A DNA stretch of 59,973 bases, taken from the NCBI GenBank assembly GCA_025360105.1, contig JANYCT010000054.1, forward strand, positions 1 through 59,973. The letters are read 5' to 3'. The position numbers and the translations under genes were made by a program. A model generated the notes under the pieces. That model searched no databases, was not told the origin of the DNA, and worked only from the letters and a program-made list of their open reading frames with translations. Each line of letters starts with the position of its first letter. The stretch's first letter is position 1. Positions 1 through 59,973 of the stretch are shown in pieces. Source of the DNA: Actinomycetes bacterium. GTDB lineage: Bacteria > Actinomycetota > Acidimicrobiia > Acidimicrobiales > Ilumatobacteraceae.

Positions 1-510
1 ATCGGCCCGCTCGCCACTCTTGGGCAACTTCAGCGCATCGAATCTGCGGTGGCCGAGTCGCTGACGCAGGGGGCCTCGCTCATGACGGGTGGCCAACGCC
101 CGGCGGCGCTCTCTGGCGGCTGGTACTACGAACCCACGGTGTTGCACTGCCCGACCAACGACATCACCGCGGCGCGTCACGAACTGTTCGGCCCGGTGCT
201 CAGTGCCTTCCGATTCAGCGACGAGGACGCTGTCATCGGGCTTGCGAACGACAGCATCTACAGCTACGCCGCCGGGGTGTTCACCAGCGACGTGGCACGA
301 GCCATGCGCGTGATGCGCAGGCTGCGAGCCGGCATCGTGTACGTGAACACCTATCGGGCGATCTCGCCGATGGTTCCCTTCGGTGGTTTCGGAGCCACCG
401 GCTACGGGCGCGAGAGCGGCCACGAATCGTTGCTCGACTACACGCGGACGAAGTCGGTGTGGATCAACACGTCGTCGCAGTCGGCGCCCGATCCGTTCAC
501 GATGCGCTGA
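1..510 (+). CDS. Aldehyde dehydrogenase, C-terminal part (5' end outside window)
   Basis: The reading frame is open from base 1, so only about the last 169 residues of an NAD(P)-dependent aldehyde dehydrogenase are present. Recognisable family blocks are the substrate-tunnel region GGWYYEPTVL, the conserved ELFGPVLSAFRF block just after the catalytic domain, the AGVFTSD segment, and the terminal oligomerisation region with PFGGFGATGYGRESG. The catalytic Cys and Glu would lie upstream of the window. An internal ATG at 49 is not a real start because the family match runs through base 1. An 82-base gap separates it from the next gene, so co-transcription is possible but not shown. The substrate cannot be deduced from this fragment. 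Confidence 0.93.
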   Translation: MGPLATLGQLQRIESAVAESLTQGASLMTGGQRPAALSGGWYYEPTVLHCPTNDITAARHELFGPVLSAFRFSDEDAVIGLANDSIYSYAAGVFTSDVARAMRVMRRLRAGIVYVNTYRAISPMVPFGGFGATGYGRESGHESLLDYTRTKSVWINTSSQSAPDPFTMR

Positions 511-592
511 GTGGACTACACCGAGTAGTGATAGGTCGCGACGGGGTCCCTCGAGTGGGGCGGTTTCGACGTGAACAGCGAAGGGAAGTGTC

Positions 593-2230
593 ATGGTTGC
601 CGAGCGATGGATCACCGATGTGGTGCCGAGTCAGAAGTTCCCGCTGTACACGCGAGCGAATGCGGGCGAGGTGCTGCCCGATCCGTGCAGCCCGCTGGCG
701 TGGACTGTGGTGTGGGAGCCGGGCGTGGTGCAGGGGTGGGGCGATGCGCAGATCGCGTGTGGCACGATGGATCGCGACGAGTTCGAGATGGAGCCGCCAG
801 AAGTGGTGGGTCTCTTCGGCGGTTATCTCTACATCAATGGCTCAATGGCGCGCCTGTTCGGCGCTCGTGGTCCAGGTCTGACGCCCGAAATGATCGATCT
901 CGTCTATTTCGGCGCACATCCCGATGTCACGCCGTATGTCGCCGAGCCATGGCACGACCGTCCAGCAAATACCGCCAAGCTCGCAGCGTGGATGGGCAAG
1001 GTGATGACCACAACCGACCTGCCCGAACTCATCGACGATCAGAGCCGCGCGAACACCATTCGTGCCGAGCGTCCCGATCTCACCAGCATCACCGACGAGC
1101 AGTTGGTCGATCGGATGCGAATGTTCACGTCGTTCATTCGCGAGATGTTCTGCCATCACCTCGAGATGACTGCGGGTACCTCGATCGGGATGGGCGTACT
1201 CGGTGCTGTGGCCGAGGCAATGGGAGACCCAACCATTGCGTTGAAGCTCATCACCGGTGTCGGCGACATCGATTCAGCCGCGCCGAGCCATGCGCTGTGG
1301 GAGTTGTCGCGACGTGCCGAGGACTCGCCCGAGTTCCGCTCGGGTTTCGATGCCTTCATCTACGAGTTCGGAAGTCGCGGCCCCAACGAGTGGGATATCC
1401 GTAGCGACACGTGGGAGACCAACCCGGCGTTGGCGATGGCACTCGTTGAGGTCATGCGCCCTGCGGCCGACAGCGGCGCGCCATCGATCCCGAACGCCAA
1501 GAACATTGAACAACGCGAAGCCATTACAGCCGCCATTCGTGCCGCGCTGGCCGACCAACCCGAACTGCTCGGTTCGTTCAATGCGGGGCTGCACAGTGCC
1601 CACCTGTATCTGGCGGGTCGCGAGCGCGCCAAGACGAACATCATCAAGGTCGTCAACGAGGTGCGCCTGGCCATGCGCGAGCTCGCCGCGCGGCACGACT
1701 TCACGCCGTCGCAGATGTGCATGTTGTTGGCCGACGAACTCGATGCGTTCGTCAGTGGCCCCGACGAGTTCCGTGCCCGCCTCGCGGGGCGTGAACAGCA
1801 ATACCTCGAGTTGTTCGAACTCGAACCGCCGTTCATCGTGAACGGGGTCGTGAAGCCGCTGGGCGAGTGGCTACGCAAGGGCACTTCGGTTGCCGACGAA
1901 AGTGTCGTTGGCGACGTGCTGCAGGGCGTACCCGGCAGCCCCGGCAAGGCCGTCGGCCGCGCCCGGATCGTGCTTGACCCTGCCGACCCATTCTCGCTCG
2001 AACCGGGCGATGTGCTGATCGCCCCGATCACCGATCCAGCGTGGACGCCGCTGTTCGTGCCAGCGTGCGCCGTGGTGGTCAACGTCGGCGCCCAGGTGAG
2101 TCACGCCGTGATCGTGAGCCGCGAATTGGGCATCCCCTGCGTGGTCAGCGTGCAGAATGCCACTGAGCGCATTCCCGATGGCGCAATGGTTGAAGTCGAC
2201 GGCGACGCGGGTACCGTCACTCTCTTGTGA
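593..2230 (+). CDS. PEP-utilizing enzyme mobile-domain protein (lacks ATP-grasp domain)
   Basis: This 545-residue protein ends in a swivelling PEP-utilizer domain (about residues 440-545). The phospho-acceptor motif is GAQVSHAVIVSRELGIP, with His at about residue 504 in the place of the catalytic His of PEP synthase, pyruvate phosphate dikinase and rifampin phosphotransferase. The N-terminal 440 residues match the central helical region of such enzymes, but I see no nucleotide-binding ATP-grasp domain, so a full phosphotransfer reaction would need a separate partner. The start is the ATG after a GAAGGGAAG Shine-Dalgarno. The stop overlaps the next start by four bases (GTGA). It could be a regulatory or partner subunit; the substrate is unknown. 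Confidence 0.8.
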   Translation: MVAERWITDVVPSQKFPLYTRANAGEVLPDPCSPLAWTVVWEPGVVQGWGDAQIACGTMDRDEFEMEPPEVVGLFGGYLYINGSMARLFGARGPGLTPEMIDLVYFGAHPDVTPYVAEPWHDRPANTAKLAAWMGKVMTTTDLPELIDDQSRANTIRAERPDLTSITDEQLVDRMRMFTSFIREMFCHHLEMTAGTSIGMGVLGAVAEAMGDPTIALKLITGVGDIDSAAPSHALWELSRRAEDSPEFRSGFDAFIYEFGSRGPNEWDIRSDTWETNPALAMALVEVMRPAADSGAPSIPNAKNIEQREAITAAIRAALADQPELLGSFNAGLHSAHLYLAGRERAKTNIIKVVNEVRLAMRELAARHDFTPSQMCMLLADELDAFVSGPDEFRARLAGREQQYLELFELEPPFIVNGVVKPLGEWLRKGTSVADESVVGDVLQGVPGSPGKAVGRARIVLDPADPFSLEPGDVLIAPITDPAWTPLFVPACAVVVNVGAQVSHAVIVSRELGIPCVVSVQNATERIPDGAMVEVDGDAGTVTLL

Positions 2231-3681
2231 CCGCAAGTACTCTTCGCGCCGATACCCTCGACACGGTCCCCGTGCTCGGTAGGTCGGTGCAGTACAAGTA
2301 CATCGTCGCGGCGATCTTGGTCTCGGCGCTCTTCCTCGACATTCTCGACACCACCATCGTGAACGTCGCGCTCCCCACGTTGGGTCGCGAATTCGGCGCA
2401 GGTTCCACCGAGTGGGTGGTCATCGGCTACACGCTCAGTCTGGCGGTGGTCATCCCGGCCTCGGGGTGGCTGAGCGATCGCATCGGCACCAAGCGTGTGT
2501 TCCTCTTTGCGTTCGCGATGTTCATTGGTGCGTCCGCACTGTGCGGCGCTGCGCAGTCGATCGAGCAACTCATCGCCTTCCGAGTGTTGCAGGGTGTGGG
2601 CGGTGGCATGCTCACGCCCGTCGGATTGGCAATGATGTTCCGGGTCTTTCCTCCGGCCGAACGGGCGCGGGTGTCGACGCTGATGATGATCCCGACGCTC
2701 GCCGCGCCGGCGCTGGGTCCGGTGATCGGTGGGTTCCTTATCACCAACGCTGGATGGCGTTGGATCTTCTACGTCAACGTGCCCGTGGGTGTCGTCGCGT
2801 TCGTCGTCGGGTTCAAACTGCTGCGCGAACATCGCGAGCCGTCGGCGGGCAGTTTCGATCTGGCCGGTTTCGTGCTCTCCGGTGGCGGTCTTGCTGCATT
2901 CGTCTATGCCTTGAGTCAGGGTCCTCGCGATGGCTGGACGTCGAGCCACGTCGTGTTCTTTGGTGTTGGCGGCGTTGCGATGCTCGTCGCGATGGTGTTC
3001 GTCGAAACCCGCATCCCTCAACCGATGTTGATGTTGGGTCTGTTGCGTAATCGCATGTTCCGCAACGCGAACATCATCAGTGCGTTCTCGATCGCCAGCT
3101 TCCTCGGGTTGCTGTTCGTCCTCCCGTCGTATCTACAGATCCTGCGTGGCCTCAGCGCGCAGTCATCTGGGTTGGTCACCTTCCCCCAGGCCATCGGGGT
3201 GGGGTGCAGCACGTTCATCGCCGGCTCGCTGTACAAGCGGGTTGGGCCGAGACGCCTCATCTTCAGTGGGTTGTTCATGGCGTCACTCACAATCTTCGCG
3301 TTCCACTGGCTCACGCTTACGACCAACCTGTGGTGGATCCGCGGCCTGATGCTCACCCGCGGGTTCTGTATGGGGTTTGCCTTCGTGCCGATGCAAGCAT
3401 CGAGCTATGCCACCATTGCTCCGGCCGACAACGGCCGTGCGTCATCGATCTTCAGCACGCAACGACAGGTGGCCATCTCCATCGCCGTGGCGGTGCTCGG
3501 CACCATCCTCACGCACTTCATCATCCTCGATGCCGCCGGTCGGGTGACCGATCCGCAGCGAGCACTCGACGGCTTCCATGTCACCTTCTTCGTGGCGGCA
3601 AGCCTGGCCTTGGCGGGTTCGTTCGCTGCCTTGATGATCCGCGACAGTGACGCTGCCTCCACGATGGCGCCGCGCCGATGA
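2227..3681 (+). CDS. MFS transporter, DHA2 family (EmrB/QacA-like, 14 TM)
   Basis: This 484-residue protein is an integral membrane proton-driven exporter. Visible signatures are LDILDTTIVNVALP in the first membrane helix (about residues 38-50; motif D1 of the 14-TM DHA2 group) and motif A, GWLSDRIGTKR (about 80-90). A series of about 14 hydrophobic segments spans the protein, with a C-terminal SIFSTQRQVAISIAVAVLG helix. It starts at a GTG that overlaps the preceding stop (GTGA), and it overlaps the next gene as ATGA, so the three genes are probably one translationally coupled unit. Family members export drugs or lipophilic compounds; the true substrate cannot be read from the sequence. Confidence 0.93.
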   Translation: MTASTLRADTLDTVPVLGRSVQYKYIVAAILVSALFLDILDTTIVNVALPTLGREFGAGSTEWVVIGYTLSLAVVIPASGWLSDRIGTKRVFLFAFAMFIGASALCGAAQSIEQLIAFRVLQGVGGGMLTPVGLAMMFRVFPPAERARVSTLMMIPTLAAPALGPVIGGFLITNAGWRWIFYVNVPVGVVAFVVGFKLLREHREPSAGSFDLAGFVLSGGGLAAFVYALSQGPRDGWTSSHVVFFGVGGVAMLVAMVFVETRIPQPMLMLGLLRNRMFRNANIISAFSIASFLGLLFVLPSYLQILRGLSAQSSGLVTFPQAIGVGCSTFIAGSLYKRVGPRRLIFSGLFMASLTIFAFHWLTLTTNLWWIRGLMLTRGFCMGFAFVPMQASSYATIAPADNGRASSIFSTQRQVAISIAVAVLGTILTHFIILDAAGRVTDPQRALDGFHVTFFVAASLALAGSFAALMIRDSDAASTMAPRR

Positions 3682-4865
3682 GCGGTCCGCTGCAGGGGTA
3701 TCGGGTCGTCGAGCTCGGCGTCTGGGTGGCCGGCCCGGCAGCGGCGGGGCTGATGGCTGACTGGGGTGCCGAGGTCATCAAGGTCGAGCCGCCCGCAGGC
3801 GATCCGCAGCGGGCCATCTTCGGAGCGTTCGGCATCGCAGATCAAAAGGGTGTGCCTCCCTTCGAGATCGACAATCGCGGCAAGCAGTCAGTGGTCATCG
3901 ACCTGCAGACCCCCGATGGACTTGGTGCGATGCATGCGTTGCTCGACACCGCCGACGTGTTCATCACCAACGTGCGGCCGGCGGCGCTCGAGCGTCTCGG
4001 CCTCGATCACGCATCCGTGCTCACGACGTTTCCGCGGCTGGTCTATGGAAGCCTCACCGGCTACGGATTGCAGGGTCCAGAGCGCGACCGAGCCGGATAC
4101 GACGTGGGTGCGTTCTGGGCGCGCAGCGGGATGGCGCACACGCTGGTACCGCCCGATCAGCTGCCACCGTCGATTCGCAGTGGCATGGGCGATCACGTCA
4201 CGGGCATCACCCTGGCTGCTGGAGTCCTGGCAAAGTTGCTTGAACGCGAGCGCACGGGCGAAGGCGGACTCGTCGCGACGTCGTTGTTGCGTACGGGCAT
4301 GTACACAATCGGGTGGGATATCGGTATTCAATTGCGATTCGGCAAGCGAGAGAGTACGCGTCCACGCGAACGCACGCGGGCGCCGTTGATGAACTGCTAC
4401 CGCGCTGGCGACGGGCGCGCTTTCTGGCTACTCACGCTCGAGGGCGATCGCCATTGGCCGAACCTCATCGCTGCATTGAACCAGCCCGGTCTGGCCGAGG
4501 ACATCCGTTTCACCACGGCCAAGGACCGTCTCGCCAACAGCGTCGATCTTGTTGCAGCGCTCGACGCGGCATTCGCGCTGCGTACGTTCGATGACATCAT
4601 CGAGTCGTTCGACCTGCACGACGTGTGGTGGGCGCCGCTGAACAGCATTGTCGACGTGATCGCTGACCACCAGGCGCAAGCTGCGGGAGCCTTCGTTGAG
4701 ATGCTTGCGCACGATGGCGAGGAACCATACGTTGCCGTCAACTCGCCCGTGGACTTCGGTGATCCGGCGACAAACCGGGGCAGGGTGCCCAAGCTGGGAG
4801 AGCACACCGAATCGGTGTTGAGGTCCTTGGCCGAACAGCCGCCGAAGATGCCCTACAGTTCGTGA
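3678..4865 (+). CDS. CaiB/BaiF family (class III) CoA transferase
   Basis: This 395-residue protein carries the class III CoA-transferase fold: N-terminal LQGYRVVELGVWVAGP, the CoA-binding block WGAEVIKVEPPAGDP, and RSGMGDHVTG with the candidate catalytic Asp at about residue 172. Such enzymes move CoA between carboxylic acids or racemise acyl-CoAs. It overlaps the transporter start (ATGA), and its last 13 bases overlap the end of the convergent TIGR03032-like gene. The link with an exporter and a PEP-utilizer-like protein is unusual and gives no clear pathway. A second, AMACR-like member lies at 34456. The transferase class is secure; the acyl substrate is not. Confidence 0.92.
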   Translation: MSGPLQGYRVVELGVWVAGPAAAGLMADWGAEVIKVEPPAGDPQRAIFGAFGIADQKGVPPFEIDNRGKQSVVIDLQTPDGLGAMHALLDTADVFITNVRPAALERLGLDHASVLTTFPRLVYGSLTGYGLQGPERDRAGYDVGAFWARSGMAHTLVPPDQLPPSIRSGMGDHVTGITLAAGVLAKLLERERTGEGGLVATSLLRTGMYTIGWDIGIQLRFGKRESTRPRERTRAPLMNCYRAGDGRAFWLLTLEGDRHWPNLIAALNQPGLAEDIRFTTAKDRLANSVDLVAALDAAFALRTFDDIIESFDLHDVWWAPLNSIVDVIADHQAQAAGAFVEMLAHDGEEPYVAVNSPVDFGDPATNRGRVPKLGEHTESVLRSLAEQPPKMPYSS

Positions 4866-5908
4866 TCGGTGCGGAAGGTGGTCCAGTCCTGGGCGACGGC
4901 GCCTCGGGGTGATGACAACTCGACACGACGCGTTTTCGCCAGCACCACGACGTCGGCCACCTCGCGAGCGGTTCCTTCCAACGTCAATTCGCCCACGCCG
5001 CGCCCCGACGTCAGGTCGAACATGCTGATTCCAGAGGTCGGTCGCTTTCCGGTGGCTGCGAGACGATCGCCCACGGGGAGGCCCGCGATCAGTTCGTCCC
5101 AGCGTGATCCGGAACCGCCGACCAGACCAACACCGTCGGAGATGGCCAGCCCGCGAGCGAATCCGTCGATGCGGGCGACTGCAATGAACCGGGAGTCATC
5201 GATGTAACCGAGTTCGCCGGTTCCGGCCTGCAGCAGCCACCACGCGCCGTTATGCCAACGTGGTGAGTGTGGCATCGAGAGACCACTGGCAAGCACCTCG
5301 TTGGTGGTGATGTCAATCAGAACTCCGCCGTTCACGGTGTGCTCTGCCCACCCGCCGGCCGTGTCTGACTTCGACACGCTCGTGACCACGGTCGGTATGC
5401 CGTCGCGGCTGCCAAGACCGGTGAGCCGACAGCGCATGTCGGGTTGCACGTCGGTGATGAACTCCGGCACCCACTGGACCCGAGCCGAGTACGTGTCGTC
5501 CAGCGAACAAACCGCAGACAGCTTGACTGACGCGAACCAACAGTCGTCATCGACGGCAACAGGGTCAGCGGGCCGAACGCCTCCGACGAAGCGGGCCGTG
5601 CGACACATCAGCCAGCGGTCAGCGCCGGTAGGCGAGGCATCGCCCGGCGAGAGCGCATCGGTGAGGCGCCAGAGCTCGTGCCCAGCGGCCACCAACAAGC
5701 TGCTGCGGGATCCATGGCACACCCCGGTCACTCGATCGAACGGGGCCTGATCGGCAACGAAGTCGCCGCGCACGTCGCGACCGCACATCAGCAGCTTGTT
5801 GGTGTGGGAGAGAACGATCGATTGGTTCGTGCGTTCGAGCCAATCGACGAAGCTGTCAGTGGCCGTCGCCTCGAAATCGAGCAGTTGCACCGTCTTGATG
5901 ACGCTCAT
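4853..5908 (-). CDS. TIGR03032/DUF4915-like protein, second copy
   Basis: This 351-residue protein of unknown function is related to its upstream neighbour; both share the signature GLSMPHSPR, a following WWLLQAGTGELG-type strand, a FARGLAISDGVGLVG-type strand and LPVGDRL. These match the TIGR03032 (DUF4915) family, which looks like a beta-propeller. The longer open frame up to 6058 is rejected because the ATG at 5908 overlaps the upstream stop (ATGA) and has a purine-rich GAAGAGGG ribosome site. There is no signal peptide, so it is probably cytoplasmic. Family members are often found with sulfotransferases or glycan genes, but none is seen here. The function is not known. Confidence 0.8.
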   Translation of the reverse strand: MSVIKTVQLLDFEATATDSFVDWLERTNQSIVLSHTNKLLMCGRDVRGDFVADQAPFDRVTGVCHGSRSSLLVAAGHELWRLTDALSPGDASPTGADRWLMCRTARFVGGVRPADPVAVDDDCWFASVKLSAVCSLDDTYSARVQWVPEFITDVQPDMRCRLTGLGSRDGIPTVVTSVSKSDTAGGWAEHTVNGGVLIDITTNEVLASGLSMPHSPRWHNGAWWLLQAGTGELGYIDDSRFIAVARIDGFARGLAISDGVGLVGGSGSRWDELIAGLPVGDRLAATGKRPTSGISMFDLTSGRGVGELTLEGTAREVADVVVLAKTRRVELSSPRGAVAQDWTTFRTDHEL

Positions 5909-7059
5909 CGGGGGTCCCTCTTCTCGCTCGAGCGTGGATCGAGCCAGACAGAATCGGCGAGTTCCGGGCCGACAATCCCGTAGGCCATCGGGCGGCGCAC
6001 TCCCGGTAACGCGATGACGTCGAAGATCTCGCGAGACGCACCTTCGACGAACAGCCATTCGACAATCGCGCCGGTGGCGAGATCGAAGATGAAGAGTCCG
6101 AGCCGCGGTCGCTGGTTGGCATCTGCGAGCCGGTCGTCGAGGGGAAGCCCTGAGTACAGGTCGCCCGAGCGCGGCATCGATGAACCGGCAATCGCATACT
6201 TGCCGACAAACGTGAGCCCACGGAGAAAGCCCGGCGCATGACTTACCTCGGTCCAGGTACCTGACTGCGGATCGACACGGACGAGCGAGCCATCGCCGGA
6301 ATGCGTCACGTACAACGAGCCATCGTGGAGGCGCGGCGAGTGCGGCATTGACAAACCGGTGGCGACGATCTCATTGGAGGCAACGTCGACGACGACGCCG
6401 CCACCGCGTCGCTCGGTGCGCCATTGTTCGAGATTGTCCGTGGCGCCGACTGCCGTAACGAAGGCCGGTCCATCGGCGCCCATCGCCAGGCCGTTGAGAT
6501 GACAGCGGTCTCCGGGGCGGAACGACGAAATGAACGACGGTTGCCACACTGGTTCGAAACCACAGTCGTCGCTGGGTCGGGCGAGACACGAGAACCGCGT
6601 GGCTGCCAAGGTGACACCTCTGCCAGGCCCGCCTCGTGGGTCGATGGCCACATCGTGCACGTTGATGTTTCCTGTGACCCACACCTGTCGTGGCGCGAAG
6701 CAACGATCGAAGCCTTCGTCGGTTTCTTCAGCGGTGAGTGGTACGTCGTCAAAGCGCCAGATCTGGTAACGGCCGCCCATGTAGATGCGATGTGTGCCGT
6801 CGGCCGTGAGTCCCATTGTCTTGTCGAAGGACCGCTCGTAGACAGCGATTCGATCGTTGAGGTCGCGGCCGATAAACACCAGCTTCGACGGCGGGAGAGC
6901 AAACGCCAAACTCGTGTCGTTATCGCTCAACCATGCCTCGAAACCAGAGGACATGGTGAGGGTGAACGGCGCGTCATCGGGGTTCGGCAACGCCGCTTCG
7001 GAAATCGTCACAGTGCGAGAGTGTTGCACAGCGCGGTCGTCTTGCGAGTAATCACACAC
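5905..7059 (-). CDS. TIGR03032/DUF4915-like protein, first copy
   Basis: This 384-residue protein matches the TIGR03032 family closely. Visible blocks are FEAWLSDNDTSLAFALPPSK near the N-terminus, RCHLNGLAM in the middle, GLSMPHSPRLHDGSLYV, HAPGFLRGLTFVGKYAIAGS, LPLDDRL, and the ending FDVIALPGVRRPMAYG. Repeated short strands suggest a beta-propeller. The GTG at 7059 is chosen because GGAG lies four bases upstream; an internal Met at residue 36 is a plausible alternative. It is translationally coupled to its paralogue and divergent from the LPXTG protein, with 78 bases between starts. The role is unknown; tandem paralogues suggest a hetero-oligomer or divergent ligand preference. Confidence 0.83.
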   Translation of the reverse strand: MCDYSQDDRAVQHSRTVTISEAALPNPDDAPFTLTMSSGFEAWLSDNDTSLAFALPPSKLVFIGRDLNDRIAVYERSFDKTMGLTADGTHRIYMGGRYQIWRFDDVPLTAEETDEGFDRCFAPRQVWVTGNINVHDVAIDPRGGPGRGVTLAATRFSCLARPSDDCGFEPVWQPSFISSFRPGDRCHLNGLAMGADGPAFVTAVGATDNLEQWRTERRGGGVVVDVASNEIVATGLSMPHSPRLHDGSLYVTHSGDGSLVRVDPQSGTWTEVSHAPGFLRGLTFVGKYAIAGSSMPRSGDLYSGLPLDDRLADANQRPRLGLFIFDLATGAIVEWLFVEGASREIFDVIALPGVRRPMAYGIVGPELADSVWLDPRSSEKRDPR

Positions 7060-7137
7060 ATTTCTCCGGATGGTGCTTGATCGGCCACTGAGGGCATGGG
7101 CAAGATAGTGACTTCCAATTTGTTGAAGGGGCGATGA

Positions 7138-9225
7138 GTGAATCGGATGTCAAAATGTGTGGTGCGTCGGCCGCTTGCAGCGACTGCTGTAGCGATTCTT
7201 TCCACGGACGGAGGAGTCGACGATGCTCGACTTTCCGACGCCCTTGCAGCCAATGGTGTCGCCGTTGTCTGTGTGCCGAGCGACGCTGACTTCGCGCTCG
7301 GGATGCAGGTCGCCGACACCGAGTTCGGTCCGCTGTTGCCACGGATGGTCGCTGCCTCGGGTTCGTCCGTACCCCAAGCCCAGCGCGCAGCGCGCCGCGC
7401 CGGCCTCTCGAGCGCTGTGCTGTTGAACGCGCCCCTCGGTCGTTCGGTCGGGCATCGGTCGATGGAGACAATGGTGTTCGTCGACCGGGCGATGTTGTCC
7501 ACGCGCGTGTGGGGTCGTCTGGCGAGCCGGCTCGGAAACGCTTCGTACCGCGTCGTCGATGCCAGCTTCGAGGCTCCGTTGCGTTCGTGGTTGGCCAACC
7601 CGCAAGCGGTGGTGCGCGATCCCCTCGGCAGCACCACCGCAGTCGCAGCACTCATCGCGGCAGTCACCTTGGTTGCCGCCCCACTGCTGCCAATGGCGGC
7701 AAGCGCCTCCGCAGCCGCGCCGGCCCCGGCACATGCTGCCCAGGTCGATCCATTCGCAAACGGCGTTCGCGTCGGAACACATCAGATCAAAGGTGAGCGC
7801 GCCTTAGGCGCTCGTCCGGCGCCCAGCAAGGACGATTCGGGTGACGGAAAGAAGGTGTCGCCCAAGGCAATTCAAGGCGACGGTAGCGTGTCGGCTACCG
7901 CCACTGGCTCGAAGAAGTTCATCAGCGCCAACCATCTGAAGTGGTTCGTGAACACCAACATCACCTTCGCCACCACATCGTCGGCCACCGGAGCGATGTC
8001 GGAAGCGAGCTTTACGCAGTCCATTCCCGTCACCACCAGTGCGGGAGGCACTGTGGCCGCCAAGCCGAACGATGCGTTCGACGGCTACAACTCGCTCTTC
8101 GTCGATGTGGCTGGCACGACTCTGGCAAAAACCGCCAACACGTACAACCAGAATGGCGCGGCGACCGACGATCCGAATTGCGTCAACGAGCAGGTCATCT
8201 TTCCAATCAAGTCGATGCAGGGCCTCGACGTATCGCGGATGGTCTACGTGCCCGCCGACGGCGACTTCGCGCGTTGGATGAATACGTTTACGAACCCAAC
8301 CGATACGGCCATCACGGTCGGTGTGGGTACCGGCAACAACGTCGGATCCGATAACAACACCATCATCACGGGCTCGTCGAACGCCGACACCACGGCCGAT
8401 CTTACTGATACCTGGATCGGGACGATGCAGAACTACTCGGGTACGACCAGCGGCGATGTGCGTCTCGCTCACGTGATTCAGGGGCCCGGGGCGCCGGTGA
8501 CACCTTCGGCGGTCCACTTCGTTCCTGGTGACGACAATCCGTATTGGGCATGGGACATCACCGTCCAGCCGGGAGAGACCGTCTCGCTGATGAACTTCGC
8601 TGTAGGCGAGCCTTCGAAGGCCGCCGCGAACGCCGGAGCTGGCGAACTCGCAGCACTCACGCCCAGCGGTGACGGCACGGTGCCGGGTCTGCGTTGCTTG
8701 ACTGATGCTCAGGTCGGGTCCATCCGGAACTTCGCAGTCCCCGACGTGAGTGTGGCTTCGCTTTCTGTGAACGAGGCCGCCGGTCCGGCCATGCTCACGT
8801 TCTCGCGTACCTCCAGCGGCGCTGCCGCCACGGTCACCTTCTCGCTCACCGCGGGCTCGGCAACGCTCGGCGACGACTACAGCAATCCGTCACCTCTGAC
8901 GGCAACGTTCGCCGCCGGCGCCACCACCGCCCAGGTTGCGATCCCCATCGTCAACGACACCGTTGTCGAGGGTGATGAAACGGTTGCGGTCGCCATCACG
9001 GGGGTCTCCGGCTACGGTCAGGTATCGGCATCGGGCGCAAACGCGGTACTCACCATCGTGAGCGACGACGTAGCTCCCACCACGATGCCTCCGTTGACGA
9101 TGCCCCCCGACGCCTTGTTGCCCACCACTGGAGGGTCATCAACTCCGCTGGGCTGGATCGCAGCACTGTTTGCAGCCTTCGGTGCTGCAATGATCGGCGC
9201 GACGCGCCGACGCACCACCGACTGA
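7138..9225 (+). CDS. LPXTG-anchored surface protein with Calx-beta domain and long N-terminal extension
   Basis: This 695-residue predicted cell-wall protein has at its C-terminus LLPTTGG, a hydrophobic span and a TRRRTTD basic tail: a sortase signal of the LPXTG type. A Calx-beta domain occupies about residues 545-645 (VNEAAGPAMLTFSRTSSG to ITGVSGYG). The export signal-like hydrophobic stretch is not at the N-terminus but at about residues 165-190, followed by an Ala/Pro-rich site near AHA at 200. About 160 residues of ordinary coding quality precede it. The GTG start at 7138 follows AAGGGG; the ATG at 7147 is an alternative. No sortase gene lies in the window. A hairpin terminator follows the gene. 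Confidence 0.75.
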   Translation: MNRMSKCVVRRPLAATAVAILSTDGGVDDARLSDALAANGVAVVCVPSDADFALGMQVADTEFGPLLPRMVAASGSSVPQAQRAARRAGLSSAVLLNAPLGRSVGHRSMETMVFVDRAMLSTRVWGRLASRLGNASYRVVDASFEAPLRSWLANPQAVVRDPLGSTTAVAALIAAVTLVAAPLLPMAASASAAAPAPAHAAQVDPFANGVRVGTHQIKGERALGARPAPSKDDSGDGKKVSPKAIQGDGSVSATATGSKKFISANHLKWFVNTNITFATTSSATGAMSEASFTQSIPVTTSAGGTVAAKPNDAFDGYNSLFVDVAGTTLAKTANTYNQNGAATDDPNCVNEQVIFPIKSMQGLDVSRMVYVPADGDFARWMNTFTNPTDTAITVGVGTGNNVGSDNNTIITGSSNADTTADLTDTWIGTMQNYSGTTSGDVRLAHVIQGPGAPVTPSAVHFVPGDDNPYWAWDITVQPGETVSLMNFAVGEPSKAAANAGAGELAALTPSGDGTVPGLRCLTDAQVGSIRNFAVPDVSVASLSVNEAAGPAMLTFSRTSSGAAATVTFSLTAGSATLGDDYSNPSPLTATFAAGATTAQVAIPIVNDTVVEGDETVAVAITGVSGYGQVSASGANAVLTIVSDDVAPTTMPPLTMPPDALLPTTGGSSTPLGWIAALFAAFGAAMIGATRRRTTD

Positions 9226-9236
9226 AATCGTTTGTT

Positions 9237-9276
9237 CGCCGCCTCGATCCACAGACCACCGTGGGTCGAGGCGGCG
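9237..9276 (+). terminator. Strong hairpin between LPXTG gene and cysD
   Basis: Two 16-base arms (9237-9252 and 9261-9276) pair with a single G-U wobble around an 8-base loop, 12 bases after the stop of the surface-protein gene. There is no T-tract, so it would be a U-less actinobacterial-type terminator or an mRNA processing/stability hairpin for the cysD transcript. Confidence 0.65.
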
Positions 9277-9304
9277 CGTCAACGATGAGTGAGGTGGCGA
9301 GCTG

Positions 9305-10207
9305 ATGGTGGAACTGAACCATCTGCAACAGTTGGAGGCCGAGAGCATCCACATCATGCGTGAGGCGGTTGCCGAGAGCGAGCGGCCGGTGATGTTGTAT
9401 TCGGTCGGCAAGGACAGCGCGGTGATGGCCAGTCTCGCGCGCAAGGCGTTTCACCCGTCTCCGCCGCCGTTTCCTTTGTTGCACGTCGACACGATGTGGA
9501 AGTTTCGAGAGATGTACGAGTTCCGTGACTCCGCTGTTGCCCAACTCGAGATGGATCTCCTCGTGCACCAGAACCCGGAATGCGTGGCCGAGGGTATCAA
9601 TCCCTTCGAGCATGGGTCGGCTGTGCACACCGATCGCTGGAAGACGGACGGGCTCAAGCAGGCCCTCGACCGCTGGCGATTCGACGTCGCGTTCGGTGGG
9701 GCCCGCCGTGATGAGGAGAAATCCCGGGCGAAGGAACGAATCTTCTCGTTGCGGTCCGCGCAGCATCGCTGGGATCCCAAGCAACAGCGTCCCGAGCTCT
9801 GGCATACATACAATCTCCGCCGGGCACCGGGCGAAAGCGTTCGCGTGTTTCCGTTGTCGAACTGGACCGAGCTGGACGTGTGGATGTACATCCACCGTGA
9901 GCAGATCCCGGTGGTTCCACTCTACTTTGCGGCGATGCGGCCCGTCGTGAGCCGGTCCGGCGCATTGATCATGGTCGATGACGACAGGATGCCGCTTGGA
10001 ATCGGAGAGGTTCCGACACCTCGGATGGTTCGGTTTCGAACGCTCGGCTGCTACCCGCTGACGGGCGCAATCGAGAGCACAGCCGCAACGGTCACTGACA
10101 TCATCCAAGAGATCCTGTCGTCGGCTACATCAGAGCGCCAGGGCAGGGCCATCGACTTCGATTCGTCAGCATCGATGGAGATGAAGAAGCAGGACGGCTA
10201 CTTCTGA
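9305..10207 (+). CDS. cysD: Sulfate adenylyltransferase subunit 2 (CysD)
   Basis: This 300-residue protein is the small catalytic subunit of ATP sulfurylase, making adenosine 5'-phosphosulfate from sulfate and ATP in the cytoplasm with CysN. The PP-loop is [10 protein letters not shown] (about residues 38-47). Further family blocks are [36 protein letters not shown], and the ending [11 protein letters not shown] with a final DGYF. The length is normal for the family. The start is the ATG at 9305 after GAGGTGGCGAG. It overlaps cysNC by one base (TGATG), giving a two-gene sulfate-activation operon. Confidence 0.98.
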
Positions 10208-12129
10208 TGAACAACGAGTCCAACCTGCCACCAGAGACCAGCCGCGTGTCACCCATCGTGGCCCATGAGCGAAAGGGCCTGTTGCGCTTCATCACCTGTG
10301 GCAGCGTCGACGATGGCAAGAGCACCCTAATCGGTCGACTCCTCTACGAGTCGCACGTCATTTTTGACGATCACCTTGCGGCGCTTGCGGTCGATTCGGC
10401 TCGATTCGGCACACGGGGAGACAACCTAGACTTTGCGCTTGTCGTCGATGGGCTCGCCGCAGAACGAGAACAGGGCATCACGATCGATGTTGCCTATCGG
10501 TACTTCTCCACCGATCGTCGCAAGTTCATCGTTGCCGACACGCCGGGCCACGAGCAGTACACGCGCAACATGGTGACCGGGGCAACCACGGCTGACCTTG
10601 CCGTGATCCTCGTCGACGCGCGTCATGGAGTGGTCACTCAGACCCGGCGCCACAGCCATGTGGCGTCCTTGATCGGCATCAAGCAGGTGGTGCTTGCCGT
10701 GAACAAGATCGATCTCGTCGGTTATTCGCGGGACCGCTTCGACGCCATTACGGCTGATTACCGCGACTTTGCGGCAGACCTCGGCTTCGACGATGTGGTC
10801 AGCATCCCGATCTCTGCGGTGTTCGGAGACAATGTCACCACGTCCAGCGAGAACACTCCGTGGTACGTCGGTCCGGTGCTCGTCGCGCACTTGGAGAGCG
10901 TCGTGGTCGACACGGGCGCACATCGGCAACCGTTCCGCTTTCCGGTGCAATTGGTCAATCGACCCCATGGAGGTTTTCGAGGCTTCTCAGGAACGGTGGC
11001 CTCGGGCGAGATTCGACCAGGGGACGACATCTGCGCGCTCCCTTCCGGTCTGACGAGTCGAGTCGCAAGGATTTCTTCCGCCGACGGCGATCTCGACGAG
11101 GCAGTGGTCGGACAGTCGGTCACACTGGTGCTGACGCACGAGATCGACGTCAGCCGCGGAACGTTGTTGTGTTCCGTCGAGCACCCCGTCGACGTCGCCG
11201 ATCAGTTCGAGGCCGACGTCATCTGGATGTACGAGGAGCCCATGCATCCAGGCCGTCGCTATCTCCTCAAGCTCGGGCCGATCACAGCTGGACTGACCAT
11301 CAGTCCGCCGAAGTACGTGCTCGACGTCAACACCCACGAGCACCTCGCTGCCAAGACGCTTGTGCTCAATGAGATCGGCGTATGCATCGTGATGGTCGAT
11401 CGGCCGCTCCCTTTCGAGTCATACGCAAGCAACCGCGATCTGGGCGGTTTCATAGTGATCGATCGGATGACGAACGCGACCGTCGCTGCGGGATTGCTGC
11501 GATTCGCGCTGCGCAGGTCGACGAATGCCCATTGGCAAGAACTCGACGTCACTCCCGAGTCGCGTAGCGCGATGAAAGGTCATCGCCCGGGCGTGGTGTG
11601 GCTGACGGGGCTGTCGGGCGCAGGTAAGTCGACCATCGCCAACCACCTCGAGGCAAGACTTCATGACCTCGGCGTGCACACCTTCCTGCTCGACGGCGAC
11701 AATATTCGCCACGGTCTGAATCGTGACCTGGGCTTCACCGAAACAGATCGAGTCGAGAACGTCAGAAGAGTCGGCGAGGTCGCAGGTCTCATGGTGGACG
11801 CCGGACTGATCGTGCTCGTGTCACTCATTTCCCCGTATCGCGAGGAGCGACAGGGTGTGCGGGATCTCGTCGGTGAGGCCCGGTTCTGTGAGGTCTTCGT
11901 CGATACACCCATCGAGATCGCCGAGCGACGCGACCCGAAGGGTCTCTATGCGAAGGCTCGGCGCGGCGATCTCCCCAACTTCACCGGAATCGACTCGCCT
12001 TACGAGTCGCCTGTCGAGCCCGAGGTTCGTATCGACACGACACGTGTAGAACCCGGCGCCGCGGCAGAGCTGATCGTTGCGAAACTGCGCAACATGAACC
12101 TCGTGGGGGATTCAGCGGCCCGGTTCTAG
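10207..12129 (+). CDS. cysNC: Bifunctional sulfate adenylyltransferase subunit 1 / adenylylsulfate kinase (CysNC)
   Basis: This 640-residue fusion has an N-terminal GTPase (about 1-440) with CGSVDDGKSTLIGRLLYES as G1, DTPGHEQYTRN as G3 and NKID as G4, matching CysN, the GTP-driven large subunit of ATP sulfurylase. The C-terminal 190 residues are an APS kinase with P-loop GLSGAGKSTIANHLEARL and LDGDNIRHGLNRDLGFTETD. Together with CysD it converts sulfate to PAPS. A reductase (cysH) is not in the window; the CysQ-like phosphatase downstream could clear the PAP by-product. The stop codon shares the palindrome CTAG with the convergent gene. Confidence 0.97.
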   Translation: MNNESNLPPETSRVSPIVAHERKGLLRFITCGSVDDGKSTLIGRLLYESHVIFDDHLAALAVDSARFGTRGDNLDFALVVDGLAAEREQGITIDVAYRYFSTDRRKFIVADTPGHEQYTRNMVTGATTADLAVILVDARHGVVTQTRRHSHVASLIGIKQVVLAVNKIDLVGYSRDRFDAITADYRDFAADLGFDDVVSIPISAVFGDNVTTSSENTPWYVGPVLVAHLESVVVDTGAHRQPFRFPVQLVNRPHGGFRGFSGTVASGEIRPGDDICALPSGLTSRVARISSADGDLDEAVVGQSVTLVLTHEIDVSRGTLLCSVEHPVDVADQFEADVIWMYEEPMHPGRRYLLKLGPITAGLTISPPKYVLDVNTHEHLAAKTLVLNEIGVCIVMVDRPLPFESYASNRDLGGFIVIDRMTNATVAAGLLRFALRRSTNAHWQELDVTPESRSAMKGHRPGVVWLTGLSGAGKSTIANHLEARLHDLGVHTFLLDGDNIRHGLNRDLGFTETDRVENVRRVGEVAGLMVDAGLIVLVSLISPYREERQGVRDLVGEARFCEVFVDTPIEIAERRDPKGLYAKARRGDLPNFTGIDSPYESPVEPEVRIDTTRVEPGAAAELIVAKLRNMNLVGDSAARF

Positions 12130-13391
12130 AAACCCGAGCCGTGCACGTGGTCGCAGGACTTGGTCTGCCCAGCCGCCACTTGGCCGGCGCCGACGCCCTC
12201 AAGTGCCGAGAACGGCCCGCAACGTTGTGGCACGATCCACACGTGGATCATCGGTGCTGGTTGGAACTTCCTGAGGCCATTGGGGCAGTTGCCTGTGCCG
12301 TCGGTCAGTCCGGCAACTTTTGGCGCCACAGGGTCGAGCGTGAAGCAGAGGTTGTCGTGGATGTGGAACTGCGTGAGCGCGCCGCCGAGAACGGGCACCT
12401 TGTCGAGCGTGACGGTGTCGGGAAGCATGTACATCGCTGACACCAGCTTTTTGGTGCCGTCGGGCTGTGGCTGGTACACGAGGCTCTCGGGATGATCAGG
12501 GTCGAGCGTCACGTTGTCGTCGATCCAGTTCCAGTTGATGAAGTGCTCGAAGCCGGTGATGCCATCGCCAATGGAATGAAATCCGGCGGCCTCGGCGGTC
12601 TTGTAGTCGGCCCACTGGGGCAGCCGCACAACGGTGACGGCCACGAGATTCTCGGCTGCAGCCTGTTCCTCGGGCGTCACACCGGCGACGCCGCCGAGAT
12701 CAATCGGCTTAGCGGGGTCGTACGCAACCGTTGGCACAGCGGCAGGCGCGTGCACGTGCACGGTGTCGGTGGTTGCGCCGGCGCTTGCGCCTGATCCGCC
12801 AGCACCAGTGGCGCTGTGGTCGTGCGGAAGGGCTTCGTTCACGGTGGAGCCGTCAGCGGTGGTGACGGTGTGGCTGTGCACATGGGTGCTGCCGGTGACC
12901 ATGGCAGGGATGGTGAGTGCGGCAACGACGAGTGCCGGAAACATCAACGGCGTTGGGCGGGTCTGACGCCAACCGATGAGCGCTGCTGCCAACGCAAGCC
13001 CGCCAGCCACCAAGCCGAGCAGCGCGCACACGGTGTCGGTGAACTGTGCGGCCTCACGGACCTCCAGGCCACCGACGAACGAGATTCCGGTAAGGCGGGT
13101 GGTGAGCCAGATGGCAACCGCGGCGAGGTTGCCCACGGCACCGACCACGGCGAGCCAGCGGCTGGGCTTGAAGAGGGCGACCAGACCCCACGCAAGCTGG
13201 AAGCAGGCAACGGCGATGAAAAGTCGCGCCAGCCCGGCGTGCTCGGCGTGGATTCCGATGGCGCCGGCGTGCACGACGCCCGCACCGATGGATGCTGCCG
13301 CAGCAGTCGCGAGGCCGGGAAGACGATTTACCAATGCGCCAGCAGTGGTGCTCGGGGCAGTCGGTTCGTCGGGTTGAAAGGCGATGGTCAC
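12126..13391 (-). CDS. Membrane protein with His-rich exported domain, unknown function
   Basis: This is a 421-residue protein. The first 175 residues hold about five to six hydrophobic helices. The remainder is polar and rich in His (THVHSHTV, ALPHDHS, DTVHVHAP) and contains aromatic blocks such as GFEHFINWNWIDDN, FHIHDNLCF and a late KSCDHVHG. This suggests a membrane-anchored extracytoplasmic domain, possibly metal-binding; that is inference from composition only. It starts at a GTG after GGGGACC, with a possible TACACT -10 further upstream. I do not recognise a named family. Its stop shares CTAG with that of cysNC, so the two convergent genes end on the same four bases. Confidence 0.75.
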   Translation of the reverse strand: MTIAFQPDEPTAPSTTAGALVNRLPGLATAAAASIGAGVVHAGAIGIHAEHAGLARLFIAVACFQLAWGLVALFKPSRWLAVVGAVGNLAAVAIWLTTRLTGISFVGGLEVREAAQFTDTVCALLGLVAGGLALAAALIGWRQTRPTPLMFPALVVAALTIPAMVTGSTHVHSHTVTTADGSTVNEALPHDHSATGAGGSGASAGATTDTVHVHAPAAVPTVAYDPAKPIDLGGVAGVTPEEQAAAENLVAVTVVRLPQWADYKTAEAAGFHSIGDGITGFEHFINWNWIDDNVTLDPDHPESLVYQPQPDGTKKLVSAMYMLPDTVTLDKVPVLGGALTQFHIHDNLCFTLDPVAPKVAGLTDGTGNCPNGLRKFQPAPMIHVWIVPQRCGPFSALEGVGAGQVAAGQTKSCDHVHGSGF

Positions 13392-13455
13392 GTTGGTCCC
13401 CCATGGAAACGGTTGCCCAAGTGTAGGCCCAGTCGATGCGCGGAGTCCGAGCGGG

Positions 13456-14277
13456 CTAGGGGAAATTCGCGAGGCGCTTCTCGCGCAGGGCGGCGACTCC
13501 CTCGCGATACTCGTCTGTGGCGGTGGCGAGGTTGATCAACTGTTTCGACTCCACAATCGACGCGCCGACGTCGTGACGAAGGAGATCGCTGTACAGCTGC
13601 TGCTTCGTCATCCGTACCGCGTTGGGCCCCGCCGTCGTGGACAACGTCGTTGCGTAATCCTGCGCAGCGCGCAGGGTTGCGTCGCCGTCGGTGTCGACGC
13701 CGTTCCAGAGGCCCCACTCGGCGGTCTCTGCGGCGGTGAAGATCCGGCCCGAGAGCAGCAGGTCGGCGGCGCGGGTCACGCCCACGAGGCGGGGGAGGGT
13801 CCAGCTCATCCCGAACTCTGCGGGCAGACCCAGTTTCGGCGCAGCGGTTGTCATGCGTGCCGTGGCGCTGGCGAAGCGGAGATCGCAGAAAAGGGCGAGC
13901 GCCAGTCCGATACCGGCACATGCACCGTTGATGGCGGCGATGACCGGGAACCGCAGGCCGTAGTGGAACGAGAAGTCGTGATCGAACTCCGCTCGCACGC
14001 CGAAGCCCGGCGTGGCAGCTTCGGCGGGTAGCCCGGTGTCATAGCTGCCGCGTGCGGCGTGCCCCGCCAACGCCTCGCTGTCGCCGCCCACGCAGAACGC
14101 TGGGGGCGTGCCGGTAACGACCACGGCGCGTATCCGCGCGTCAGCGTCGAGCTCAGCCATGATCCAGCGGTACTCGGCATGCATACGCCCGGTCCAGGCG
14201 TTGTGTCGATTCGGTCGGTGCAGCCACATCGTCGCCACATGGCCATCCACCTCGAAGCGCGTGGCCTTCAGTTCCAC
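13456..14277 (-). CDS. Enoyl-CoA hydratase/isomerase family protein
   Basis: This 273-residue crotonase-fold protein has oxyanion-hole segments AFCVGGD (about 62-68) and GACAGIGLALALFCDLRFAS (about 118-137), followed by PAEFGMSWTLPRLVG, which carries one candidate catalytic Glu. It probably hydrates or isomerises an acyl-CoA in fatty-acid or sterol breakdown; the second catalytic Glu of true hydratases is not obvious, so a different crotonase activity is possible. The GTG start follows GGAG. Genes for a CysQ-like phosphatase and a small membrane protein lie immediately upstream on the same strand. Confidence 0.92.
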   Translation of the reverse strand: MELKATRFEVDGHVATMWLHRPNRHNAWTGRMHAEYRWIMAELDADARIRAVVVTGTPPAFCVGGDSEALAGHAARGSYDTGLPAEAATPGFGVRAEFDHDFSFHYGLRFPVIAAINGACAGIGLALALFCDLRFASATARMTTAAPKLGLPAEFGMSWTLPRLVGVTRAADLLLSGRIFTAAETAEWGLWNGVDTDGDATLRAAQDYATTLSTTAGPNAVRMTKQQLYSDLLRHDVGASIVESKQLINLATATDEYREGVAALREKRLANFP

Positions 14278-14295
14278 CGGAACAGCTCCATCGTG

Positions 14296-15093
14296 TTACT
14301 GCCAGCCGTTGTCGCGGAACTCGCGCCAGCGATCGCCCCACAACGCGTCGAGTACCGGTTCGGCCAATTCGGGTCGACAGACCAGAAAATCGGGCAGCCA
14401 TGCGTCGGGATCGTTGTACACCAAGGGGGATCCGTCGATGCGGCTCACGTGTAACCCCACCGCGGCCGCAACGCCGGCGGGAGCTGCGGAATCCCATTGG
14501 TACATGCCGCCATCGTGCACGTAGATGTCGGCTTCGCCGAGCACCACCGCCATCGCCTTCGCTCCAGCCGAGCCGAGCCGTACCGCGTCGCAGCCCAGTT
14601 CGTTGGCAACGATCACTGCCGCGTACGGCGCCCTGTTTCGGCTCGTGATCAGACGCGGTCGTTCGGAGCGACGTGGTGGAAGCGGAGGAGCGGGATCGGT
14701 TGCGAACACCATGTCGTGCGCGGGCAGGCTCACGGCCGCCGCCGTCAGCCGATCGTGCTCCCACAGTGCGATGTGCACTGCCCAGTCGAATCGTCCGCGC
14801 TCGCCGTATTCATTGGTGCCATCCAGCGGATCGATGATCCATACGCGGTCTGCGCCGAGGCGATGTGACGTATCGGCACCTTCTTCGGACAACACGGCGT
14901 CGCCTGGTCGCAGAGTGTTGAAAGCGTTCACCAGAAAGCGGTGCGACATGATGTCGCCGGTGTCTTTCACCTGCCACGGTGATGCACCGTCGTTGAACAT
15001 CTGCGCTCGCAATTCGACGAGCAGGCGCCCAGCTTCCACGGCCAAACGCGAAGCCAGCGCTGCGTCGGTCTCGGTGTCGGGAGCGATGGTCAT
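14296..15093 (-). CDS. cysQ: Inositol-monophosphatase-family phosphatase, CysQ-like (PAP phosphatase)
   Basis: This 265-residue member of the lithium-sensitive, Mg-dependent phosphatase superfamily has metal-binding blocks VLSEEGAD (about 68-75), WIIDPLDGTNEYGERG (about 89-104) and, late in the protein, MYQWDSAAPAGVAAAVG. The combination resembles CysQ/3'(2'),5'-bisphosphate nucleotidase more than inositol monophosphatase. CysQ removes 3'-phosphoadenosine 5'-phosphate formed when PAPS is used, and the sulfate-activation genes lie about 2 kb away, which supports the assignment. The start overlaps the stop of the small membrane-protein gene upstream (ATGA). The symbol is offered as a likely match, not proven. 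Confidence 0.8.
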   Translation of the reverse strand: MTIAPDTETDAALASRLAVEAGRLLVELRAQMFNDGASPWQVKDTGDIMSHRFLVNAFNTLRPGDAVLSEEGADTSHRLGADRVWIIDPLDGTNEYGERGRFDWAVHIALWEHDRLTAAAVSLPAHDMVFATDPAPPLPPRRSERPRLITSRNRAPYAAVIVANELGCDAVRLGSAGAKAMAVVLGEADIYVHDGGMYQWDSAAPAGVAAAVGLHVSRIDGSPLVYNDPDAWLPDFLVCRPELAEPVLDALWGDRWREFRDNGWQ

Positions 15094-15398
15094 ACGCGCC
15101 GTCCGAGGCGCATCGCGTCGCGAACGAGGTTGCGTACCTCGGTCTCTGTTGCGCCCGCCTCGACGAGACCCTGTACCTGCGACTCCAGACGCTCAGCCTC
15201 GGCCTCGTCGAACGCGTCGATCGGTTCGCGCCGCGTCACAGACGATGCGGCCAGGAGTGCGATCGCGGCGACGACCGTGGTCATTCCGATTGTCAACACG
15301 ACGCCGTTGTTGTTCCCCGCTACGGAGCTGATGATCAGCCCGGCGATTCCGCAAACGAAAATTCCTGCGCACAAGGTTCGAAGCACGCGCAGCGACAT
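15090..15398 (-). CDS. Small two-helix membrane protein
   Basis: This 102-residue protein has two hydrophobic helices (about residues 5-30 and 35-55) and a charged, predicted cytoplasmic tail with AEAERLESQVQGLVEAGA, likely helical. Met at 15398 is preferred to the longer frame at 15419 because the sequence after it (MSLRVLRTLCAGIFV) looks like a membrane start. Overlap with cysQ (ATGA) suggests coupled translation. No function recognised. Confidence 0.65.
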   Translation of the reverse strand: MSLRVLRTLCAGIFVCGIAGLIISSVAGNNNGVVLTIGMTTVVAAIALLAASSVTRREPIDAFDEAEAERLESQVQGLVEAGATETEVRNLVRDAMRLGRRV

Positions 15399-15512
15399 CT
15401 CGACATTCTCGCAGCACAATCGGCGCGGTGGAGCTTTCGCAAACAGAAATTCGCGGTCGGCTTCGGGGTCCGACGACGCGCATTCGCTGCTCAGCGCAGC
15501 AGACTGTTCTGC

Positions 15513-15824
15513 GTGGACACCTCACCCGCTGGCGGGACACCGGCCCGAGCGTTCGATTGGATGTTCCGCAATCGCGCGACGGGCGAGATCACGATTGCGC
15601 AGTTCCCGAATGCGCCACTGTGGATCTACCTGGCGACGGTGGTGGCACGATGGCCGCTGCCCGCCGACGGCACGGCCCGATTAGTGAACAGCTGGATCGG
15701 GGTCACAGCGCTTGCTTGGTGGGCGCTCGATGAGGTGATCCGCGGGGTGAACCCGTGGCGCAGGCTGCTCGGCCTTGGTGGAGTCTCGTTCGTGATCAGC
15801 GGAGTCGTAACGCTGTTGCGTTGA
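15513..15824 (+). CDS. Small membrane protein, conserved actinobacterial type
   Basis: This protein of about 103 residues begins with [20 protein letters not shown] after a short N-terminal stretch; this motif is familiar from small actinobacterial membrane proteins. Two hydrophobic helices follow ([11 protein letters not shown] and [18 protein letters not shown]). The GTG at 15513 has no clear ribosome site; an in-frame ATG at 15561 is equally possible. It is divergent from the small membrane protein at 15398 and convergent with ettA. The function is unknown. Confidence 0.6.
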
Positions 15825-15872
15825 CCGGCTTGCCCGGCGCGACTGATCCGAGTGGTTGCCCAAATTCGGTGA

Positions 15873-17549
<1,677 letters not shown>

Positions 17550-17559
17550 GGCGCCGATT

Positions 17560-17565
17560 AGGATA
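17560..17565 (-). promoter_or_regulatory. Candidate -10 element of ettA
   Basis: TATCCT on the minus strand, 10 bases before the ettA ATG, predicting a leader of only about 3 bases. No good -35 was found. Confidence 0.45.
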
Positions 17566-17682
17566 CCGGTCGATGGCGTCCCGACTCAGCGTTGTCGGAT
17601 GGGGTCACGGTGCGCGCTGTCACCGCGTCGTAGTGCTACGTTCAGAGCAGTTTGGTTTTCACTACAAGAGGGGGTCGCTCCC

Positions 17683-18438
17683 ATGGAGCTACTGACGCGA
17701 GTTGGTCTCACATTTGGTTTCCGGTGGTTGCACGTATTGGCCGGTATCACCTGGATCGGTTTGCTGTACTACTTCAACTTCGTCCAGGTGCCGGCGTTCG
17801 CCGCGTTCGGTGACGAAGGCAAGGCCCGCAACATCGCGATCGACAAGGTCGCTCGCCGCGCTCTGTGGTGGTTCCGCTGGGCCTCGGTGGCCACCATGCT
17901 CACTGGACTGATCATTGTGGGTATCACCGAGAACTACATGAAGAAGTTCATGGCCGACGGCAGCGCATCGGGCATTGCGCCGAACGCGTCCATTTTCGTC
18001 GGCATGGTGATCGCACTCACCATGGGTGCGAACGTGTGGATGGTCATTTGGAAGAACCAAAAGGTCGTACTTGCCAACGCTGCCAACGTGCTCGCCGGTG
18101 GTGAGGCCAACCCTGCCGCTGCGGGAGCGGGTCGTGCGGCCTTGCTGGCCAGTCGTCAGAACACCATTTTCTCGGTGAGCATGCTGTTCTTCATGGTTGG
18201 TACATCCCATTTTTACTCGGTGTTCAACACGGTCACCCCCGGCAAGGCGTGGACCTTCGTGTTGATTGCGTTCGCCCTCGTCGCGGTGTTCGAAGTCAAC
18301 GCTCTCGGCATCCTGGGTGGCAAGGCCAACACCAACAAGTTGCTCTGGTGCTACGAGAGCCACAAGAACGCAATCATCACCGCATTCAGCCTGTGGGCCG
18401 TGCTGTGGATCCTCAGCGAGATCCTCTTCAAGAAGTAG
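17683..18438 (+). CDS. PuuD-like (urate oxidase N-terminal type) membrane protein without cytochrome domain
   Basis: This 251-residue integral membrane protein of about seven to eight helices contains FRWLHVLAGITWIGLLYYFN (about residues 11-30), a hallmark of the PuuD/urate hydroxylase membrane domain (Urate_ox_N). The C-terminal cytochrome c domain of bona fide PuuD is missing; the protein ends at SEILFKK. The start chosen is the ATG at 17683 after AGAGGGGG, not the longer frame at 17548, whose extra residues lack membrane character. No purine-degradation genes flank it, so urate oxidation is not supported; a haem-binding or electron-transfer role is possible. A long inverted repeat follows before the molybdopterin enzyme gene. 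Confidence 0.85.
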   Translation: MELLTRVGLTFGFRWLHVLAGITWIGLLYYFNFVQVPAFAAFGDEGKARNIAIDKVARRALWWFRWASVATMLTGLIIVGITENYMKKFMADGSASGIAPNASIFVGMVIALTMGANVWMVIWKNQKVVLANAANVLAGGEANPAAAGAGRAALLASRQNTIFSVSMLFFMVGTSHFYSVFNTVTPGKAWTFVLIAFALVAVFEVNALGILGGKANTNKLLWCYESHKNAIITAFSLWAVLWILSEILFKK

Positions 18439-18460
18439 AAGCCCTCGCCTGACACTCACG

Positions 18461-18502
18461 ATGCGGCTACCGTCAGGGCAGCCGAGCTGGGGGTAGCCGC
18501 AT
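18461..18502 (+). promoter_or_regulatory. 11-bp perfect inverted repeat covering the start codon of the molybdopterin oxidoreductase gene
   Basis: ATGCGGCTACC (18461-18471) and GGTAGCCGCAT (18492-18502) pair perfectly around a 20-base loop. The loop holds a further CAGC-CGA-GCTG palindrome. The 3' arm takes in the first two bases of the ATG at 18501 and the G-rich ribosome site, so the hairpin would block initiation. It could also be a dyad operator or end the upstream transcript. Confidence 0.7.
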
Positions 18503-20663
18503 GAAGTCCGAGACAGCTGTCGAAACACGTCGATCGTTCTGCCGGTTCTGTCACGCTGGCTGCGCGATCGATGTAGATGTTGATGTCGCCGCTAATCGCG
18601 TTGTTGCCGTTCGTGGCGTGATCGACGATCCGATGTACGAGGGTTACACGTGCATCAAGGGTCGCCACCTCGGTGATCAGCACCATCACGACGCCAGGCT
18701 CCATCACACCATGAAGCGCGATGGCGGCGGCTTTTTGCCAATCGCCACGTCGCGGGCTTTCGACGAGATCGCCGACCAGCTTGCTGGGCTCATCGAACGG
18801 CACGGACCACGAACGCTCGCCACCTACTGCGGCACGGCTGCCTATCAGAACGCCACCGGTCTGCCGGTTGCAAAGGCATTCCACCAGGCCATCGGGTCAC
18901 CGAGCTTCTATACGTCGGCGAGCATCGACCAACCGGCCAAGTTCGTGGCACCGATGCGCCACGGTGCATGGCTTGCGGGAGTGCAGCCGTTCGAGTCCAG
19001 CGCTGTTGCGATGGTCATCGGGTGCAACACGTTGGTGAGCACCTACAGCTTCCCCGGCGGGTTGCCGAGCTTCAACCCGCTTGTGCGACTTCGTCGCGCG
19101 AAGGCAAACGGCTTGCGCCTCATCGTCATCGATCCGCGCCGAACCGAACTCGCGCATTACGCCGACCTGTTCCTGCAAGTAAAGCCCGGCGAGGACCCCA
19201 CGCTGCTTGCCGGGATCATCCGCGAAGTGCTGCTGCACGACGCGATCGATCACGATTTCGTGTCGCGTTGGGTGAATGGACTCGACGAAATGCGCGCCGC
19301 GGTCGATGTGTTCACACCCGAGTATGTCGAGCAGCGTGCAGGTGTTCCTGCCGATCAGATTCGCGAAGCGGCCCGCCTGTTCGCTGATGGCCCCACTGGA
19401 TCCGTGAGTACCGGTACCGGCCCGAATATGGCTCCGCACAGCACGCTCACGGAGCATCTCAGCGTGTGTCTCAACACCCTGTGCGGCCGCTATGTGCGCG
19501 CCGGCGAGCCGTTGCTGAATCCCGGCGGAATCCTCACGCCCCCCGGCGCAGTGCGTGCGCAGCCGATGCCGCCGATGCCGCAGTACCTCAGCAAAGGCGA
19601 ACCTCAGCGGGTGCGCAATCTGTACTCACACCGTGGCGAGGCACCCACCAGCACATTGCCCGACGAGATCCTTCTGGAAGGCGAGGGTCAGGTGCGAGCG
19701 CTGCTGACCATTGGCGGAAATCCCGTCGTCGCGTTTCCCGATCAACGCAAGACGGTCGAAGCGTTGCGCTCGCTCGACCTGCACGTGGTCATCGACGCGA
19801 ACATGTCGGCAACCGCAGAGCTGGCTCACTACGTGATCGCGAGCACGCTCAGCCTCGAGCGGCCCGACGTGCCAACCACGATCGACCGATGGTTCGCCGA
19901 GGCGTACACCAACTACACGCCAGCGGTGTTGCAATCCGAGCCCGAGATGCGTCAGGAGTGGCAGGTCTACACCGAGATCGCGTCGCGCCTCGGTGTCACG
20001 ATCACCCTGCCCGGAGGCAGCATTGAACCCGGCGCCGACCTGCACGCCGACGACGTGCTCGACCTCATCTACGCCCGCTCGAAGGTGCCGATGGCCGACG
20101 TACGCGCCAACCCCGGCGGGCACCTATATCCGGAAATGGCAACCATTGTCGAGGATGCAGATCCGACGGTGACTGCGCGTCTGGAGTTGATGCCCGATGG
20201 AATCGCTGCAGAACTCGTCGATGTGTTCGCCGAGACCTCCAGCGCGCAGGTGATCAACGGGTTCGATCCAGCGCACCACACCTTCCGGATGACGAGCCGA
20301 CGTCTCAAGAGCGTCTTCAACTCGAGCGGTCGCGAGATCTCCGACCTGCGCGAAAAAGAGGGCACGAATTTTGCCCACATGCACCCGAGCGATCTCGTCA
20401 CGGCAGGCATCACGAGCGGCGATACCGTAGAGCTTGCGTCACCGCGCGGCGCGATTCGGGCCATCGTGAAGGGTGCCGACGATATCCGTCCCGGCACGAT
20501 TTCAATGGCGCACGCCTGGGGTGGCGTACCCGACCAGCCGGGGGAGTTGTCGGTGAATGGCTCCACGACCTCGATGCTGGTCGACACCGACAGCGGGTAC
20601 GACCCATTCACCGGCATGCCCGTCATGAGCGCAATCCCCGTACACCTTCGCGTCGTAAGATAG
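18501..20663 (+). CDS. Molybdopterin oxidoreductase, DMSO-reductase/formate-dehydrogenase-like, single subunit
   Basis: This 720-residue enzyme has an N-terminal [4Fe-4S] motif with Cys at 14, 17, 21 and 51 (CRFCHAGC then YTCIKGR). The bis-MGD-binding core follows (GCNTLVSTYSFPGGLPSF, VIDPRRTELAHYADLFLQVKPG) and then a C-terminal molydopterin-dinucleotide-binding domain (FNSSGREISDLREKEG to ISMAHAWGGVPDQPGEL). No Tat signal is evident, so it is predicted cytoplasmic. No adjacent Fe-S, membrane or chaperone subunit is present, and the residue that binds Mo is not clear, with a Ser in YTSASIDQ as one candidate. The substrate is unknown; such lone enzymes often act on organic substrates. The upstream inverted repeat implies special control. 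Confidence 0.88.
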   Translation: MKSETAVETRRSFCRFCHAGCAIDVDVDVAANRVVAVRGVIDDPMYEGYTCIKGRHLGDQHHHDARLHHTMKRDGGGFLPIATSRAFDEIADQLAGLIERHGPRTLATYCGTAAYQNATGLPVAKAFHQAIGSPSFYTSASIDQPAKFVAPMRHGAWLAGVQPFESSAVAMVIGCNTLVSTYSFPGGLPSFNPLVRLRRAKANGLRLIVIDPRRTELAHYADLFLQVKPGEDPTLLAGIIREVLLHDAIDHDFVSRWVNGLDEMRAAVDVFTPEYVEQRAGVPADQIREAARLFADGPTGSVSTGTGPNMAPHSTLTEHLSVCLNTLCGRYVRAGEPLLNPGGILTPPGAVRAQPMPPMPQYLSKGEPQRVRNLYSHRGEAPTSTLPDEILLEGEGQVRALLTIGGNPVVAFPDQRKTVEALRSLDLHVVIDANMSATAELAHYVIASTLSLERPDVPTTIDRWFAEAYTNYTPAVLQSEPEMRQEWQVYTEIASRLGVTITLPGGSIEPGADLHADDVLDLIYARSKVPMADVRANPGGHLYPEMATIVEDADPTVTARLELMPDGIAAELVDVFAETSSAQVINGFDPAHHTFRMTSRRLKSVFNSSGREISDLREKEGTNFAHMHPSDLVTAGITSGDTVELASPRGAIRAIVKGADDIRPGTISMAHAWGGVPDQPGELSVNGSTTSMLVDTDSGYDPFTGMPVMSAIPVHLRVVR

Positions 20664-20671
20664 TTCCCGCG

Positions 20672-21094
20672 TTAGCTGACGGTGAGGGTCGCCTTCATTG
20701 CGTTGTGTCCGGGCACGGTGCAGATGATCTTGTAGGTGCCGGCGGCGAGCGTGTAAGTCTTCACGTCTGTGGCGCCGCTCTTGACGACTTCCATCTCGCC
20801 GGGAAGCGTCTTGCCGGTGGAGTCGATGATCGCCAGCGTGTGTCGCTGGCTGTCGCGGTTGGTGTAGAGCACCTTCACGTCGCCGGCCTTCGCGGTGTAC
20901 GTCGGCAGATCAAACTTGATGCCGGGTCCGGCGATGACTTGCAGGCCGATGTCGGCGGGCACGGTTGCTGCGGGGCCGCTGCTCGACGAGCTGCTCGAGC
21001 AAGCGCTGAACGCCAGCGCAGCGGAGCAGGCAATCAAGCAGCGGGTAACAACGGAGCGGGGACGGAGTGAGGTGCTGAACGTACGGGACTTCAT
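20672..21094 (-). CDS. Cupredoxin-domain lipoprotein
   Basis: This 140-residue exported protein has a lipoprotein signal with lipobox LAFSAC (Cys at about 32) followed by a Ser-rich linker. The remaining domain is plastocyanin-like: a His in RHTLAI and the C-terminal cluster IICTVPGHNAMKA supply the His-Cys-His-Met ligand set of a type I copper site. It probably carries electrons or binds copper on the outer face of the membrane. It is divergent from kgd and convergent, 8 bases apart, with the molybdopterin oxidoreductase. The perfect TATAAT box ends just 6 bases before the ATG, so the mRNA should be leaderless. Confidence 0.88.
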   Translation of the reverse strand: MKSRTFSTSLRPRSVVTRCLIACSAALAFSACSSSSSSSGPAATVPADIGLQVIAGPGIKFDLPTYTAKAGDVKVLYTNRDSQRHTLAIIDSTGKTLPGEMEVVKSGATDVKTYTLAAGTYKIICTVPGHNAMKATLTVS

Positions 21095-21100
21095 GGATGC

Positions 21101-21130
21101 ATTATATAAGTAGGCGCTTTCTCAATTCAA
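21101..21130 (-). promoter_or_regulatory. Promoter of cupredoxin gene, predicted leaderless
   Basis: On the minus strand TTGAAT (21130-21125), an 18-base spacer and a perfect TATAAT (21106-21101) end 6 bases before the ATG at 21094. The expected transcription start falls on the start codon itself. Confidence 0.75.
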
Positions 21131-21218
21131 GGTGTCGGTTGTCTCACTCCTCAGCGGTTGATGTCAGGAATGCCTTGATACAGCGACTGCTTGTCCTGTT
21201 CGATCTGTCGATGACCGA

Positions 21219-21224
21219 TACGAT
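21219..21224 (+). promoter_or_regulatory. Candidate -10 of kgd, short or no leader
   Basis: TACGAT lies 8 bases before the kgd ATG at 21233, with no Shine-Dalgarno in between. A matching -35 was not found. Confidence 0.45.
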
Positions 21225-21232
21225 CTACGACG

Positions 21233-24200
21233 ATGTCTACGCAACAGGAATCTGGGCAAACATTCGGCGCGAACTCGTGGCTGGTCGACGAAATGTACGA
21301 GCAGTACCGTGCCGATCCGGCATCTGTCGGCGAGGCGTGGAAAGAGTTCTTCTCCGACTACAAGGGTGCAGCAGATGTGGCGATGGTGCCAGCTCAATCC
21401 GCGCCCGCACCCATCGCAGCCGCAATCCCCAACGCACCCGTTCCCGTGCCAGTTACTGCAGCAGCCGCAGCAAGCGAACCGGGTGAGGCCATTCGCGGCG
21501 CCGGCGCGGCCATCGCTGCGAACATGGAGCGCAGCCTCACCGTGCCCACGGCCACGAGCTTTCGCAATGTGCCGGCGAAGTTGCTCGAGGTCAATCGCAA
21601 GGTGATCAACGGCTATCGCACACGCGCTGGCCAGAGCAAGATCAGCTTCACCCACCTCATCGGTTACGCGATCGCCCGTGCCATCGGTGATGCCGTGCCG
21701 CAGATGAACAACACCTTCGCCACCGATGGCGATGGCAAGCCGCGCATCGTCCGTAACACAACCGTGAACATGGGCCTCGCCGTCGATGTGCCCAAGTCCG
21801 ATGGCAGCCGCACCTTGGTGGTGCCGGTGCTGCGCGATGCCAACACTCTCGACTTCGATCAGTTCATTGCTGCCTACGAAGAAATCATCCGCAAGGTGAA
21901 GAGCAACAAGCTCACTGTCGCAGATTTTCAGGGTGCCACCATCACTCTCACCAATCCCGGCACCATCGGCACGGTGCAGAGTGTGCCGCGGCTCATGCCC
22001 GGCCAGGGTGTCATCGTGGGCGTGGGCAGCATCGACTACCCGGCCGAGTTTCAGGGCAGCGACGAGCGCACGCTCGGATCGCTGGGCGTGAGCAAGGTAG
22101 TCACGATCACGAGCACCTACGACCACCGCATCATTCAGGGTGCCGAGAGCGGCTTGTTCCTCAAACGTGTGCACGAACTGCTGCTGGGTGAACATGGTTT
22201 CTACGAGGGCGTTTTCAACGACTTGAGCGTGCCCTACGAGGCGGTCAAGTGGCGCACCGACAGCAACCCCACCAACAGCGAAGACGCGATGTTGCACAAG
22301 CAGATGCAGGTGGCCACGCTCATCCGCGTGCATCGCGTGCGCGGTCACCTCATCGCCGATCTCGATCCGCTGCGCTGGAAGCAACCGCAGATGCCGATGG
22401 AGCTCGATCCCGCTACCTACGGTCTCACGATCTGGGACCTCGAGCGTGAATTCCTCACCGGTGGCGTCGGTGGCGTCGAGAAGCAGGCGCTCGGCGATCT
22501 GCTCGGCGTGCTGCGCGATGCCTACTGCAGAACCATTGGTATCGAGTACATGCACATCCAAGACACCGACGAACAGCGGTGGATCCAGACCCAGGTCGAG
22601 GGTGTGCACTTCACGTTCACGAAGGACGACAAGCGCCGCATCCTCGAGCGGCTGAATGCAGCGGAGGCGTTCGAGAAGTTCCTCGCCACGAAGTACGTTG
22701 GGGCGAAGCGTTTCGGCCTCGAAGGCGCCGAGTCGGCGATCCCGATCCTCGACTCCGTACTCTCGAGCGCCGTCGACGCTGGGCTCGACTCTGCGGTGAT
22801 CGGCATGGCTCACCGCGGTCGATTGAACGTGCTGGCCAACCTGATGGGCAAGAGCTACGACCAGATCTTCAAAGAGTTCGAGGGCCATGTAGACCCCACT
22901 TCTGTGCAGGGTTCCGGCGACGTCAAGTACCACCTCGGCGCGCTTGGCAAGTTCGAGAGCCCGAGCGGGGCAGACATCAAGGTGGAGCTCGCGGCGAACC
23001 CCAGTCATCTCGAGACGGTCGACCCCATCGTGCTTGGCATGGTGCGCGCCAATCAGGACCGCATCGAGCCCCCTGGCTCGTACCCATCGCTGCCGATCCT
23101 TATCCACGGCGATGCTGCGTTCGCCGGCCAAGGCGTGGTGGCCGAATGCCTTGCGATGAGCGACATCAACGGCTATCGGGTGGGTGGCACCATCCATCTC
23201 ATCATCAACAATCAGATCGGGTTCACCACCAGTCCCAAGTTTGCGCGCAGCTCGTTGTATTGCAGCGACGTTGCCAAGACCGTGCAGGCGCCCATCTTTC
23301 ATGTGAACGGCGACGACCCTGAGGCGTGTGTGCGCGTGGCCCAGCTCGCGTTCAAGTACCGCCAACGGTTCCACAAAGACGTCGTGATCGACATGGTGTG
23401 TTATCGCCGCCAGGGGCACAACGAGGGCGATGATCCGAGCTACACCCAGCCGCTGATGTACAAGGCCATTGCCGAGCGGCGCAGCATACGCAAGCTCTAT
23501 GTCGAAGCGTTGGTCAAGCGCGGCGAGCTCACCGTCGACGAGGCCGAGAGCGCGCTCAAGGACTTCCAGACCAAGCTGCAGGTCGCGCTCGACCAGACCC
23601 GCGCGCATGCCCCCGAAGCAGTCAAGGTGGCCAAGCCGCCCAAGCCTGTTGGCGTGTTGCCGCACGTGTCCACCGGTGTTGATCGGGCCACGCTCGACTC
23701 GATCTTCGATCACCTCACGGCGTACCCCGACGGCTTCACACCCCACCCCAAGTTGGTCCGCCAATTCGAGACGCGCGCCACGCTGTATCACGAGGGCAAC
23801 CACGTCGATTGGGCAACGGGTGAGGCCTTGGCTATTGGCTCGCTCGTGGTGGAGGGCACGCCCGTGCGCTTCACCGGTGAAGACACGCGACGCGGCACGT
23901 TCAGCCAACGGCACGCCGCGCTCATCGACTACGAGAACGAGACCAACTGGATTCCGCTGGGCGAACTCCCTGGGGCGTCGGCACCGTTCTGGGTGTACGA
24001 CTCGCTGCTCAGCGAGTACGCGGCCGTTGGATACGAATACGGGTACGCGCATATCAACCAAGACACGCTCGTGGTCTGGGAGGCGCAGTTCGGCGACTTC
24101 ATCAACGGTGCGCAGATCATCATCGACCAGTACATCGTGGCCGCCGAGGACAAATGGGGCCAGGGCAACGGATTGGTGTTGCTGCTACCGCACGGATTCG

Positions 24201-24835
24201 AAGGTCAGGGTCCCGAGCACAGCTCGGCTCGCATCGAACGATTCCTGCAGTCGTGCGCCGAGGACAATATCCAGGTCTGTAACGCCACGACTGCAGCGCA
24301 GTACTTCCACCTGCTTCGCCGCCAGGTACGCCGCGAGGTCCGCAAGCCGTTGGTGCTGTTCACGCCGAAGTCGGCGCTGCGCATCGCGCAGACGCGGTCC
24401 ACCGTCGACGAGTTGACCACCGGTTCGTTCGAAGAAGTGCTCGACGACCCGACTACCGGTCTCGACAAGTCAGCCGTGACCCGCTTGGTGTTCTGTAGTG
24501 GCAAGGTCGCGTGGGATGCGATGGCCGAGCGCGACAAGCGTGGTGTGCCCGCCGCAATCGTGCGCATCGAGCAGTTGTACCCGTTCCCGGCCGAGCGGAT
24601 GCTCGCGTTGCTCGATGAGTACCCGAACGCCCACGAGCTCGTTTGGCTGCAGGAAGAACCCGAGAACATGGGTGCGTGGAACTTTGTCGAGGCACGCGTG
24701 TGGAGGGTCAAAGAGCGCGGCTACGACCTGCGCCATGTTGCGCGTGTCGAGAGTGGCAGTCCGGCAACCGGGTCCAAAACCATCCACGATCAAGAACTTG
24801 CCGACCTCATGGACGACACATTTCGCGGGCTCTGA
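21233..24835 (+). CDS. kgd: Multifunctional 2-oxoglutarate metabolism enzyme (Kgd/OdhA, fused E2-E1)
   Basis: This 1200-residue fusion is typical of Actinobacteria. A short E1 N-terminal motif (NSWLVDEMYEQYRADPASVG) and an Ala/Pro linker lead into an E2-type acyltransferase domain (about 90-330) with the active-site block TSTYDHRIIQGAESG. A 2-oxoglutarate dehydrogenase E1 domain follows with GMAHRGRLNVLANLMGKS, HGDAAFAGQGVVAE and INNQIGFTTS, the thiamine-diphosphate site. There is no lipoyl domain, so E2 function would use the lipoyl group of another complex, as known for KGD. It joins 2-oxoglutarate to succinyl-CoA or succinic semialdehyde in the TCA cycle. The long antisense frame is a codon-bias shadow. 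Confidence 0.97.
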   Translation: MSTQQESGQTFGANSWLVDEMYEQYRADPASVGEAWKEFFSDYKGAADVAMVPAQSAPAPIAAAIPNAPVPVPVTAAAAASEPGEAIRGAGAAIAANMERSLTVPTATSFRNVPAKLLEVNRKVINGYRTRAGQSKISFTHLIGYAIARAIGDAVPQMNNTFATDGDGKPRIVRNTTVNMGLAVDVPKSDGSRTLVVPVLRDANTLDFDQFIAAYEEIIRKVKSNKLTVADFQGATITLTNPGTIGTVQSVPRLMPGQGVIVGVGSIDYPAEFQGSDERTLGSLGVSKVVTITSTYDHRIIQGAESGLFLKRVHELLLGEHGFYEGVFNDLSVPYEAVKWRTDSNPTNSEDAMLHKQMQVATLIRVHRVRGHLIADLDPLRWKQPQMPMELDPATYGLTIWDLEREFLTGGVGGVEKQALGDLLGVLRDAYCRTIGIEYMHIQDTDEQRWIQTQVEGVHFTFTKDDKRRILERLNAAEAFEKFLATKYVGAKRFGLEGAESAIPILDSVLSSAVDAGLDSAVIGMAHRGRLNVLANLMGKSYDQIFKEFEGHVDPTSVQGSGDVKYHLGALGKFESPSGADIKVELAANPSHLETVDPIVLGMVRANQDRIEPPGSYPSLPILIHGDAAFAGQGVVAECLAMSDINGYRVGGTIHLIINNQIGFTTSPKFARSSLYCSDVAKTVQAPIFHVNGDDPEACVRVAQLAFKYRQRFHKDVVIDMVCYRRQGHNEGDDPSYTQPLMYKAIAERRSIRKLYVEALVKRGELTVDEAESALKDFQTKLQVALDQTRAHAPEAVKVAKPPKPVGVLPHVSTGVDRATLDSIFDHLTAYPDGFTPHPKLVRQFETRATLYHEGNHVDWATGEALAIGSLVVEGTPVRFTGEDTRRGTFSQRHAALIDYENETNWIPLGELPGASAPFWVYDSLLSEYAAVGYEYGYAHINQDTLVVWEAQFGDFINGAQIIIDQYIVAAEDKWGQGNGLVLLLPHGFEGQGPEHSSARIERFLQSCAEDNIQVCNATTAAQYFHLLRRQVRREVRKPLVLFTPKSALRIAQTRSTVDELTTGSFEEVLDDPTTGLDKSAVTRLVFCSGKVAWDAMAERDKRGVPAAIVRIEQLYPFPAERMLALLDEYPNAHELVWLQEEPENMGAWNFVEARVWRVKERGYDLRHVARVESGSPATGSKTIHDQELADLMDDTFRGL

Positions 24836-24838
24836 TCC

Positions 24839-24854
24839 GCTCGGCTGATCGAGC
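24839..24854. terminator. Small hairpin between convergent kgd and HAD gene
   Basis: GCTCG and CGAGC pair around a 6-base loop in the 19-base gap between stop codons. It is short and has no T-tract, so it is only a weak bidirectional terminator candidate. Confidence 0.3.
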
Positions 24855-25496
24855 TCAGAAACTCAGTCCGGTAGCAGCCGCCAACTCGGCCAACGCGACC
24901 GCAGGGTCGACCACTTTGATGGTCTTCATGCCCATCGCAGCGGCAGGCTTCAGGTTGATACCCAAGTCGTCGAGGAAGATGCATTCGCTGGGCTGAACCT
25001 TCAGCAACTCGCAGGCGATCTCGTAGAAACGCGGTTCGGGTTTGCGTACGCCGACCTTGCTGCTCTCGACGATCGCGTCGAATCGGGCCATCACTGCGGC
25101 GAGAGCAACTGAGCGGTCATCGCGGACGGCCGTGGATTCGGTATCAGGGGCGACCACGTTGTTGGTGAGGCACGCCGTTTTGAATCCGGCGGCCCGAACG
25201 GCATCGAGTGCCGCAACCATCTCGGGGCGAATGTCGCCAGCGAGCAGAGCCAGTACCTCAGCGCCGCGCACCTCGTGACCCAGCGCGATTGAGTCATGCG
25301 CGAATGCTTGATCGAACTCAGTTGAGGTGAGTTCGTTGCGCTCGAGCCGAGCCCAGGCGTTGGCGTGGGGGTTGGTCGCATTGACCGAACGGATGAAGTC
25401 GACGGGGAGACCGATGCGGGCTTCGTAGTGGTTGAACGCCTCGAACGGACTCGACAGGATGACCCCGCCAAAATCCCAGAGCACTGCAGTGAACAC
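24855..25496 (-). CDS. HAD-superfamily hydrolase (IA type)
   Basis: This 213-residue protein carries VLWDFGGVILSSPFEAF at the N-terminus, a variant of the DxD nucleophile motif with Asp in WDFGG, TACLTNN as motif II, the Lys in SSKVGVRKPEPRFYEIA, and the metal-binding ECIFLDDLGINLKPAAAMGM. It resembles haloacid-dehalogenase-like phosphatases of the epoxide-hydrolase N-terminal type (DFGGV rather than DxDxT). The frame is open up to 25991, but the family begins at the GTG at 25496, and a TACGAT hexamer lies 6 bases before it. The substrate is unknown. It is divergent from the NYN-domain gene. Confidence 0.9.
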   Translation of the reverse strand: MFTAVLWDFGGVILSSPFEAFNHYEARIGLPVDFIRSVNATNPHANAWARLERNELTSTEFDQAFAHDSIALGHEVRGAEVLALLAGDIRPEMVAALDAVRAAGFKTACLTNNVVAPDTESTAVRDDRSVALAAVMARFDAIVESSKVGVRKPEPRFYEIACELLKVQPSECIFLDDLGINLKPAAAMGMKTIKVVDPAVALAELAAATGLSF

Positions 25497-25502
25497 ACGA
25501 GG

Positions 25503-25508
25503 ATCGTA
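25503..25508 (-). promoter_or_regulatory. Candidate -10 of HAD gene, leaderless GTG start
   Basis: TACGAT on the minus strand ends 6 bases before the GTG at 25496, matching the leaderless geometry seen at other genes here. Confidence 0.45.
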
Positions 25509-25544
25509 GGCGCAGAGGTCCGCAGATGCTTGACTGGCAGTGTT

Positions 25545-27017
25545 ATGCCACAACACGTCATCGTCGACGGCTCCAATTTGGCCACTGAGGGCCGAACCGC
25601 GCCAAGCCTCAAGCAACTCAACGAAGCGGTCGACGCGTATCGTTGCGATCACCCGGAGGCGCTGATCACTGTGGTTGTCGATGCCACCTTTGGTCACCGC
25701 ATCGATCCCAAGGAAGTGCCCGAGTTCGAGCGCGCCATTGAGACCAACGCGTTCGTTGCGCCACCTGCCGGGGCCGTTGGTCGAGGCGATGGGTTCATTC
25801 TGAGCATCGCTCAGAAGGTGAAGGCCACCATTTTGTCGAACGACAGTTATCAGGAGTTTCACGGTGAGTACGCATGGCTCTTCGACGAGGGTCGCCTCGT
25901 TGGCGGTAAGCCCGTTCCGCACGTGGGCTGGGTGTTCGTGAACCGCACTCCTGTGCGTGGCCCGGTGAGCCGCCGTTCGGTGAAAGAACAAAAGGTCGTC
26001 GAGAAATCACCTGGTCGACGACGCGGTGCCAAGGCGGTCATCGACGCTCCGTCCATCTCAGCCGATGCTCCGATGCCCATTCCCAAGTCGGCTCCGCCGG
26101 GTGCGGTGATGCCTGGAGCGAAGCGGGCGGCCCGTGCAGAACCGACATCGTCGGAACGCGTCGGCGATCGAGCGCCCGACCGCACAGCCGAACGCCAGAC
26201 TGACAAATCAACGGCGCCAAAGTCGGCCAACGACCTGCTCGCGTTCTTGTCGTTCGTCGAGCATCATCCGGTGGGTACCACGGTGCAAGCTGTGGTGAAC
26301 AGCTATTCGTCGCACGGTGCTTACGTACTGATGGGCGATGCTCACGGCTATGTGCCGTTGCGTCTCATGGCCGACCCTGCGCCGCGTAGCGCCCGCGAGG
26401 CCATGGCACTCGGCGACACGGTCACGTTGGTCGTGCACAGTTTCGCAGCAGGGCGGCGCAGCATCGATCTCGCTGTGCCGGCGATGGCGCCCGAAACAGC
26501 ACCGGTCGCGCCCGCTCGGGGTCGTAGTGGCGTCAAGAAGGCGGCGACGCCCACCGCGAGCGAGGCTGTCGAAATCGCAGCTCCGGCGGCTACCCCTCCC
26601 AAGCAGTCCGGTCGCAAGCAGTCGGGCCCCAAGCAGGCTGTTGCGCCCGCCGGCGCACCCGATGTCATCACGACCACAGCACCCCGTGAGACAACGCCGG
26701 CTCGTCGCAGTCGTGGCCCCAAGGCCGAATCGCCAGTTGTCGCCGAGACCAAGCCAGAGACCAAGCCAGAGACCAAGCCAGAGAGCAAGCCAGCGGCCAA
26801 GTCGGTCCCATCACCCAAGGTTGTCAAGACGCCGTCCGCGAAGCGTGTTGCCAAGTCAGCAGCGGCGCCAGCTATAGATGTCGCTGCGGCCGTGCCCGCA
26901 AAGGCTGCCCGCGCGCCGAAGAAGGCATCCGCACCGACCGCGCAACCAGTCAGCGCCGCGGCGCCCAACAAATCTGCGCCGCGCCGAACGGGCGCCGCAA
27001 GAACGGCTCGGGCGTAA
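25545..27017 (+). CDS. NYN-domain (Zc3h12a-like) ribonuclease-type protein with S1-like domain and Lys/Pro/Ala tail
   Basis: This is a 490-residue protein. Residues 1-140 form a PIN/NYN nuclease fold: VIVDGSNLATEG with acidic Asp at about 7, VVVDATFGHR, and GRGDGFILSIAQKVKATILSNDSYQEF with further Asp residues. This matches metal-dependent ribonucleases such as Zc3h12a/YacP relatives. A basic linker precedes an S1-like or OB segment (about 225-310: FVEHHPVGTTVQAVVNSYSS, GAYVLMGDAHGYVPLRLM). The tail to 490 is low complexity, rich in Lys, Pro and Ala, with a four-copy 12-base repeat (ETKP). It is probably an RNA-binding or RNA-degrading factor. The ATG at 25545 is preferred over the longer frame, since the fold begins immediately after it. 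Confidence 0.82.
   Translation: MPQHVIVDGSNLATEGRTAPSLKQLNEAVDAYRCDHPEALITVVVDATFGHRIDPKEVPEFERAIETNAFVAPPAGAVGRGDGFILSIAQKVKATILSNDSYQEFHGEYAWLFDEGRLVGGKPVPHVGWVFVNRTPVRGPVSRRSVKEQKVVEKSPGRRRGAKAVIDAPSISADAPMPIPKSAPPGAVMPGAKRAARAEPTSSERVGDRAPDRTAERQTDKSTAPKSANDLLAFLSFVEHHPVGTTVQAVVNSYSSHGAYVLMGDAHGYVPLRLMADPAPRSAREAMALGDTVTLVVHSFAAGRRSIDLAVPAMAPETAPVAPARGRSGVKKAATPTASEAVEIAAPAATPPKQSGRKQSGPKQAVAPAGAPDVITTTAPRETTPARRSRGPKAESPVVAETKPETKPETKPESKPAAKSVPSPKVVKTPSAKRVAKSAAAPAIDVAAAVPAKAARAPKKASAPTAQPVSAAAPNKSAPRRTGAARTARA
26745..26792 (+). repeat. Four-copy 12-base tandem repeat (ETKP) in NYN gene
   Basis: Four in-frame units of GAGACCAAGCCA, the last with one change (GAGAGC), lie in the C-terminal basic tail. 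They probably arose by slippage and may vary in number between strains. Confidence 0.9.
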
Positions 27018-27019
27018 CC

Positions 27020-27796
27020 ATGCGCATCGCAACGTGGAATGTGAATTCGCTCAAGGCCCGTCTCGCGAGGGTCGAAGAGTGGCTTGCCGATGTGCAGCCC
27101 GATGTGTTGTGTATGCAGGAGACCAAGCTCGCCGACGATGCCTTCCCGGCCCTCACTTTTCAGGCGATGGGCTACGAGAGCGCGCACCATGGCCAGGGTC
27201 AATGGAATGGCGTTGCCATTCTGTCCAAGGTCGGCCTCGACAACGTGGTGCCGAACTTCGCCGACGGTGAACCGGCCGATGCTGAGGCCCGTCTCATTAC
27301 GGCAACGTGTGCCGGTGTGCGGGTGACGTCGGTGTACGTGCCGAACGGCAGATCGCTGGATCACGATCACTATCAATACAAACTGCAGTGGATGCAACGG
27401 CTCCGTGCGCACGTGGCGCAGAACTCGTCGCCATCCGATGCGGTGATCGTCACCGGCGATTTCAACATCGCCCCGGAAGATCGCGACGTGCACGATCCGT
27501 CGAAAATGGTGGGCGCAACTCATGTGAGCCCCGCTGAACGCAATGAGCTCGCGGCCCTGTGTGCATGGGGGATGTCGGATATCTTCCGCCATCATCATGC
27601 CGAGCCCAAGCTGTATTCGTGGTGGGACTATCGGGCGGGCGATTTCCACATGGGGCGCGGGCTGCGCATCGATCTGATCCTCGGCACGGCACCTGTGCTC
27701 GAGCGCAGTACGTTCTGCGTGATCGATCGCAACGCGCGCAAGGGCACCTCGCCCAGCGATCACGCACCAGTACTCGTTGATCTGGCCGACGTGTGA
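27020..27796 (+). CDS. xthA: Exodeoxyribonuclease III
   Basis: This 258-residue Mg-dependent AP endonuclease/3'-exonuclease acts in base excision repair. Motifs are MRIATWNVNSLKARL, the metal-binding Glu in CMQETKL, GVAILSK, VTGDFNIAPEDRDVHDP, RGLRIDLIL and the catalytic His in SPSDHAPVLVDL. Length is standard. It starts 2 bases after the stop of the NYN gene and overlaps the following thioesterase gene (GTGA), so the three genes are probably co-transcribed. Confidence 0.97.
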   Translation: MRIATWNVNSLKARLARVEEWLADVQPDVLCMQETKLADDAFPALTFQAMGYESAHHGQGQWNGVAILSKVGLDNVVPNFADGEPADAEARLITATCAGVRVTSVYVPNGRSLDHDHYQYKLQWMQRLRAHVAQNSSPSDAVIVTGDFNIAPEDRDVHDPSKMVGATHVSPAERNELAALCAWGMSDIFRHHHAEPKLYSWWDYRAGDFHMGRGLRIDLILGTAPVLERSTFCVIDRNARKGTSPSDHAPVLVDLADV

Positions 27797-28593
27797 GCGA
27801 CGCGGGCAACGCCACGGCCGGCCTGCCGGATGACCACCCCTTCTCGGGCAGCCGCGGACCGGGCACGATGCGCGATGCCATCAACGCCCGTCTCGTCGGC
27901 AGCAGCACGCCCACCGGTTCTCGCGCCGAACTGGCCGCGGCCACACGCATCATCATCGACGAGCTGATGCGCAGCACGGCCGATGACTCACAGCTCGAAG
28001 ATGCCGCCGAACTGGTGAAGCAGGCCGCTGCGCTGCTGCAGGAACAATCGCACGGACGCGGCTATGTCGGTGTCGCCGAGGGCTCGTTGGCGAACGGGCA
28101 CCAGAGCTTCATCGATTTCAGTCCGTTCATCGGTGTGCTGAATCCGCTGGCGCCACCCATCAGCGTGCGTTTCGATGCCAAGGGCGACGTGACTGCCACC
28201 TGTACGTACGGAGCCGCGTACGAGGGTCCTCCCGGCTGTCTACATGGTGGCTTCATCGCCGCAGGCTTCGACGAGATCCTCGGGTTTGCTCAGGCGCAGT
28301 CAGGCCAACCCGGCATGACCGGTCGGCTCACGATTTCATACCGATCGCCTACGCCGTTGTTCCGTGAGGTGCGCTTCGTCGGTCGCCTTGATCGCGTCGA
28401 GGGTCGCAAGATCTACGCGAGTGCCGAGCTGTTGGTCGGCGACACATTGTGTGCCGAGGCCGAGGGCCTTTTCATCTCGATGAAGCCCGAGGTGTTCGAG
28501 CGCCTCCTCAAACTCCGTGTCGGCAGTGAGCCTGCGCCGGCGTTTGGCGACTCGAACGCTGCCGCCCAGCCGGGCGCTACAACGCGCGACTGA
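27793..28593 (+). CDS. PaaI-type hotdog thioesterase
   Basis: This 266-residue protein has a hotdog domain in its C-terminal half. The thioesterase block is GPPGCLHGGFIAAGFDEILGF (His-Gly-Gly plus the acidic Asp), followed by GRLTISYRSPTPL and GDTLCAEAEGLFI. About 100 residues of helical N-terminal sequence precede it, as in longer actinobacterial members. It should hydrolyse an acyl-CoA. It starts at a GTG overlapping the xthA stop. Its last 17 bases overlap the end of the convergent helicase gene. Confidence 0.88.
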   Translation: MSDAGNATAGLPDDHPFSGSRGPGTMRDAINARLVGSSTPTGSRAELAAATRIIIDELMRSTADDSQLEDAAELVKQAAALLQEQSHGRGYVGVAEGSLANGHQSFIDFSPFIGVLNPLAPPISVRFDAKGDVTATCTYGAAYEGPPGCLHGGFIAAGFDEILGFAQAQSGQPGMTGRLTISYRSPTPLFREVRFVGRLDRVEGRKIYASAELLVGDTLCAEAEGLFISMKPEVFERLLKLRVGSEPAPAFGDSNAAAQPGATTRD

Positions 28594-30487
28594 TTGCTGC
28601 GAGCATGCGTGGAGCGATCCGGGCCGCCGACACCGGCCCGAGATCGGTGAGTGCGATCACCTCGTCCACCGTGGCCGGACGTGCGGCGGCGACGGCACGC
28701 AGCGAATGGTCTGAGCAGATCGCAGCTGGCATCACGTGGGCCGCCTTGGCGGCGGTGGCTCGCCATTCGAGTAGGGCAGTGAGTACCGGGTCTGCGGGTG
28801 GCCGGGGAAGTCGCACTGTCGGGGACCCCACGTAGCACTCATCAGCCGTGGTGGCGAGATCGGCGAGCAGCGGAGACATCTGCGTTGGTCGCCCGTTGCG
28901 CTTGGTGGCCCACGTGATGACCAACTGCTCGCGCGCTCGCGTGCAGGCCACGTAGAGCAGGCGGGCTTCTTCGTCGCGCTGTGCGGCTGTCGTTGCCGTG
29001 GAATGAGGAATGAGGCCCTGCTCGGCGCCCACGATGATGACGGCCCGCCATTCGCGACCTTTGGCCCCGTGGAAGGTGAGCAGGTCAACAGCGTCATCAG
29101 GTTCGGCGTTGTCGAGGTCGTCAAATGGCGAGTGCAGTTCGATCCAGCCACGAAACGACATGCCCGTGCGCTGGGCCAGGAATCGATCGGCGGTCTCTGC
29201 AACCCTGGCCCGGCTGGGATCGGACGAGGTATCGGTTGCGACGCGCTCGATCCACTGCCCGAGATCAGCCGGCGTTCGGCACGCGTGAGCTTCCGCAAGC
29301 GCGGCGCCAAACGCACGGCGCGCCCCGGTGCGCCCCTGCAAGTTCGAGGGAACGCCAGCGCGGGCGAGTGACTGACTCACGGCGTTCAGTTGCGCCACGG
29401 TTCGAGCCAGTACAGCGCAGCTGCCCCAAGAGCGCTGCGCGCCCACCGCGTCGCGGAGCAGCCGAGCGACCGCATCGTTCTCCGCAGCCTCATCGGCGAG
29501 TTCGACGGTACGAACACTGACGCCATCGGCGGGCACGGCGACGGAGTCGTCGGTCTGTTCTGATCTCAGCAGTACGCCACGGGCGGCGGCGATGATCTGC
29601 GGCGTGCAGCGGTAGTTACGAGTGAGCCGGGCGATTGTGATGCCCGGATACAAGGTCTCGACGTTGTCCATGATGCTCGGGTCTGCGCCGTTGAACCCGA
29701 AGATCGCCTGCCTCGGATCACCGACCAGACACACGTCGCTGCGTCCATCGCGAACTGCTTCCAGAAAGCCAAACTGCAACGGGTTGAGGTCTTGACTTTC
29801 GTCGACGAACAGGTGGCGGAATCGCCAACGGATTCCGGCGGCCCATGATTTGTCGTTCTCAAGCGCAACCAAGCTCTGCTCGAGGAGATCGTCGAAATCG
29901 ACCACGCCGCGGCGCGTCTTGACCGTCGCGTACGCATCGACGACTGACGCGTACTCCGCGGCCCCCAAGCTGATTCGACGCCCGGCTCGTTTCGCGGCCG
30001 TAACCGCCTCGGACGGGGCGAAGCGACGCGCCCGCGTCCAATCGATGTCGTTCAACACCGCGGAGGGATCGGCCTTCGAGCCGGAGGAACGCAGCGCCTC
30101 GTTGATCAGCCGAAAGCGGTCGGATGCCACCGTTGGCGGTCGCTGATCCATGTCGATCGCGCGTTGACGGAGCAGTCGTAGTGCCACGGCATGAAAGGTG
30201 CCCGCTTCCACCCGCTCGCGCACGCCGACACGACGAAGCCGCTTGTGCAACTCGTTCGCAGCCTGATTCGTGAACGTGAGGGCCAAAACGTGCTGCGGTT
30301 GCACATCGGGATCCGCGGCGATGCGGTACGCAATGCGTCGGGTGAGCACGGTGGTCTTGCCTGATCCGGCCGCTGCAACGATCGCGAGCGGAGATGCTGC
30401 CACCGTGACTGCGTCGCGCTGGTCGGCATCAAGGCCGGCGAGCAGTTCGTCGAGATCCACAGACGCCACGTTACGTCGCCGGATCAC
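28577..30487 (-). CDS. UvrD-like ATP-dependent DNA helicase with C-terminal HRDC domain (UvrD2-like)
   Basis: This 636-residue superfamily 1A helicase has Walker A VAAAGSGKTTVLTRRIAYR (about 37-55), motif II LFVDESQDLNPLQFGFLE, motif III GDPRQAIFGFNGA, motif IV-like RLTRNYRC, motif V LTFHGAKGREWRAVIIVG and motif VI YVACTRAREQLVITWA. The last 75 residues (LLEWRATAAKAAHVMPAAI onward) form an HRDC fold. This arrangement matches actinobacterial UvrD2, slightly shortened. It unwinds DNA in repair. Two starts are possible, GTG at 30487 or GTG at 30469; the former is used here because a TATACG hexamer lies 12 bases before it. Confidence 0.9.
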   Translation of the reverse strand: MIRRRNVASVDLDELLAGLDADQRDAVTVAASPLAIVAAAGSGKTTVLTRRIAYRIAADPDVQPQHVLALTFTNQAANELHKRLRRVGVRERVEAGTFHAVALRLLRQRAIDMDQRPPTVASDRFRLINEALRSSGSKADPSAVLNDIDWTRARRFAPSEAVTAAKRAGRRISLGAAEYASVVDAYATVKTRRGVVDFDDLLEQSLVALENDKSWAAGIRWRFRHLFVDESQDLNPLQFGFLEAVRDGRSDVCLVGDPRQAIFGFNGADPSIMDNVETLYPGITIARLTRNYRCTPQIIAAARGVLLRSEQTDDSVAVPADGVSVRTVELADEAAENDAVARLLRDAVGAQRSWGSCAVLARTVAQLNAVSQSLARAGVPSNLQGRTGARRAFGAALAEAHACRTPADLGQWIERVATDTSSDPSRARVAETADRFLAQRTGMSFRGWIELHSPFDDLDNAEPDDAVDLLTFHGAKGREWRAVIIVGAEQGLIPHSTATTAAQRDEEARLLYVACTRAREQLVITWATKRNGRPTQMSPLLADLATTADECYVGSPTVRLPRPPADPVLTALLEWRATAAKAAHVMPAAICSDHSLRAVAAARPATVDEVIALTDLGPVSAARIAPRMLAAISRAL

Positions 30488-30513
30488 GTTCGCGGTTCGC
30501 GTATAGTTGCGAC
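30488..30513. promoter_or_regulatory. Compact divergent promoter between uvrD2-like gene and PH-domain gene
   Basis: The 26 bases between start codons hold CGTATAGT. On the plus strand TATAGT (30502-30507) ends 6 bases before the ATG at 30514, predicting a leaderless mRNA. On the minus strand TATACG (30505-30500) uses the same TATA core in the other direction. Neither has a good -35. Confidence 0.6.
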
Positions 30514-31158
30514 ATGGCGTATCCCACCAAGCACCTCAACGCGAACGAGACCATTGCGCTCGACCTGCAGCCGCACTGGTGGTACTTCGCCGGCCCGGCG
30601 GCCACGCTGGCTATCGCCATCGTGGTCGGATTTGTAGTGCGGATCAAGCTCGATACCGGCAACACCCGCACGTTCTTGGGTTACGTGTTGTTGGCCATCA
30701 TCATCGTGGCCGCGCTCTGGCTCGTCCAGCGGTTTGCCAAGTGGAAGACCACGAACTTCGTGATCACGAGCGACCGTGTGATCTTCCGCCAAGGTCTGGT
30801 TGCCAAGAGTGGTGTCGAGATCCCGCTCGGTCGTGTTAACAACGTGAACTTCAACCAGACGGTGTTCGAGCGCCTCATCGGTGCCGGAGATCTTCTCATC
30901 GAGTCAGGCGGCGAAGACGGCCAGCAGCGCTTCAGCGACATTCGCAACCCGCAGGCGGTGCAGAATCTTCTCCACGCGCAAGTCGAGGCCAAGGCCAGCC
31001 GCAGCAGCAACAACGGCAGTGGCGGCTTTGCTGCACCGCCAGCCCCACCGGTAGTCGATGTCGCCGGACAGCTCGAGAAGCTCGAAGGCTTGCTGCAGCG
31101 AGGATCGCTGTCTCAGGACGAATTCGATGCACAAAAGGCGCGACTGCTCAACGGCTGA
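30514..31158 (+). CDS. Membrane protein with bacterial PH domain (DUF304) and SHOCT domain
   Basis: This is a 214-residue protein. Two hydrophobic helices lie at about residues 22-70 (YFAGPAATLAIAIVVGFVV and GYVLLAIIIVAALWLV). The PH-like domain follows: WKTTNFVITSDRVIFRQGLV, IPLGRVNNVNFNQTVFERLI and GAGDLLIESGGEDG. The C-terminus is a SHOCT helix (QLEKLEGLLQRGSLSQDEFD). Such proteins sit at the cytoplasmic membrane; their molecular role is not established. The ATG has no ribosome site but a TATAGT box 6 bases upstream. Its end overlaps the convergent DUF952 gene by 11 bases. Confidence 0.9.
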   Translation: MAYPTKHLNANETIALDLQPHWWYFAGPAATLAIAIVVGFVVRIKLDTGNTRTFLGYVLLAIIIVAALWLVQRFAKWKTTNFVITSDRVIFRQGLVAKSGVEIPLGRVNNVNFNQTVFERLIGAGDLLIESGGEDGQQRFSDIRNPQAVQNLLHAQVEAKASRSSNNGSGGFAAPPAPPVVDVAGQLEKLEGLLQRGSLSQDEFDAQKARLLNG

Positions 31159-31522
31159 AGAGGCCGATAAATCGGCCCTCGCCATCACGAGTGATTCCTT
31201 CGACGAGAACTACGGCCGAGCGGTTGATCGGGCCGTAGACGTGCGGGAAGAGCGCGGCAGCAGGTGGCGGTGTATCGGATGATCCCGGAGGCGCCGGTGC
31301 TTCCCACACGCATGGGCTGTCGAGCAGCGCCGTGTCGACGTACAGCACGACGAAATCGCCAACATGCGTGGCGTAGAACGCATTCGCGACCTGCAGCAGT
31401 ACGTGCGGCTCGTCGGTGCAGTGGATGAATCCCTCGGTGGTCAACGACGCGTTGGTCACGCTCTCGTTCGGCCCCACTGCGGCCCAGTCGATCGCTGGAA
31501 TCAGGTGGAGCACAACGGCCAC
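31148..31522 (-). CDS. DUF952 family protein
   Basis: This 124-residue protein of unknown function has the DUF952 hallmark SLTTEGFIHCTDEPHVLLQVA (here in the form NASLTTEGFIHC) and the ending PHVYGPINRSAVV. The start is a GTG six bases after the galK stop, so it is probably the last gene of an LLM oxidoreductase-galK-DUF952 operon. Confidence 0.88.
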   Translation of the reverse strand: MAVVLHLIPAIDWAAVGPNESVTNASLTTEGFIHCTDEPHVLLQVANAFYATHVGDFVVLYVDTALLDSPCVWEAPAPPGSSDTPPPAAALFPHVYGPINRSAVVLVEGITRDGEGRFIGLFSR

Positions 31523-31528
31523 GATGGA

Positions 31529-32554
31529 TCAGCCGATTCCTTCGGATGACCCGGAGTGCTCGATCGAAGCGCCGTCGACCGCGTTGACGACCCAGCCGCG
31601 CGCTATTGCTCCGGGTTCGGTCATTGCGACGATGCAACCGCCGAACCCGCCGCCGGTCATGCGCGCGCCGTATATCCCTGGCGTGGCACACATCTGCTCG
31701 ACGGCGCGATCCATCACGGGTGTGCTCGTGGCGAAGTCGTCGCGCAGGCTGTTGTGGCTCTCGACCATCAACGCTCCGGCACGAACAAGGTCGCCGCGGT
31801 GCAGCGCTTCGCTGAAGTCGCGTACCCGTTGGTTCTCGTTGATCACGTGGCGGGCTCGGCGCCTGACCGTCGGATCGGCGATGCCCGCGAGATCGTTCGT
31901 AGTTGCGAGACGTAACGGCCCGATGCTGCGTTCAGCGGCCGCGCACTCATCGACGCGATCGCCGTACTCGCTCCCCATCAACGTACGGTGGGCAATGAAC
32001 TGCACGACGATCGACACCCCATCGGGAAGCGGCACGGGATGCACCGTCAGCGCGTTGCAGTCGATGAGCAACGCGTGGTCTGCGACTCCGGCGGCGATGC
32101 AGAGTTGGTCCATGATGCCGCAGGGCACGCCGCTGGCACGATGCTCGGCGCGTCTGGCGAGTTCGGCGAGCGCAACCACGTCGCCCTCGAAGCCCAGCGC
32201 GAGCGCCGCAGCAATCTCGAGTGCTGCGCTGCTCGACAGGCCAGCACCAATCGGGATGTCGGTGCTGATCCGTCCGTGGATGGGTCGCGTGGCGGCGCCG
32301 ATCTCGGCCGCGATACCGGCGACGTAACGTCCCCATCGCGGTTCCACCGAGGCAGGATCAGTGACGGGAAGCGACAACACGAGTGGATCGGGTTCGTCCG
32401 AGGAGGTGAGTTCAATCGGGCCGCGATGGTACGAGCCCTCGATCACCGTCCAACGGTCGATGGCCATCGGTAAGACCAGCCCGCCGGTGTAGTCGGTGTG
32501 GTCTCCAATGATGTTGACGCGACCCGGCGCGCGCACGACGAACTGATCGGTCAT
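31529..32554 (-). CDS. galK: Galactokinase (GHMP kinase)
   Basis: This is a 341-residue GHMP-superfamily kinase. The galactokinase signature GRVNIIGDHTDYTGGLVLPM lies at about residues 11-30, the ATP-binding motif PIGAGLSSSAALEIAAALAL at about 102-121, and the C-terminal GGGFGGCIVAMTEPG near 310. It should phosphorylate galactose, although the usual Glu of GEHTDY is Asp here and no other Leloir gene is in the window, so a related sugar is possible. It overlaps the LLM gene stop (ATGA). Confidence 0.92.
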   Translation of the reverse strand: MTDQFVVRAPGRVNIIGDHTDYTGGLVLPMAIDRWTVIEGSYHRGPIELTSSDEPDPLVLSLPVTDPASVEPRWGRYVAGIAAEIGAATRPIHGRISTDIPIGAGLSSSAALEIAAALALGFEGDVVALAELARRAEHRASGVPCGIMDQLCIAAGVADHALLIDCNALTVHPVPLPDGVSIVVQFIAHRTLMGSEYGDRVDECAAAERSIGPLRLATTNDLAGIADPTVRRRARHVINENQRVRDFSEALHRGDLVRAGALMVESHNSLRDDFATSTPVMDRAVEQMCATPGIYGARMTGGGFGGCIVAMTEPGAIARGWVVNAVDGASIEHSGSSEGIG

Positions 32555-33450
32555 GCGAGGTTCAGGGCAACGCTCAGCCGCTCGATGGCATCAAGATCGA
32601 AGGGTGCCCGAAGGGCGATGTTCACCTGATCGGCGCCAGCCTCGATGTACTGCCCGATGCGATCGAGCACCTGATCGTCAGAGCCCGTGAGGCAGCCGTT
32701 ACGCACGGCGTTGGCGAGATGTCCGAACTGTGCCTGCAGGCTGTCCTCGGTCCAGGCCAGGCCTACGTTGATGGCGCAGCGAATCTCGTCGGGATCGCGG
32801 CCCACCGTTGCGCAGTGGTCGTGCAGCACGGCTCGCTTGCGCGCGAACTCGTCGGGCGAGACAAACGGCACGTTCCAGCCATCGGCGAATTTCGCAGTGA
32901 TCTTCAGCGTGCGTTTTTCGCCACCACCGCCCACCCAGATAGGCATCTTGGCCTGCAACGGCCGTGGCTCGTTACGTGCTTCGTGCAACGAGAAGTGCGT
33001 GCCATCGAATGTGCTCACATCGTTGTGGAGCAACCCGCGAAGCACCTGGATGCCCTCTTCGAGCTGGTCCATGCGTAGTTTGGTCTCGGGAAAGGGAATG
33101 CCGTACGCGTTGTACTCGACCACCGCCCAACCGGAACCGATGCCCATGTCGGCGCGCCCACCGGAGAGGTGGTCGATGGTGGTGATCGCCTTGGCCAGTA
33201 CCGCCGGATGCCGGTAACCAACCGAGTAGACGAGCGAGCCGATGCGCACGCGCGAGGTCTCACACGCAAGTGCGGCATGCATCGCAACTGCCTCGAGACA
33301 CTCGGCGTCGTCGGGCTTGCCAGTTGCGCCGTAGAAGTGATCCCAGATCGAGATCCACCCGTAGCCGAGGGCTTCGATCCGCCGCCACGAGGCTCGCAGA
33401 TCGTCGCTGCTGATGTGTTGAAGACCGGTGTGAACCCCAAAGACCGTCAT
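32551..33450 (-). CDS. LLM-class F420-dependent oxidoreductase
   Basis: This is a 299-residue luciferase-like TIM-barrel protein. Typical blocks are WISIWDHFYG, GSLVYSVGYRHPAVLAKAI, LSGGRADMGIGSGW, the RPLQAKMPIWVGGGGEKRTL block and the ADGWNVPF segment. This subgroup usually uses coenzyme F420. The true start is the ATG at 33450 (MTVFGVHTGLQHIS); the longer frame to 33501 adds non-family sequence. A TACGGT hexamer lies 8 bases before the ATG. The substrate is unknown. Confidence 0.92.
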   Translation of the reverse strand: MTVFGVHTGLQHISSDDLRASWRRIEALGYGWISIWDHFYGATGKPDDAECLEAVAMHAALACETSRVRIGSLVYSVGYRHPAVLAKAITTIDHLSGGRADMGIGSGWAVVEYNAYGIPFPETKLRMDQLEEGIQVLRGLLHNDVSTFDGTHFSLHEARNEPRPLQAKMPIWVGGGGEKRTLKITAKFADGWNVPFVSPDEFARKRAVLHDHCATVGRDPDEIRCAINVGLAWTEDSLQAQFGHLANAVRNGCLTGSDDQVLDRIGQYIEAGADQVNIALRAPFDLDAIERLSVALNLA

Positions 33451-33458
33451 ATCCGCAA

Positions 33459-33464
33459 ACCGTA
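33459..33464 (-). promoter_or_regulatory. Candidate -10 of LLM oxidoreductase operon
   Basis: TACGGT on the minus strand, 8 bases before the ATG at 33450, with no ribosome site between them. A short-leader or leaderless mRNA is predicted. Confidence 0.4.
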
Positions 33465-33478
33465 GTCGCTGTTCCGTG

Positions 33479-33508
33479 TTGACCCACGAGCCATCGGGCA
33501 ACGAGACT
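33479..33508 (+). promoter_or_regulatory. Candidate promoter of alpha/beta hydrolase gene, leaderless
   Basis: TTGACC (33479-33484), an 18-base spacer and GAGACT (33503-33508) end 6 bases before the ATG at 33515. The -35 is good and the -10 weak; the geometry matches the cupredoxin promoter. Confidence 0.45.
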
Positions 33509-33514
33509 CAACGG

Positions 33515-34414
33515 ATGCCACGAGCCGTTGTCAACTCCATCCCCGCGACCGCCGAGAAGGTGGAAGTCGAGTACGAAACGATTGGCTCGCCCACTGATTC
33601 GCCGCTGCTGCTCATCATGGGTTTCACTGCGCAGCTCACGCTGTGGCCCGACGGTCTGTGTCAGATGCTGGCCGATCGCGGTTTCTACGTCATCCGTTTC
33701 GACAACCGCGACTGCGGTCTGAGCACCAAGCTCGATGGCGTCGAGTTCGATCTCGGCGCAGTCATGGTCGCCGCGCTCGACGACCGCCCCGACCTGTTGC
33801 CGCCGGTTCCGTACACCCTGTCCGATATGGCCGCCGACGCTGCCGGTCTGCTCGTTCACCTCGGCATCGACGCCGCGCACATCATGGGTGCGTCGATGGG
33901 GGGCATGATCGCGCAGACGTTTGCTCTGGAGTATCCACAACACACGCTGTCGCTTGTGTCGATCATGTCCACGCCCGGTGACCCGGAGGTCAGCCAGCCA
34001 ACGCCAGAGGCTGGCGCAGCGTTGCTCGCCCCGCCACCCACCGATCGTGCCGCATACATCGAGAACTCCATCGCGTCGATGGTGTGGCAGTCGAAGAAGT
34101 ACGCAAATCCGGATGAGGTCCGAGCGCAGGCCGCACTCGACTTCGACCGGAGCTTCTACCCCGAGGGTTCCACGCGCCAGCTCGGAGCCATCTATGCCAG
34201 CGGCCGCCGATCGCCGCTGTTGCCTTCGCTCGACACGCCCACACTCGTCATCCACGGTCGTGACGACACGTTGCTTCCACCCAGCGGAGGGTTCCGTACG
34301 GCCGAGTTGATCCCCGGTGCGAATCTGTTGTTCATGGCCGACATGGGTCACGATCTTCCCGAGCCGCTCTGGCCGGTATTGGTCGACGCAATCGTCGCCA
34401 ACGCCGCACGCTGA
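33515..34414 (+). CDS. Alpha/beta hydrolase
   Basis: This 299-residue protein has the nucleophile elbow [12 protein letters not shown] (Ser in GASMG at about residue 128), the oxyanion region [15 protein letters not shown], and [11 protein letters not shown] late [14 protein letters not shown] supplies the acid, and [10 protein letters not shown] supplies the catalytic His. The substrate is unknown; related proteins act as esterases or lactonases. The ATG at 33515 is favoured because the extra residues of the longer frame do not match the family and a promoter-like element lies 6 bases before it. The AMACR gene follows 41 bases downstream with its own ribosome site. Confidence 0.9.
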
Positions 34415-34455
34415 CCCATCAGCGTCACCCGCTTTCACCACACAGGAGCACGAAT

Positions 34456-35601
34456 ATGTCAGGACCGCTCAGCGGCTATCGCATCATTGAAATCGCAGGT
34501 ATCGGCCCGGGCCCGTTCGCGGCGATGATGCTGAGCGACATGGGAGCCGAGGTGATCCGCGTCGAGCGGGCCCAAGCTGTGCGCCCGGGTGCAGGCCCGA
34601 ACCTCGATGTCATGCAACGCAATCGTCGCAACATCGCGATCGACCTCAAGCATCCCGATGGCGTGGGCACGCTGATGCAACTCATCGACAGCGCCGACGC
34701 GCTCATCGAGGGTTTTCGCCCCGGCGTGATGGAACGCCTCGGCATCGGCCCCGACCAGTGCTTGGCGCGCAACCCCAAGCTGGTCTTCGGTCGCATGACC
34801 GGTTGGGGTCAGGAGGGTCCGTACTCCCTGGCTGCCGGTCACGACATCAACTACATCTCCCTCGCCGGGGCATTGGCCCATTTCGCCCGTGCCGGGCAGG
34901 CGCCGGTGCCTCCCCTGAACATGGTCGGCGATTTCGGTGGCGGCGGAATGCTCTTGGCCTACGGCGTGGTGTGTGCGCTACTCGAGGCACAACGCAGCGG
35001 CACCGGTCAGGTGGTCGACACGGCAATGGTCGATGGCGCAGCGATACTGATGAGCATGTTCTGGGGCTTCAAGAGCATGGGTGCCTTCAACGAAAGTGCT
35101 CCCGGCACCAACCTGCTCGATACCGGCGCTCACTTCTACGACGTTTACGAGTGCAGCGATGGCAAATACATCTCGCTGGGCTCCATTGAGCCGCAGTTCT
35201 ACGCCGAGCTGTTGCGCCTCACCGGTCTTGGCGACGATGCCGAGTTCGCCCACCAGCACAACCAGGCGAACTGGCCGCATCTCAAAGAACGGCTCACGGC
35301 TGTGTTTGTCACTCGTTCACGCGACGAATGGTGCGAGCTGATGGAGCACACCGACGTTTGCTTCGCCCCCGTGCTCACGATGAGCGAGGCAGCTCAGCAC
35401 CCGCACAACCGCGAACGGTCAACGTTCATCGAAATCGACGGGGTGACGCAACCTGCGCCAGCTCCCCGCTTCAGCCGCACCAAGCCGGAAGTATCTATGC
35501 CGCCGGCCAGAGCTGGCCAGCACACTCGCGAGGTGTTGCACGACTGGGGATTGACGAGCTCTGCGGTCGATGCGTTGTTCGAATCCGGAGCCGTACAGTA
35601 G
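34456..35601 (+). CDS. Alpha-methylacyl-CoA racemase (class III CoA transferase fold)
   Basis: This 381-residue protein is closer to alpha-methylacyl-CoA racemase than to plain CoA transferases. The expected acid/base residues are His129 in [11 protein letters not shown] and Asp159 in [15 protein letters not shown], matching the racemase pair. The N-terminal block is [15 protein letters not shown], with [10 protein letters not shown] for CoA. Racemisation of 2-methyl-branched acyl-CoAs is needed for breakdown of sterol side chains and branched lipids. The start follows a clear AGGAG. It sits at the head of a run of plus-strand genes that need not be functionally linked. Confidence 0.93.
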
Positions 35602-35634
35602 TGCCCTCATACCAGTTCAGGAAGGTCCGCTGAT

Positions 35635-36444
35635 ATGGGCACCCTTGTTTGCTTTCACGCGCATCCCGACGACGAAACCATCTCGACCGGTGGCACCATT
35701 GCTCGCGCCGTGGCCGAGGGGCACCGAGTGATTCTGGTCATTGCCACCAATGGTGACCACGGCGAGGTTCCTGATGACCTCGCTCCCGGTGAAACGTTGG
35801 TCGATCGACGTCAGGCGGAGGCCGCGAGTTCGGCCGACGTGCTCGGCGTGCATCGATTGGTGTGGCTTGGATACAAAGACAGCGGGATGACCGGTTGGGA
35901 ACAGAACACCGATCCCGACTCGTTTCTGCGTGCCGATCTCGATGACGCAGCCGAACGCCTCGCGCGAATCCTGCGCGAGGAATTCGCAGACGTCGTCACC
36001 ACCTACGACTGGCACGGCAACTACGGCCACCCCGACCACATCAAGGTGCACCAGGTGGGCCATCGCGCGGCCGAGCTCGCCGGTACGGCAGCAGTGTTTG
36101 AGGCAACCATGAACCGCGATCACATCGTCAAGATGATGAGCATGGCCAGTGAGTTCGGCCCCGACGGTGCCGACGACGAAGAGCCGTTCGACCCTGCCGG
36201 TCCAGCCGACGATGGCAATCCGATGGGTATGTCCGAGCACGAGATCACCCACGCCGTGGACGTCACTGCCTACATCGCCCAGAAGCGGGCAAGCATGCGC
36301 TGTCATGCCAGCCAGATCACCGACACGAGCTTTTTCATGCAGATGCCTGACGAGGTGTTTGCTCTCGGATTCGGCACCGAGTGGTTCATCAAGAAGGGCG
36401 CGGTTCCCGGCGCGCGGCCAGGCTGGCTGTTCGACGAACAATGA
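35635..36444 (+). CDS. PIG-L family deacetylase (MshB/Mca-like)
   Basis: This 269-residue zinc hydrolase has the metal-binding motifs FHAHPDDETISTGG (about 7-20) and NYGHPDHIKVHQVGHRA. The family removes acetyl groups from GlcNAc-type substrates; actinobacterial members include MshB and Mca of mycothiol metabolism. The fit to those two is only partial (DDET rather than DDES), so the substrate is left open. AGGAAGG precedes the ATG. It is coupled (ATGA) to a histidine phosphatase gene. Confidence 0.88.
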   Translation: MGTLVCFHAHPDDETISTGGTIARAVAEGHRVILVIATNGDHGEVPDDLAPGETLVDRRQAEAASSADVLGVHRLVWLGYKDSGMTGWEQNTDPDSFLRADLDDAAERLARILREEFADVVTTYDWHGNYGHPDHIKVHQVGHRAAELAGTAAVFEATMNRDHIVKMMSMASEFGPDGADDEEPFDPAGPADDGNPMGMSEHEITHAVDVTAYIAQKRASMRCHASQITDTSFFMQMPDEVFALGFGTEWFIKKGAVPGARPGWLFDEQ

Positions 36445-36992
36445 CGCGTCTGTATCTGGTGCGTCATGGCCGTGCATCGGCCGGATGGAACGTCGATCCT
36501 GATCCGGGCCTTGATGATCTCGGACGTCATCAAGCCGAAAGGATGGCCGATCAGATGCAACCGCTTGGTCCGCTGGCTCTCGTCTCGAGTCCATTGGCCA
36601 GGTGCCAGCAGACCGCCGCAGCACTCGGACGGCGGTGGGATGCGCAGGCCCACATTGAACCGCGAGTGACCGAGATCCCCTCGCCGATTGGTGTGCCGAT
36701 CAGCGAACGCATCGAATGGCTCCGCATCGCAATGGCAGGCACGTGGTCCGATCTCGGGCAGCGATACACCGAGTATCGAGATGGCGTCGGTTCCTATTTG
36801 GCGTCGCTGTCCACAGACACCGTCGTCGCTAGCCACTTCATTGCGATCAACGCTGCCATCGGCGTCGCGTGCGACGATGACCGAGTAGTGATCCGCAGCC
36901 TCGACAACTGCTCGGTCACCGTCGTCGACATCGTCGACGGTCGGTTGTGCCTCGTCGAGGGCGGGCGCGAAGGGGACACGCTCATTCGTTGA
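36441..36992 (+). CDS. Histidine phosphatase family protein (phosphoglycerate mutase-like)
   Basis: This 183-residue protein has the catalytic RHG in LYLVRHGRASAGW at about residues 4-16, the second Arg/Ser block LVSSPLARCQQTAAALG, a Glu in the middle, and the second His in VVASHFIAINAAIG. The start is the ATG at 36441, overlapping the PIG-L stop. The phosphatase substrate is unknown. Confidence 0.9.
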   Translation: MTRLYLVRHGRASAGWNVDPDPGLDDLGRHQAERMADQMQPLGPLALVSSPLARCQQTAAALGRRWDAQAHIEPRVTEIPSPIGVPISERIEWLRIAMAGTWSDLGQRYTEYRDGVGSYLASLSTDTVVASHFIAINAAIGVACDDDRVVIRSLDNCSVTVVDIVDGRLCLVEGGREGDTLIR

Positions 36993-37041
36993 TTGACGGT
37001 GGTGCCGTGGAGTTGAGCCTCCGGTGGGGCAAACTCTGGTC

Positions 37042-37773
37042 ATGAGAAGTCGGTGGGTCTCCCTTGGGTTTGCGGCATGCGCGGTGTCATCCGTGCTCGT
37101 CGCCGCGTGCAGCAGTTCATCTCCCGGCTCGTCCACGACGGCAACCGATGTGTCGTCCACCTCCGCTGCTTTCACCACCACCGCCGCTCCCACGACGACC
37201 GTGAGTGCATCGACCACGACCACGGTGGCCGCAACGACTACAACCGTGGCGCCGGCCACCACAACCACTGTGCCAATCGGCGCCGCACTCACCTTGCGCA
37301 GCGACGGTATCGGCGATGCGTTGTTCGGAGCTGAACCAGAAAGTGTCATCGACTACGTCAACGGTCTCCTCGGCGCGCCAACGACCGATTCCGGGTGGGT
37401 GTCTGCACCCGAGCGCACCTGCCCGGGCACCGAGGTGCGTTCGCTGTCGTGGGGGGACCTGTCGTTGCTGTTCGGTGATCAGAGCACGGTCTCCAGCGGG
37501 CGCCGTCATTTCTTCAACTGGTCGTATGGCCCGGCTCGCGCGGGCGCCGTCATCGTGCCGGCAGGCGTGACGACGGCAGCTCCCGGGCGAATCGGCGTGG
37601 GTTCAACTGTCGCCCAGCTGCGTGCGGCCTATCCGACAGCGATCATTTCGGCGGGTGACGAGATCGTCGGCCCGTCTGCTGCGATCAGCGATGGTCTGTC
37701 TGCGTTCCTGTCCACCCCAATGAGCACCGGCGTCGTCATCAGTCTTGTTGGTGGATTCGGGTGTGGTGAGTAG
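37042..37773 (+). CDS. Lipoprotein with Thr-rich linker
   Basis: This 243-residue protein begins with a signal peptide (WVSLGFAACAVSSVLVAAC) ending in a lipobox Cys at about 21. A Ser/Thr-rich linker of about 55 residues full of TTT runs follows, then a folded domain with GIGDALFGAEPESVIDYVNG and a cysteine pair (one in ERTCPG, one at the C-terminal GFGCGE). I do not recognise the domain. It is probably anchored on the outer membrane face with the linker crossing the cell wall. A CAAACT hexamer lies 6 bases before the ATG. Confidence 0.8.
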   Translation: MRSRWVSLGFAACAVSSVLVAACSSSSPGSSTTATDVSSTSAAFTTTAAPTTTVSASTTTTVAATTTTVAPATTTTVPIGAALTLRSDGIGDALFGAEPESVIDYVNGLLGAPTTDSGWVSAPERTCPGTEVRSLSWGDLSLLFGDQSTVSSGRRHFFNWSYGPARAGAVIVPAGVTTAAPGRIGVGSTVAQLRAAYPTAIISAGDEIVGPSAAISDGLSAFLSTPMSTGVVISLVGGFGCGE

Positions 37774-37827
37774 CCCGGTTCACAGTGTGACTAGGCTGCA
37801 CGTACTGCGGAATCTGGAGGCGTTGCC

Positions 37828-38667
37828 ATGAAGAGAATGTTGCCGGTCACCGAACTCGCTCGCGATTCGCGCTTCGAGCGCGTCAGCGTCGAGGTCACCG
37901 TGTTTGATCCACGCAACCTCAGCCCGTCGGCTCAGGTGAACGGCATCGCGCCCAGCTACCCAAACGCGAGCGACAATGCCCGCGGGCTGATGCACGGCAT
38001 CTTCGTCGGTGAAATCCAAGCGCTCGAGGGCGCAGGGCGAACCTGTTTCGATTTCGACACAGGCGATGGGCGCGAAGAGGCACCATTCGCGATGAAGCTC
38101 GACATGGCCCGCCAATGTTGGGATGAAGCCCGTCACGTCGAGATCAGTTGCAAGCTCAGCCAACACATGGGCAGCGAGATCGGTGAGTTCGGCGAGGGCA
38201 CCCTGTTGTACGAAGCTGCTTGTAATGCCGATCCTGTGCTGCGTCTCACCGGTGTGAACCGAGCCCTCGAGGGCTTGGCCATCGACGTGTTCACCACGAT
38301 GAAGAACTTCGGCACAACACTCGAAGATCCGGTGATGCAGTTCTGCGAGGACTGGATGTTGGCCGACGAAGTCACCCACGTGAAGATGGGCAGCGATTGG
38401 CTGCGCAAGCTCACGGTCAACGATCCACAGCGACTGAAGGATGCGCTCGAGTTCCAGCGTGCGGTCGACAAGTTGTTCAGCTTCGGTGGCTTCCGTGGCG
38501 AGAGCGCCGAACATCCGGTGAACCTCGCCCGGAACTTCCGTCGCCTCGCTGGCTTCGACGATGCCGAGATCGAAGACCTCGTCGAGATTGCCGCACAGGC
38601 ATACACCGAGGCGCAGCAGCAGCAGCAACTGCGCGCCGATGCAGCGGCTCTGGCCGCCGCCAACTGA
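37828..38667 (+). CDS. DUF455 ferritin-like protein
   Basis: This 279-residue helical protein has ferritin-like carboxylate/His motifs: GEIQALEGAGR, QCWDEARHVEISCKLSQH, NRALEGLAIDVFTTMK and WMLADEVTHVKMG, consistent with a di-iron site. It matches the DUF455 family, of uncertain function (some members take part in tRNA or oxidative chemistry). The C-terminus has a QQQQQ run. GGAGG lies 8 bases before the ATG, and a TAGGCT hexamer lies about 37 bases before it, so here a normal leader is likely. Confidence 0.85.
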   Translation: MKRMLPVTELARDSRFERVSVEVTVFDPRNLSPSAQVNGIAPSYPNASDNARGLMHGIFVGEIQALEGAGRTCFDFDTGDGREEAPFAMKLDMARQCWDEARHVEISCKLSQHMGSEIGEFGEGTLLYEAACNADPVLRLTGVNRALEGLAIDVFTTMKNFGTTLEDPVMQFCEDWMLADEVTHVKMGSDWLRKLTVNDPQRLKDALEFQRAVDKLFSFGGFRGESAEHPVNLARNFRRLAGFDDAEIEDLVEIAAQAYTEAQQQQQLRADAAALAAAN

Positions 38668-38739
38668 CGGTTTGCGAAGGCGGCGATTGCTCTGATTGCC
38701 CTGCTTCTGCGCGACCTGCATGCCAACTGGGCGTGGTTC

Positions 38740-39060
38740 GTGATCATTGGGAACGGTCTCGCCGGGGTGTGGTCGCTGGCTGCTCATAAGTACACAGCGC
38801 TACGCACGCGCGCGTTGTGGTGGTTCATCGGCATCGCCCAGGTCGCCATTTTCATCCAAGTGGCGATGGGTGTGGCGCTCGTCAACAAGTACAAGTACAA
38901 CTTTCCCAAGTTCCATGCGTTCTACGGTTTCGTGGCCATCATCGCAGTGGCCATCATCTACAGCTACCGGCCGCAACTGAAGGGTAAGACCTACCTGCTC
39001 TACGGAGGTGGCGGCCTGTTCCTGATGGGCCTCGGTATCCGCGCGATGCTCGTCGGCTGA
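38740..39060 (+). CDS. Small four-helix membrane protein
   Basis: This protein of at least 106 residues has about four hydrophobic helices (FIGIAQVAIFIQVAMGVALV, FYGFVAIIAVAIIYSY, LLYGGGGLFLMGLGIRAML). The GTG at 38740 is the first canonical start, but the in-frame codons upstream encode plausible sequence (LLLRDLHANWAWF) back to the DUF455 stop, so initiation may be earlier at a rare codon. No function recognised. Confidence 0.65.
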   Translation: MIIGNGLAGVWSLAAHKYTALRTRALWWFIGIAQVAIFIQVAMGVALVNKYKYNFPKFHAFYGFVAIIAVAIIYSYRPQLKGKTYLLYGGGGLFLMGLGIRAMLVG

Positions 39061-39096
39061 CGACCGTCAACCGCGCTGTGTTCGATGTCGCGGTAC

Positions 39097-39102
39097 TAGA
39101 TT
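39097..39102 (+). promoter_or_regulatory. Candidate -10 of SDR gene, leaderless
   Basis: TAGATT ends 7 bases before the ATG at 39110; no ribosome site lies between them. Confidence 0.5.
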
Positions 39103-39109
39103 GCTGCCC

Positions 39110-39922
39110 ATGGGGACATTGCGTGGACAGGTAGCGGTCGTCGTTGGTGGGCACAGTGGTTTCGGCGAGGCGATCACGCGACTGTTCGCGACGGAGGGCG
39201 CAACCGTGGTGATTGCTGGGCGTCGGATCGACGTGGTCAACGAGGTCGCCGCGTCGGTTGGTGGTCTCGGCGTGGACTGTGACATCACCGACGACGATCA
39301 GATCCAGGCGTTGGTGGGTTCCGCCCTCGACGCATACGGCAAGATCACCATTGCCGTGAATTGCGCCGGATACGAGCAGAGCACGGCGATCGCCGATCTC
39401 ACGCCGCAGAAGCTCGACGCAATGTTGGCAGTGCAGCTCAGCGGGGCGCTGTACTGCATGCGTCACCTCGGCAACGCCATGTCCGCTGCAGGTGGTGGAG
39501 CGTTTTTGTCGATCAGTTCGCTCACTGCGCACAATCCTTCTCCGGGCCTTGCCGCATACGCCAGTGCGAAGGCTGGGGTCGAGTACGCCACGAAGATCGC
39601 CGCAGTCGAATACGGCGCCCAACAGGTGCGGTTCAACACTGTCGCCGCCTCGCTCATCGAGACACCGATGACCGAGCGCATCTTCCGTGTGGAGCCCGCG
39701 ATCCAGGCGCTGCGCGAGGTCACGCCGTTGGGTCGGATGGGGACCAGTTCCGACATTGCCAGGGCGGCGCTCTTCCTCTGCGGCCCGGACTCCAGCTACA
39801 TCACCGGTCAGACACTGTGCGTCGACGGTGGTGCATCGCTGCAAATGCTTCCTTCGCCGCAGATGTTCGCCGACGTGTACCGCCGTTGGAACGAGGCCCA
39901 AACGCCACGGGAATCCGGATAG
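39110..39922 (+). CDS. Short-chain dehydrogenase/reductase
   Basis: This 270-residue SDR has the cofactor site GGHSGFGEAI at about residues 11-20, VNCAGYEQ, and the active-site Ser in SISSLTAHNP plus AYASAKAG (YxxxK). The C-terminal GPDSSYITGQTLCVDGGAS is typical of classical SDRs. The ATG at 39110 is used; a TTG at 39101 in frame falls inside the -10 region. The GMC oxidoreductase gene begins 4 bases after the stop, so the two redox enzymes are probably co-transcribed and may act in sequence on an alcohol. Confidence 0.94.
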   Translation: MGTLRGQVAVVVGGHSGFGEAITRLFATEGATVVIAGRRIDVVNEVAASVGGLGVDCDITDDDQIQALVGSALDAYGKITIAVNCAGYEQSTAIADLTPQKLDAMLAVQLSGALYCMRHLGNAMSAAGGGAFLSISSLTAHNPSPGLAAYASAKAGVEYATKIAAVEYGAQQVRFNTVAASLIETPMTERIFRVEPAIQALREVTPLGRMGTSSDIARAALFLCGPDSSYITGQTLCVDGGASLQMLPSPQMFADVYRRWNEAQTPRESG

Positions 39923-39926
39923 CGCT

Positions 39927-41372
39927 GTGCGTTTCGACACGGTGATCGTGGGGGCGGGTTCTGCCGGCGCGGTACTCGCTGCTCGCTTATCGCAGAACTC
40001 GGGTCACGAGGTGTTGTTACTCGAGGCGGGTCCTGATCACCGCAGTGCACAGACACCATCGGGCATCAGCAGCGATTCGTTCTTCGATGCCGTGTCCGAA
40101 CCGGGCCGCATCTTCGAGAGCCTGATGGCGCAGCACACCGACGGCGCTTCTGAGCGGGTGTATCAGCGAGGCCGTGGCGTCGGTGGGTCGTCTGCGGTGA
40201 ACGCGATGATCGGGCTCTGGGGACATCCCGATGACTACGACCGTTGGGAGCGCGATCTGGGTTGCGTCGGTTGGTCGTGGCGCAAGGTTGCCCCGGTGTT
40301 CGCCTCGTTGGCGGTTCCGCTCTCGCGGGCGCAACCCAGCGAATGGGGCAGCATCGACGCCGCACTTGTCGAGGCCGCACGATCCCTAGGGCACCCGCAC
40401 TGTTCTGACGCGCTGCTTCCTTTGTCGTTGGGTGTGGGCCCGGCGTGGCTCACACGTGCCGGTGGACGTCGTGTTTCGGTGAACGACACCTACCTGGAGC
40501 CCGCCCGCGAACGAGCCAACCTAACTATTCGCGGTGACACGTTGGTCGACCGCGTCGTGCTCGACAATCGCCGTGCGACGGGTGTTCGTCTGGCCGACGG
40601 AGAACTGATCGAAGCTGCCGAGGTGATCGTGTGCGGCGGAGCGATTCACTCGCCTGCCGTGCTGCTGCGCAGCGGTGTCGATCTCGTCGGTATCGGTCGT
40701 GGTCTACGCGACCACGCTTCGGCCAGCATCACCCTTGCACTGCACGAAAGCGCACGCAATGATCCGGGTTCGCTTGCGGTGGCAACGATGCTGCGATGGT
40801 CTTCCTCCACTGGATTCGGCGACCTGCAGCTGCTACCGGTAAATCACCTCGGGCGCGCTCCACAGGCCGCTGGCCTCGGTGTGTTGATGGCGGCGATCAT
40901 GTCGGTGCACTCTCGTGGTTCGGTGACGCTGCGCAGCACCGACCCAGACGACGATCCAGTGGTGCGCTTCAGCATGCTCTCCGACGAACGCGACCTCGCG
41001 CGCCTTCGCGAGGCGCTGAGACATATGGTTCAGCTCGTCGACACCGAGCCATTCCGGCGCGTCACCGAGTCAGTGTTCATTGATGGCATTGGCACCCCGC
41101 TTGCGGCGCTCCCCGACGATGATGCCGCGCTCGATTGTTGGCTCGCAGCGCATGTGGCCGACTATGTGCACGCCGCTTCGAGCTGTCGGATGGGGTCCGC
41201 AGACGATGACTTCGCCGTGGTCGATACGCAGGGCTGCGTGCACGGCTACGAGGCGTTGCGTGTCTGCGACGCCAGTGTGTTCCCCGACCTCCCGCGCGCC
41301 AACACCCACCTGCCCGCCGTGATGGTTGCCGAACGCATTGCCACGTTCATGATCGAGGCCGCGCGCAGCTGA
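39927..41372 (+). CDS. GMC family FAD-dependent oxidoreductase
   Basis: This 481-residue glucose-methanol-choline oxidoreductase has the FAD dinucleotide fold VIVGAGSAGAVLAARL at the N-terminus, GRGVGGSSAVNAMIGLWG, and the C-terminal catalytic region HAASSCRMGSADDDF with NTHLPAVMVAER. It is a little short for the family (often 500-560). It should oxidise an alcohol; the substrate is not predictable. The GTG at 39927 is chosen because the frame upstream lies inside the SDR gene. Confidence 0.93.
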   Translation: MRFDTVIVGAGSAGAVLAARLSQNSGHEVLLLEAGPDHRSAQTPSGISSDSFFDAVSEPGRIFESLMAQHTDGASERVYQRGRGVGGSSAVNAMIGLWGHPDDYDRWERDLGCVGWSWRKVAPVFASLAVPLSRAQPSEWGSIDAALVEAARSLGHPHCSDALLPLSLGVGPAWLTRAGGRRVSVNDTYLEPARERANLTIRGDTLVDRVVLDNRRATGVRLADGELIEAAEVIVCGGAIHSPAVLLRSGVDLVGIGRGLRDHASASITLALHESARNDPGSLAVATMLRWSSSTGFGDLQLLPVNHLGRAPQAAGLGVLMAAIMSVHSRGSVTLRSTDPDDDPVVRFSMLSDERDLARLREALRHMVQLVDTEPFRRVTESVFIDGIGTPLAALPDDDAALDCWLAAHVADYVHAASSCRMGSADDDFAVVDTQGCVHGYEALRVCDASVFPDLPRANTHLPAVMVAERIATFMIEAARS

Positions 41373-41381
41373 TTCGGCTCG

Positions 41382-41430
41382 GGGGTTGGATGGATAACCC
41401 ATGCGACACGTCGGTTATCCACCAAACCCC
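41382..41430. terminator. Long hairpin between convergent GMC and serine-hydrolase genes
   Basis: Two 18-base arms (41382-41399 and 41413-41430) pair with only two mismatches around a 13-base loop, in the middle of a 93-base convergent gap. G-rich on one side, C-rich on the other, it is well placed to end both transcripts. Confidence 0.75.
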
Positions 41431-41465
41431 GTGCGAACGAGTGCGCCTAGGTCGCCGTTGCGATG

Positions 41466-42608
41466 TCAGAGGGAGGCGAAGACAGCGTCGATGAGCGCCC
41501 GATTTCGTGTGCTCTGCCATCGCGGGATCACGTGGTTCATCACATATCCGAAGGCAACGCCTGAATCAGGGTCGGCGAAACCCAGCGCTCCGCCGGTGCC
41601 GAAGTGGCCAAAGCTGCGCGGGTTGGGGCCAAAGGGTCGGCGCGATGTGGTGGGCTTGAAGCCGAGGCCGAACACTGCTTGCTCGCCGAGCACCGGGCAG
41701 TAGCCCTCGGATTGAATACGGGTTGCTTCGCTGAGCAGCGCCGACGAGAGCAGCCGGTTCGGTTCGAGCAATGCCGAATAGAACCTGGCCACCCCACTGG
41801 CTGACCCATGGCCGTTGGTGGAAGGGACCTGGGCCGCCCGCCATTGGGGAGAGTTGACCACTCCCGCAGACGAGTACCCGGGCGGATTGAAGTAGCCCGA
41901 GGCGATCATCAGCGGCTCTCCGGCCAGACTCGAGAGGTCGAGTTCACCGAGTGATTGGCTTGGCGCCCAGATCACGTCGGCACAGCGATGTTGTTCTGCT
42001 TCGGGGACTCCGAACCACAGGTCGGCGCCGAGCGGACTCGCGATCGAACGGAGTCGATCCCCGGGCATTTCGCCGGTGACGCGGCGCACGATCTCGCCCA
42101 CGAGATGACCGTAGGTGTTGGTGTGGTAGGTGTGCCGTGTGCCCGGCTCCCACCACGGCTCGGTTGACGCAAGTGCCGATGTCATCCTCTCCCAGTCCCA
42201 TAGATTCTCGTTGGTGAGTCGCTCGCGGATCGCCGGAACGCCGGCTCGGTGGCAGAGCGCGTGGCGCACTGTCGCGCGCTCCTTGCCGCAGGCTGCGAAC
42301 TCGGGCCAGATCGATGCGATGGGATCGTCGAGGCCGATGAGTCCCGCATCGATGAGCTGCAGCGCGAGTAACGCAACCACGGCCTTGCCGACGGAGTAGA
42401 AGTTCACGATCGTGTCGTGCTGCCACGGTTGCGCGATGGGATCATTCTCGGCCGCGGTTCTGCCTCCGACGAGATCGACCATCACCTCGCCGCCTACCAG
42501 CACGCAGACGGCACCTCCGACTTCGCCGCGCTCGTCGAAGTTGCGAGTGAACTCGGTGCGAACGGTGGCGAATGCCTCATGGCACTGCCCGCTGATTGGC
42601 GTGGTCAT
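41466..42608 (-). CDS. Beta-lactamase-fold serine hydrolase (EstB/class C type)
   Basis: This 380-residue cytoplasmic protein has the SxxK nucleophile in YSVGKAVVAL, the second motif YHTNTYGHLVG and a third block FGHFGTGGALGF in place of the KTG box. Family members are esterases or D-Ala-D-Ala-type peptidases, and without a signal peptide an intracellular esterase is more likely. Its ATG overlaps the stop of the WS/DGAT gene, so it may act on the same lipids. Confidence 0.9.
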   Translation of the reverse strand: MTTPISGQCHEAFATVRTEFTRNFDERGEVGGAVCVLVGGEVMVDLVGGRTAAENDPIAQPWQHDTIVNFYSVGKAVVALLALQLIDAGLIGLDDPIASIWPEFAACGKERATVRHALCHRAGVPAIRERLTNENLWDWERMTSALASTEPWWEPGTRHTYHTNTYGHLVGEIVRRVTGEMPGDRLRSIASPLGADLWFGVPEAEQHRCADVIWAPSQSLGELDLSSLAGEPLMIASGYFNPPGYSSAGVVNSPQWRAAQVPSTNGHGSASGVARFYSALLEPNRLLSSALLSEATRIQSEGYCPVLGEQAVFGLGFKPTTSRRPFGPNPRSFGHFGTGGALGFADPDSGVAFGYVMNHVIPRWQSTRNRALIDAVFASL

Positions 42609-44263
42609 CGTGGCCGAGGTGTTGCGGCTTTCTTGGCAGCAACGGGACGCATTTTTGCGGCGGCTTTCTTGGCCGCAACGGGACGCTTTTTTGCGGCGGC
42701 CTTTTTGGCCGGTGTCTTCTGTGCAGCGGTCCTCTTGGTCGGCGCATTCTTTTCGGCCTTTGGTGGCACCCCAACGTCAGGCACGCAGTACGCCAGCAGT
42801 TCGTCCATGGCCTCGTGCAGCAGATCGGTCATGATCCACAAATCGGGCACAAGATCGCGACACGCGATGAAGCCGAAATCGAGGTTGCCGTTGTAGCTCT
42901 GCACCGTCATGTTCAGTCCCTGGCCGTCGGCGAGCGCCGACACCGGGTAGAAGTGCTTCAGTTCGGCGCCGGCCATGTACAGGGGATAGCTGGGTCCCGG
43001 CACGTTGCTGATGATGATGTTGAACGGCGGATTCATGCGATCGGCGATGCGTAGGCGACTGTACATTCGCATTGCGCGTGCCGCGATCGCCGGTGGAGCG
43101 AACTGGGTGAAGTCCTGCAAGGTCTCGGCGGGGATAGCGGCAAAGCTGTCCTTGGCTGCGGTCATCGATTCCTGCACCCGGCGTAGGCGCGACACCGGAT
43201 CAGGGTCATTGGTGGCCAGATCGGCGAGCAGGGCCGAAACCCGGTTCTGATAGGCATCGGACTCGTCGCCACTGCGCACGCTCACGGGAACCATCGCGAT
43301 CAGCGGCTCGTCAGGCAGGCAGTCGTGCAGGAGGAGGTAGCGGCGCAGCGCACCTGAGCACAGCGCCATCACGACATCGTTGAATGTGCAACCAAACTGG
43401 CGTCGCACGCGTTTAGCGTCGTCAAGCGGGATCGTTGTGTTTGCGAATCGGCGGTGGGGCGTGATCGGGTGGTTCCACGGCGTGCGTGGCGCCTGGGTCG
43501 TCGGAAGTGCTGGCGGGTGATCGGCCTCGGAGTTCTGGCCCCGGAGGCGCTCACGCATCATCCGCCCGAACCACCCCGGCATCGGTTGGGCGACGAGATC
43601 GGCCAGTGCCCGCAGCCCGCCAATCTGTGTTGAAGCGGCGAGTTCGCGGATACTGCGCACGGACAGTCGAATCATCTTCTCCGGTCGACGCACGTATTCC
43701 ATCGCGGTGATCCGCATCAACTCTTCGTCGGTAGGCACGACGCCCGGTGTCCACGGTGCGATGTATCCCGTGGGTCGATACTCGCGATTCGGATCCAAGA
43801 TCGCAGCCAGCATGGACGCGCCTGCTGCACCATCGATGGCGGCGTGGTGCACCTTCGTGAGCTGGGCGATGAGTTTGCCGTTGTCGACGCCCTCGATCAC
43901 ATAGAGCTCCCAGAGCGGCCGGCCGCGATCGAGGGGTCGCGCGACGATGCGACTCACTACTTCGGCGAGTTGCTCAGGGTTGCCCGGCGGCGGCACGGCG
44001 TGGTGGCGAACGTGGAAGTCGATGTCGAACTCGGGGTCTTCGATCCAATACGGCAGGTCGAGTCCGAGCGGAATCTGCACGAGGCGACGGCGGAAGGGTG
44101 CGAGTTGATCGATGCGCTCGAGGATTATTTGCTTGGTGGCCTCGAGCCCAGCTCCGCCTGGCGCGCCGGTTGGGTCATACAGGTTCAACGACGACACGTG
44201 GCCGAACGTGGTGGGGGTCTCCATGTTCAGGAAGCTGACATCGATACCGCTGAGTTGACGCAT
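42605..44263 (-). CDS. Wax ester synthase/diacylglycerol acyltransferase (WS/DGAT) with basic AKK-repeat tail
   Basis: This 552-residue acyltransferase makes wax esters or triacylglycerol from acyl-CoA. The active-site motif is KVHHAAIDGAAGASML (HHxxxDG), and the family's NVPGPSYPLYMAGA and PVSVRSG blocks are present. The N-terminus is MRQLSGIDVSFLNMETPTTF, starting at 44263; the longer frame adds sequence without family features. Unusually, the last 45 residues form a Lys/Ala/Pro-rich tail with a 12-residue repeat, like histone H1 or HupB tails. A TAGACT hexamer 7 bases before the ATG predicts a leaderless mRNA. It overlaps the serine hydrolase. Confidence 0.93.
   Translation of the reverse strand: MRQLSGIDVSFLNMETPTTFGHVSSLNLYDPTGAPGGAGLEATKQIILERIDQLAPFRRRLVQIPLGLDLPYWIEDPEFDIDFHVRHHAVPPPGNPEQLAEVVSRIVARPLDRGRPLWELYVIEGVDNGKLIAQLTKVHHAAIDGAAGASMLAAILDPNREYRPTGYIAPWTPGVVPTDEELMRITAMEYVRRPEKMIRLSVRSIRELAASTQIGGLRALADLVAQPMPGWFGRMMRERLRGQNSEADHPPALPTTQAPRTPWNHPITPHRRFANTTIPLDDAKRVRRQFGCTFNDVVMALCSGALRRYLLLHDCLPDEPLIAMVPVSVRSGDESDAYQNRVSALLADLATNDPDPVSRLRRVQESMTAAKDSFAAIPAETLQDFTQFAPPAIAARAMRMYSRLRIADRMNPPFNIIISNVPGPSYPLYMAGAELKHFYPVSALADGQGLNMTVQSYNGNLDFGFIACRDLVPDLWIMTDLLHEAMDELLAYCVPDVGVPPKAEKNAPTKRTAAQKTPAKKAAAKKRPVAAKKAAAKMRPVAAKKAATPRPR
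42626..42697 (-). repeat. Two-copy 36-base tandem repeat in WS/DGAT tail
   Basis: Two nearly identical 36-base units (42626-42661 and 42662-42697), with only two base differences, plus a degenerate third copy toward 42720. Each codes for 12 residues of the AAAKKRPVAAKK type. Confidence 0.85.
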
Positions 44264-44270
44264 GTGGGAG

Positions 44271-44276
44271 AGTCTA
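44271..44276 (-). promoter_or_regulatory. Candidate -10 of WS/DGAT gene, leaderless
   Basis: TAGACT on the minus strand ends 7 bases before the ATG at 44263, with no Shine-Dalgarno in between. Confidence 0.5.
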
Positions 44277-44325
44277 GAACTCGCGCACCACTGCGAATCC
44301 AAGGAGCCGTGGGCTCGAGTCGGCT

Positions 44326-45195
44326 TCATCCCTTGGCGTGTTCCACCAGCGGGAAGATGATGGGCTCGTTGGCCGCGGCGCCGACGGCATCGAGTCGCTG
44401 TTGCTCAGTGAGCGCAACGAAAGTCTCTGCGGCGTCGAGCACTGCGGGCAGCAATTGCAAATCGCCCGGGGTGCAAAAGGCGTGCACGCCGGGGTGGGAC
44501 AACGCGAAACGAATACCGTTGGTGAGGCCTTCGACGGTTGTTTGTGGTTCGTACCACGTCCAGTGTGTGGGCGTGCGGTCGCCCCAGGGTTGCTTGGCGG
44601 CAGCCTTGATCACCATCACACCCACGTCGCGTGCGGCGCATTCGCCGAGCAACTCAAGTACGTCGTCGCGGTACACAGGGTCGGCATAGACCCGCGGGTA
44701 GAGCGGGAACATCACGGTGTCGAGATTCCATCGTCGCAACGCCTCGAGGTGGGCGCGAGGCGCGCCCAGATCGTGACCCGTAATACCGACGAAACGGAAC
44801 AGCCCTTCATCGCGCATGCCCAGCATTGCCTCGATGGCCGCGGCGCGTTCGTCAAGCACGTCGAGTCCGGTGACCCCATGCGCCTGATAGAGATCGAAGG
44901 TGTCGCAGCCGAGCTTGGTGAGCGACGTCTCGAGTTGCGCGCGCACTCCATCCGGATGGCCGCGCCCGGTCTTTTCGCCGATGAACAGTCGGTCGCGCAT
45001 GGCGCCGATGGTGGGACCCGCAGCATCCTCGGCTACGCCGTACGACGGCGCAATGTCGATGTGGTTCACGCCGCGATCCAGCGCGAGGTGCAGCGCGGCC
45101 TCTGCCTGCTCGGGTGTCGCCTTCCAGAACGTGGCGCCGCCCAGAATCGCAATACTGCTCTCGTGTTCTGTACGGCCGAGTCGGCGTGTTTCCAT
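44326..45195 (-). CDS. Aldo/keto reductase
   Basis: This 289-residue TIM-barrel protein begins METRRLGRTEHESSIAILGG. It carries RGVNHIDIAPSYGVAEDAAG (catalytic Asp and Tyr), the Lys in IGEKTG, and the family's DTFDLYQAHGV with the active His. It uses NADPH to reduce carbonyls; the substrate is not known. A TAGAGT hexamer lies 6 bases before the ATG. It is divergent from an MBL-fold gene with 70 bases between starts. Confidence 0.93.
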   Translation of the reverse strand: METRRLGRTEHESSIAILGGATFWKATPEQAEAALHLALDRGVNHIDIAPSYGVAEDAAGPTIGAMRDRLFIGEKTGRGHPDGVRAQLETSLTKLGCDTFDLYQAHGVTGLDVLDERAAAIEAMLGMRDEGLFRFVGITGHDLGAPRAHLEALRRWNLDTVMFPLYPRVYADPVYRDDVLELLGECAARDVGVMVIKAAAKQPWGDRTPTHWTWYEPQTTVEGLTNGIRFALSHPGVHAFCTPGDLQLLPAVLDAAETFVALTEQQRLDAVGAAANEPIIFPLVEHAKG

Positions 45196-45201
45196 GCTCG
45201 A

Positions 45202-45207
45202 ACTCTA
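45202..45207 (-). promoter_or_regulatory. Candidate -10 of aldo/keto reductase gene, leaderless
   Basis: TAGAGT on the minus strand ends 6 bases before the ATG at 45195. Confidence 0.5.
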
Positions 45208-45265
45208 CGTGCGCACAGGTCGGGGCGGTGTCGCTCAGCGACATCGGGGGGTGCAAGAGTTGGAC

Positions 45266-46195
45266 ATGGCATATTCGAAGGGTCTGCACGAACTGGGCGA
45301 CGGGTGCTACGCGTATCTGCAGCCCGATGGAGGCTGGGGTTGGAGTAACGCAGGGCTCATCGTTGGCGATGGCGTTTCGCTGCTGGTTGACACGCTGTTC
45401 GACCTGAGGCTCACCGGCGACATGCTCGACTCAATGTCGTTCGCGATCGCTGGCGCACCAATCTCGACGCTGGTCAACACACACGCAAACGGCGACCACT
45501 GCTACGGCAACCAGTTGGTGCGGGGGGCCGAGATCATTGCGAGCGAAGCGGCGGCGCACGAGATGACCGATGTGCCGCCGTCGATGCTGGCTGCGCTCAA
45601 TAGCGCACCCGGCGAACTGGGAGAATTGTTCCGCGGCTTCTTCGGAGCGTTCGATTTCGACGGCATTGAGCACACGCTGCCGACGCGGACGTTCGAGGGT
45701 CGTCTCGACATCGAGATCGGCGGTCGCGTCATCGAGCTCATCGAGGTGGGGCCTGCACATACCGCGGGAGATGTGATCGCCTATGTGCCCGACTCGAAGA
45801 CTGTCTATACCGGCGACATCTTGTTCATCGGTGGCACGCCCATCGTGTGGGCAGGCCCGTTGACCAACTGGATCAACGCCTGCGATCTCATGCTGGGCAT
45901 GGACATCGAAACGGTGGTGCCGGGCCACGGACCACTCACCAACAAGAGCGGAATCGTGCAGGTACGCGACTATCTCACGTTCGTGCAGGACGAGGCGACG
46001 GCTCGATTCCACGCAGGCATGGATGCATGGGACGCAGCTCGCGACATCGCGCTCAATCGGTTCGACGGGTGGGGTGAGTCCGGCCGTATCAGCGTGAACG
46101 TCGACACCGTCTACCGTTCACTCGACCCCACTCACCAGAGCCCGAATGTGATCGAGCAGTTCAAACAGATGGCACTGCTCGAGACTCACTACTAG
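45266..46195 (+). CDS. MBL-fold metallohydrolase
   Basis: This 309-residue metallo-beta-lactamase-fold protein has the metal motif NTHANGDHCYGNQ (HxNxDH, with Asn replacing the second His), followed by GPAHTAGDVIAYVPDSKTVYTGDILF and VPGHGPLTN. The HxNxDH variant is found in a recognised subgroup. The ATG at 45266 begins the conserved YSKGLHELGDGCYAYLQPDG; the longer frame upstream lies inside the divergent gene. Its stop shares CTAG with the SURF1 gene. The substrate is unknown. Confidence 0.9.
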   Translation: MAYSKGLHELGDGCYAYLQPDGGWGWSNAGLIVGDGVSLLVDTLFDLRLTGDMLDSMSFAIAGAPISTLVNTHANGDHCYGNQLVRGAEIIASEAAAHEMTDVPPSMLAALNSAPGELGELFRGFFGAFDFDGIEHTLPTRTFEGRLDIEIGGRVIELIEVGPAHTAGDVIAYVPDSKTVYTGDILFIGGTPIVWAGPLTNWINACDLMLGMDIETVVPGHGPLTNKSGIVQVRDYLTFVQDEATARFHAGMDAWDAARDIALNRFDGWGESGRISVNVDTVYRSLDPTHQSPNVIEQFKQMALLETHY

Positions 46196-46935
46196 TGCAT
46201 GAGCGCCGCGGCCTGCCGCCGGGTCATGGCCGATCGGCGCACTGCGAAAACCCAGCCAGCAATTGCGCACAGCGAGAAGAACAGCCACTGCACCGTGTAC
46301 GAGACGTGTGGAGGACCGCTGCTGAGATTTGGTGGCGGCACCGGCACCGGAGGCGAAGCAGATGCGGGTTTCGACGCAATGAAGTCGAGATAGACCGGAG
46401 CGACTTTAGTGTTGATGTGCTGTGCGATGAAGACAAGGTCCACCCGGCGTACCTCGGTGTTCGTGGCGCTCGGGTCGTCGGTGAGTTCGCCGGTGTTGCG
46501 GATCTGGCTAGTGCGCGCCGTGCCGCCGATCTCCAACGTTGCGTTGGGTGCGGCGGTCACGATGACGCCCGTTGGCACGAAACCGCGGTTTACGATGATG
46601 ATCGGGCCGTTGGCAATCTGGAACGGCGTGAGCACGTTCACGCCGTTCACGCCGTTTTGGGTGCGGTTGATCTGCAGCAGCTCACCCTTGTCGAGATACG
46701 AGCCGATCGCAGTGACCCGATACCACTCGATGTCGTCGGCGGCAGTACCCGATGCGAGGAGCGTCGCAAGTGATTTCGGTTCGGCCTGCTCGCGCATTTC
46801 GACCATGGTGACGAAATCGTCGCGAGCGATGTGCTTGTTCCACTGCCAGCGAGCGAGCAAGACCATGCCGACGACGGAGGCCAAGATGACCACATGGAAC
46901 AACAGCCATTTGGGGCGCAGCAGAAACCGATACAT
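46192..46935 (-). CDS. SURF1 family cytochrome oxidase assembly protein
   Basis: This 247-residue protein has an N-terminal and a C-terminal membrane helix (HVVILASVVGMVLLARWQW and VQWLFFSLCAIAGWVFAVRR) around an extracytoplasmic domain with NGVNGVNVLTPFQI and IIIVNRGFVP, the SURF1 layout. It helps assemble haem-copper oxidase. A Pro-rich stretch near residue 200 precedes the second helix. GAGG is close to the ATG, and a TACCGT hexamer lies 9 bases upstream. Confidence 0.93.
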   Translation of the reverse strand: MYRFLLRPKWLLFHVVILASVVGMVLLARWQWNKHIARDDFVTMVEMREQAEPKSLATLLASGTAADDIEWYRVTAIGSYLDKGELLQINRTQNGVNGVNVLTPFQIANGPIIIVNRGFVPTGVIVTAAPNATLEIGGTARTSQIRNTGELTDDPSATNTEVRRVDLVFIAQHINTKVAPVYLDFIASKPASASPPVPVPPPNLSSGPPHVSYTVQWLFFSLCAIAGWVFAVRRSAMTRRQAAALMH

Positions 46936-46954
46936 GCGCCTCAGACGGTATCGG

Positions 46955-47773
46955 TCAGGCGTGCTCCCACAGCATCGCAGTGGGCGTTTCCGGGTCGAGG
47001 AGCAACTCGGCGGGGGAGTGCTTGTCGATATGTCCGATGAGGCCCTTGTACACGTGGAATCCGCACAGCTCCTGCAGCTCGGGTGTGAACGTGCGCGCGA
47101 TATCGAGCGGTATACCCAGCTGTTGGTTCTCCTGTTGGCGCAGCCAGCCGGTGCAGTAGTTCATCGCCATGCCCCAGCGCCGTTCGTCGGTGCGATTGGC
47201 CCCGCCGCCGTGCCAGAGCGAGCCGTGCCAGACCAAGATGCTGCCCTTGGGCATCTCCGCAGGAATCGAATCTTGGGGCACCCCGTACGGCGGAGAGTGG
47301 TCGGCTCGGTGAGAACCGGGGACGATGCGTGTCGCTCCGTTGGCCTCGATGAAGTCGGTGAGCGCCCACATACTGTTCGCGATGGTGGCCAGGTGTGGCT
47401 TGGGCATCGGCACCAGTTGGTCGTCGGCGTGGATCGGCTGGGCAACCTCGCCAGCGCCGATGCTGATTGACGACAGGCTGCTCACCAAACAGCCGCCGCC
47501 GAGCACATGACGCATGATCGGCGCGACCACCGGGTGAACGGGGATCTGCTGATAGATCGCGCCCAACGCGAGCAGGTTGTAGATGCGCCAGGTGTGATGA
47601 CCCTCGAAGCCGTTGCCAGCGGGCACGATGTTCCGCTCGCGCTCGAGCCGTGCCAGATCGGCGACCAACTCGTCGGCAAGGTCGCCAGCGAAGGCGTTCT
47701 CGATGATCGTGTAGCCGTTGCGCTCAAGCAGGTCGACGTGCCTGCGAATCGTTGTTTCGTTTGCGACTGTCAC
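46955..47773 (-). CDS. Phytanoyl-CoA dioxygenase (PhyH) family protein
   Basis: This 272-residue non-haem Fe(II)/2-oxoglutarate oxygenase has the facial triad HxD in QPIHADDQLVPMP and the distal His in LVWHGSLWHGGGANR, followed by an Arg for 2-oxoglutarate in RTDERRWGM. Family blocks include GYTIIENAF and TRIVPGSHRADHSPPYG. Substrates of PhyH proteins vary widely. The frame is open to 48235, but this includes the divergent gene's sequence; the GTG at 47773 is chosen. Only 26 bases separate it from the start of the divergent kinase-like gene. Confidence 0.9.
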   Translation of the reverse strand: MTVANETTIRRHVDLLERNGYTIIENAFAGDLADELVADLARLERERNIVPAGNGFEGHHTWRIYNLLALGAIYQQIPVHPVVAPIMRHVLGGGCLVSSLSSISIGAGEVAQPIHADDQLVPMPKPHLATIANSMWALTDFIEANGATRIVPGSHRADHSPPYGVPQDSIPAEMPKGSILVWHGSLWHGGGANRTDERRWGMAMNYCTGWLRQQENQQLGIPLDIARTFTPELQELCGFHVYKGLIGHIDKHSPAELLLDPETPTAMLWEHA

Positions 47774-47799
47774 AGTCGTGGACGCTACCGTGCCGAGGT
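47774..47799. promoter_or_regulatory. Compact divergent promoter with overlapping opposed -10 elements
   Basis: The 26 bases between the two GTG starts contain ACGCTACCGT. Plus-strand TACCGT (47786-47791) ends 8 bases before the GTG at 47800. Minus-strand TAGCGT (47787-47782) ends 8 bases before the GTG at 47773. The two elements share a TA core, so RNA polymerase could bind in either direction but not both at once. No ribosome sites are visible. Confidence 0.6.
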
Positions 47800-48846
47800 G
47801 TGGGACCCGAGCACATAACCGGTGAGTGGCTGTCGACAGTGTTCGGCGCCACGGTGGAGATTGTCGATACGCAGCGCATCGGCGACGGCCTTGTGGGCAT
47901 GAACCTGCGATTGGCGCTGCGCGCCACGGGCGAAGGCGCGGCTGCCGTGCCGACGAGCATCGTGGTGAAGTTGCCCTCGCCGGACCAAACCAGTCGCGCA
48001 ACGGGAATCGCGCTGCGCAACTACGAGCGCGAGGTGAAGTTCTACAACGAAGTCGCGCCCACGATCGACATTCGGGTACCGCGTTGTTACCACGCCAACT
48101 GGAATGCATCTGATGGTGACTTCGTGATCGTGCTCGAGGACCTCGCCCCCGCCGCCCAGGGCGACCAGATCGCGGGATGCTCCATCGAGCACGCACGCAG
48201 CGCCGTACTCGAACTTGCTCGCCTTCACGGGCCACGGTGGGATGATCCCGCGCTGCATGACATCGAGTTCCTCAGCCGTCGCAGCGGTCCTGACGATGGC
48301 GTGATGCTCGCAGGCATGTGGGCGATCTTCTTTCCCGGCTTCATCGCCACCTACGCCAAGTACCTCAGTCCCGAGGCGATGGAGTTGGTGACGGCATTCG
48401 GCGCACGGGTGGCCCAATGGGTTGATGGTCGCGACTCGCCGCTCACCGTCACACACGGCGACTATCGACTCGACAACCTCATGTTCGCGTCTGCAGAGGG
48501 TGGCTCCCCGATAGCCACCGTCGACTGGCAGTCGCCCGGTCATGGGCCAGCAATGGGCGATGTCTCGTATTTCCTTGGTGCAGGCCCACTGCCCGGTGAT
48601 CGACTACAGATCGAGCATGAACTCTTGGCCGAGTACACCGAGACGCTGCGGCGCGACTACGGCATCGAGATCGACGACGATTGGGCGTGGACGCAGTATC
48701 GCCGCGAAGCCTTCTCTGGAGTGATCATGGCCGTGATCGCCTCCCAGATCGTTGGTGGCACCGAGCGGAGCGAATTGATGTTCGCAGCCATGGCGACGCG
48801 TCATTTACAACATGCGCTCGACCTCGACAGCGAGTCGCTGATCTGA
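47800..48846 (+). CDS. Phosphotransferase, EcKinase/aminoglycoside-kinase-like
   Basis: This is a 348-residue protein kinase-like phosphotransferase. SIVVKLPSPDQTSRATG supplies the ATP-binding Lys, FVIVLEDLAP is the hinge, the catalytic loop is VTHGDYRLDNLMF (HGDxxxxN), and TVDWQSPGHGPAMGDVSYFL is the metal-binding DxD-like block. It is closer to the ecdysteroid-kinase-like/choline-kinase group than to antibiotic kinases. The substrate is unknown. The GTG at 47800 starts GPEHITGEWLSTVFG; the longer frame is inside the divergent promoter. A DUF4262 gene follows one base after the stop. Confidence 0.88.
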   Translation: MGPEHITGEWLSTVFGATVEIVDTQRIGDGLVGMNLRLALRATGEGAAAVPTSIVVKLPSPDQTSRATGIALRNYEREVKFYNEVAPTIDIRVPRCYHANWNASDGDFVIVLEDLAPAAQGDQIAGCSIEHARSAVLELARLHGPRWDDPALHDIEFLSRRSGPDDGVMLAGMWAIFFPGFIATYAKYLSPEAMELVTAFGARVAQWVDGRDSPLTVTHGDYRLDNLMFASAEGGSPIATVDWQSPGHGPAMGDVSYFLGAGPLPGDRLQIEHELLAEYTETLRRDYGIEIDDDWAWTQYRREAFSGVIMAVIASQIVGGTERSELMFAAMATRHLQHALDLDSESLI

Positions 48847-48847
48847 G

Positions 48848-49333
48848 ATGGGCCACGATCTCCCCGACTTTCACATCGATCACGCCGAAAAGATTGAGTG
48901 GATGATCGAGACCGCCGGCTGGGCGCTCGAGCCCGTGCTGCCCGACTCGACTACCGTGCCTCCAACGCCGGCGTATTGCTACACCATCGGGCTCCCAGCG
49001 CTCACCGGGTTCGCCGATCTGGTGATCTTCGGTCTCACGCCAGTAGCAGCGCGCGGCATCCTCGCGATGGTGGTCGACTTCCTCCAAGGTGGCACCGAAA
49101 TACCCCTTGGCGTAGAACTGGTGGGGCTGTTGGACAACGAGCTGCGGTGCATCTTTGCGCCTATCGACGTGAACCGATGGGGTCAGTTGTTTGGTACTGC
49201 GAGCTCGTGGTATCGCGGCGAGTCCTTTGAGATGGTGCAGCTGCTCTGGCCGGATCGCGACGGCTTTCTCCCCACCGAAGTTGGTTACGCGCAGAACATG
49301 CGCATGGCTCAACCGGTGATCGGCGAGGTCTGA
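48848..49333 (+). CDS. DUF4262 family protein
   Basis: This 161-residue protein has the DUF4262 core AYCYTIGLPALTGFADLVIFGL followed by a small domain ending QNMRMAQPVIGEV. The function is unknown. It is separated from the phosphotransferase gene by one base, so translation is probably coupled. Confidence 0.85.
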   Translation: MGHDLPDFHIDHAEKIEWMIETAGWALEPVLPDSTTVPPTPAYCYTIGLPALTGFADLVIFGLTPVAARGILAMVVDFLQGGTEIPLGVELVGLLDNELRCIFAPIDVNRWGQLFGTASSWYRGESFEMVQLLWPDRDGFLPTEVGYAQNMRMAQPVIGEV

Positions 49334-49348
49334 CCCGGGCCGTTTTGG

Positions 49349-50572
49349 TTACGCCGGGAGGCGAACCGGAATACTGCGCGGGCCGCGCACCTGGCCGGCC
49401 GCCCACGTGACTGTGCTGGGGTCGGCGAGCTCATAGTCGGGGTAACGCTTCAGCCATTCCTCGACGGCGACGCGTAGCTCCATCCGTGCAAGGTTCGAGC
49501 CGAGACACCGATGGATGCCCAGACCGAACGCTGCGTGCCGGTTCTCTTCGCGGTCGATGAGGACCTCGTCGGCGCGGTCGAAGAACGCGGGGTCACGGTT
49601 TGCCGCAGGGAAGGGAAGCAACACCCAATCGTCGACCTTCATTGGGCAGCCGCCGACCTCGACGTCTTTGGCCACCATGCGCGCCATCGTGACGGGGGCG
49701 TATGCGCGTAGCATCTCCTCGATTGCGAACGGCATCAACTCGGGTTCGTTCGCAAGACGCTTGCGGTCGGCCGGGTTCTTGGCGAGGTGCCACAACGACG
49801 ATCCGATGGCCGACCACGTGGTGTCGATGCCGGCAACGAGGATGAGCAGCATCGTGCCGCGCACGTGCTCGTGCATCAGCTTGTTGCCGTCGAGCTCGGC
49901 ATTGAGCAAGAAGGTGGTGAGGTCGTCGCGCGGATTTTCGACGTGATCGGCGATCTGAGCGTCGAAGTAGGCGTCGATGTTTTGCCCTTCGACCAGGCGG
50001 GTGTCATCTTCCTCGGCGATGTTGATGCCTTCTTCGAGGATGAGGTGGATCACGTGACGGAAGTAGTCGGCGTCAGAGGCCGGGAAACCAAGCATTTTCG
50101 CAATCACGCGCAACGGAATGTGTTGGGCATAGTCGACGGCGGCATCGACGACTTCTTTGCCCTCGAGGCTGTCGAGGAGTTCGTTGCAGAGTTCACGCGT
50201 GAACGGCTCGAGTGCCTCGACCTTCTTCGGCGCGAACGCTGGCAGCATGAGTCGGCGGGCCATTGCATGGAACGGCGGGTCGGAGGTGATGGGCGGCGCC
50301 CCGCCAATCGGCGCCGGCAGATCGTTGGGTCCGGGTCGCGCTTCGCTGACCACGACGGCACGCGAGGTGAAGTTCTCGGTGTCGTATGCGATGGAGGAGA
50401 CGTGCTCGTGCGTGACGGGCAGCCACGTTCCGCCGTAGCGGTTGCTGTGCGCCACCGGACAGGTCTCGCGGAGCTCCTCCCAGATCGGGAACGGGTTGTT
50501 CACCCATACCGGATCGGTGTGGTCGAAGTCGGTGGCCCAATCGGTAACAGGGGGATGTCGGTCGATGGTCAT
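49349..50572 (-). CDS. Cytochrome P450
   Basis: This 407-residue P450 has the I-helix AGIDTTWSAIG, the ExxR pair EEMLR, and the haem-ligand loop AAFGLGIHRCLGSNLARMEL. The N-terminal WATDFDHTDPVWVNNPFPIWEELRETCP matches soluble bacterial P450s. The [3Fe-4S] ferredoxin gene ends only 4 bases upstream and should be its electron donor. The substrate is unknown; the nearby acyl-CoA enzymes make a lipid or terpenoid plausible. Confidence 0.96.
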   Translation of the reverse strand: MTIDRHPPVTDWATDFDHTDPVWVNNPFPIWEELRETCPVAHSNRYGGTWLPVTHEHVSSIAYDTENFTSRAVVVSEARPGPNDLPAPIGGAPPITSDPPFHAMARRLMLPAFAPKKVEALEPFTRELCNELLDSLEGKEVVDAAVDYAQHIPLRVIAKMLGFPASDADYFRHVIHLILEEGINIAEEDDTRLVEGQNIDAYFDAQIADHVENPRDDLTTFLLNAELDGNKLMHEHVRGTMLLILVAGIDTTWSAIGSSLWHLAKNPADRKRLANEPELMPFAIEEMLRAYAPVTMARMVAKDVEVGGCPMKVDDWVLLPFPAANRDPAFFDRADEVLIDREENRHAAFGLGIHRCLGSNLARMELRVAVEEWLKRYPDYELADPSTVTWAAGQVRGPRSIPVRLPA

Positions 50573-50576
50573 TGGT

Positions 50577-50771
50577 CTACTCCGTGATCTCGATGGCGTA
50601 CTCGGGGCAGTTCGCCACGGCGAGACGCGCTTTGTGCTCGAGCCCCTCGGGCACGATGCCGTCGTTCAACTCAACGGCGTTGCCGAGATCATCGACATCG
50701 AACAACTCCGGCGCCAGGGCATAGCAACGGTTGTGGCCCTGGCATTTGTCTGGATCGACGTGTACACGCAT
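50577..50771 (-). CDS. [3Fe-4S] ferredoxin for the adjacent P450
   Basis: This 64-residue protein starts MRVHVDPDKCQGHNRCYALAP; Cys10 and Cys16, with His in the middle position, and the late Cys in ANCPEYAI give the single [3Fe-4S] cluster of P450-partner ferredoxins. AAAGGGG precedes the ATG at 50771. The longer frame upstream is non-coding in character. It forms an operon with the P450. Confidence 0.93.
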   Translation of the reverse strand: MRVHVDPDKCQGHNRCYALAPELFDVDDLGNAVELNDGIVPEGLEHKARLAVANCPEYAIEITE

Positions 50772-50912
50772 GAAAATCCCCTTTGGTATTGGTCGTAGCC
50801 TACCGAACGCCGCCGCTCGGACACAGGTCGACATAGCGATTGGGCACACGCCACACGCCGCCGCGCACCCAACCGCACGTGGCCGCCACACGCGGCGCAA
50901 CGTCTGCGCGGG

Positions 50913-50927
50913 GAGCACCTGATGCTC
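50913..50927 (-). terminator. Short hairpin after the 50931 gene
   Basis: GAGCA and TGCTC pair around a 5-base loop, 3 bases beyond the stop of the small-protein gene (minus strand). There is no T-tract; it is a weak terminator candidate that would separate this unit from the ferredoxin-P450 operon. Confidence 0.3.
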
Positions 50928-50930
50928 ACA

Positions 50931-51164
50931 TCAGTCGGTGGCGAGGCCGCGGAGTTCGTTGAGCTCGGAGGCGAGCGCATCAAGCGCGCGTTCTTCGCCG
51001 AGCAGCAATGCAGCGGTGCGTGTATCGGGAAACTGCGCGGCTGCGATCAGCTCGGGCCATGCTGCGCCGGGCCGTCCCAGCACGATTCTCAGCGCGCCAG
51101 ACAATGCTTCGACGGGTGTGGTGTCGTAGTCCTGCAGGAGTGCCTCGACGTTACGCTTGGTCAA
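50931..51164 (-). CDS. Small conserved protein, TTG start
   Basis: This 77-residue, probably helical protein contains VEALSGALRIVLGRPGAAWP and an ending RALDALASELNELRGL, familiar from short actinobacterial hypotheticals. It begins at a TTG that overlaps the saccharopine-dehydrogenase-like stop (TTGA), which supports coupled translation. The function is unknown. Confidence 0.7.
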   Translation of the reverse strand: MTKRNVEALLQDYDTTPVEALSGALRIVLGRPGAAWPELIAAAQFPDTRTAALLLGEERALDALASELNELRGLATD

Positions 51165-52381
51165 GCGAGCGATGGCGTTCGCTCCTCGAGGGTCCAGCTA
51201 ACTCCGTGAACCGGCAGTAAGTCCAGAAATGGATCTGCCGAGAAGGCCTCGGGCCCCATCACTCCGGCACCGGTCCATTCACCCTCGGCGATGAGTTCGC
51301 ATGCCACGACCGGATGCACAGCGGTCTGCCAGACCACGGCCTGGTGACCCGATGTGCGCATCGTCCATTCGTTGTCGACCACCTGATAGAGGTAGGCCTC
51401 ACGGGGCAGGCCATCCAGGCCGAGTCCGGTCACGAGCGAACCGGCGCACGTGCGGCCGTGCATGCGGTCGCCGAGCTCGGCCGGGTTCGGCAGCACCGCC
51501 GCCACCACGTCTCGCGGCGACACCTCGACTCCGCGAACCATCACCGGTTTGGTGCTGTCGAGACCGAGTCGATGCAGCGTCGCGAGCACCTCGATGAATT
51601 CATCGCCCAGGCCGTATTTGAAGGTGACGCGATCGAGATGCAGCCAACGAGGCATGAGGATGACCTCCTCGTGCTCGACGTTCACGCAGCCGAGCGGCCC
51701 GATGCCATCGGGAAATACGAACGTCTCTGGTTCGCTGAAGGGTGCCGTGGTGAACCAACCGCGATCGCGTTCCCAGATCACTGGCGGGTTGAGGCACTCC
51801 TCGATGGTGGTCCAAATGCTGAACGTCGGAGCGAAGGCGAAGCCGTCGATCGCAAGGTCGCTGCCGTCACGGACGCCAACCTCGGTGATGCTGCTGAACA
51901 GGTGGTCGCTCGCGTAGCGTGCCAACACATCGGAGAGGCCGGGCTCCACACCCATGCCGCACAAGGCGAGTTGGCCGCGCTGCACCCACTGGTCTGACAC
52001 AGCGAACTGAGCGTCGCCCAACATCACGCCGGTTTGCTCGTGTGGGTGCGTCGGATGTGGAGCAGACATGTGCATGGCCATGTCGAGGTAGTGGCAGCCG
52101 GCTGCAAATGCGGCGTCGAAGATCGGTGGGTTGAGGCGAGGATCGCAGGCGTTCACGATGATGTCGGCGTTCATGGTGCGCGCCAGTTCAACGATGTCGG
52201 CAGGGTCGGTGGCATCGACTCGGGTCGCGCGCACCCGCGGGCTCGCTGCCTGTGCCGCGGCGCGAGCCGCTCGATTGCCATCGATGTCGGCGAGCACGAT
52301 GTCGGCGAAGATTGGTCGCCGTGCGGCGATGGACGCAAAGGCTGCACCGACTCCGCCTGCGCCAACGATCAAGACCCGCAT
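51161..52381 (-). CDS. Saccharopine dehydrogenase-like protein
   Basis: This 406-residue protein has the N-terminal NAD(P)-binding fold MRVLIVGAGGVGAAFASIAA and the ADIIVNACDPRLNPPIF and CHYLDMAMHMS segments of the saccharopine dehydrogenase/homospermidine synthase family. GMGVEPGLSDVLARYA is also typical. The reaction is probably NAD(P)H-linked reductive amination, but the substrate is not known. The ATG at 52381 is chosen over the longer frame. A TACTGT hexamer lies 8 bases before it. Confidence 0.9.
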   Translation of the reverse strand: MRVLIVGAGGVGAAFASIAARRPIFADIVLADIDGNRAARAAAQAASPRVRATRVDATDPADIVELARTMNADIIVNACDPRLNPPIFDAAFAAGCHYLDMAMHMSAPHPTHPHEQTGVMLGDAQFAVSDQWVQRGQLALCGMGVEPGLSDVLARYASDHLFSSITEVGVRDGSDLAIDGFAFAPTFSIWTTIEECLNPPVIWERDRGWFTTAPFSEPETFVFPDGIGPLGCVNVEHEEVILMPRWLHLDRVTFKYGLGDEFIEVLATLHRLGLDSTKPVMVRGVEVSPRDVVAAVLPNPAELGDRMHGRTCAGSLVTGLGLDGLPREAYLYQVVDNEWTMRTSGHQAVVWQTAVHPVVACELIAEGEWTGAGVMGPEAFSADPFLDLLPVHGVSWTLEERTPSLA

Positions 52382-52389
52382 GACCGTCG

Positions 52390-52395
52390 ACAGTA
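52390..52395 (-). promoter_or_regulatory. Candidate -10 of saccharopine-dehydrogenase-like gene
   Basis: TACTGT on the minus strand ends 8 bases before the ATG at 52381, with no ribosome site between. Confidence 0.45.
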
Positions 52396-52434
52396 GCGTG
52401 CCTCCGGTCCGCAAGCCCCGCGGAGATCAGACGT

Positions 52435-52962
52435 TCAGAGTGCGAATGCGCGTCGCTCGGCACCGATGCTGACCAGTGCTGCGATGCGCTTGGCCAGATA
52501 CGGACTGAAGTAACCGCGGTAAGCGAGCTGTAGTTCGGGCAACATCCAGTCACCACCGGTGACGGTGCCCCGGCAACGCGTTGCACCACAATGACATGAG
52601 AACGTGTCGTTGCTGCTGCCGTCGGTCATTGCGTAGTCGTAGGTGATTTCCTCGCCGATGGCAATGTCGTGAATCGCAACCACCAGCACCCCCGACACGA
52701 TGCCGCAGTTGGGCGAACACGAGTGGTTGATCATGTCGGCGGCTTCCGCAAAGACTGAGCCAGCCATGTACAGATTCTCGTCAATCTGTATGCAGCGGCC
52801 CTGCTGCTCGACAGGCAGCGCTTCGAGTTCGCTGGCAGAGATACACGAACCACCGAACGCCGCAACCGTTTCGCCGGCGACGATGGGAGCGATCGCAACA
52901 CTGGCAACCCGGTTGCCGGTGTGCTGCACTATGGCTTTGGTGGTCAAGAAATTTGCTCGCAC
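52435..52962 (-). CDS. SET-domain protein (lysine methyltransferase-like)
   Basis: This 175-residue protein is essentially a single SET domain. The AdoMet/substrate signature is MINHSCSPNCG (NHSCxPN), followed by IGEEITYDYAM and a post-SET-like cluster CHCGATRCRG. SET enzymes methylate protein lysines; in bacteria they may be acquired or native, and targets are rarely known. The GTG start is the first in frame. It is divergent from fadD, with a 170-base gap between starts. Its distance from the other minus-strand genes suggests separate control. Confidence 0.9.
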   Translation of the reverse strand: MRANFLTTKAIVQHTGNRVASVAIAPIVAGETVAAFGGSCISASELEALPVEQQGRCIQIDENLYMAGSVFAEAADMINHSCSPNCGIVSGVLVVAIHDIAIGEEITYDYAMTDGSSNDTFSCHCGATRCRGTVTGGDWMLPELQLAYRGYFSPYLAKRIAALVSIGAERRAFAL

Positions 52963-53004
52963 GACACAAGCTTGGTGGGCGGATCGTTGCCCGTCTACTC
53001 GCTG

Positions 53005-53059
53005 ATCCGTCAGCCGAAACTGACCGCAGCATCAGTCAACGGCGCTGAGCAATCAGTCG
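53005..53059 (+). repeat. Three direct repeats upstream of fadD
   Basis: ATCCGTCA (53005), ATCAGTCA (53031) and ATCAGTCG (53052) lie in the divergent gap, spaced 26 and 21 bases apart. Two are about two helical turns apart. They may be regulator sites; the evidence is pattern only. Confidence 0.35.
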
Positions 53060-53132
53060 AGACGTGATCGTCGCGAGCGGCGGGCTACTTTGGGTGCTGG
53101 CGTCGGGCGTTACGTCGGGGAGTGGGGGAGTG

Positions 53133-54770
53133 ATGTCGAACTGGAACTTTGCGGAGATCTTTATGGCGGTCGCGGCACGCGTGCCGGATCGGCCTTGTCA
53201 GATACAGGGCGATCGCGTGATCACCTGGGGGCAGTTCGACGAGCGCACCACTGCGCTCGCCGCCGACCTCGTGGCGTCGGGAGTTGGTCGTCAGTCGAAG
53301 CTCGCTTGCTATCTGTACAACTCGCCTGAATATATGGAGTCCATGACGGCTGCCTGCAAAGCCGGCATGGCACCTGTGAACACGAACTACCGCTACGGCG
53401 CCGAGGAAATCGTCTACCTCTTCGACAACGCCGACGCCGAGGCGGTGGTGTTCCATGCTGTGTTCGGTGAACTGATCGAGCAGATTCGTGACCGGCTCGC
53501 GAAGGTGAAACGGTGGTACGTGGTCGCCGACGAAACAGGGCCGGGTCCCGAGTGGGCCACCCCCTACGAGTCCGTGGTTGCAGCCGCCGCAGTGTTGCCC
53601 GACGTCGTGCGCAGCGGCGACGACCTCCTGCTGCTCTACACCGGCGGAACCACAGGTATGCCCAAGGGTGTGATGTGGCGCCAAGACGACCTCTACAACG
53701 TGCTCGGCGGAGGCGGCAACGCGATCTTCGGCACGCCACCCGCCGACGGCATTGACGACTTGATGAGCCGCATCGATACCGCGGCTCCCATCGGTCCGGT
53801 GATGCTCGTGGCGTGTCCACTGATGCACGGCACGGGTCAGTTCAGCGCACTCAACAACATGGGCGCGGGCGGCTGCATCGTTACGCTCGAGCGGCGCAAG
53901 TTCGATGTCGCCGAGCTGCTCGGCACCGTCGAGCGCCGTCAGGTGAACTCGGTGATCATCGTCGGGCAGGCCTTCGCTGGACCGATGCTCGACCACCTGC
54001 GTGCCAACCCGCACAAATACGACCTCACCAGCCTCGGCCTGATCACCTCGAGCGGCGTCATGTGGAGCCAGGACAACAAGGCCGGGCTGCTCGAGTTCAT
54101 CCCGCAGGCGATTCTGTTCGACTCGTTCGGTTCGTCGGAGGCTGTTGGCATGGGCGCCTCGGTCAGCTCCAAGGGCGCCCCGCAACAGACGGCCAAGTTC
54201 CAGATCGGGGCCACGTGTGCGGTGTTCAACGAGCTGGGTCATCGCGTTGAACCCGGTTCGGGTGAACAAGGTGTTGTCGCGGTTGGCGGCTTCATTCCGT
54301 TGGGCTATTACAAAGACGAGGCCAAGACTGCGCAGACATTTCGCACGTACGAGGGACGTCGATGGAGCGTCCCTGGAGATTTTGCTGAAGTCAACGTCGA
54401 TGGCACCCTTCGTCTGCTCGGACGTGGTTCGGTGTGCATCAACACCGGCGGCGAGAAGGTTTTTCCCGAAGAGGTGGAGGAGGCGCTCAAGACACATCCG
54501 AGCGTGCTCGACGCGGTCTGCGTCGGCCTGCCTGACGAACGATTCGGTGAGGTCATCTGCGCAGTGGTGGAGGCCACCGAGGGCGCCGACGCTCAACTCG
54601 CCACGTTGTCGGATCATGTTAAGGGTCTCCTCGCGCACTACAAGGCTCCACGCCACATCGTGGTGGTCGACACCATCGGTAGGGCGCCCAATGGCAAGGT
54701 CGATTACAAGCGTCTCAAGGATCTCGCGTCAGCACGAATCAGCCAAGCTGCTCAGCCGGGTGTCTTATGA
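53133..54770 (+). CDS. Acyl-CoA synthetase (FadD, AMP-binding)
   Basis: This 545-residue adenylate-forming enzyme has the P-loop LLLYTGGTTGMPKGVMWRQ (about 190-208), the later ILFDSFGSSEAVGMG, and the C-terminal GRGSVCINTGGEKVFPEEVE with the catalytic Lys in PNGKVDYKRL. The YTGGTTGMPKGVMWRQ form is typical of actinobacterial FadD19/FadD-like ligases that start fatty-acid or sterol side-chain degradation. The ATG at 53133 follows GGGGGAG; the longer frame adds noncoding sequence. It overlaps the following gene (ATGA). Confidence 0.95.
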   Translation: MSNWNFAEIFMAVAARVPDRPCQIQGDRVITWGQFDERTTALAADLVASGVGRQSKLACYLYNSPEYMESMTAACKAGMAPVNTNYRYGAEEIVYLFDNADAEAVVFHAVFGELIEQIRDRLAKVKRWYVVADETGPGPEWATPYESVVAAAAVLPDVVRSGDDLLLLYTGGTTGMPKGVMWRQDDLYNVLGGGGNAIFGTPPADGIDDLMSRIDTAAPIGPVMLVACPLMHGTGQFSALNNMGAGGCIVTLERRKFDVAELLGTVERRQVNSVIIVGQAFAGPMLDHLRANPHKYDLTSLGLITSSGVMWSQDNKAGLLEFIPQAILFDSFGSSEAVGMGASVSSKGAPQQTAKFQIGATCAVFNELGHRVEPGSGEQGVVAVGGFIPLGYYKDEAKTAQTFRTYEGRRWSVPGDFAEVNVDGTLRLLGRGSVCINTGGEKVFPEEVEEALKTHPSVLDAVCVGLPDERFGEVICAVVEATEGADAQLATLSDHVKGLLAHYKAPRHIVVVDTIGRAPNGKVDYKRLKDLASARISQAAQPGVL

Positions 54771-55639
54771 ACGGTGATCATCTCCGGTCCAGATTGAACG
54801 CCGGTGAGAGCGTGCTGATGCCCGGTGTGTGGGATGTGCTGTCAGCCAAGCTTGCCGTCGAGGCGGACTTTTCGACGGTGTTCGTCAGTGGCTACTGCGT
54901 CAGCGGCACCCTGTTGGGTCAGCCCGATTTTGGCCTGCTGACGCAAACCGAGATGGCCGAGGTCGCGCGGCGCATCTGTTCGGCGGTGCCTGACACCATG
55001 GTCATCGTCGATGCCGATACCGGCTACGGCAACCCGCTCAATACGATACGCACAGTCGAACTCTGGGAACAGGCTGGCGCCACCGGATTGTTCCTCGAGG
55101 ATCAGGTCTGGCCGAAGCGGTGCGGTCATATGGCCGGCAAGCAGGTCGTACCGGTGGCCGATTGGCTCGCGAAACTGCGCGCCGCAGTGGATCACCGCAC
55201 CCATCTGCATGTCACCGCCCGAACCGATGCCCGCGCTGCGGTTGGGCTCGACGATGCCATCGAGCGGGCGAGAATGGCGCGCGACATCGGCGTCGACGCA
55301 ATCTTCGTGGAAGCGCCCGAATCGATTGCTGAGATGGAACGCATCGCAGCCGCCCTGAACGATGTCATCCTGGTGGCCAACATGGTCGAGACGGGCCGCA
55401 CGCCACTGCTCACCCCCGCCGAACTCGCCGACCTCGGGTTTCATCTGATCGTGTCGCCTCTGAGCGCGCTCTTCACCATGGTGCACGCGATCCGCGAGTC
55501 ATTGGTTATCTTGCGTGATCAGGGTTCGCTGCGGGGCCACCTCGATCGTCTCATCGACTTCGAGGACTTCGGCCGCGTCGTCGGTCTGTCCGAGCAATAC
55601 GCGCACGACGAGCGCTATCGGGACAACGACCACACTTAA
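54767..55639 (+). CDS. Isocitrate lyase/PEP mutase superfamily protein
   Basis: This 290-residue TIM-barrel enzyme has the metal-binding DADTGYGNPLNTIRT and LEDQVWPKRCGHMAGKQVV, with the KRCGH loop, as in 2-methylisocitrate lyases, carboxyphosphonoenolpyruvate mutases and oxaloacetate decarboxylases. Which of these is uncertain. It overlaps fadD, so it may act on a degradation product of the same pathway. Confidence 0.9.
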   Translation: MNGDHLRSRLNAGESVLMPGVWDVLSAKLAVEADFSTVFVSGYCVSGTLLGQPDFGLLTQTEMAEVARRICSAVPDTMVIVDADTGYGNPLNTIRTVELWEQAGATGLFLEDQVWPKRCGHMAGKQVVPVADWLAKLRAAVDHRTHLHVTARTDARAAVGLDDAIERARMARDIGVDAIFVEAPESIAEMERIAAALNDVILVANMVETGRTPLLTPAELADLGFHLIVSPLSALFTMVHAIRESLVILRDQGSLRGHLDRLIDFEDFGRVVGLSEQYAHDERYRDNDHT

Positions 55640-55645
55640 AGTCCG

Positions 55646-55673
55646 TTGACTCGCCGGGTCTACCAGTTACACT
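55646..55673 (+). promoter_or_regulatory. Promoter of the SAM riboswitch-metX transcript
   Basis: TTGACT (55646-55651), a 16-base spacer and TACACT (55668-55673). The predicted start, about 55680, is right at the 5' strand of the riboswitch P1 helix. Confidence 0.65.
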
Positions 55674-55680
55674 TGCGAAA

Positions 55681-55800
55681 GCATTACGAGCGGCCCCTCC
55701 GGGCCCGGCAACCTGGGTCGGAAGCCCCAAGGTGCCTCCAACTGCGGGTCCTTCGCAGGTGGGATGTGGTCGGCTAACAGTCCGGCAACAAAGGCCCCGG
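55681..55800 (+). ncRNA. SAM riboswitch, SAM-I/IV-like (S-box clan), upstream of metX
   Basis: The conserved core is present: ATTACGAG entering P2, CCCGGCAACCTGGGTCGGAA, then CCCCAAGGTGCCTCCAACTG. P1 can form from GCATT (55681-55685) and GATGT (55763-55767), P3 from CCTGGG with CCCCAAGG, and P4 from CTGCG with CGCAG. A downstream hairpin GTCGG/CCGGC (55769-55786) fits P5 of SAM-IV-like forms. SAM binding should turn metX down. I read this as SAM-I/IV type by similarity of the core and order of helices; the exact subclass needs a covariance-model search. Confidence 0.85.
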
Positions 55801-55803
55801 CCG

Positions 55804-55836
55804 CTCTCGATGTCGTGAAAGTGTCAACGGCGAGAG
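55804..55836 (+). promoter_or_regulatory. Anti-Shine-Dalgarno hairpin before metX
   Basis: CTCTCG (55804-55809) is complementary to CGAGAG (55831-55836), part of the metX ribosome site GAGAGGAGG. Pairing would hide the ribosome site, so the riboswitch probably works on translation. Confidence 0.5.
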
Positions 55837-55845
55837 GAGGACAAC

Positions 55846-57021
55846 ATGACGAAGTCGCTGCTACCGGCAACGGGCGCGTGGCGCACCGGCGATCCCGCGG
55901 GCAATCGTCAGTTCTTCACGATCGCTGTCGACCGGCCGTTTGCTCTGGACGGGGCGACGTCGCTCACTCACGTCACGACCGCGTTCGAGACCTGGGGTGC
56001 GCTCGACGACAGCGCAAGCAACGCCATCCTCATCTGCCACGCATGGACCGGTGACAGCCATGCTGCGGGTCAGGCGGGTCGGGGCCACGTGGCAGCGGGT
56101 TGGTGGGACGACATCATCGGGCCGGGCAAGCCCATCGATACGAACCGCTGGTTTGTCGTGTGCGCCAACGTGCTCGGGGGCTGCCAAGGGTCGACGGGAC
56201 CCGCCTCGACGCATCCGGTCGACGACAAACCCTATGGTTCGCGATTTCCGGTCATCACTATTCGCGACATGGTGCGTGTTCAGGCTCGCCTTGCAGATCA
56301 CCTCGGCGTCGACGTCTGGCACAGTGTGATCGGCGGTTCCATGGGCGGCATGCAGGTGCTCGAGTGGGGTATCACCTACCCGCACCGAGTGCGTTCGCTC
56401 GTGCCCATCGCTACGTGCGCGCAAGCAACGGCGCAACAGATTGCGTGGGGCGCCATCGGCCGTCGCGCCATCTTGCTGGACCCGAGGTGGCGCAGCGGCG
56501 ACTACTACGACGCCGAACCCGGTGATGGTCCCTGGGAGGGTCTCGCAGTAGCGCGTATGGTTGCTCAGGTCACGTTCCGCAGCGACAACGTCTTCACTGA
56601 TCGATTTGGCAGGGAGCTCGCCGACGGCGCAACGCTGAAGGACGGATTCGAAATGTGGCAGCGCTTCGAGGTCGAGCGCTATCTCGATCATCACGGCGAC
56701 AAACTCATCCGCCGTTTCGATACCAACAGCTACCTGATCATCGGCAAGGCCATGGACCTCCACGACGTCGGACGCGGCCGCAACGGTCTGGTGTCGGCCA
56801 TCGCTCGTATCCGCGTGCCAACGCTCACGATGGGTATCTGGAGCGACATGCTTTATCCGTCGTATCAGCAACGTCAGATCCGTGATTTGCTCGTGTCCGC
56901 CGGCACCGCGTGCGAGTACGTCGAGATCGATTCGCCGCATGGTCACGATGCATTCCTCATCAACCTGGATCAGGTGGCTCCGCCGATCGAGGCCTTTCTC
57001 GACTCGGTCGCGAAGCAGTAG
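55846..57021 (+). CDS. metX: Homoserine O-acetyltransferase
   Basis: This 391-residue alpha/beta-hydrolase-fold enzyme acetylates homoserine for methionine synthesis. The nucleophile elbow GGSMGGMQVLEWG has Ser165; GPASTHPVDDKPYGSRFP and the late SPHGHDAFLI, with the catalytic His, are typical of MetX. Length is normal. GAGAGGAGG is well placed before the ATG. It lies under a SAM riboswitch, which fits methionine biosynthesis. Its last 62 bases overlap the end of a convergent gene. Confidence 0.97.
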   Translation: MTKSLLPATGAWRTGDPAGNRQFFTIAVDRPFALDGATSLTHVTTAFETWGALDDSASNAILICHAWTGDSHAAGQAGRGHVAAGWWDDIIGPGKPIDTNRWFVVCANVLGGCQGSTGPASTHPVDDKPYGSRFPVITIRDMVRVQARLADHLGVDVWHSVIGGSMGGMQVLEWGITYPHRVRSLVPIATCAQATAQQIAWGAIGRRAILLDPRWRSGDYYDAEPGDGPWEGLAVARMVAQVTFRSDNVFTDRFGRELADGATLKDGFEMWQRFEVERYLDHHGDKLIRRFDTNSYLIIGKAMDLHDVGRGRNGLVSAIARIRVPTLTMGIWSDMLYPSYQQRQIRDLLVSAGTACEYVEIDSPHGHDAFLINLDQVAPPIEAFLDSVAKQ

Positions 57022-57484
57022 AGGCATGGCGGCCCGCCGCCACCGCATCGAGCATCGGAATCGCTTTGCTTTTCAGAGGCAGGCGCAGCGCCATCATCTC
57101 GGGCACGTTGGGATCGTGGCTGCCATCGAGCAAGTAGATGACCCGGCGCTTGTGCGGCGTGCCCGACGGGCCGACGACCTTCCAGTACGAGACCCTCGGC
57201 CGGCGGCCCTGCAGCAGTCGCGTGGGGTTGGCCATGGCATCTCGTCGTTGCATTCCGGTGGATCCGCCACGGCGCTGGCGTACCTCGACTGTGTCGTGGC
57301 GTACGCGACCGACACGCACCTCGCGCCAGCGATTGTCATTCCGGCCGTCGCGCCCGATGCCCTGTCCGTAACAGACCATGCGCTCGCCGTCCTTGCTGAC
57401 CCAATGCGGCTCCATGCGGTACGCGATCCAGAGCAGAAACCCGCAGCTGGCGGCAATTGCGAGAACAGTCAGAACGCTGGACAT
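56960..57484 (-). CDS. Small membrane-anchored protein, unknown function
   Basis: This 174-residue protein has one N-terminal helix (SSVLTVLAIAASCGFLLWIAY), followed by RMEPHWVSKDGERMVC, a basic region and a PHKRRVIYLLDGSHDPN segment, then a disordered basic C-terminus. It ends inside metX (62-base overlap). The ATG at 57484 is preferred to the longer frame because it opens directly on the membrane helix. The function is unknown. Confidence 0.65.
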   Translation of the reverse strand: MSSVLTVLAIAASCGFLLWIAYRMEPHWVSKDGERMVCYGQGIGRDGRNDNRWREVRVGRVRHDTVEVRQRRGGSTGMQRRDAMANPTRLLQGRRPRVSYWKVVGPSGTPHKRRVIYLLDGSHDPNVPEMMALRLPLKSKAIPMLDAVAAGRHASTASRPSRERPRSAEPPDPG

Positions 57485-57555
57485 ACGCTTCCAGCTTGAC
57501 GCATCCACATGGTGGCTGCACACTTCGTTGTCAAACCTGCGAGACTTTCGATGTC

Positions 57556-58371
57556 ATGAGTCTGCTGTCATCCCACTCGATCGGCCCGTCGGCTCTCGGC
57601 CTGCTCGCCGACACGGTCAACGATGCGAGCAGCACCCGCAAGCTCTACCTCATTGCCCTCGGCCTTGCACTGCTCGGTGGAGTGTTGTTGATCGTCACCG
57701 TGTGGTTCTGGCGCAGCACACGGCCCGAGCCTGAGTTGCTCGCCCCTCTCGAACAGATGGGCGCACGTACGTTTCGTCAACTCGACGGTCGCGCGCAGAA
57801 GGAACTGCTCGATTCAGTTCGTCCCGAAGATGCCCAACCGATGCGCTGGGGAGTGGTGCACGGCGATCCGATGCCGGGCACAGAAATCGATCTCGAGGCC
57901 GCTGCCCGAGCCGACATGATTGGCTACGACGACCTTCGCGAGCCGGAGACCGAGCTCGAGGCGGAGCTCGATCCTGAATCCGATTCTGATTCTGATTCTG
58001 CTTCTGCTTCTGCTTCTGATTCTGATTCTGTTTCCGATTCTGAGCCGGACGTCGAGTCTGTTGATACAGCGGGTGCAGCACTGGTGGATGAACCCGTTGA
58101 AGAACCCGAGGTTCCCGCCGTCGGTGAAACCGACGTCGTCATTCCCGAGACCGCTGACGAGATGCCGCCCGAGACCGCCGACGAGGTTGCAGAGGTTCCG
58201 CCCGAGGTTGCAGGAGTGGCAGCCGTTGCAGAAGCAGACGAACCCGATGTGGGGCCCGTTGCCAGTGGCGACGAGCCGACAGCAGCGGACAGTGATGACC
58301 TAGGCGACCGTTCCCGTAGCGCGGTGCTGATGGATCCATTGCTCAGATTTCCCGGACGCGACACGAACTGA
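57556..58371 (+). CDS. Single-helix membrane protein with acidic Asp/Ser repeat tail
   Basis: This 271-residue protein has one membrane helix (KLYLIALGLALLGGVLLIVTV, about residues 28-48), a short region and then a long acidic tail (Glu, Asp, Val, Pro, Ser), including an in-frame SDSDSDSASASASDSDS stretch from a hexanucleotide microsatellite. It is divergent from the gene at 57484. The tail is probably disordered. No function is recognised. Confidence 0.75.
   Translation: MSLLSSHSIGPSALGLLADTVNDASSTRKLYLIALGLALLGGVLLIVTVWFWRSTRPEPELLAPLEQMGARTFRQLDGRAQKELLDSVRPEDAQPMRWGVVHGDPMPGTEIDLEAAARADMIGYDDLREPETELEAELDPESDSDSDSASASASDSDSVSDSEPDVESVDTAGAALVDEPVEEPEVPAVGETDVVIPETADEMPPETADEVAEVPPEVAGVAAVAEADEPDVGPVASGDEPTAADSDDLGDRSRSAVLMDPLLRFPGRDTN
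57982..58041 (+). repeat. Hexanucleotide microsatellite coding for Asp/Ala-Ser repeats
   Basis: Ten 6-base units: GATTCT x3, GCTTCT x3, GATTCT x2, GTTTCC and GATTCT, all in frame. The GAT and TCT codons contrast with the GC-ending codons of the surroundings. Confidence 0.9.
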
Positions 58372-58396
58372 ACCCGCCTCGACGGTGTCTGGCGGT

Positions 58397-58402
58397 TACG
58401 GT
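58397..58402 (+). promoter_or_regulatory. Candidate -10 of the 58409 gene, leaderless
   Basis: TACGGT ends 6 bases before the ATG at 58409. The intervening GAAGGT could alternatively serve as a poor ribosome site. Confidence 0.4.
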
Positions 58403-58408
58403 GAAGGT

Positions 58409-58636
58409 ATGGCTGGGTTAGACGTTGAGGCAATGTTGGCACGATTCCGCGAGCGTTCAGCGGCGGTGAAAAAGCGGCCTCTGCCGCCCGTTGCCGGCGA
58501 GGAGCGTCAGGCCTTCATCCAGCAGGCGCAGACCGACTTTCAGGATTTTGCGATCATTGGCGATTCGGTCGGCTCGATCGAAGACGGTTTTCTCGTCCTG
58601 CGCGTCGATCTGCGACCGGCCGATCAGAAGACATGA
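58409..58636 (+). CDS. Small conserved protein
   Basis: This 75-residue protein (MAGLDVEAMLARFRERSAAV onward) resembles short actinobacterial hypotheticals. It is probably helical at the N-terminus, and its C-terminal EDGFLVLRVDLRP may be a beta segment. It overlaps the EamA gene start by four bases (ATGA), so it is probably translated with it. The longer frame to 58385 adds a non-conserved leader. Confidence 0.7.
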   Translation: MAGLDVEAMLARFRERSAAVKKRPLPPVAGEERQAFIQQAQTDFQDFAIIGDSVGSIEDGFLVLRVDLRPADQKT

Positions 58637-59556
58637 CCACTGCGTTAGAGACGCGTGCGCCGTCGAGTGATGTCCCGCTGATCGCCGGTTCGCTCGCCGT
58701 TGTGGCGTGGGGTTTTGGACCGTTGATCGTGCGAGGGATCAGCGCGTCTGCGCCGTCGATCATCGTGTTTCGGCTCGGTTTCGCCATCCCGGTGATGATC
58801 GCCGTTGCGTACGCCACAGGCGGTCGCATCACCGTTGCCGTTATGCGTCAAGCAGTCGTGCCCGGTGTGCTGTTTGCGTTGTCGATGATGGCCAGCTTCG
58901 AGTCGTACAAAGCCACCTCTATCGCGGTTGCCTCGCTCATCCCAGCGGTGCAGCCTGCGTTGGTGTTGTTCATTGCCGTGCGGCTGTTTGGGGAACGATC
59001 ATCCAGCCGCCAGCTTGTGCTTGCTGGTGCCGCGCTCGCCGGGGTCTTCGGCGTGGTGCTTGCTGCGGGCAACACCAGCGGAATGGCGATGCGCGGCAAC
59101 GCCCTCGCTGTCATCAACCTGCTGCTGTGGACGGTCTACTTCATCCAGGTGAAACGCGTTCGTTCGACCGGCGTGCACTCGTGGTCATTCATTGCATGCG
59201 TGTTCATGGTGGCTTCGTGTATCGCAATTCCTTGGGGTCTTGTCGCGTCGAACGACCTCAATACGGTGGGTGGTACTGACTGGCTGTTGATCGGGCTGAT
59301 GGTGTGCGGCCCTGGTCTGATGGGCCACGGACTGATGACCTGGGCGCAACGACACCTAGATCTCACGGTCGCGTCACTGCTCACCCTCGCGAGCCCTGTG
59401 ATCTCGGCGACGGGTGCATGGCTCATTTTCAGCGAGCGTCTTCGTCCGCTGCAGGTGCTGTTCGCCAGCGTTGTGTTGATCTCCCTCGCTGGCATCGTGG
59501 TGGACGCGAGAGTGAGCGTTGCAGCCGAAACCGGCTTGTCCGGTCCGGTGGAGTAG
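58633..59556 (+). CDS. EamA/DMT-family transporter
   Basis: This 307-residue protein has ten hydrophobic helices in two EamA repeats. GSLAVVAWGFGPLIVRG and ALAVINLLLWTVYFIQVKR begin the halves; VASLIPAVQPALVLFIAV and TLASPVISATGAWLIFSERL are the conserved helices in each half. Such proteins export metabolites or amino acids; the substrate is unknown. The translation start overlaps the small-protein gene. Confidence 0.93.
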   Translation: MTTALETRAPSSDVPLIAGSLAVVAWGFGPLIVRGISASAPSIIVFRLGFAIPVMIAVAYATGGRITVAVMRQAVVPGVLFALSMMASFESYKATSIAVASLIPAVQPALVLFIAVRLFGERSSSRQLVLAGAALAGVFGVVLAAGNTSGMAMRGNALAVINLLLWTVYFIQVKRVRSTGVHSWSFIACVFMVASCIAIPWGLVASNDLNTVGGTDWLLIGLMVCGPGLMGHGLMTWAQRHLDLTVASLLTLASPVISATGAWLIFSERLRPLQVLFASVVLISLAGIVVDARVSVAAETGLSGPVE

Positions 59557-59566
59557 TTGCTAAACT
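59536..59566 (+). promoter_or_regulatory. Possible promoter of tRNA-Gly
   Basis: TTGTCC (59536-59541) and TAAACT (59561-59566) with a 19-base spacer lie just before the tRNA. The -10 ends 14 bases from the mature 5' end. Weak. Confidence 0.3.
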
Positions 59567-59580
59567 TCGCTTCGCAATAT

Positions 59581-59656
59581 GCGGATGTGGCTCAGCTGGT
59601 AGAGCATCACCTTGCCAAGGTGAGGGTCGCGAGTTCGAATCTCGTCATCCGCTCCA
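59581..59656 (+). tRNA. tRNA-Gly (anticodon GCC), CCA encoded
   Basis: The acceptor stem GCGGATG pairs with CATCCGC (59646-59652), the discriminator is T, and CCA is encoded at 59654-59656. The D arm GCTCAGCTGGTAGAGC, the anticodon loop TTGCCAA in a TCACC/GGTGA stem, and the T arm GCGAGTTCGAATCTCGT are all canonical. An integrase gene begins 123 bases downstream, making the tRNA 3' end the probable attachment site. Confidence 0.96.
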
Positions 59657-59714
59657 AGAAACACCAGGTCAGCGGCCCTACTGGGGTCGCTGGCTTGCGT
59701 TTTCGGCTTGCCGG

Positions 59715-59737
59715 TATACCATCGCGCTATACCATCG
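59715..59737 (+). repeat. Two direct copies of TATACCATCG upstream of the integrase
   Basis: TATACCATCG at 59715-59724 and 59728-59737, a 13-base period; the first copy overlaps the palindrome GGTATACC. Perhaps integrase or excisionase arm sites, or an operator. Confidence 0.5.
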
Positions 59738-59779
59738 GGTTCGTTTCGCCCCTGAGTCACTCCTGGTAAGCAGGTGAAA

Positions 59780-59973
59780 ATGGCCGAAAAGTCGATTTCT
59801 CAGAAGTCTTCCGAAGACTCAGCGAGCAAGGCAGTCGTGTCCGGTCCGCGGGCCAAGGGGAGTGGTGGGGTCTTCGCGATTCGCCCCGGAGTTTGGCGGG
59901 TCGACATCGAACTTCCTCGCGACAAGGTGACCGGCAAGCGGCGTCGAGTGAGCCGCTACATCGAGGGCGCTCG
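59780..59973 (+). CDS. Tyrosine-type site-specific integrase, N-terminal fragment (runs off window)
   Basis: The frame is open from the ATG at 59780 to the window end (about 64 residues). After a Ser/Lys-rich leader comes SGGVFAIRPGVWRVDIELPR and TGKRRRVSRYIEG, the pattern of the arm-type DNA-binding N-terminal domain of phage and ICE integrases. The catalytic Arg/His/Tyr lie outside the window, so the call rests on this domain plus the adjacent tRNA. GCAGGTG is the ribosome site. Confidence 0.7.
   Translation, partial: MAEKSISQKSSEDSASKAVVSGPRAKGSGGVFAIRPGVWRVDIELPRDKVTGKRRRVSRYIEGA

Follow-up and report, generated by a model that had tools for sequence, protein, structure and literature searches.

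The window, which is the whole stretch of DNA analysed here (59,973 nucleotides from an actinomycete of the family Ilumatobacteraceae), encodes a wax ester synthase / diacylglycerol acyltransferase (WS/DGAT) that carries, behind its folded domains, a positively charged C-terminal tail predicted to be disordered. Such tails recur among the related enzymes of the family, and their sequences change fast, with the charge usually kept. By analogy with proteins that attach storage granules to the nucleoid, it seems possible, if somewhat short of probable, that the tail is a disordered polycation docking the enzyme and its lipid droplet on the nucleoid, a reading in which DNA as the ligand and droplet positioning as the purpose are the parts that we infer.

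The WS/DGAT gene, its tail and its neighbours

The gene and its surroundings in the window are arranged as follows:

39687..41372 (+): GMC oxidoreductase, ORF as called, domain from about residue 83; relative in 5 of 8 compared loci
41466..42608 (-): protein with a serine beta-lactamase fold (PF00144), possibly an esterase; downstream, its ATG overlapping the WS/DGAT stop
42605..44329 (-): WS/DGAT gene, 574 aa; true start possibly at 44263
42608..42787 (-): K/A/P/R tail, 60 aa, net charge +16, predicted disordered
42624..42711 (-): 36-bp tandem repeat in the tail, 2.4 copies, 92% matches
42788..44263 (-): folded WS/DGAT core with HHAAIDG, from alignment across relatives
44326..45195 (-): aldo/keto reductase (PF00248), upstream
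44900..46195 (+): hydrolase with a metallo-beta-lactamase fold (called ORF; domain from about residue 145); a relative at 4 of the 8 loci
46192..46935 (-): SURF1-family gene; a relative at 7 of the 8 loci, with one weak match (29% identity)

Judged by family, motif and predicted fold, the ORF at 42605-44329 encodes a complete WS/DGAT acyltransferase. Its product matched WS_DGAT_cat (PF03007; aa 26-320, 227.5 bits against a cut-off of 23.6), WS_DGAT_C (PF06974; aa 362-511, 138.8 bits against 20.7) and TIGR02946 (478.9 bits against 309.95). The HHxxxDG sequence is the catalytic motif of WS/DGAT acyltransferases, and residues H139, H140, D144 and G145 (numbered from M23) were invariant across the 44 aligned WS/DGAT sequences. 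The ATG at 44329 shares bases with the stop codon of the aldo/keto reductase gene upstream, and M23 (44263) may be an alternative true start, since most relatives align from about residue 20-23. An AlphaFold model built from 44 sequences, with the window enzyme taken from M23, was mostly confident over the core, residues 244-252 and 376-401 being the low stretches within it. Its best PDB matches, 6chj from Marinobacter (E 1.1e-37) and 7nxg from Acinetobacter (E 4.4e-32), share the WS/DGAT fold and family; unlike the window protein, these chains have 455 and 463 residues, and the match to the query ends at 449 and 442, which leaves little room for a tail.

In the window enzyme the core ends near residue 514, and the tail (aa 515-574) reads CVPDVGVPPKAEKNAPTKRTAAQKTPAKKAAAKKRPVAAKKAAAKMRPVAAKKAATPRPR, with 18 K+R, 2 D+E and, among its 60 residues, only five valines and one methionine as hydrophobics. 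The pLDDT stayed near 40 from model residue 511 onwards, and the AlphaFold model of the window enzyme predicted neither helix nor strand in the tail. This lysine/alanine/proline C-terminus, with one literal PAKKA and predicted disorder, is a tail of the type seen in the granule-to-nucleoid linkers MLDS, PhaM and PhaF, and the domain search found WS/DGAT domains only, with no phasin- or HBHA-type granule-binding domain before it. An earlier note on this DNA had described a WS/DGAT with a basic K/A/P tail of about 45 residues built from a 36-base repeat; the enzyme and its tail were borne out, and so was the repeat. The tail comprises about 60 residues, and the repeat at 42624-42711 supplies a part of it.

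The neighbourhood was compared in eight distinct relative loci (L008 and L125 being one contig), some of which end too early for the neighbours to be judged. A frameshift or read-through artefact as the origin of the tail was ruled out by in-frame tails in relatives with conserved neighbours, and the recent frameshift that the earlier note had named as a possible refutation did not materialise, because the tail is kept in relatives and the surrounding gene order is conserved. A frame change may have occurred within one of the relatives, as the tail of L090 closes with EEEGCREEE repeats at the place where L151, its near twin, has AAKK; it looks frameshifted within AAKK repeats, although an assembly error might explain this. 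In tail-less relatives, the three frames past the stop were read at 8 loci and showed no lysine-rich remnant. In the tail-less L040, of genus g35, the frame past the stop continues arginine/alanine/proline-rich, and the family-search match continued past this stop as far as the query reached; the locus may therefore hold a decayed tail.

Distribution of basic tails among WS/DGATs

The family search gave a match at E up to 1e-120 in 55 of 200 genomes. Together with a relatives search, fetched stretches and named genomes, it yielded 191 ORF hits, of which 15 were dropped because they had no stop in the locus, an incomplete core or a partial divergent match (L013, L054, L024, L071, L135 and two in L062; one hit each in L023, L064, L069, L095, L129 and L138; and L003 and L004, the divergent WS/DGAT copies of the window genome itself), and merging identical cores left 151. 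Tails were scored by a looser test, in which a basic tail has at least 15 residues past the core and a net charge of at least +5, and by a strict test, which required the final 40 residues to hold at least 9 K+R, at least 5 K and no more than 3 D+E, with 80% A/K/P/R/S/T/G. In all these counts, related WS/DGAT sequences are not independent.

Basic tails were found on 42 of the 57 assessable family WS/DGATs with at least 44% identity (27/57 by the strict test), spanning 18-146 residues. The proportion was 18/28 (strict 7/28) at identities of at least 60% and 24/29 (strict 20/29) between 44 and 60%, and one of three family members below 44% was basic (strict 0/3). The literal PAKKA occurs in 8 of the 42 basic tails and the [APST]AKK motif in 26. 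At the level of genomes, 38 of the 51 that could be assessed have at least one basic-tailed WS/DGAT; four of the 55 matching genomes were left uncounted (G005 and G066, where the gene runs off the contig, G172 and G098), and in G172 the frame is broken, with the second piece bearing a 62-residue basic tail. Among the 15 family members lacking a tail are those of three g35 genomes and, in four small genomes, five copies. For the 13 genomes without a tailed copy, reading 30 of 38 matching places revealed no consistent pattern of a substitute tail on another WS/DGAT; some of these other enzymes end in short basic stretches (L277, L279, L280, L284, L285 and L288) and others do not.

The window genome has four WS/DGATs, and the three other copies extend 0, 4 and 29 residues beyond the core, none of them basic. 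The earlier statement that WS/DGATs normally end after the folded domain holds for these three copies, yet it is too general as a rule, because a basic tail is also present on 21 of 91 WS/DGATs outside the family (8/91 by the strict test).

A tree of 105 cores with at least 43.5% identity (quick IQ-TREE, LG+G4, tails excluded) required 15 changes of the tail label, compared with 34.8 for shuffled labels, counts that cannot separate gain from loss. The basic tails of the family fall mostly in two paralogue clades. The starred clade of 28 that contains the window gene has 18 tailed members, and a second group, with most of the 45-50% paralogues, has 22 of 24 (support 82); the group drawn beside the first clade has 2 of 28, the root of the tree being only drawn and not inferred. 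Around the second group lie mycobacterial copies with tails (L139, L141, L142) and without (L146, L147, L150). Absence of the tail from close relatives, which the earlier note had named as a possible refutation, did not come true: the tail is present in all five members of a smaller starred clade with the window gene and in most of the assessed genomes. But the next branches include the sister genus g35, three genomes of which have WS/DGATs, close to the window gene on the tree, that stop where the core stops; in G087, a fourth member of this genus, a paralogue (L081) is tailed. Also close to the window gene, five copies in four genus g2 genomes of about 2 Mb have 6-7 residues past the core.

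The background frequency of such tails was estimated from 780 kb of family DNA, taken as 39 stretches from five genomes (G000, G016, G020, G043 and G061). The stretches were not selected by motif, except that five G000 stretches lie on contigs with motif matches elsewhere; being drawn from the family, this background is no matched control for the 91 non-family WS/DGATs. Among the genes of at least 150 aa called with a GC3 heuristic, one of 535 passed the strict test (L228), and in the window one of 41, the WS/DGAT itself. The GC3 caller is rough, since it overlooked one real case (a phasin-like gene, L237) and omits genes below 150 aa. All six-frame ORFs of at least 90 aa in the same 780 kb gave 3 of 3188 (L104, of 92 aa, L228 and L237), and a longest-first gene call gave 1 of 600.

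Sequence turnover and charge

Comparison of close pairs showed many replacements in the tails, for the most part exchanges within the set A, K, R, P, T, S and Q, and mainly silent differences in the cores. Residue order and length turn over fast in the tail, with positive charge usually persisting. Frames were compared in 49 tails selected for being basic in the coding frame, where the mean net charge was +0.23 per residue; frame +1 was more basic (+0.36 per residue) and interrupted by stops in 22 of 49, and frame +2 was nearly neutral (-0.03 per residue), with stops in 13 of 49. Nucleotide-shuffled tail DNA gave +0.12 per residue against the observed +0.23, so that composition accounts for about half of the charge. 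This pattern is compatible with selection on charge, without being proof of it.

These data bear on the possibility that the tail has no specific job and is slippage-made low-complexity sequence of a GC-rich genome, tolerated at the C-terminus, which we regard as improbable. It would agree with the 36-bp tandem repeat, the rapid turnover of length and residues with its frequent replacements, the share of charge that composition alone yields and the several lineages without a tail. Repeat units of repeat-rich tails gave no clear signal of a silent-site excess, the mismatches per codon being 0.38, 0.28 and 0.40 at the first, second and third position, and so lent selection on charge no support. 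However, the strict-test frequency among the family WS/DGATs far exceeds that among called genes and six-frame ORFs, even if the relatives are not independent, and the alternative frames are interrupted by stops or, in frame +2, uncharged, in a set of tails that was preselected as basic.

Possible partners of the tail and comparison with known systems

Other proteins with similar tails were sought in the window genome by two motif scans, which gave ten places, the WS/DGAT included. Pfam identified topoisomerase I, IF-3, in which a single KKAPVKK patch precedes an acidic end, and glyceraldehyde-3-phosphate dehydrogenase (GAPDH, L108), an ordinary enzyme that ends in a short basic KKAASASKKAAAKKR stretch. 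A further place encodes a phasin-like protein (L237:5305-5851; TIGR01837, E 3.9e-7; PF05597, E 1.3e-4; both under the curated cut-off). Together with the proteins at L235:10690-11103 and L233:7461-8478, which like it have long AAPAKK or PAKKA-type tails, it is a candidate droplet coat or nucleoid protein. A protein made almost wholly of KAAPAKK repeats lies directly downstream of an HU gene (L124:1-170) and is cut by the contig end, and a similar AKP-repeat piece terminates another contig (L120; contig ends C44 and C79); the two are perhaps one gene. The ten places are completed by two small proteins of no clear family and by one that carries repeats in its N-terminal region and matched nothing in Pfam. 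A DksA-like identity considered for the protein at C34:251k was dropped, as it had no Pfam match, and PHA synthase was rejected as a real storage system, since PhaC_N was not found in this 96.9%-complete genome. Separately, a GATTCT repeat in 12 copies at 57970-58043 of the window encodes a Ser/Asp-rich acidic stretch, in an ORF that by eye has one hydrophobic segment.

The company of like-tailed proteins leans to nucleic acids and granules, yet it is mixed. The window also encodes an NYN ribonuclease with an S1 domain (25545-27014, plus strand) that has a long K/A/P-rich tail with ETKP repeats, and L228, from another family genome, starts like this ribonuclease and has a very regular TAAKK tail. 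These K/A/P-rich tails would suit binding of the WS/DGAT tail to RNA, ribosomes or polyphosphate, or a role in driving condensates, with fat synthesis coupled to the growth state, as would AlgP, a protein with a PhaF-type DNA-binding domain that is reported to position polyphosphate granules (PMC13052382); no link of WS/DGATs to RNA or polyphosphate emerged from the analyses made here, and we consider such a role very unlikely.

Proteins of known function offer precedents for DNA. MLDS, a lipid-droplet protein of the actinobacterium Rhodococcus jostii RHA1 homologous to HBHA/TadA, is reported to bind DNA through its C-terminal PAKKA motifs, and replacing lysine by glutamate abolishes the binding (PMC5504291), while PhaM of Cupriavidus and PhaF of Pseudomonas are described as keeping polyhydroxyalkanoate (PHA) granules on the nucleoid through C-terminal PAKKA or AAKP repeats (PMC9049629, PMC5658603, PMC13052382). 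A reading in which the WS/DGAT tail binds DNA or another polyanion, as the earlier note had suggested, is partly supported and fits these precedents, because the MLDS, PhaM and PhaF tails bind DNA or the nucleoid. The arrangement differs, since MLDS is a droplet coat protein and PhaM and PhaF are phasin-like adaptors separate from the synthase PhaC, whereas the window tail sits on the synthesising enzyme.

Alternatively, the tail may bind the enzyme electrostatically to anionic phospholipids (phosphatidylinositol, cardiolipin), either in the membrane or in the monolayer around the droplet, and so prolong its residence near its substrates, a reading that we judge somewhat unlikely. WS/DGATs act on membrane-borne diacylglycerol, a location that favours such an anchor, and the free variation in tail order is what a membrane polycation could allow. 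The lysine-rich C-terminal repeats of mycobacterial HBHA are likewise linked to lipid inclusion formation, and HBHA deprived of them is reported to fail in phosphatidylinositol binding and in restoring inclusions (PMC6176652); because its tail is reportedly needed for phosphatidylinositol binding, the surface of the membrane or droplet is almost as plausible a partner as DNA. HBHA differs from the window protein in being a coiled-coil adhesin, and the ligands in its lipid assays are phosphatidylinositols. Against a phospholipid anchor, some like-tailed proteins of the same genome act on DNA or adjoin HU, the window tail is poor in hydrophobic residues and has no predicted helix, and the MLDS tail, which shares the motif, binds DNA (PMC5504291).

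If the tail docks on the nucleoid, the folded WS/DGAT part would synthesise its product, triacylglycerol or wax ester, at the surface of the membrane or droplet. The tail would bind a polyanion regardless of sequence, nucleoid DNA being the likeliest, and would thereby keep the synthase and its nascent droplet on the nucleoid, so that both are spaced there and apportioned when the cell divides. That a neutral-lipid synthase should be its own nucleoid tether, joining synthesis, droplet nucleation and chromosome-linked inheritance in one polypeptide, in two paralogue clades and with no separate phasin-type linker, we hold to be rather unlikely. One metagenomic study describes WS/DGATs of Ilumatobacter and, in homologues from Bacteroidota, a C-terminal domain; its available portion makes no mention of basic tails (PMC10351704). 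Our limited literature search found no description of basic WS/DGAT tails; within it, the parts are known, and their combination on one enzyme and its family-wide spread appear undescribed.

Altogether, the tail is a case in which charge persists more than sequence. In the systems compared here, the proteins that keep storage granules on the nucleoid are separate coats or adaptors, and a tether built into the synthase, if true, would indicate where the droplets are born.
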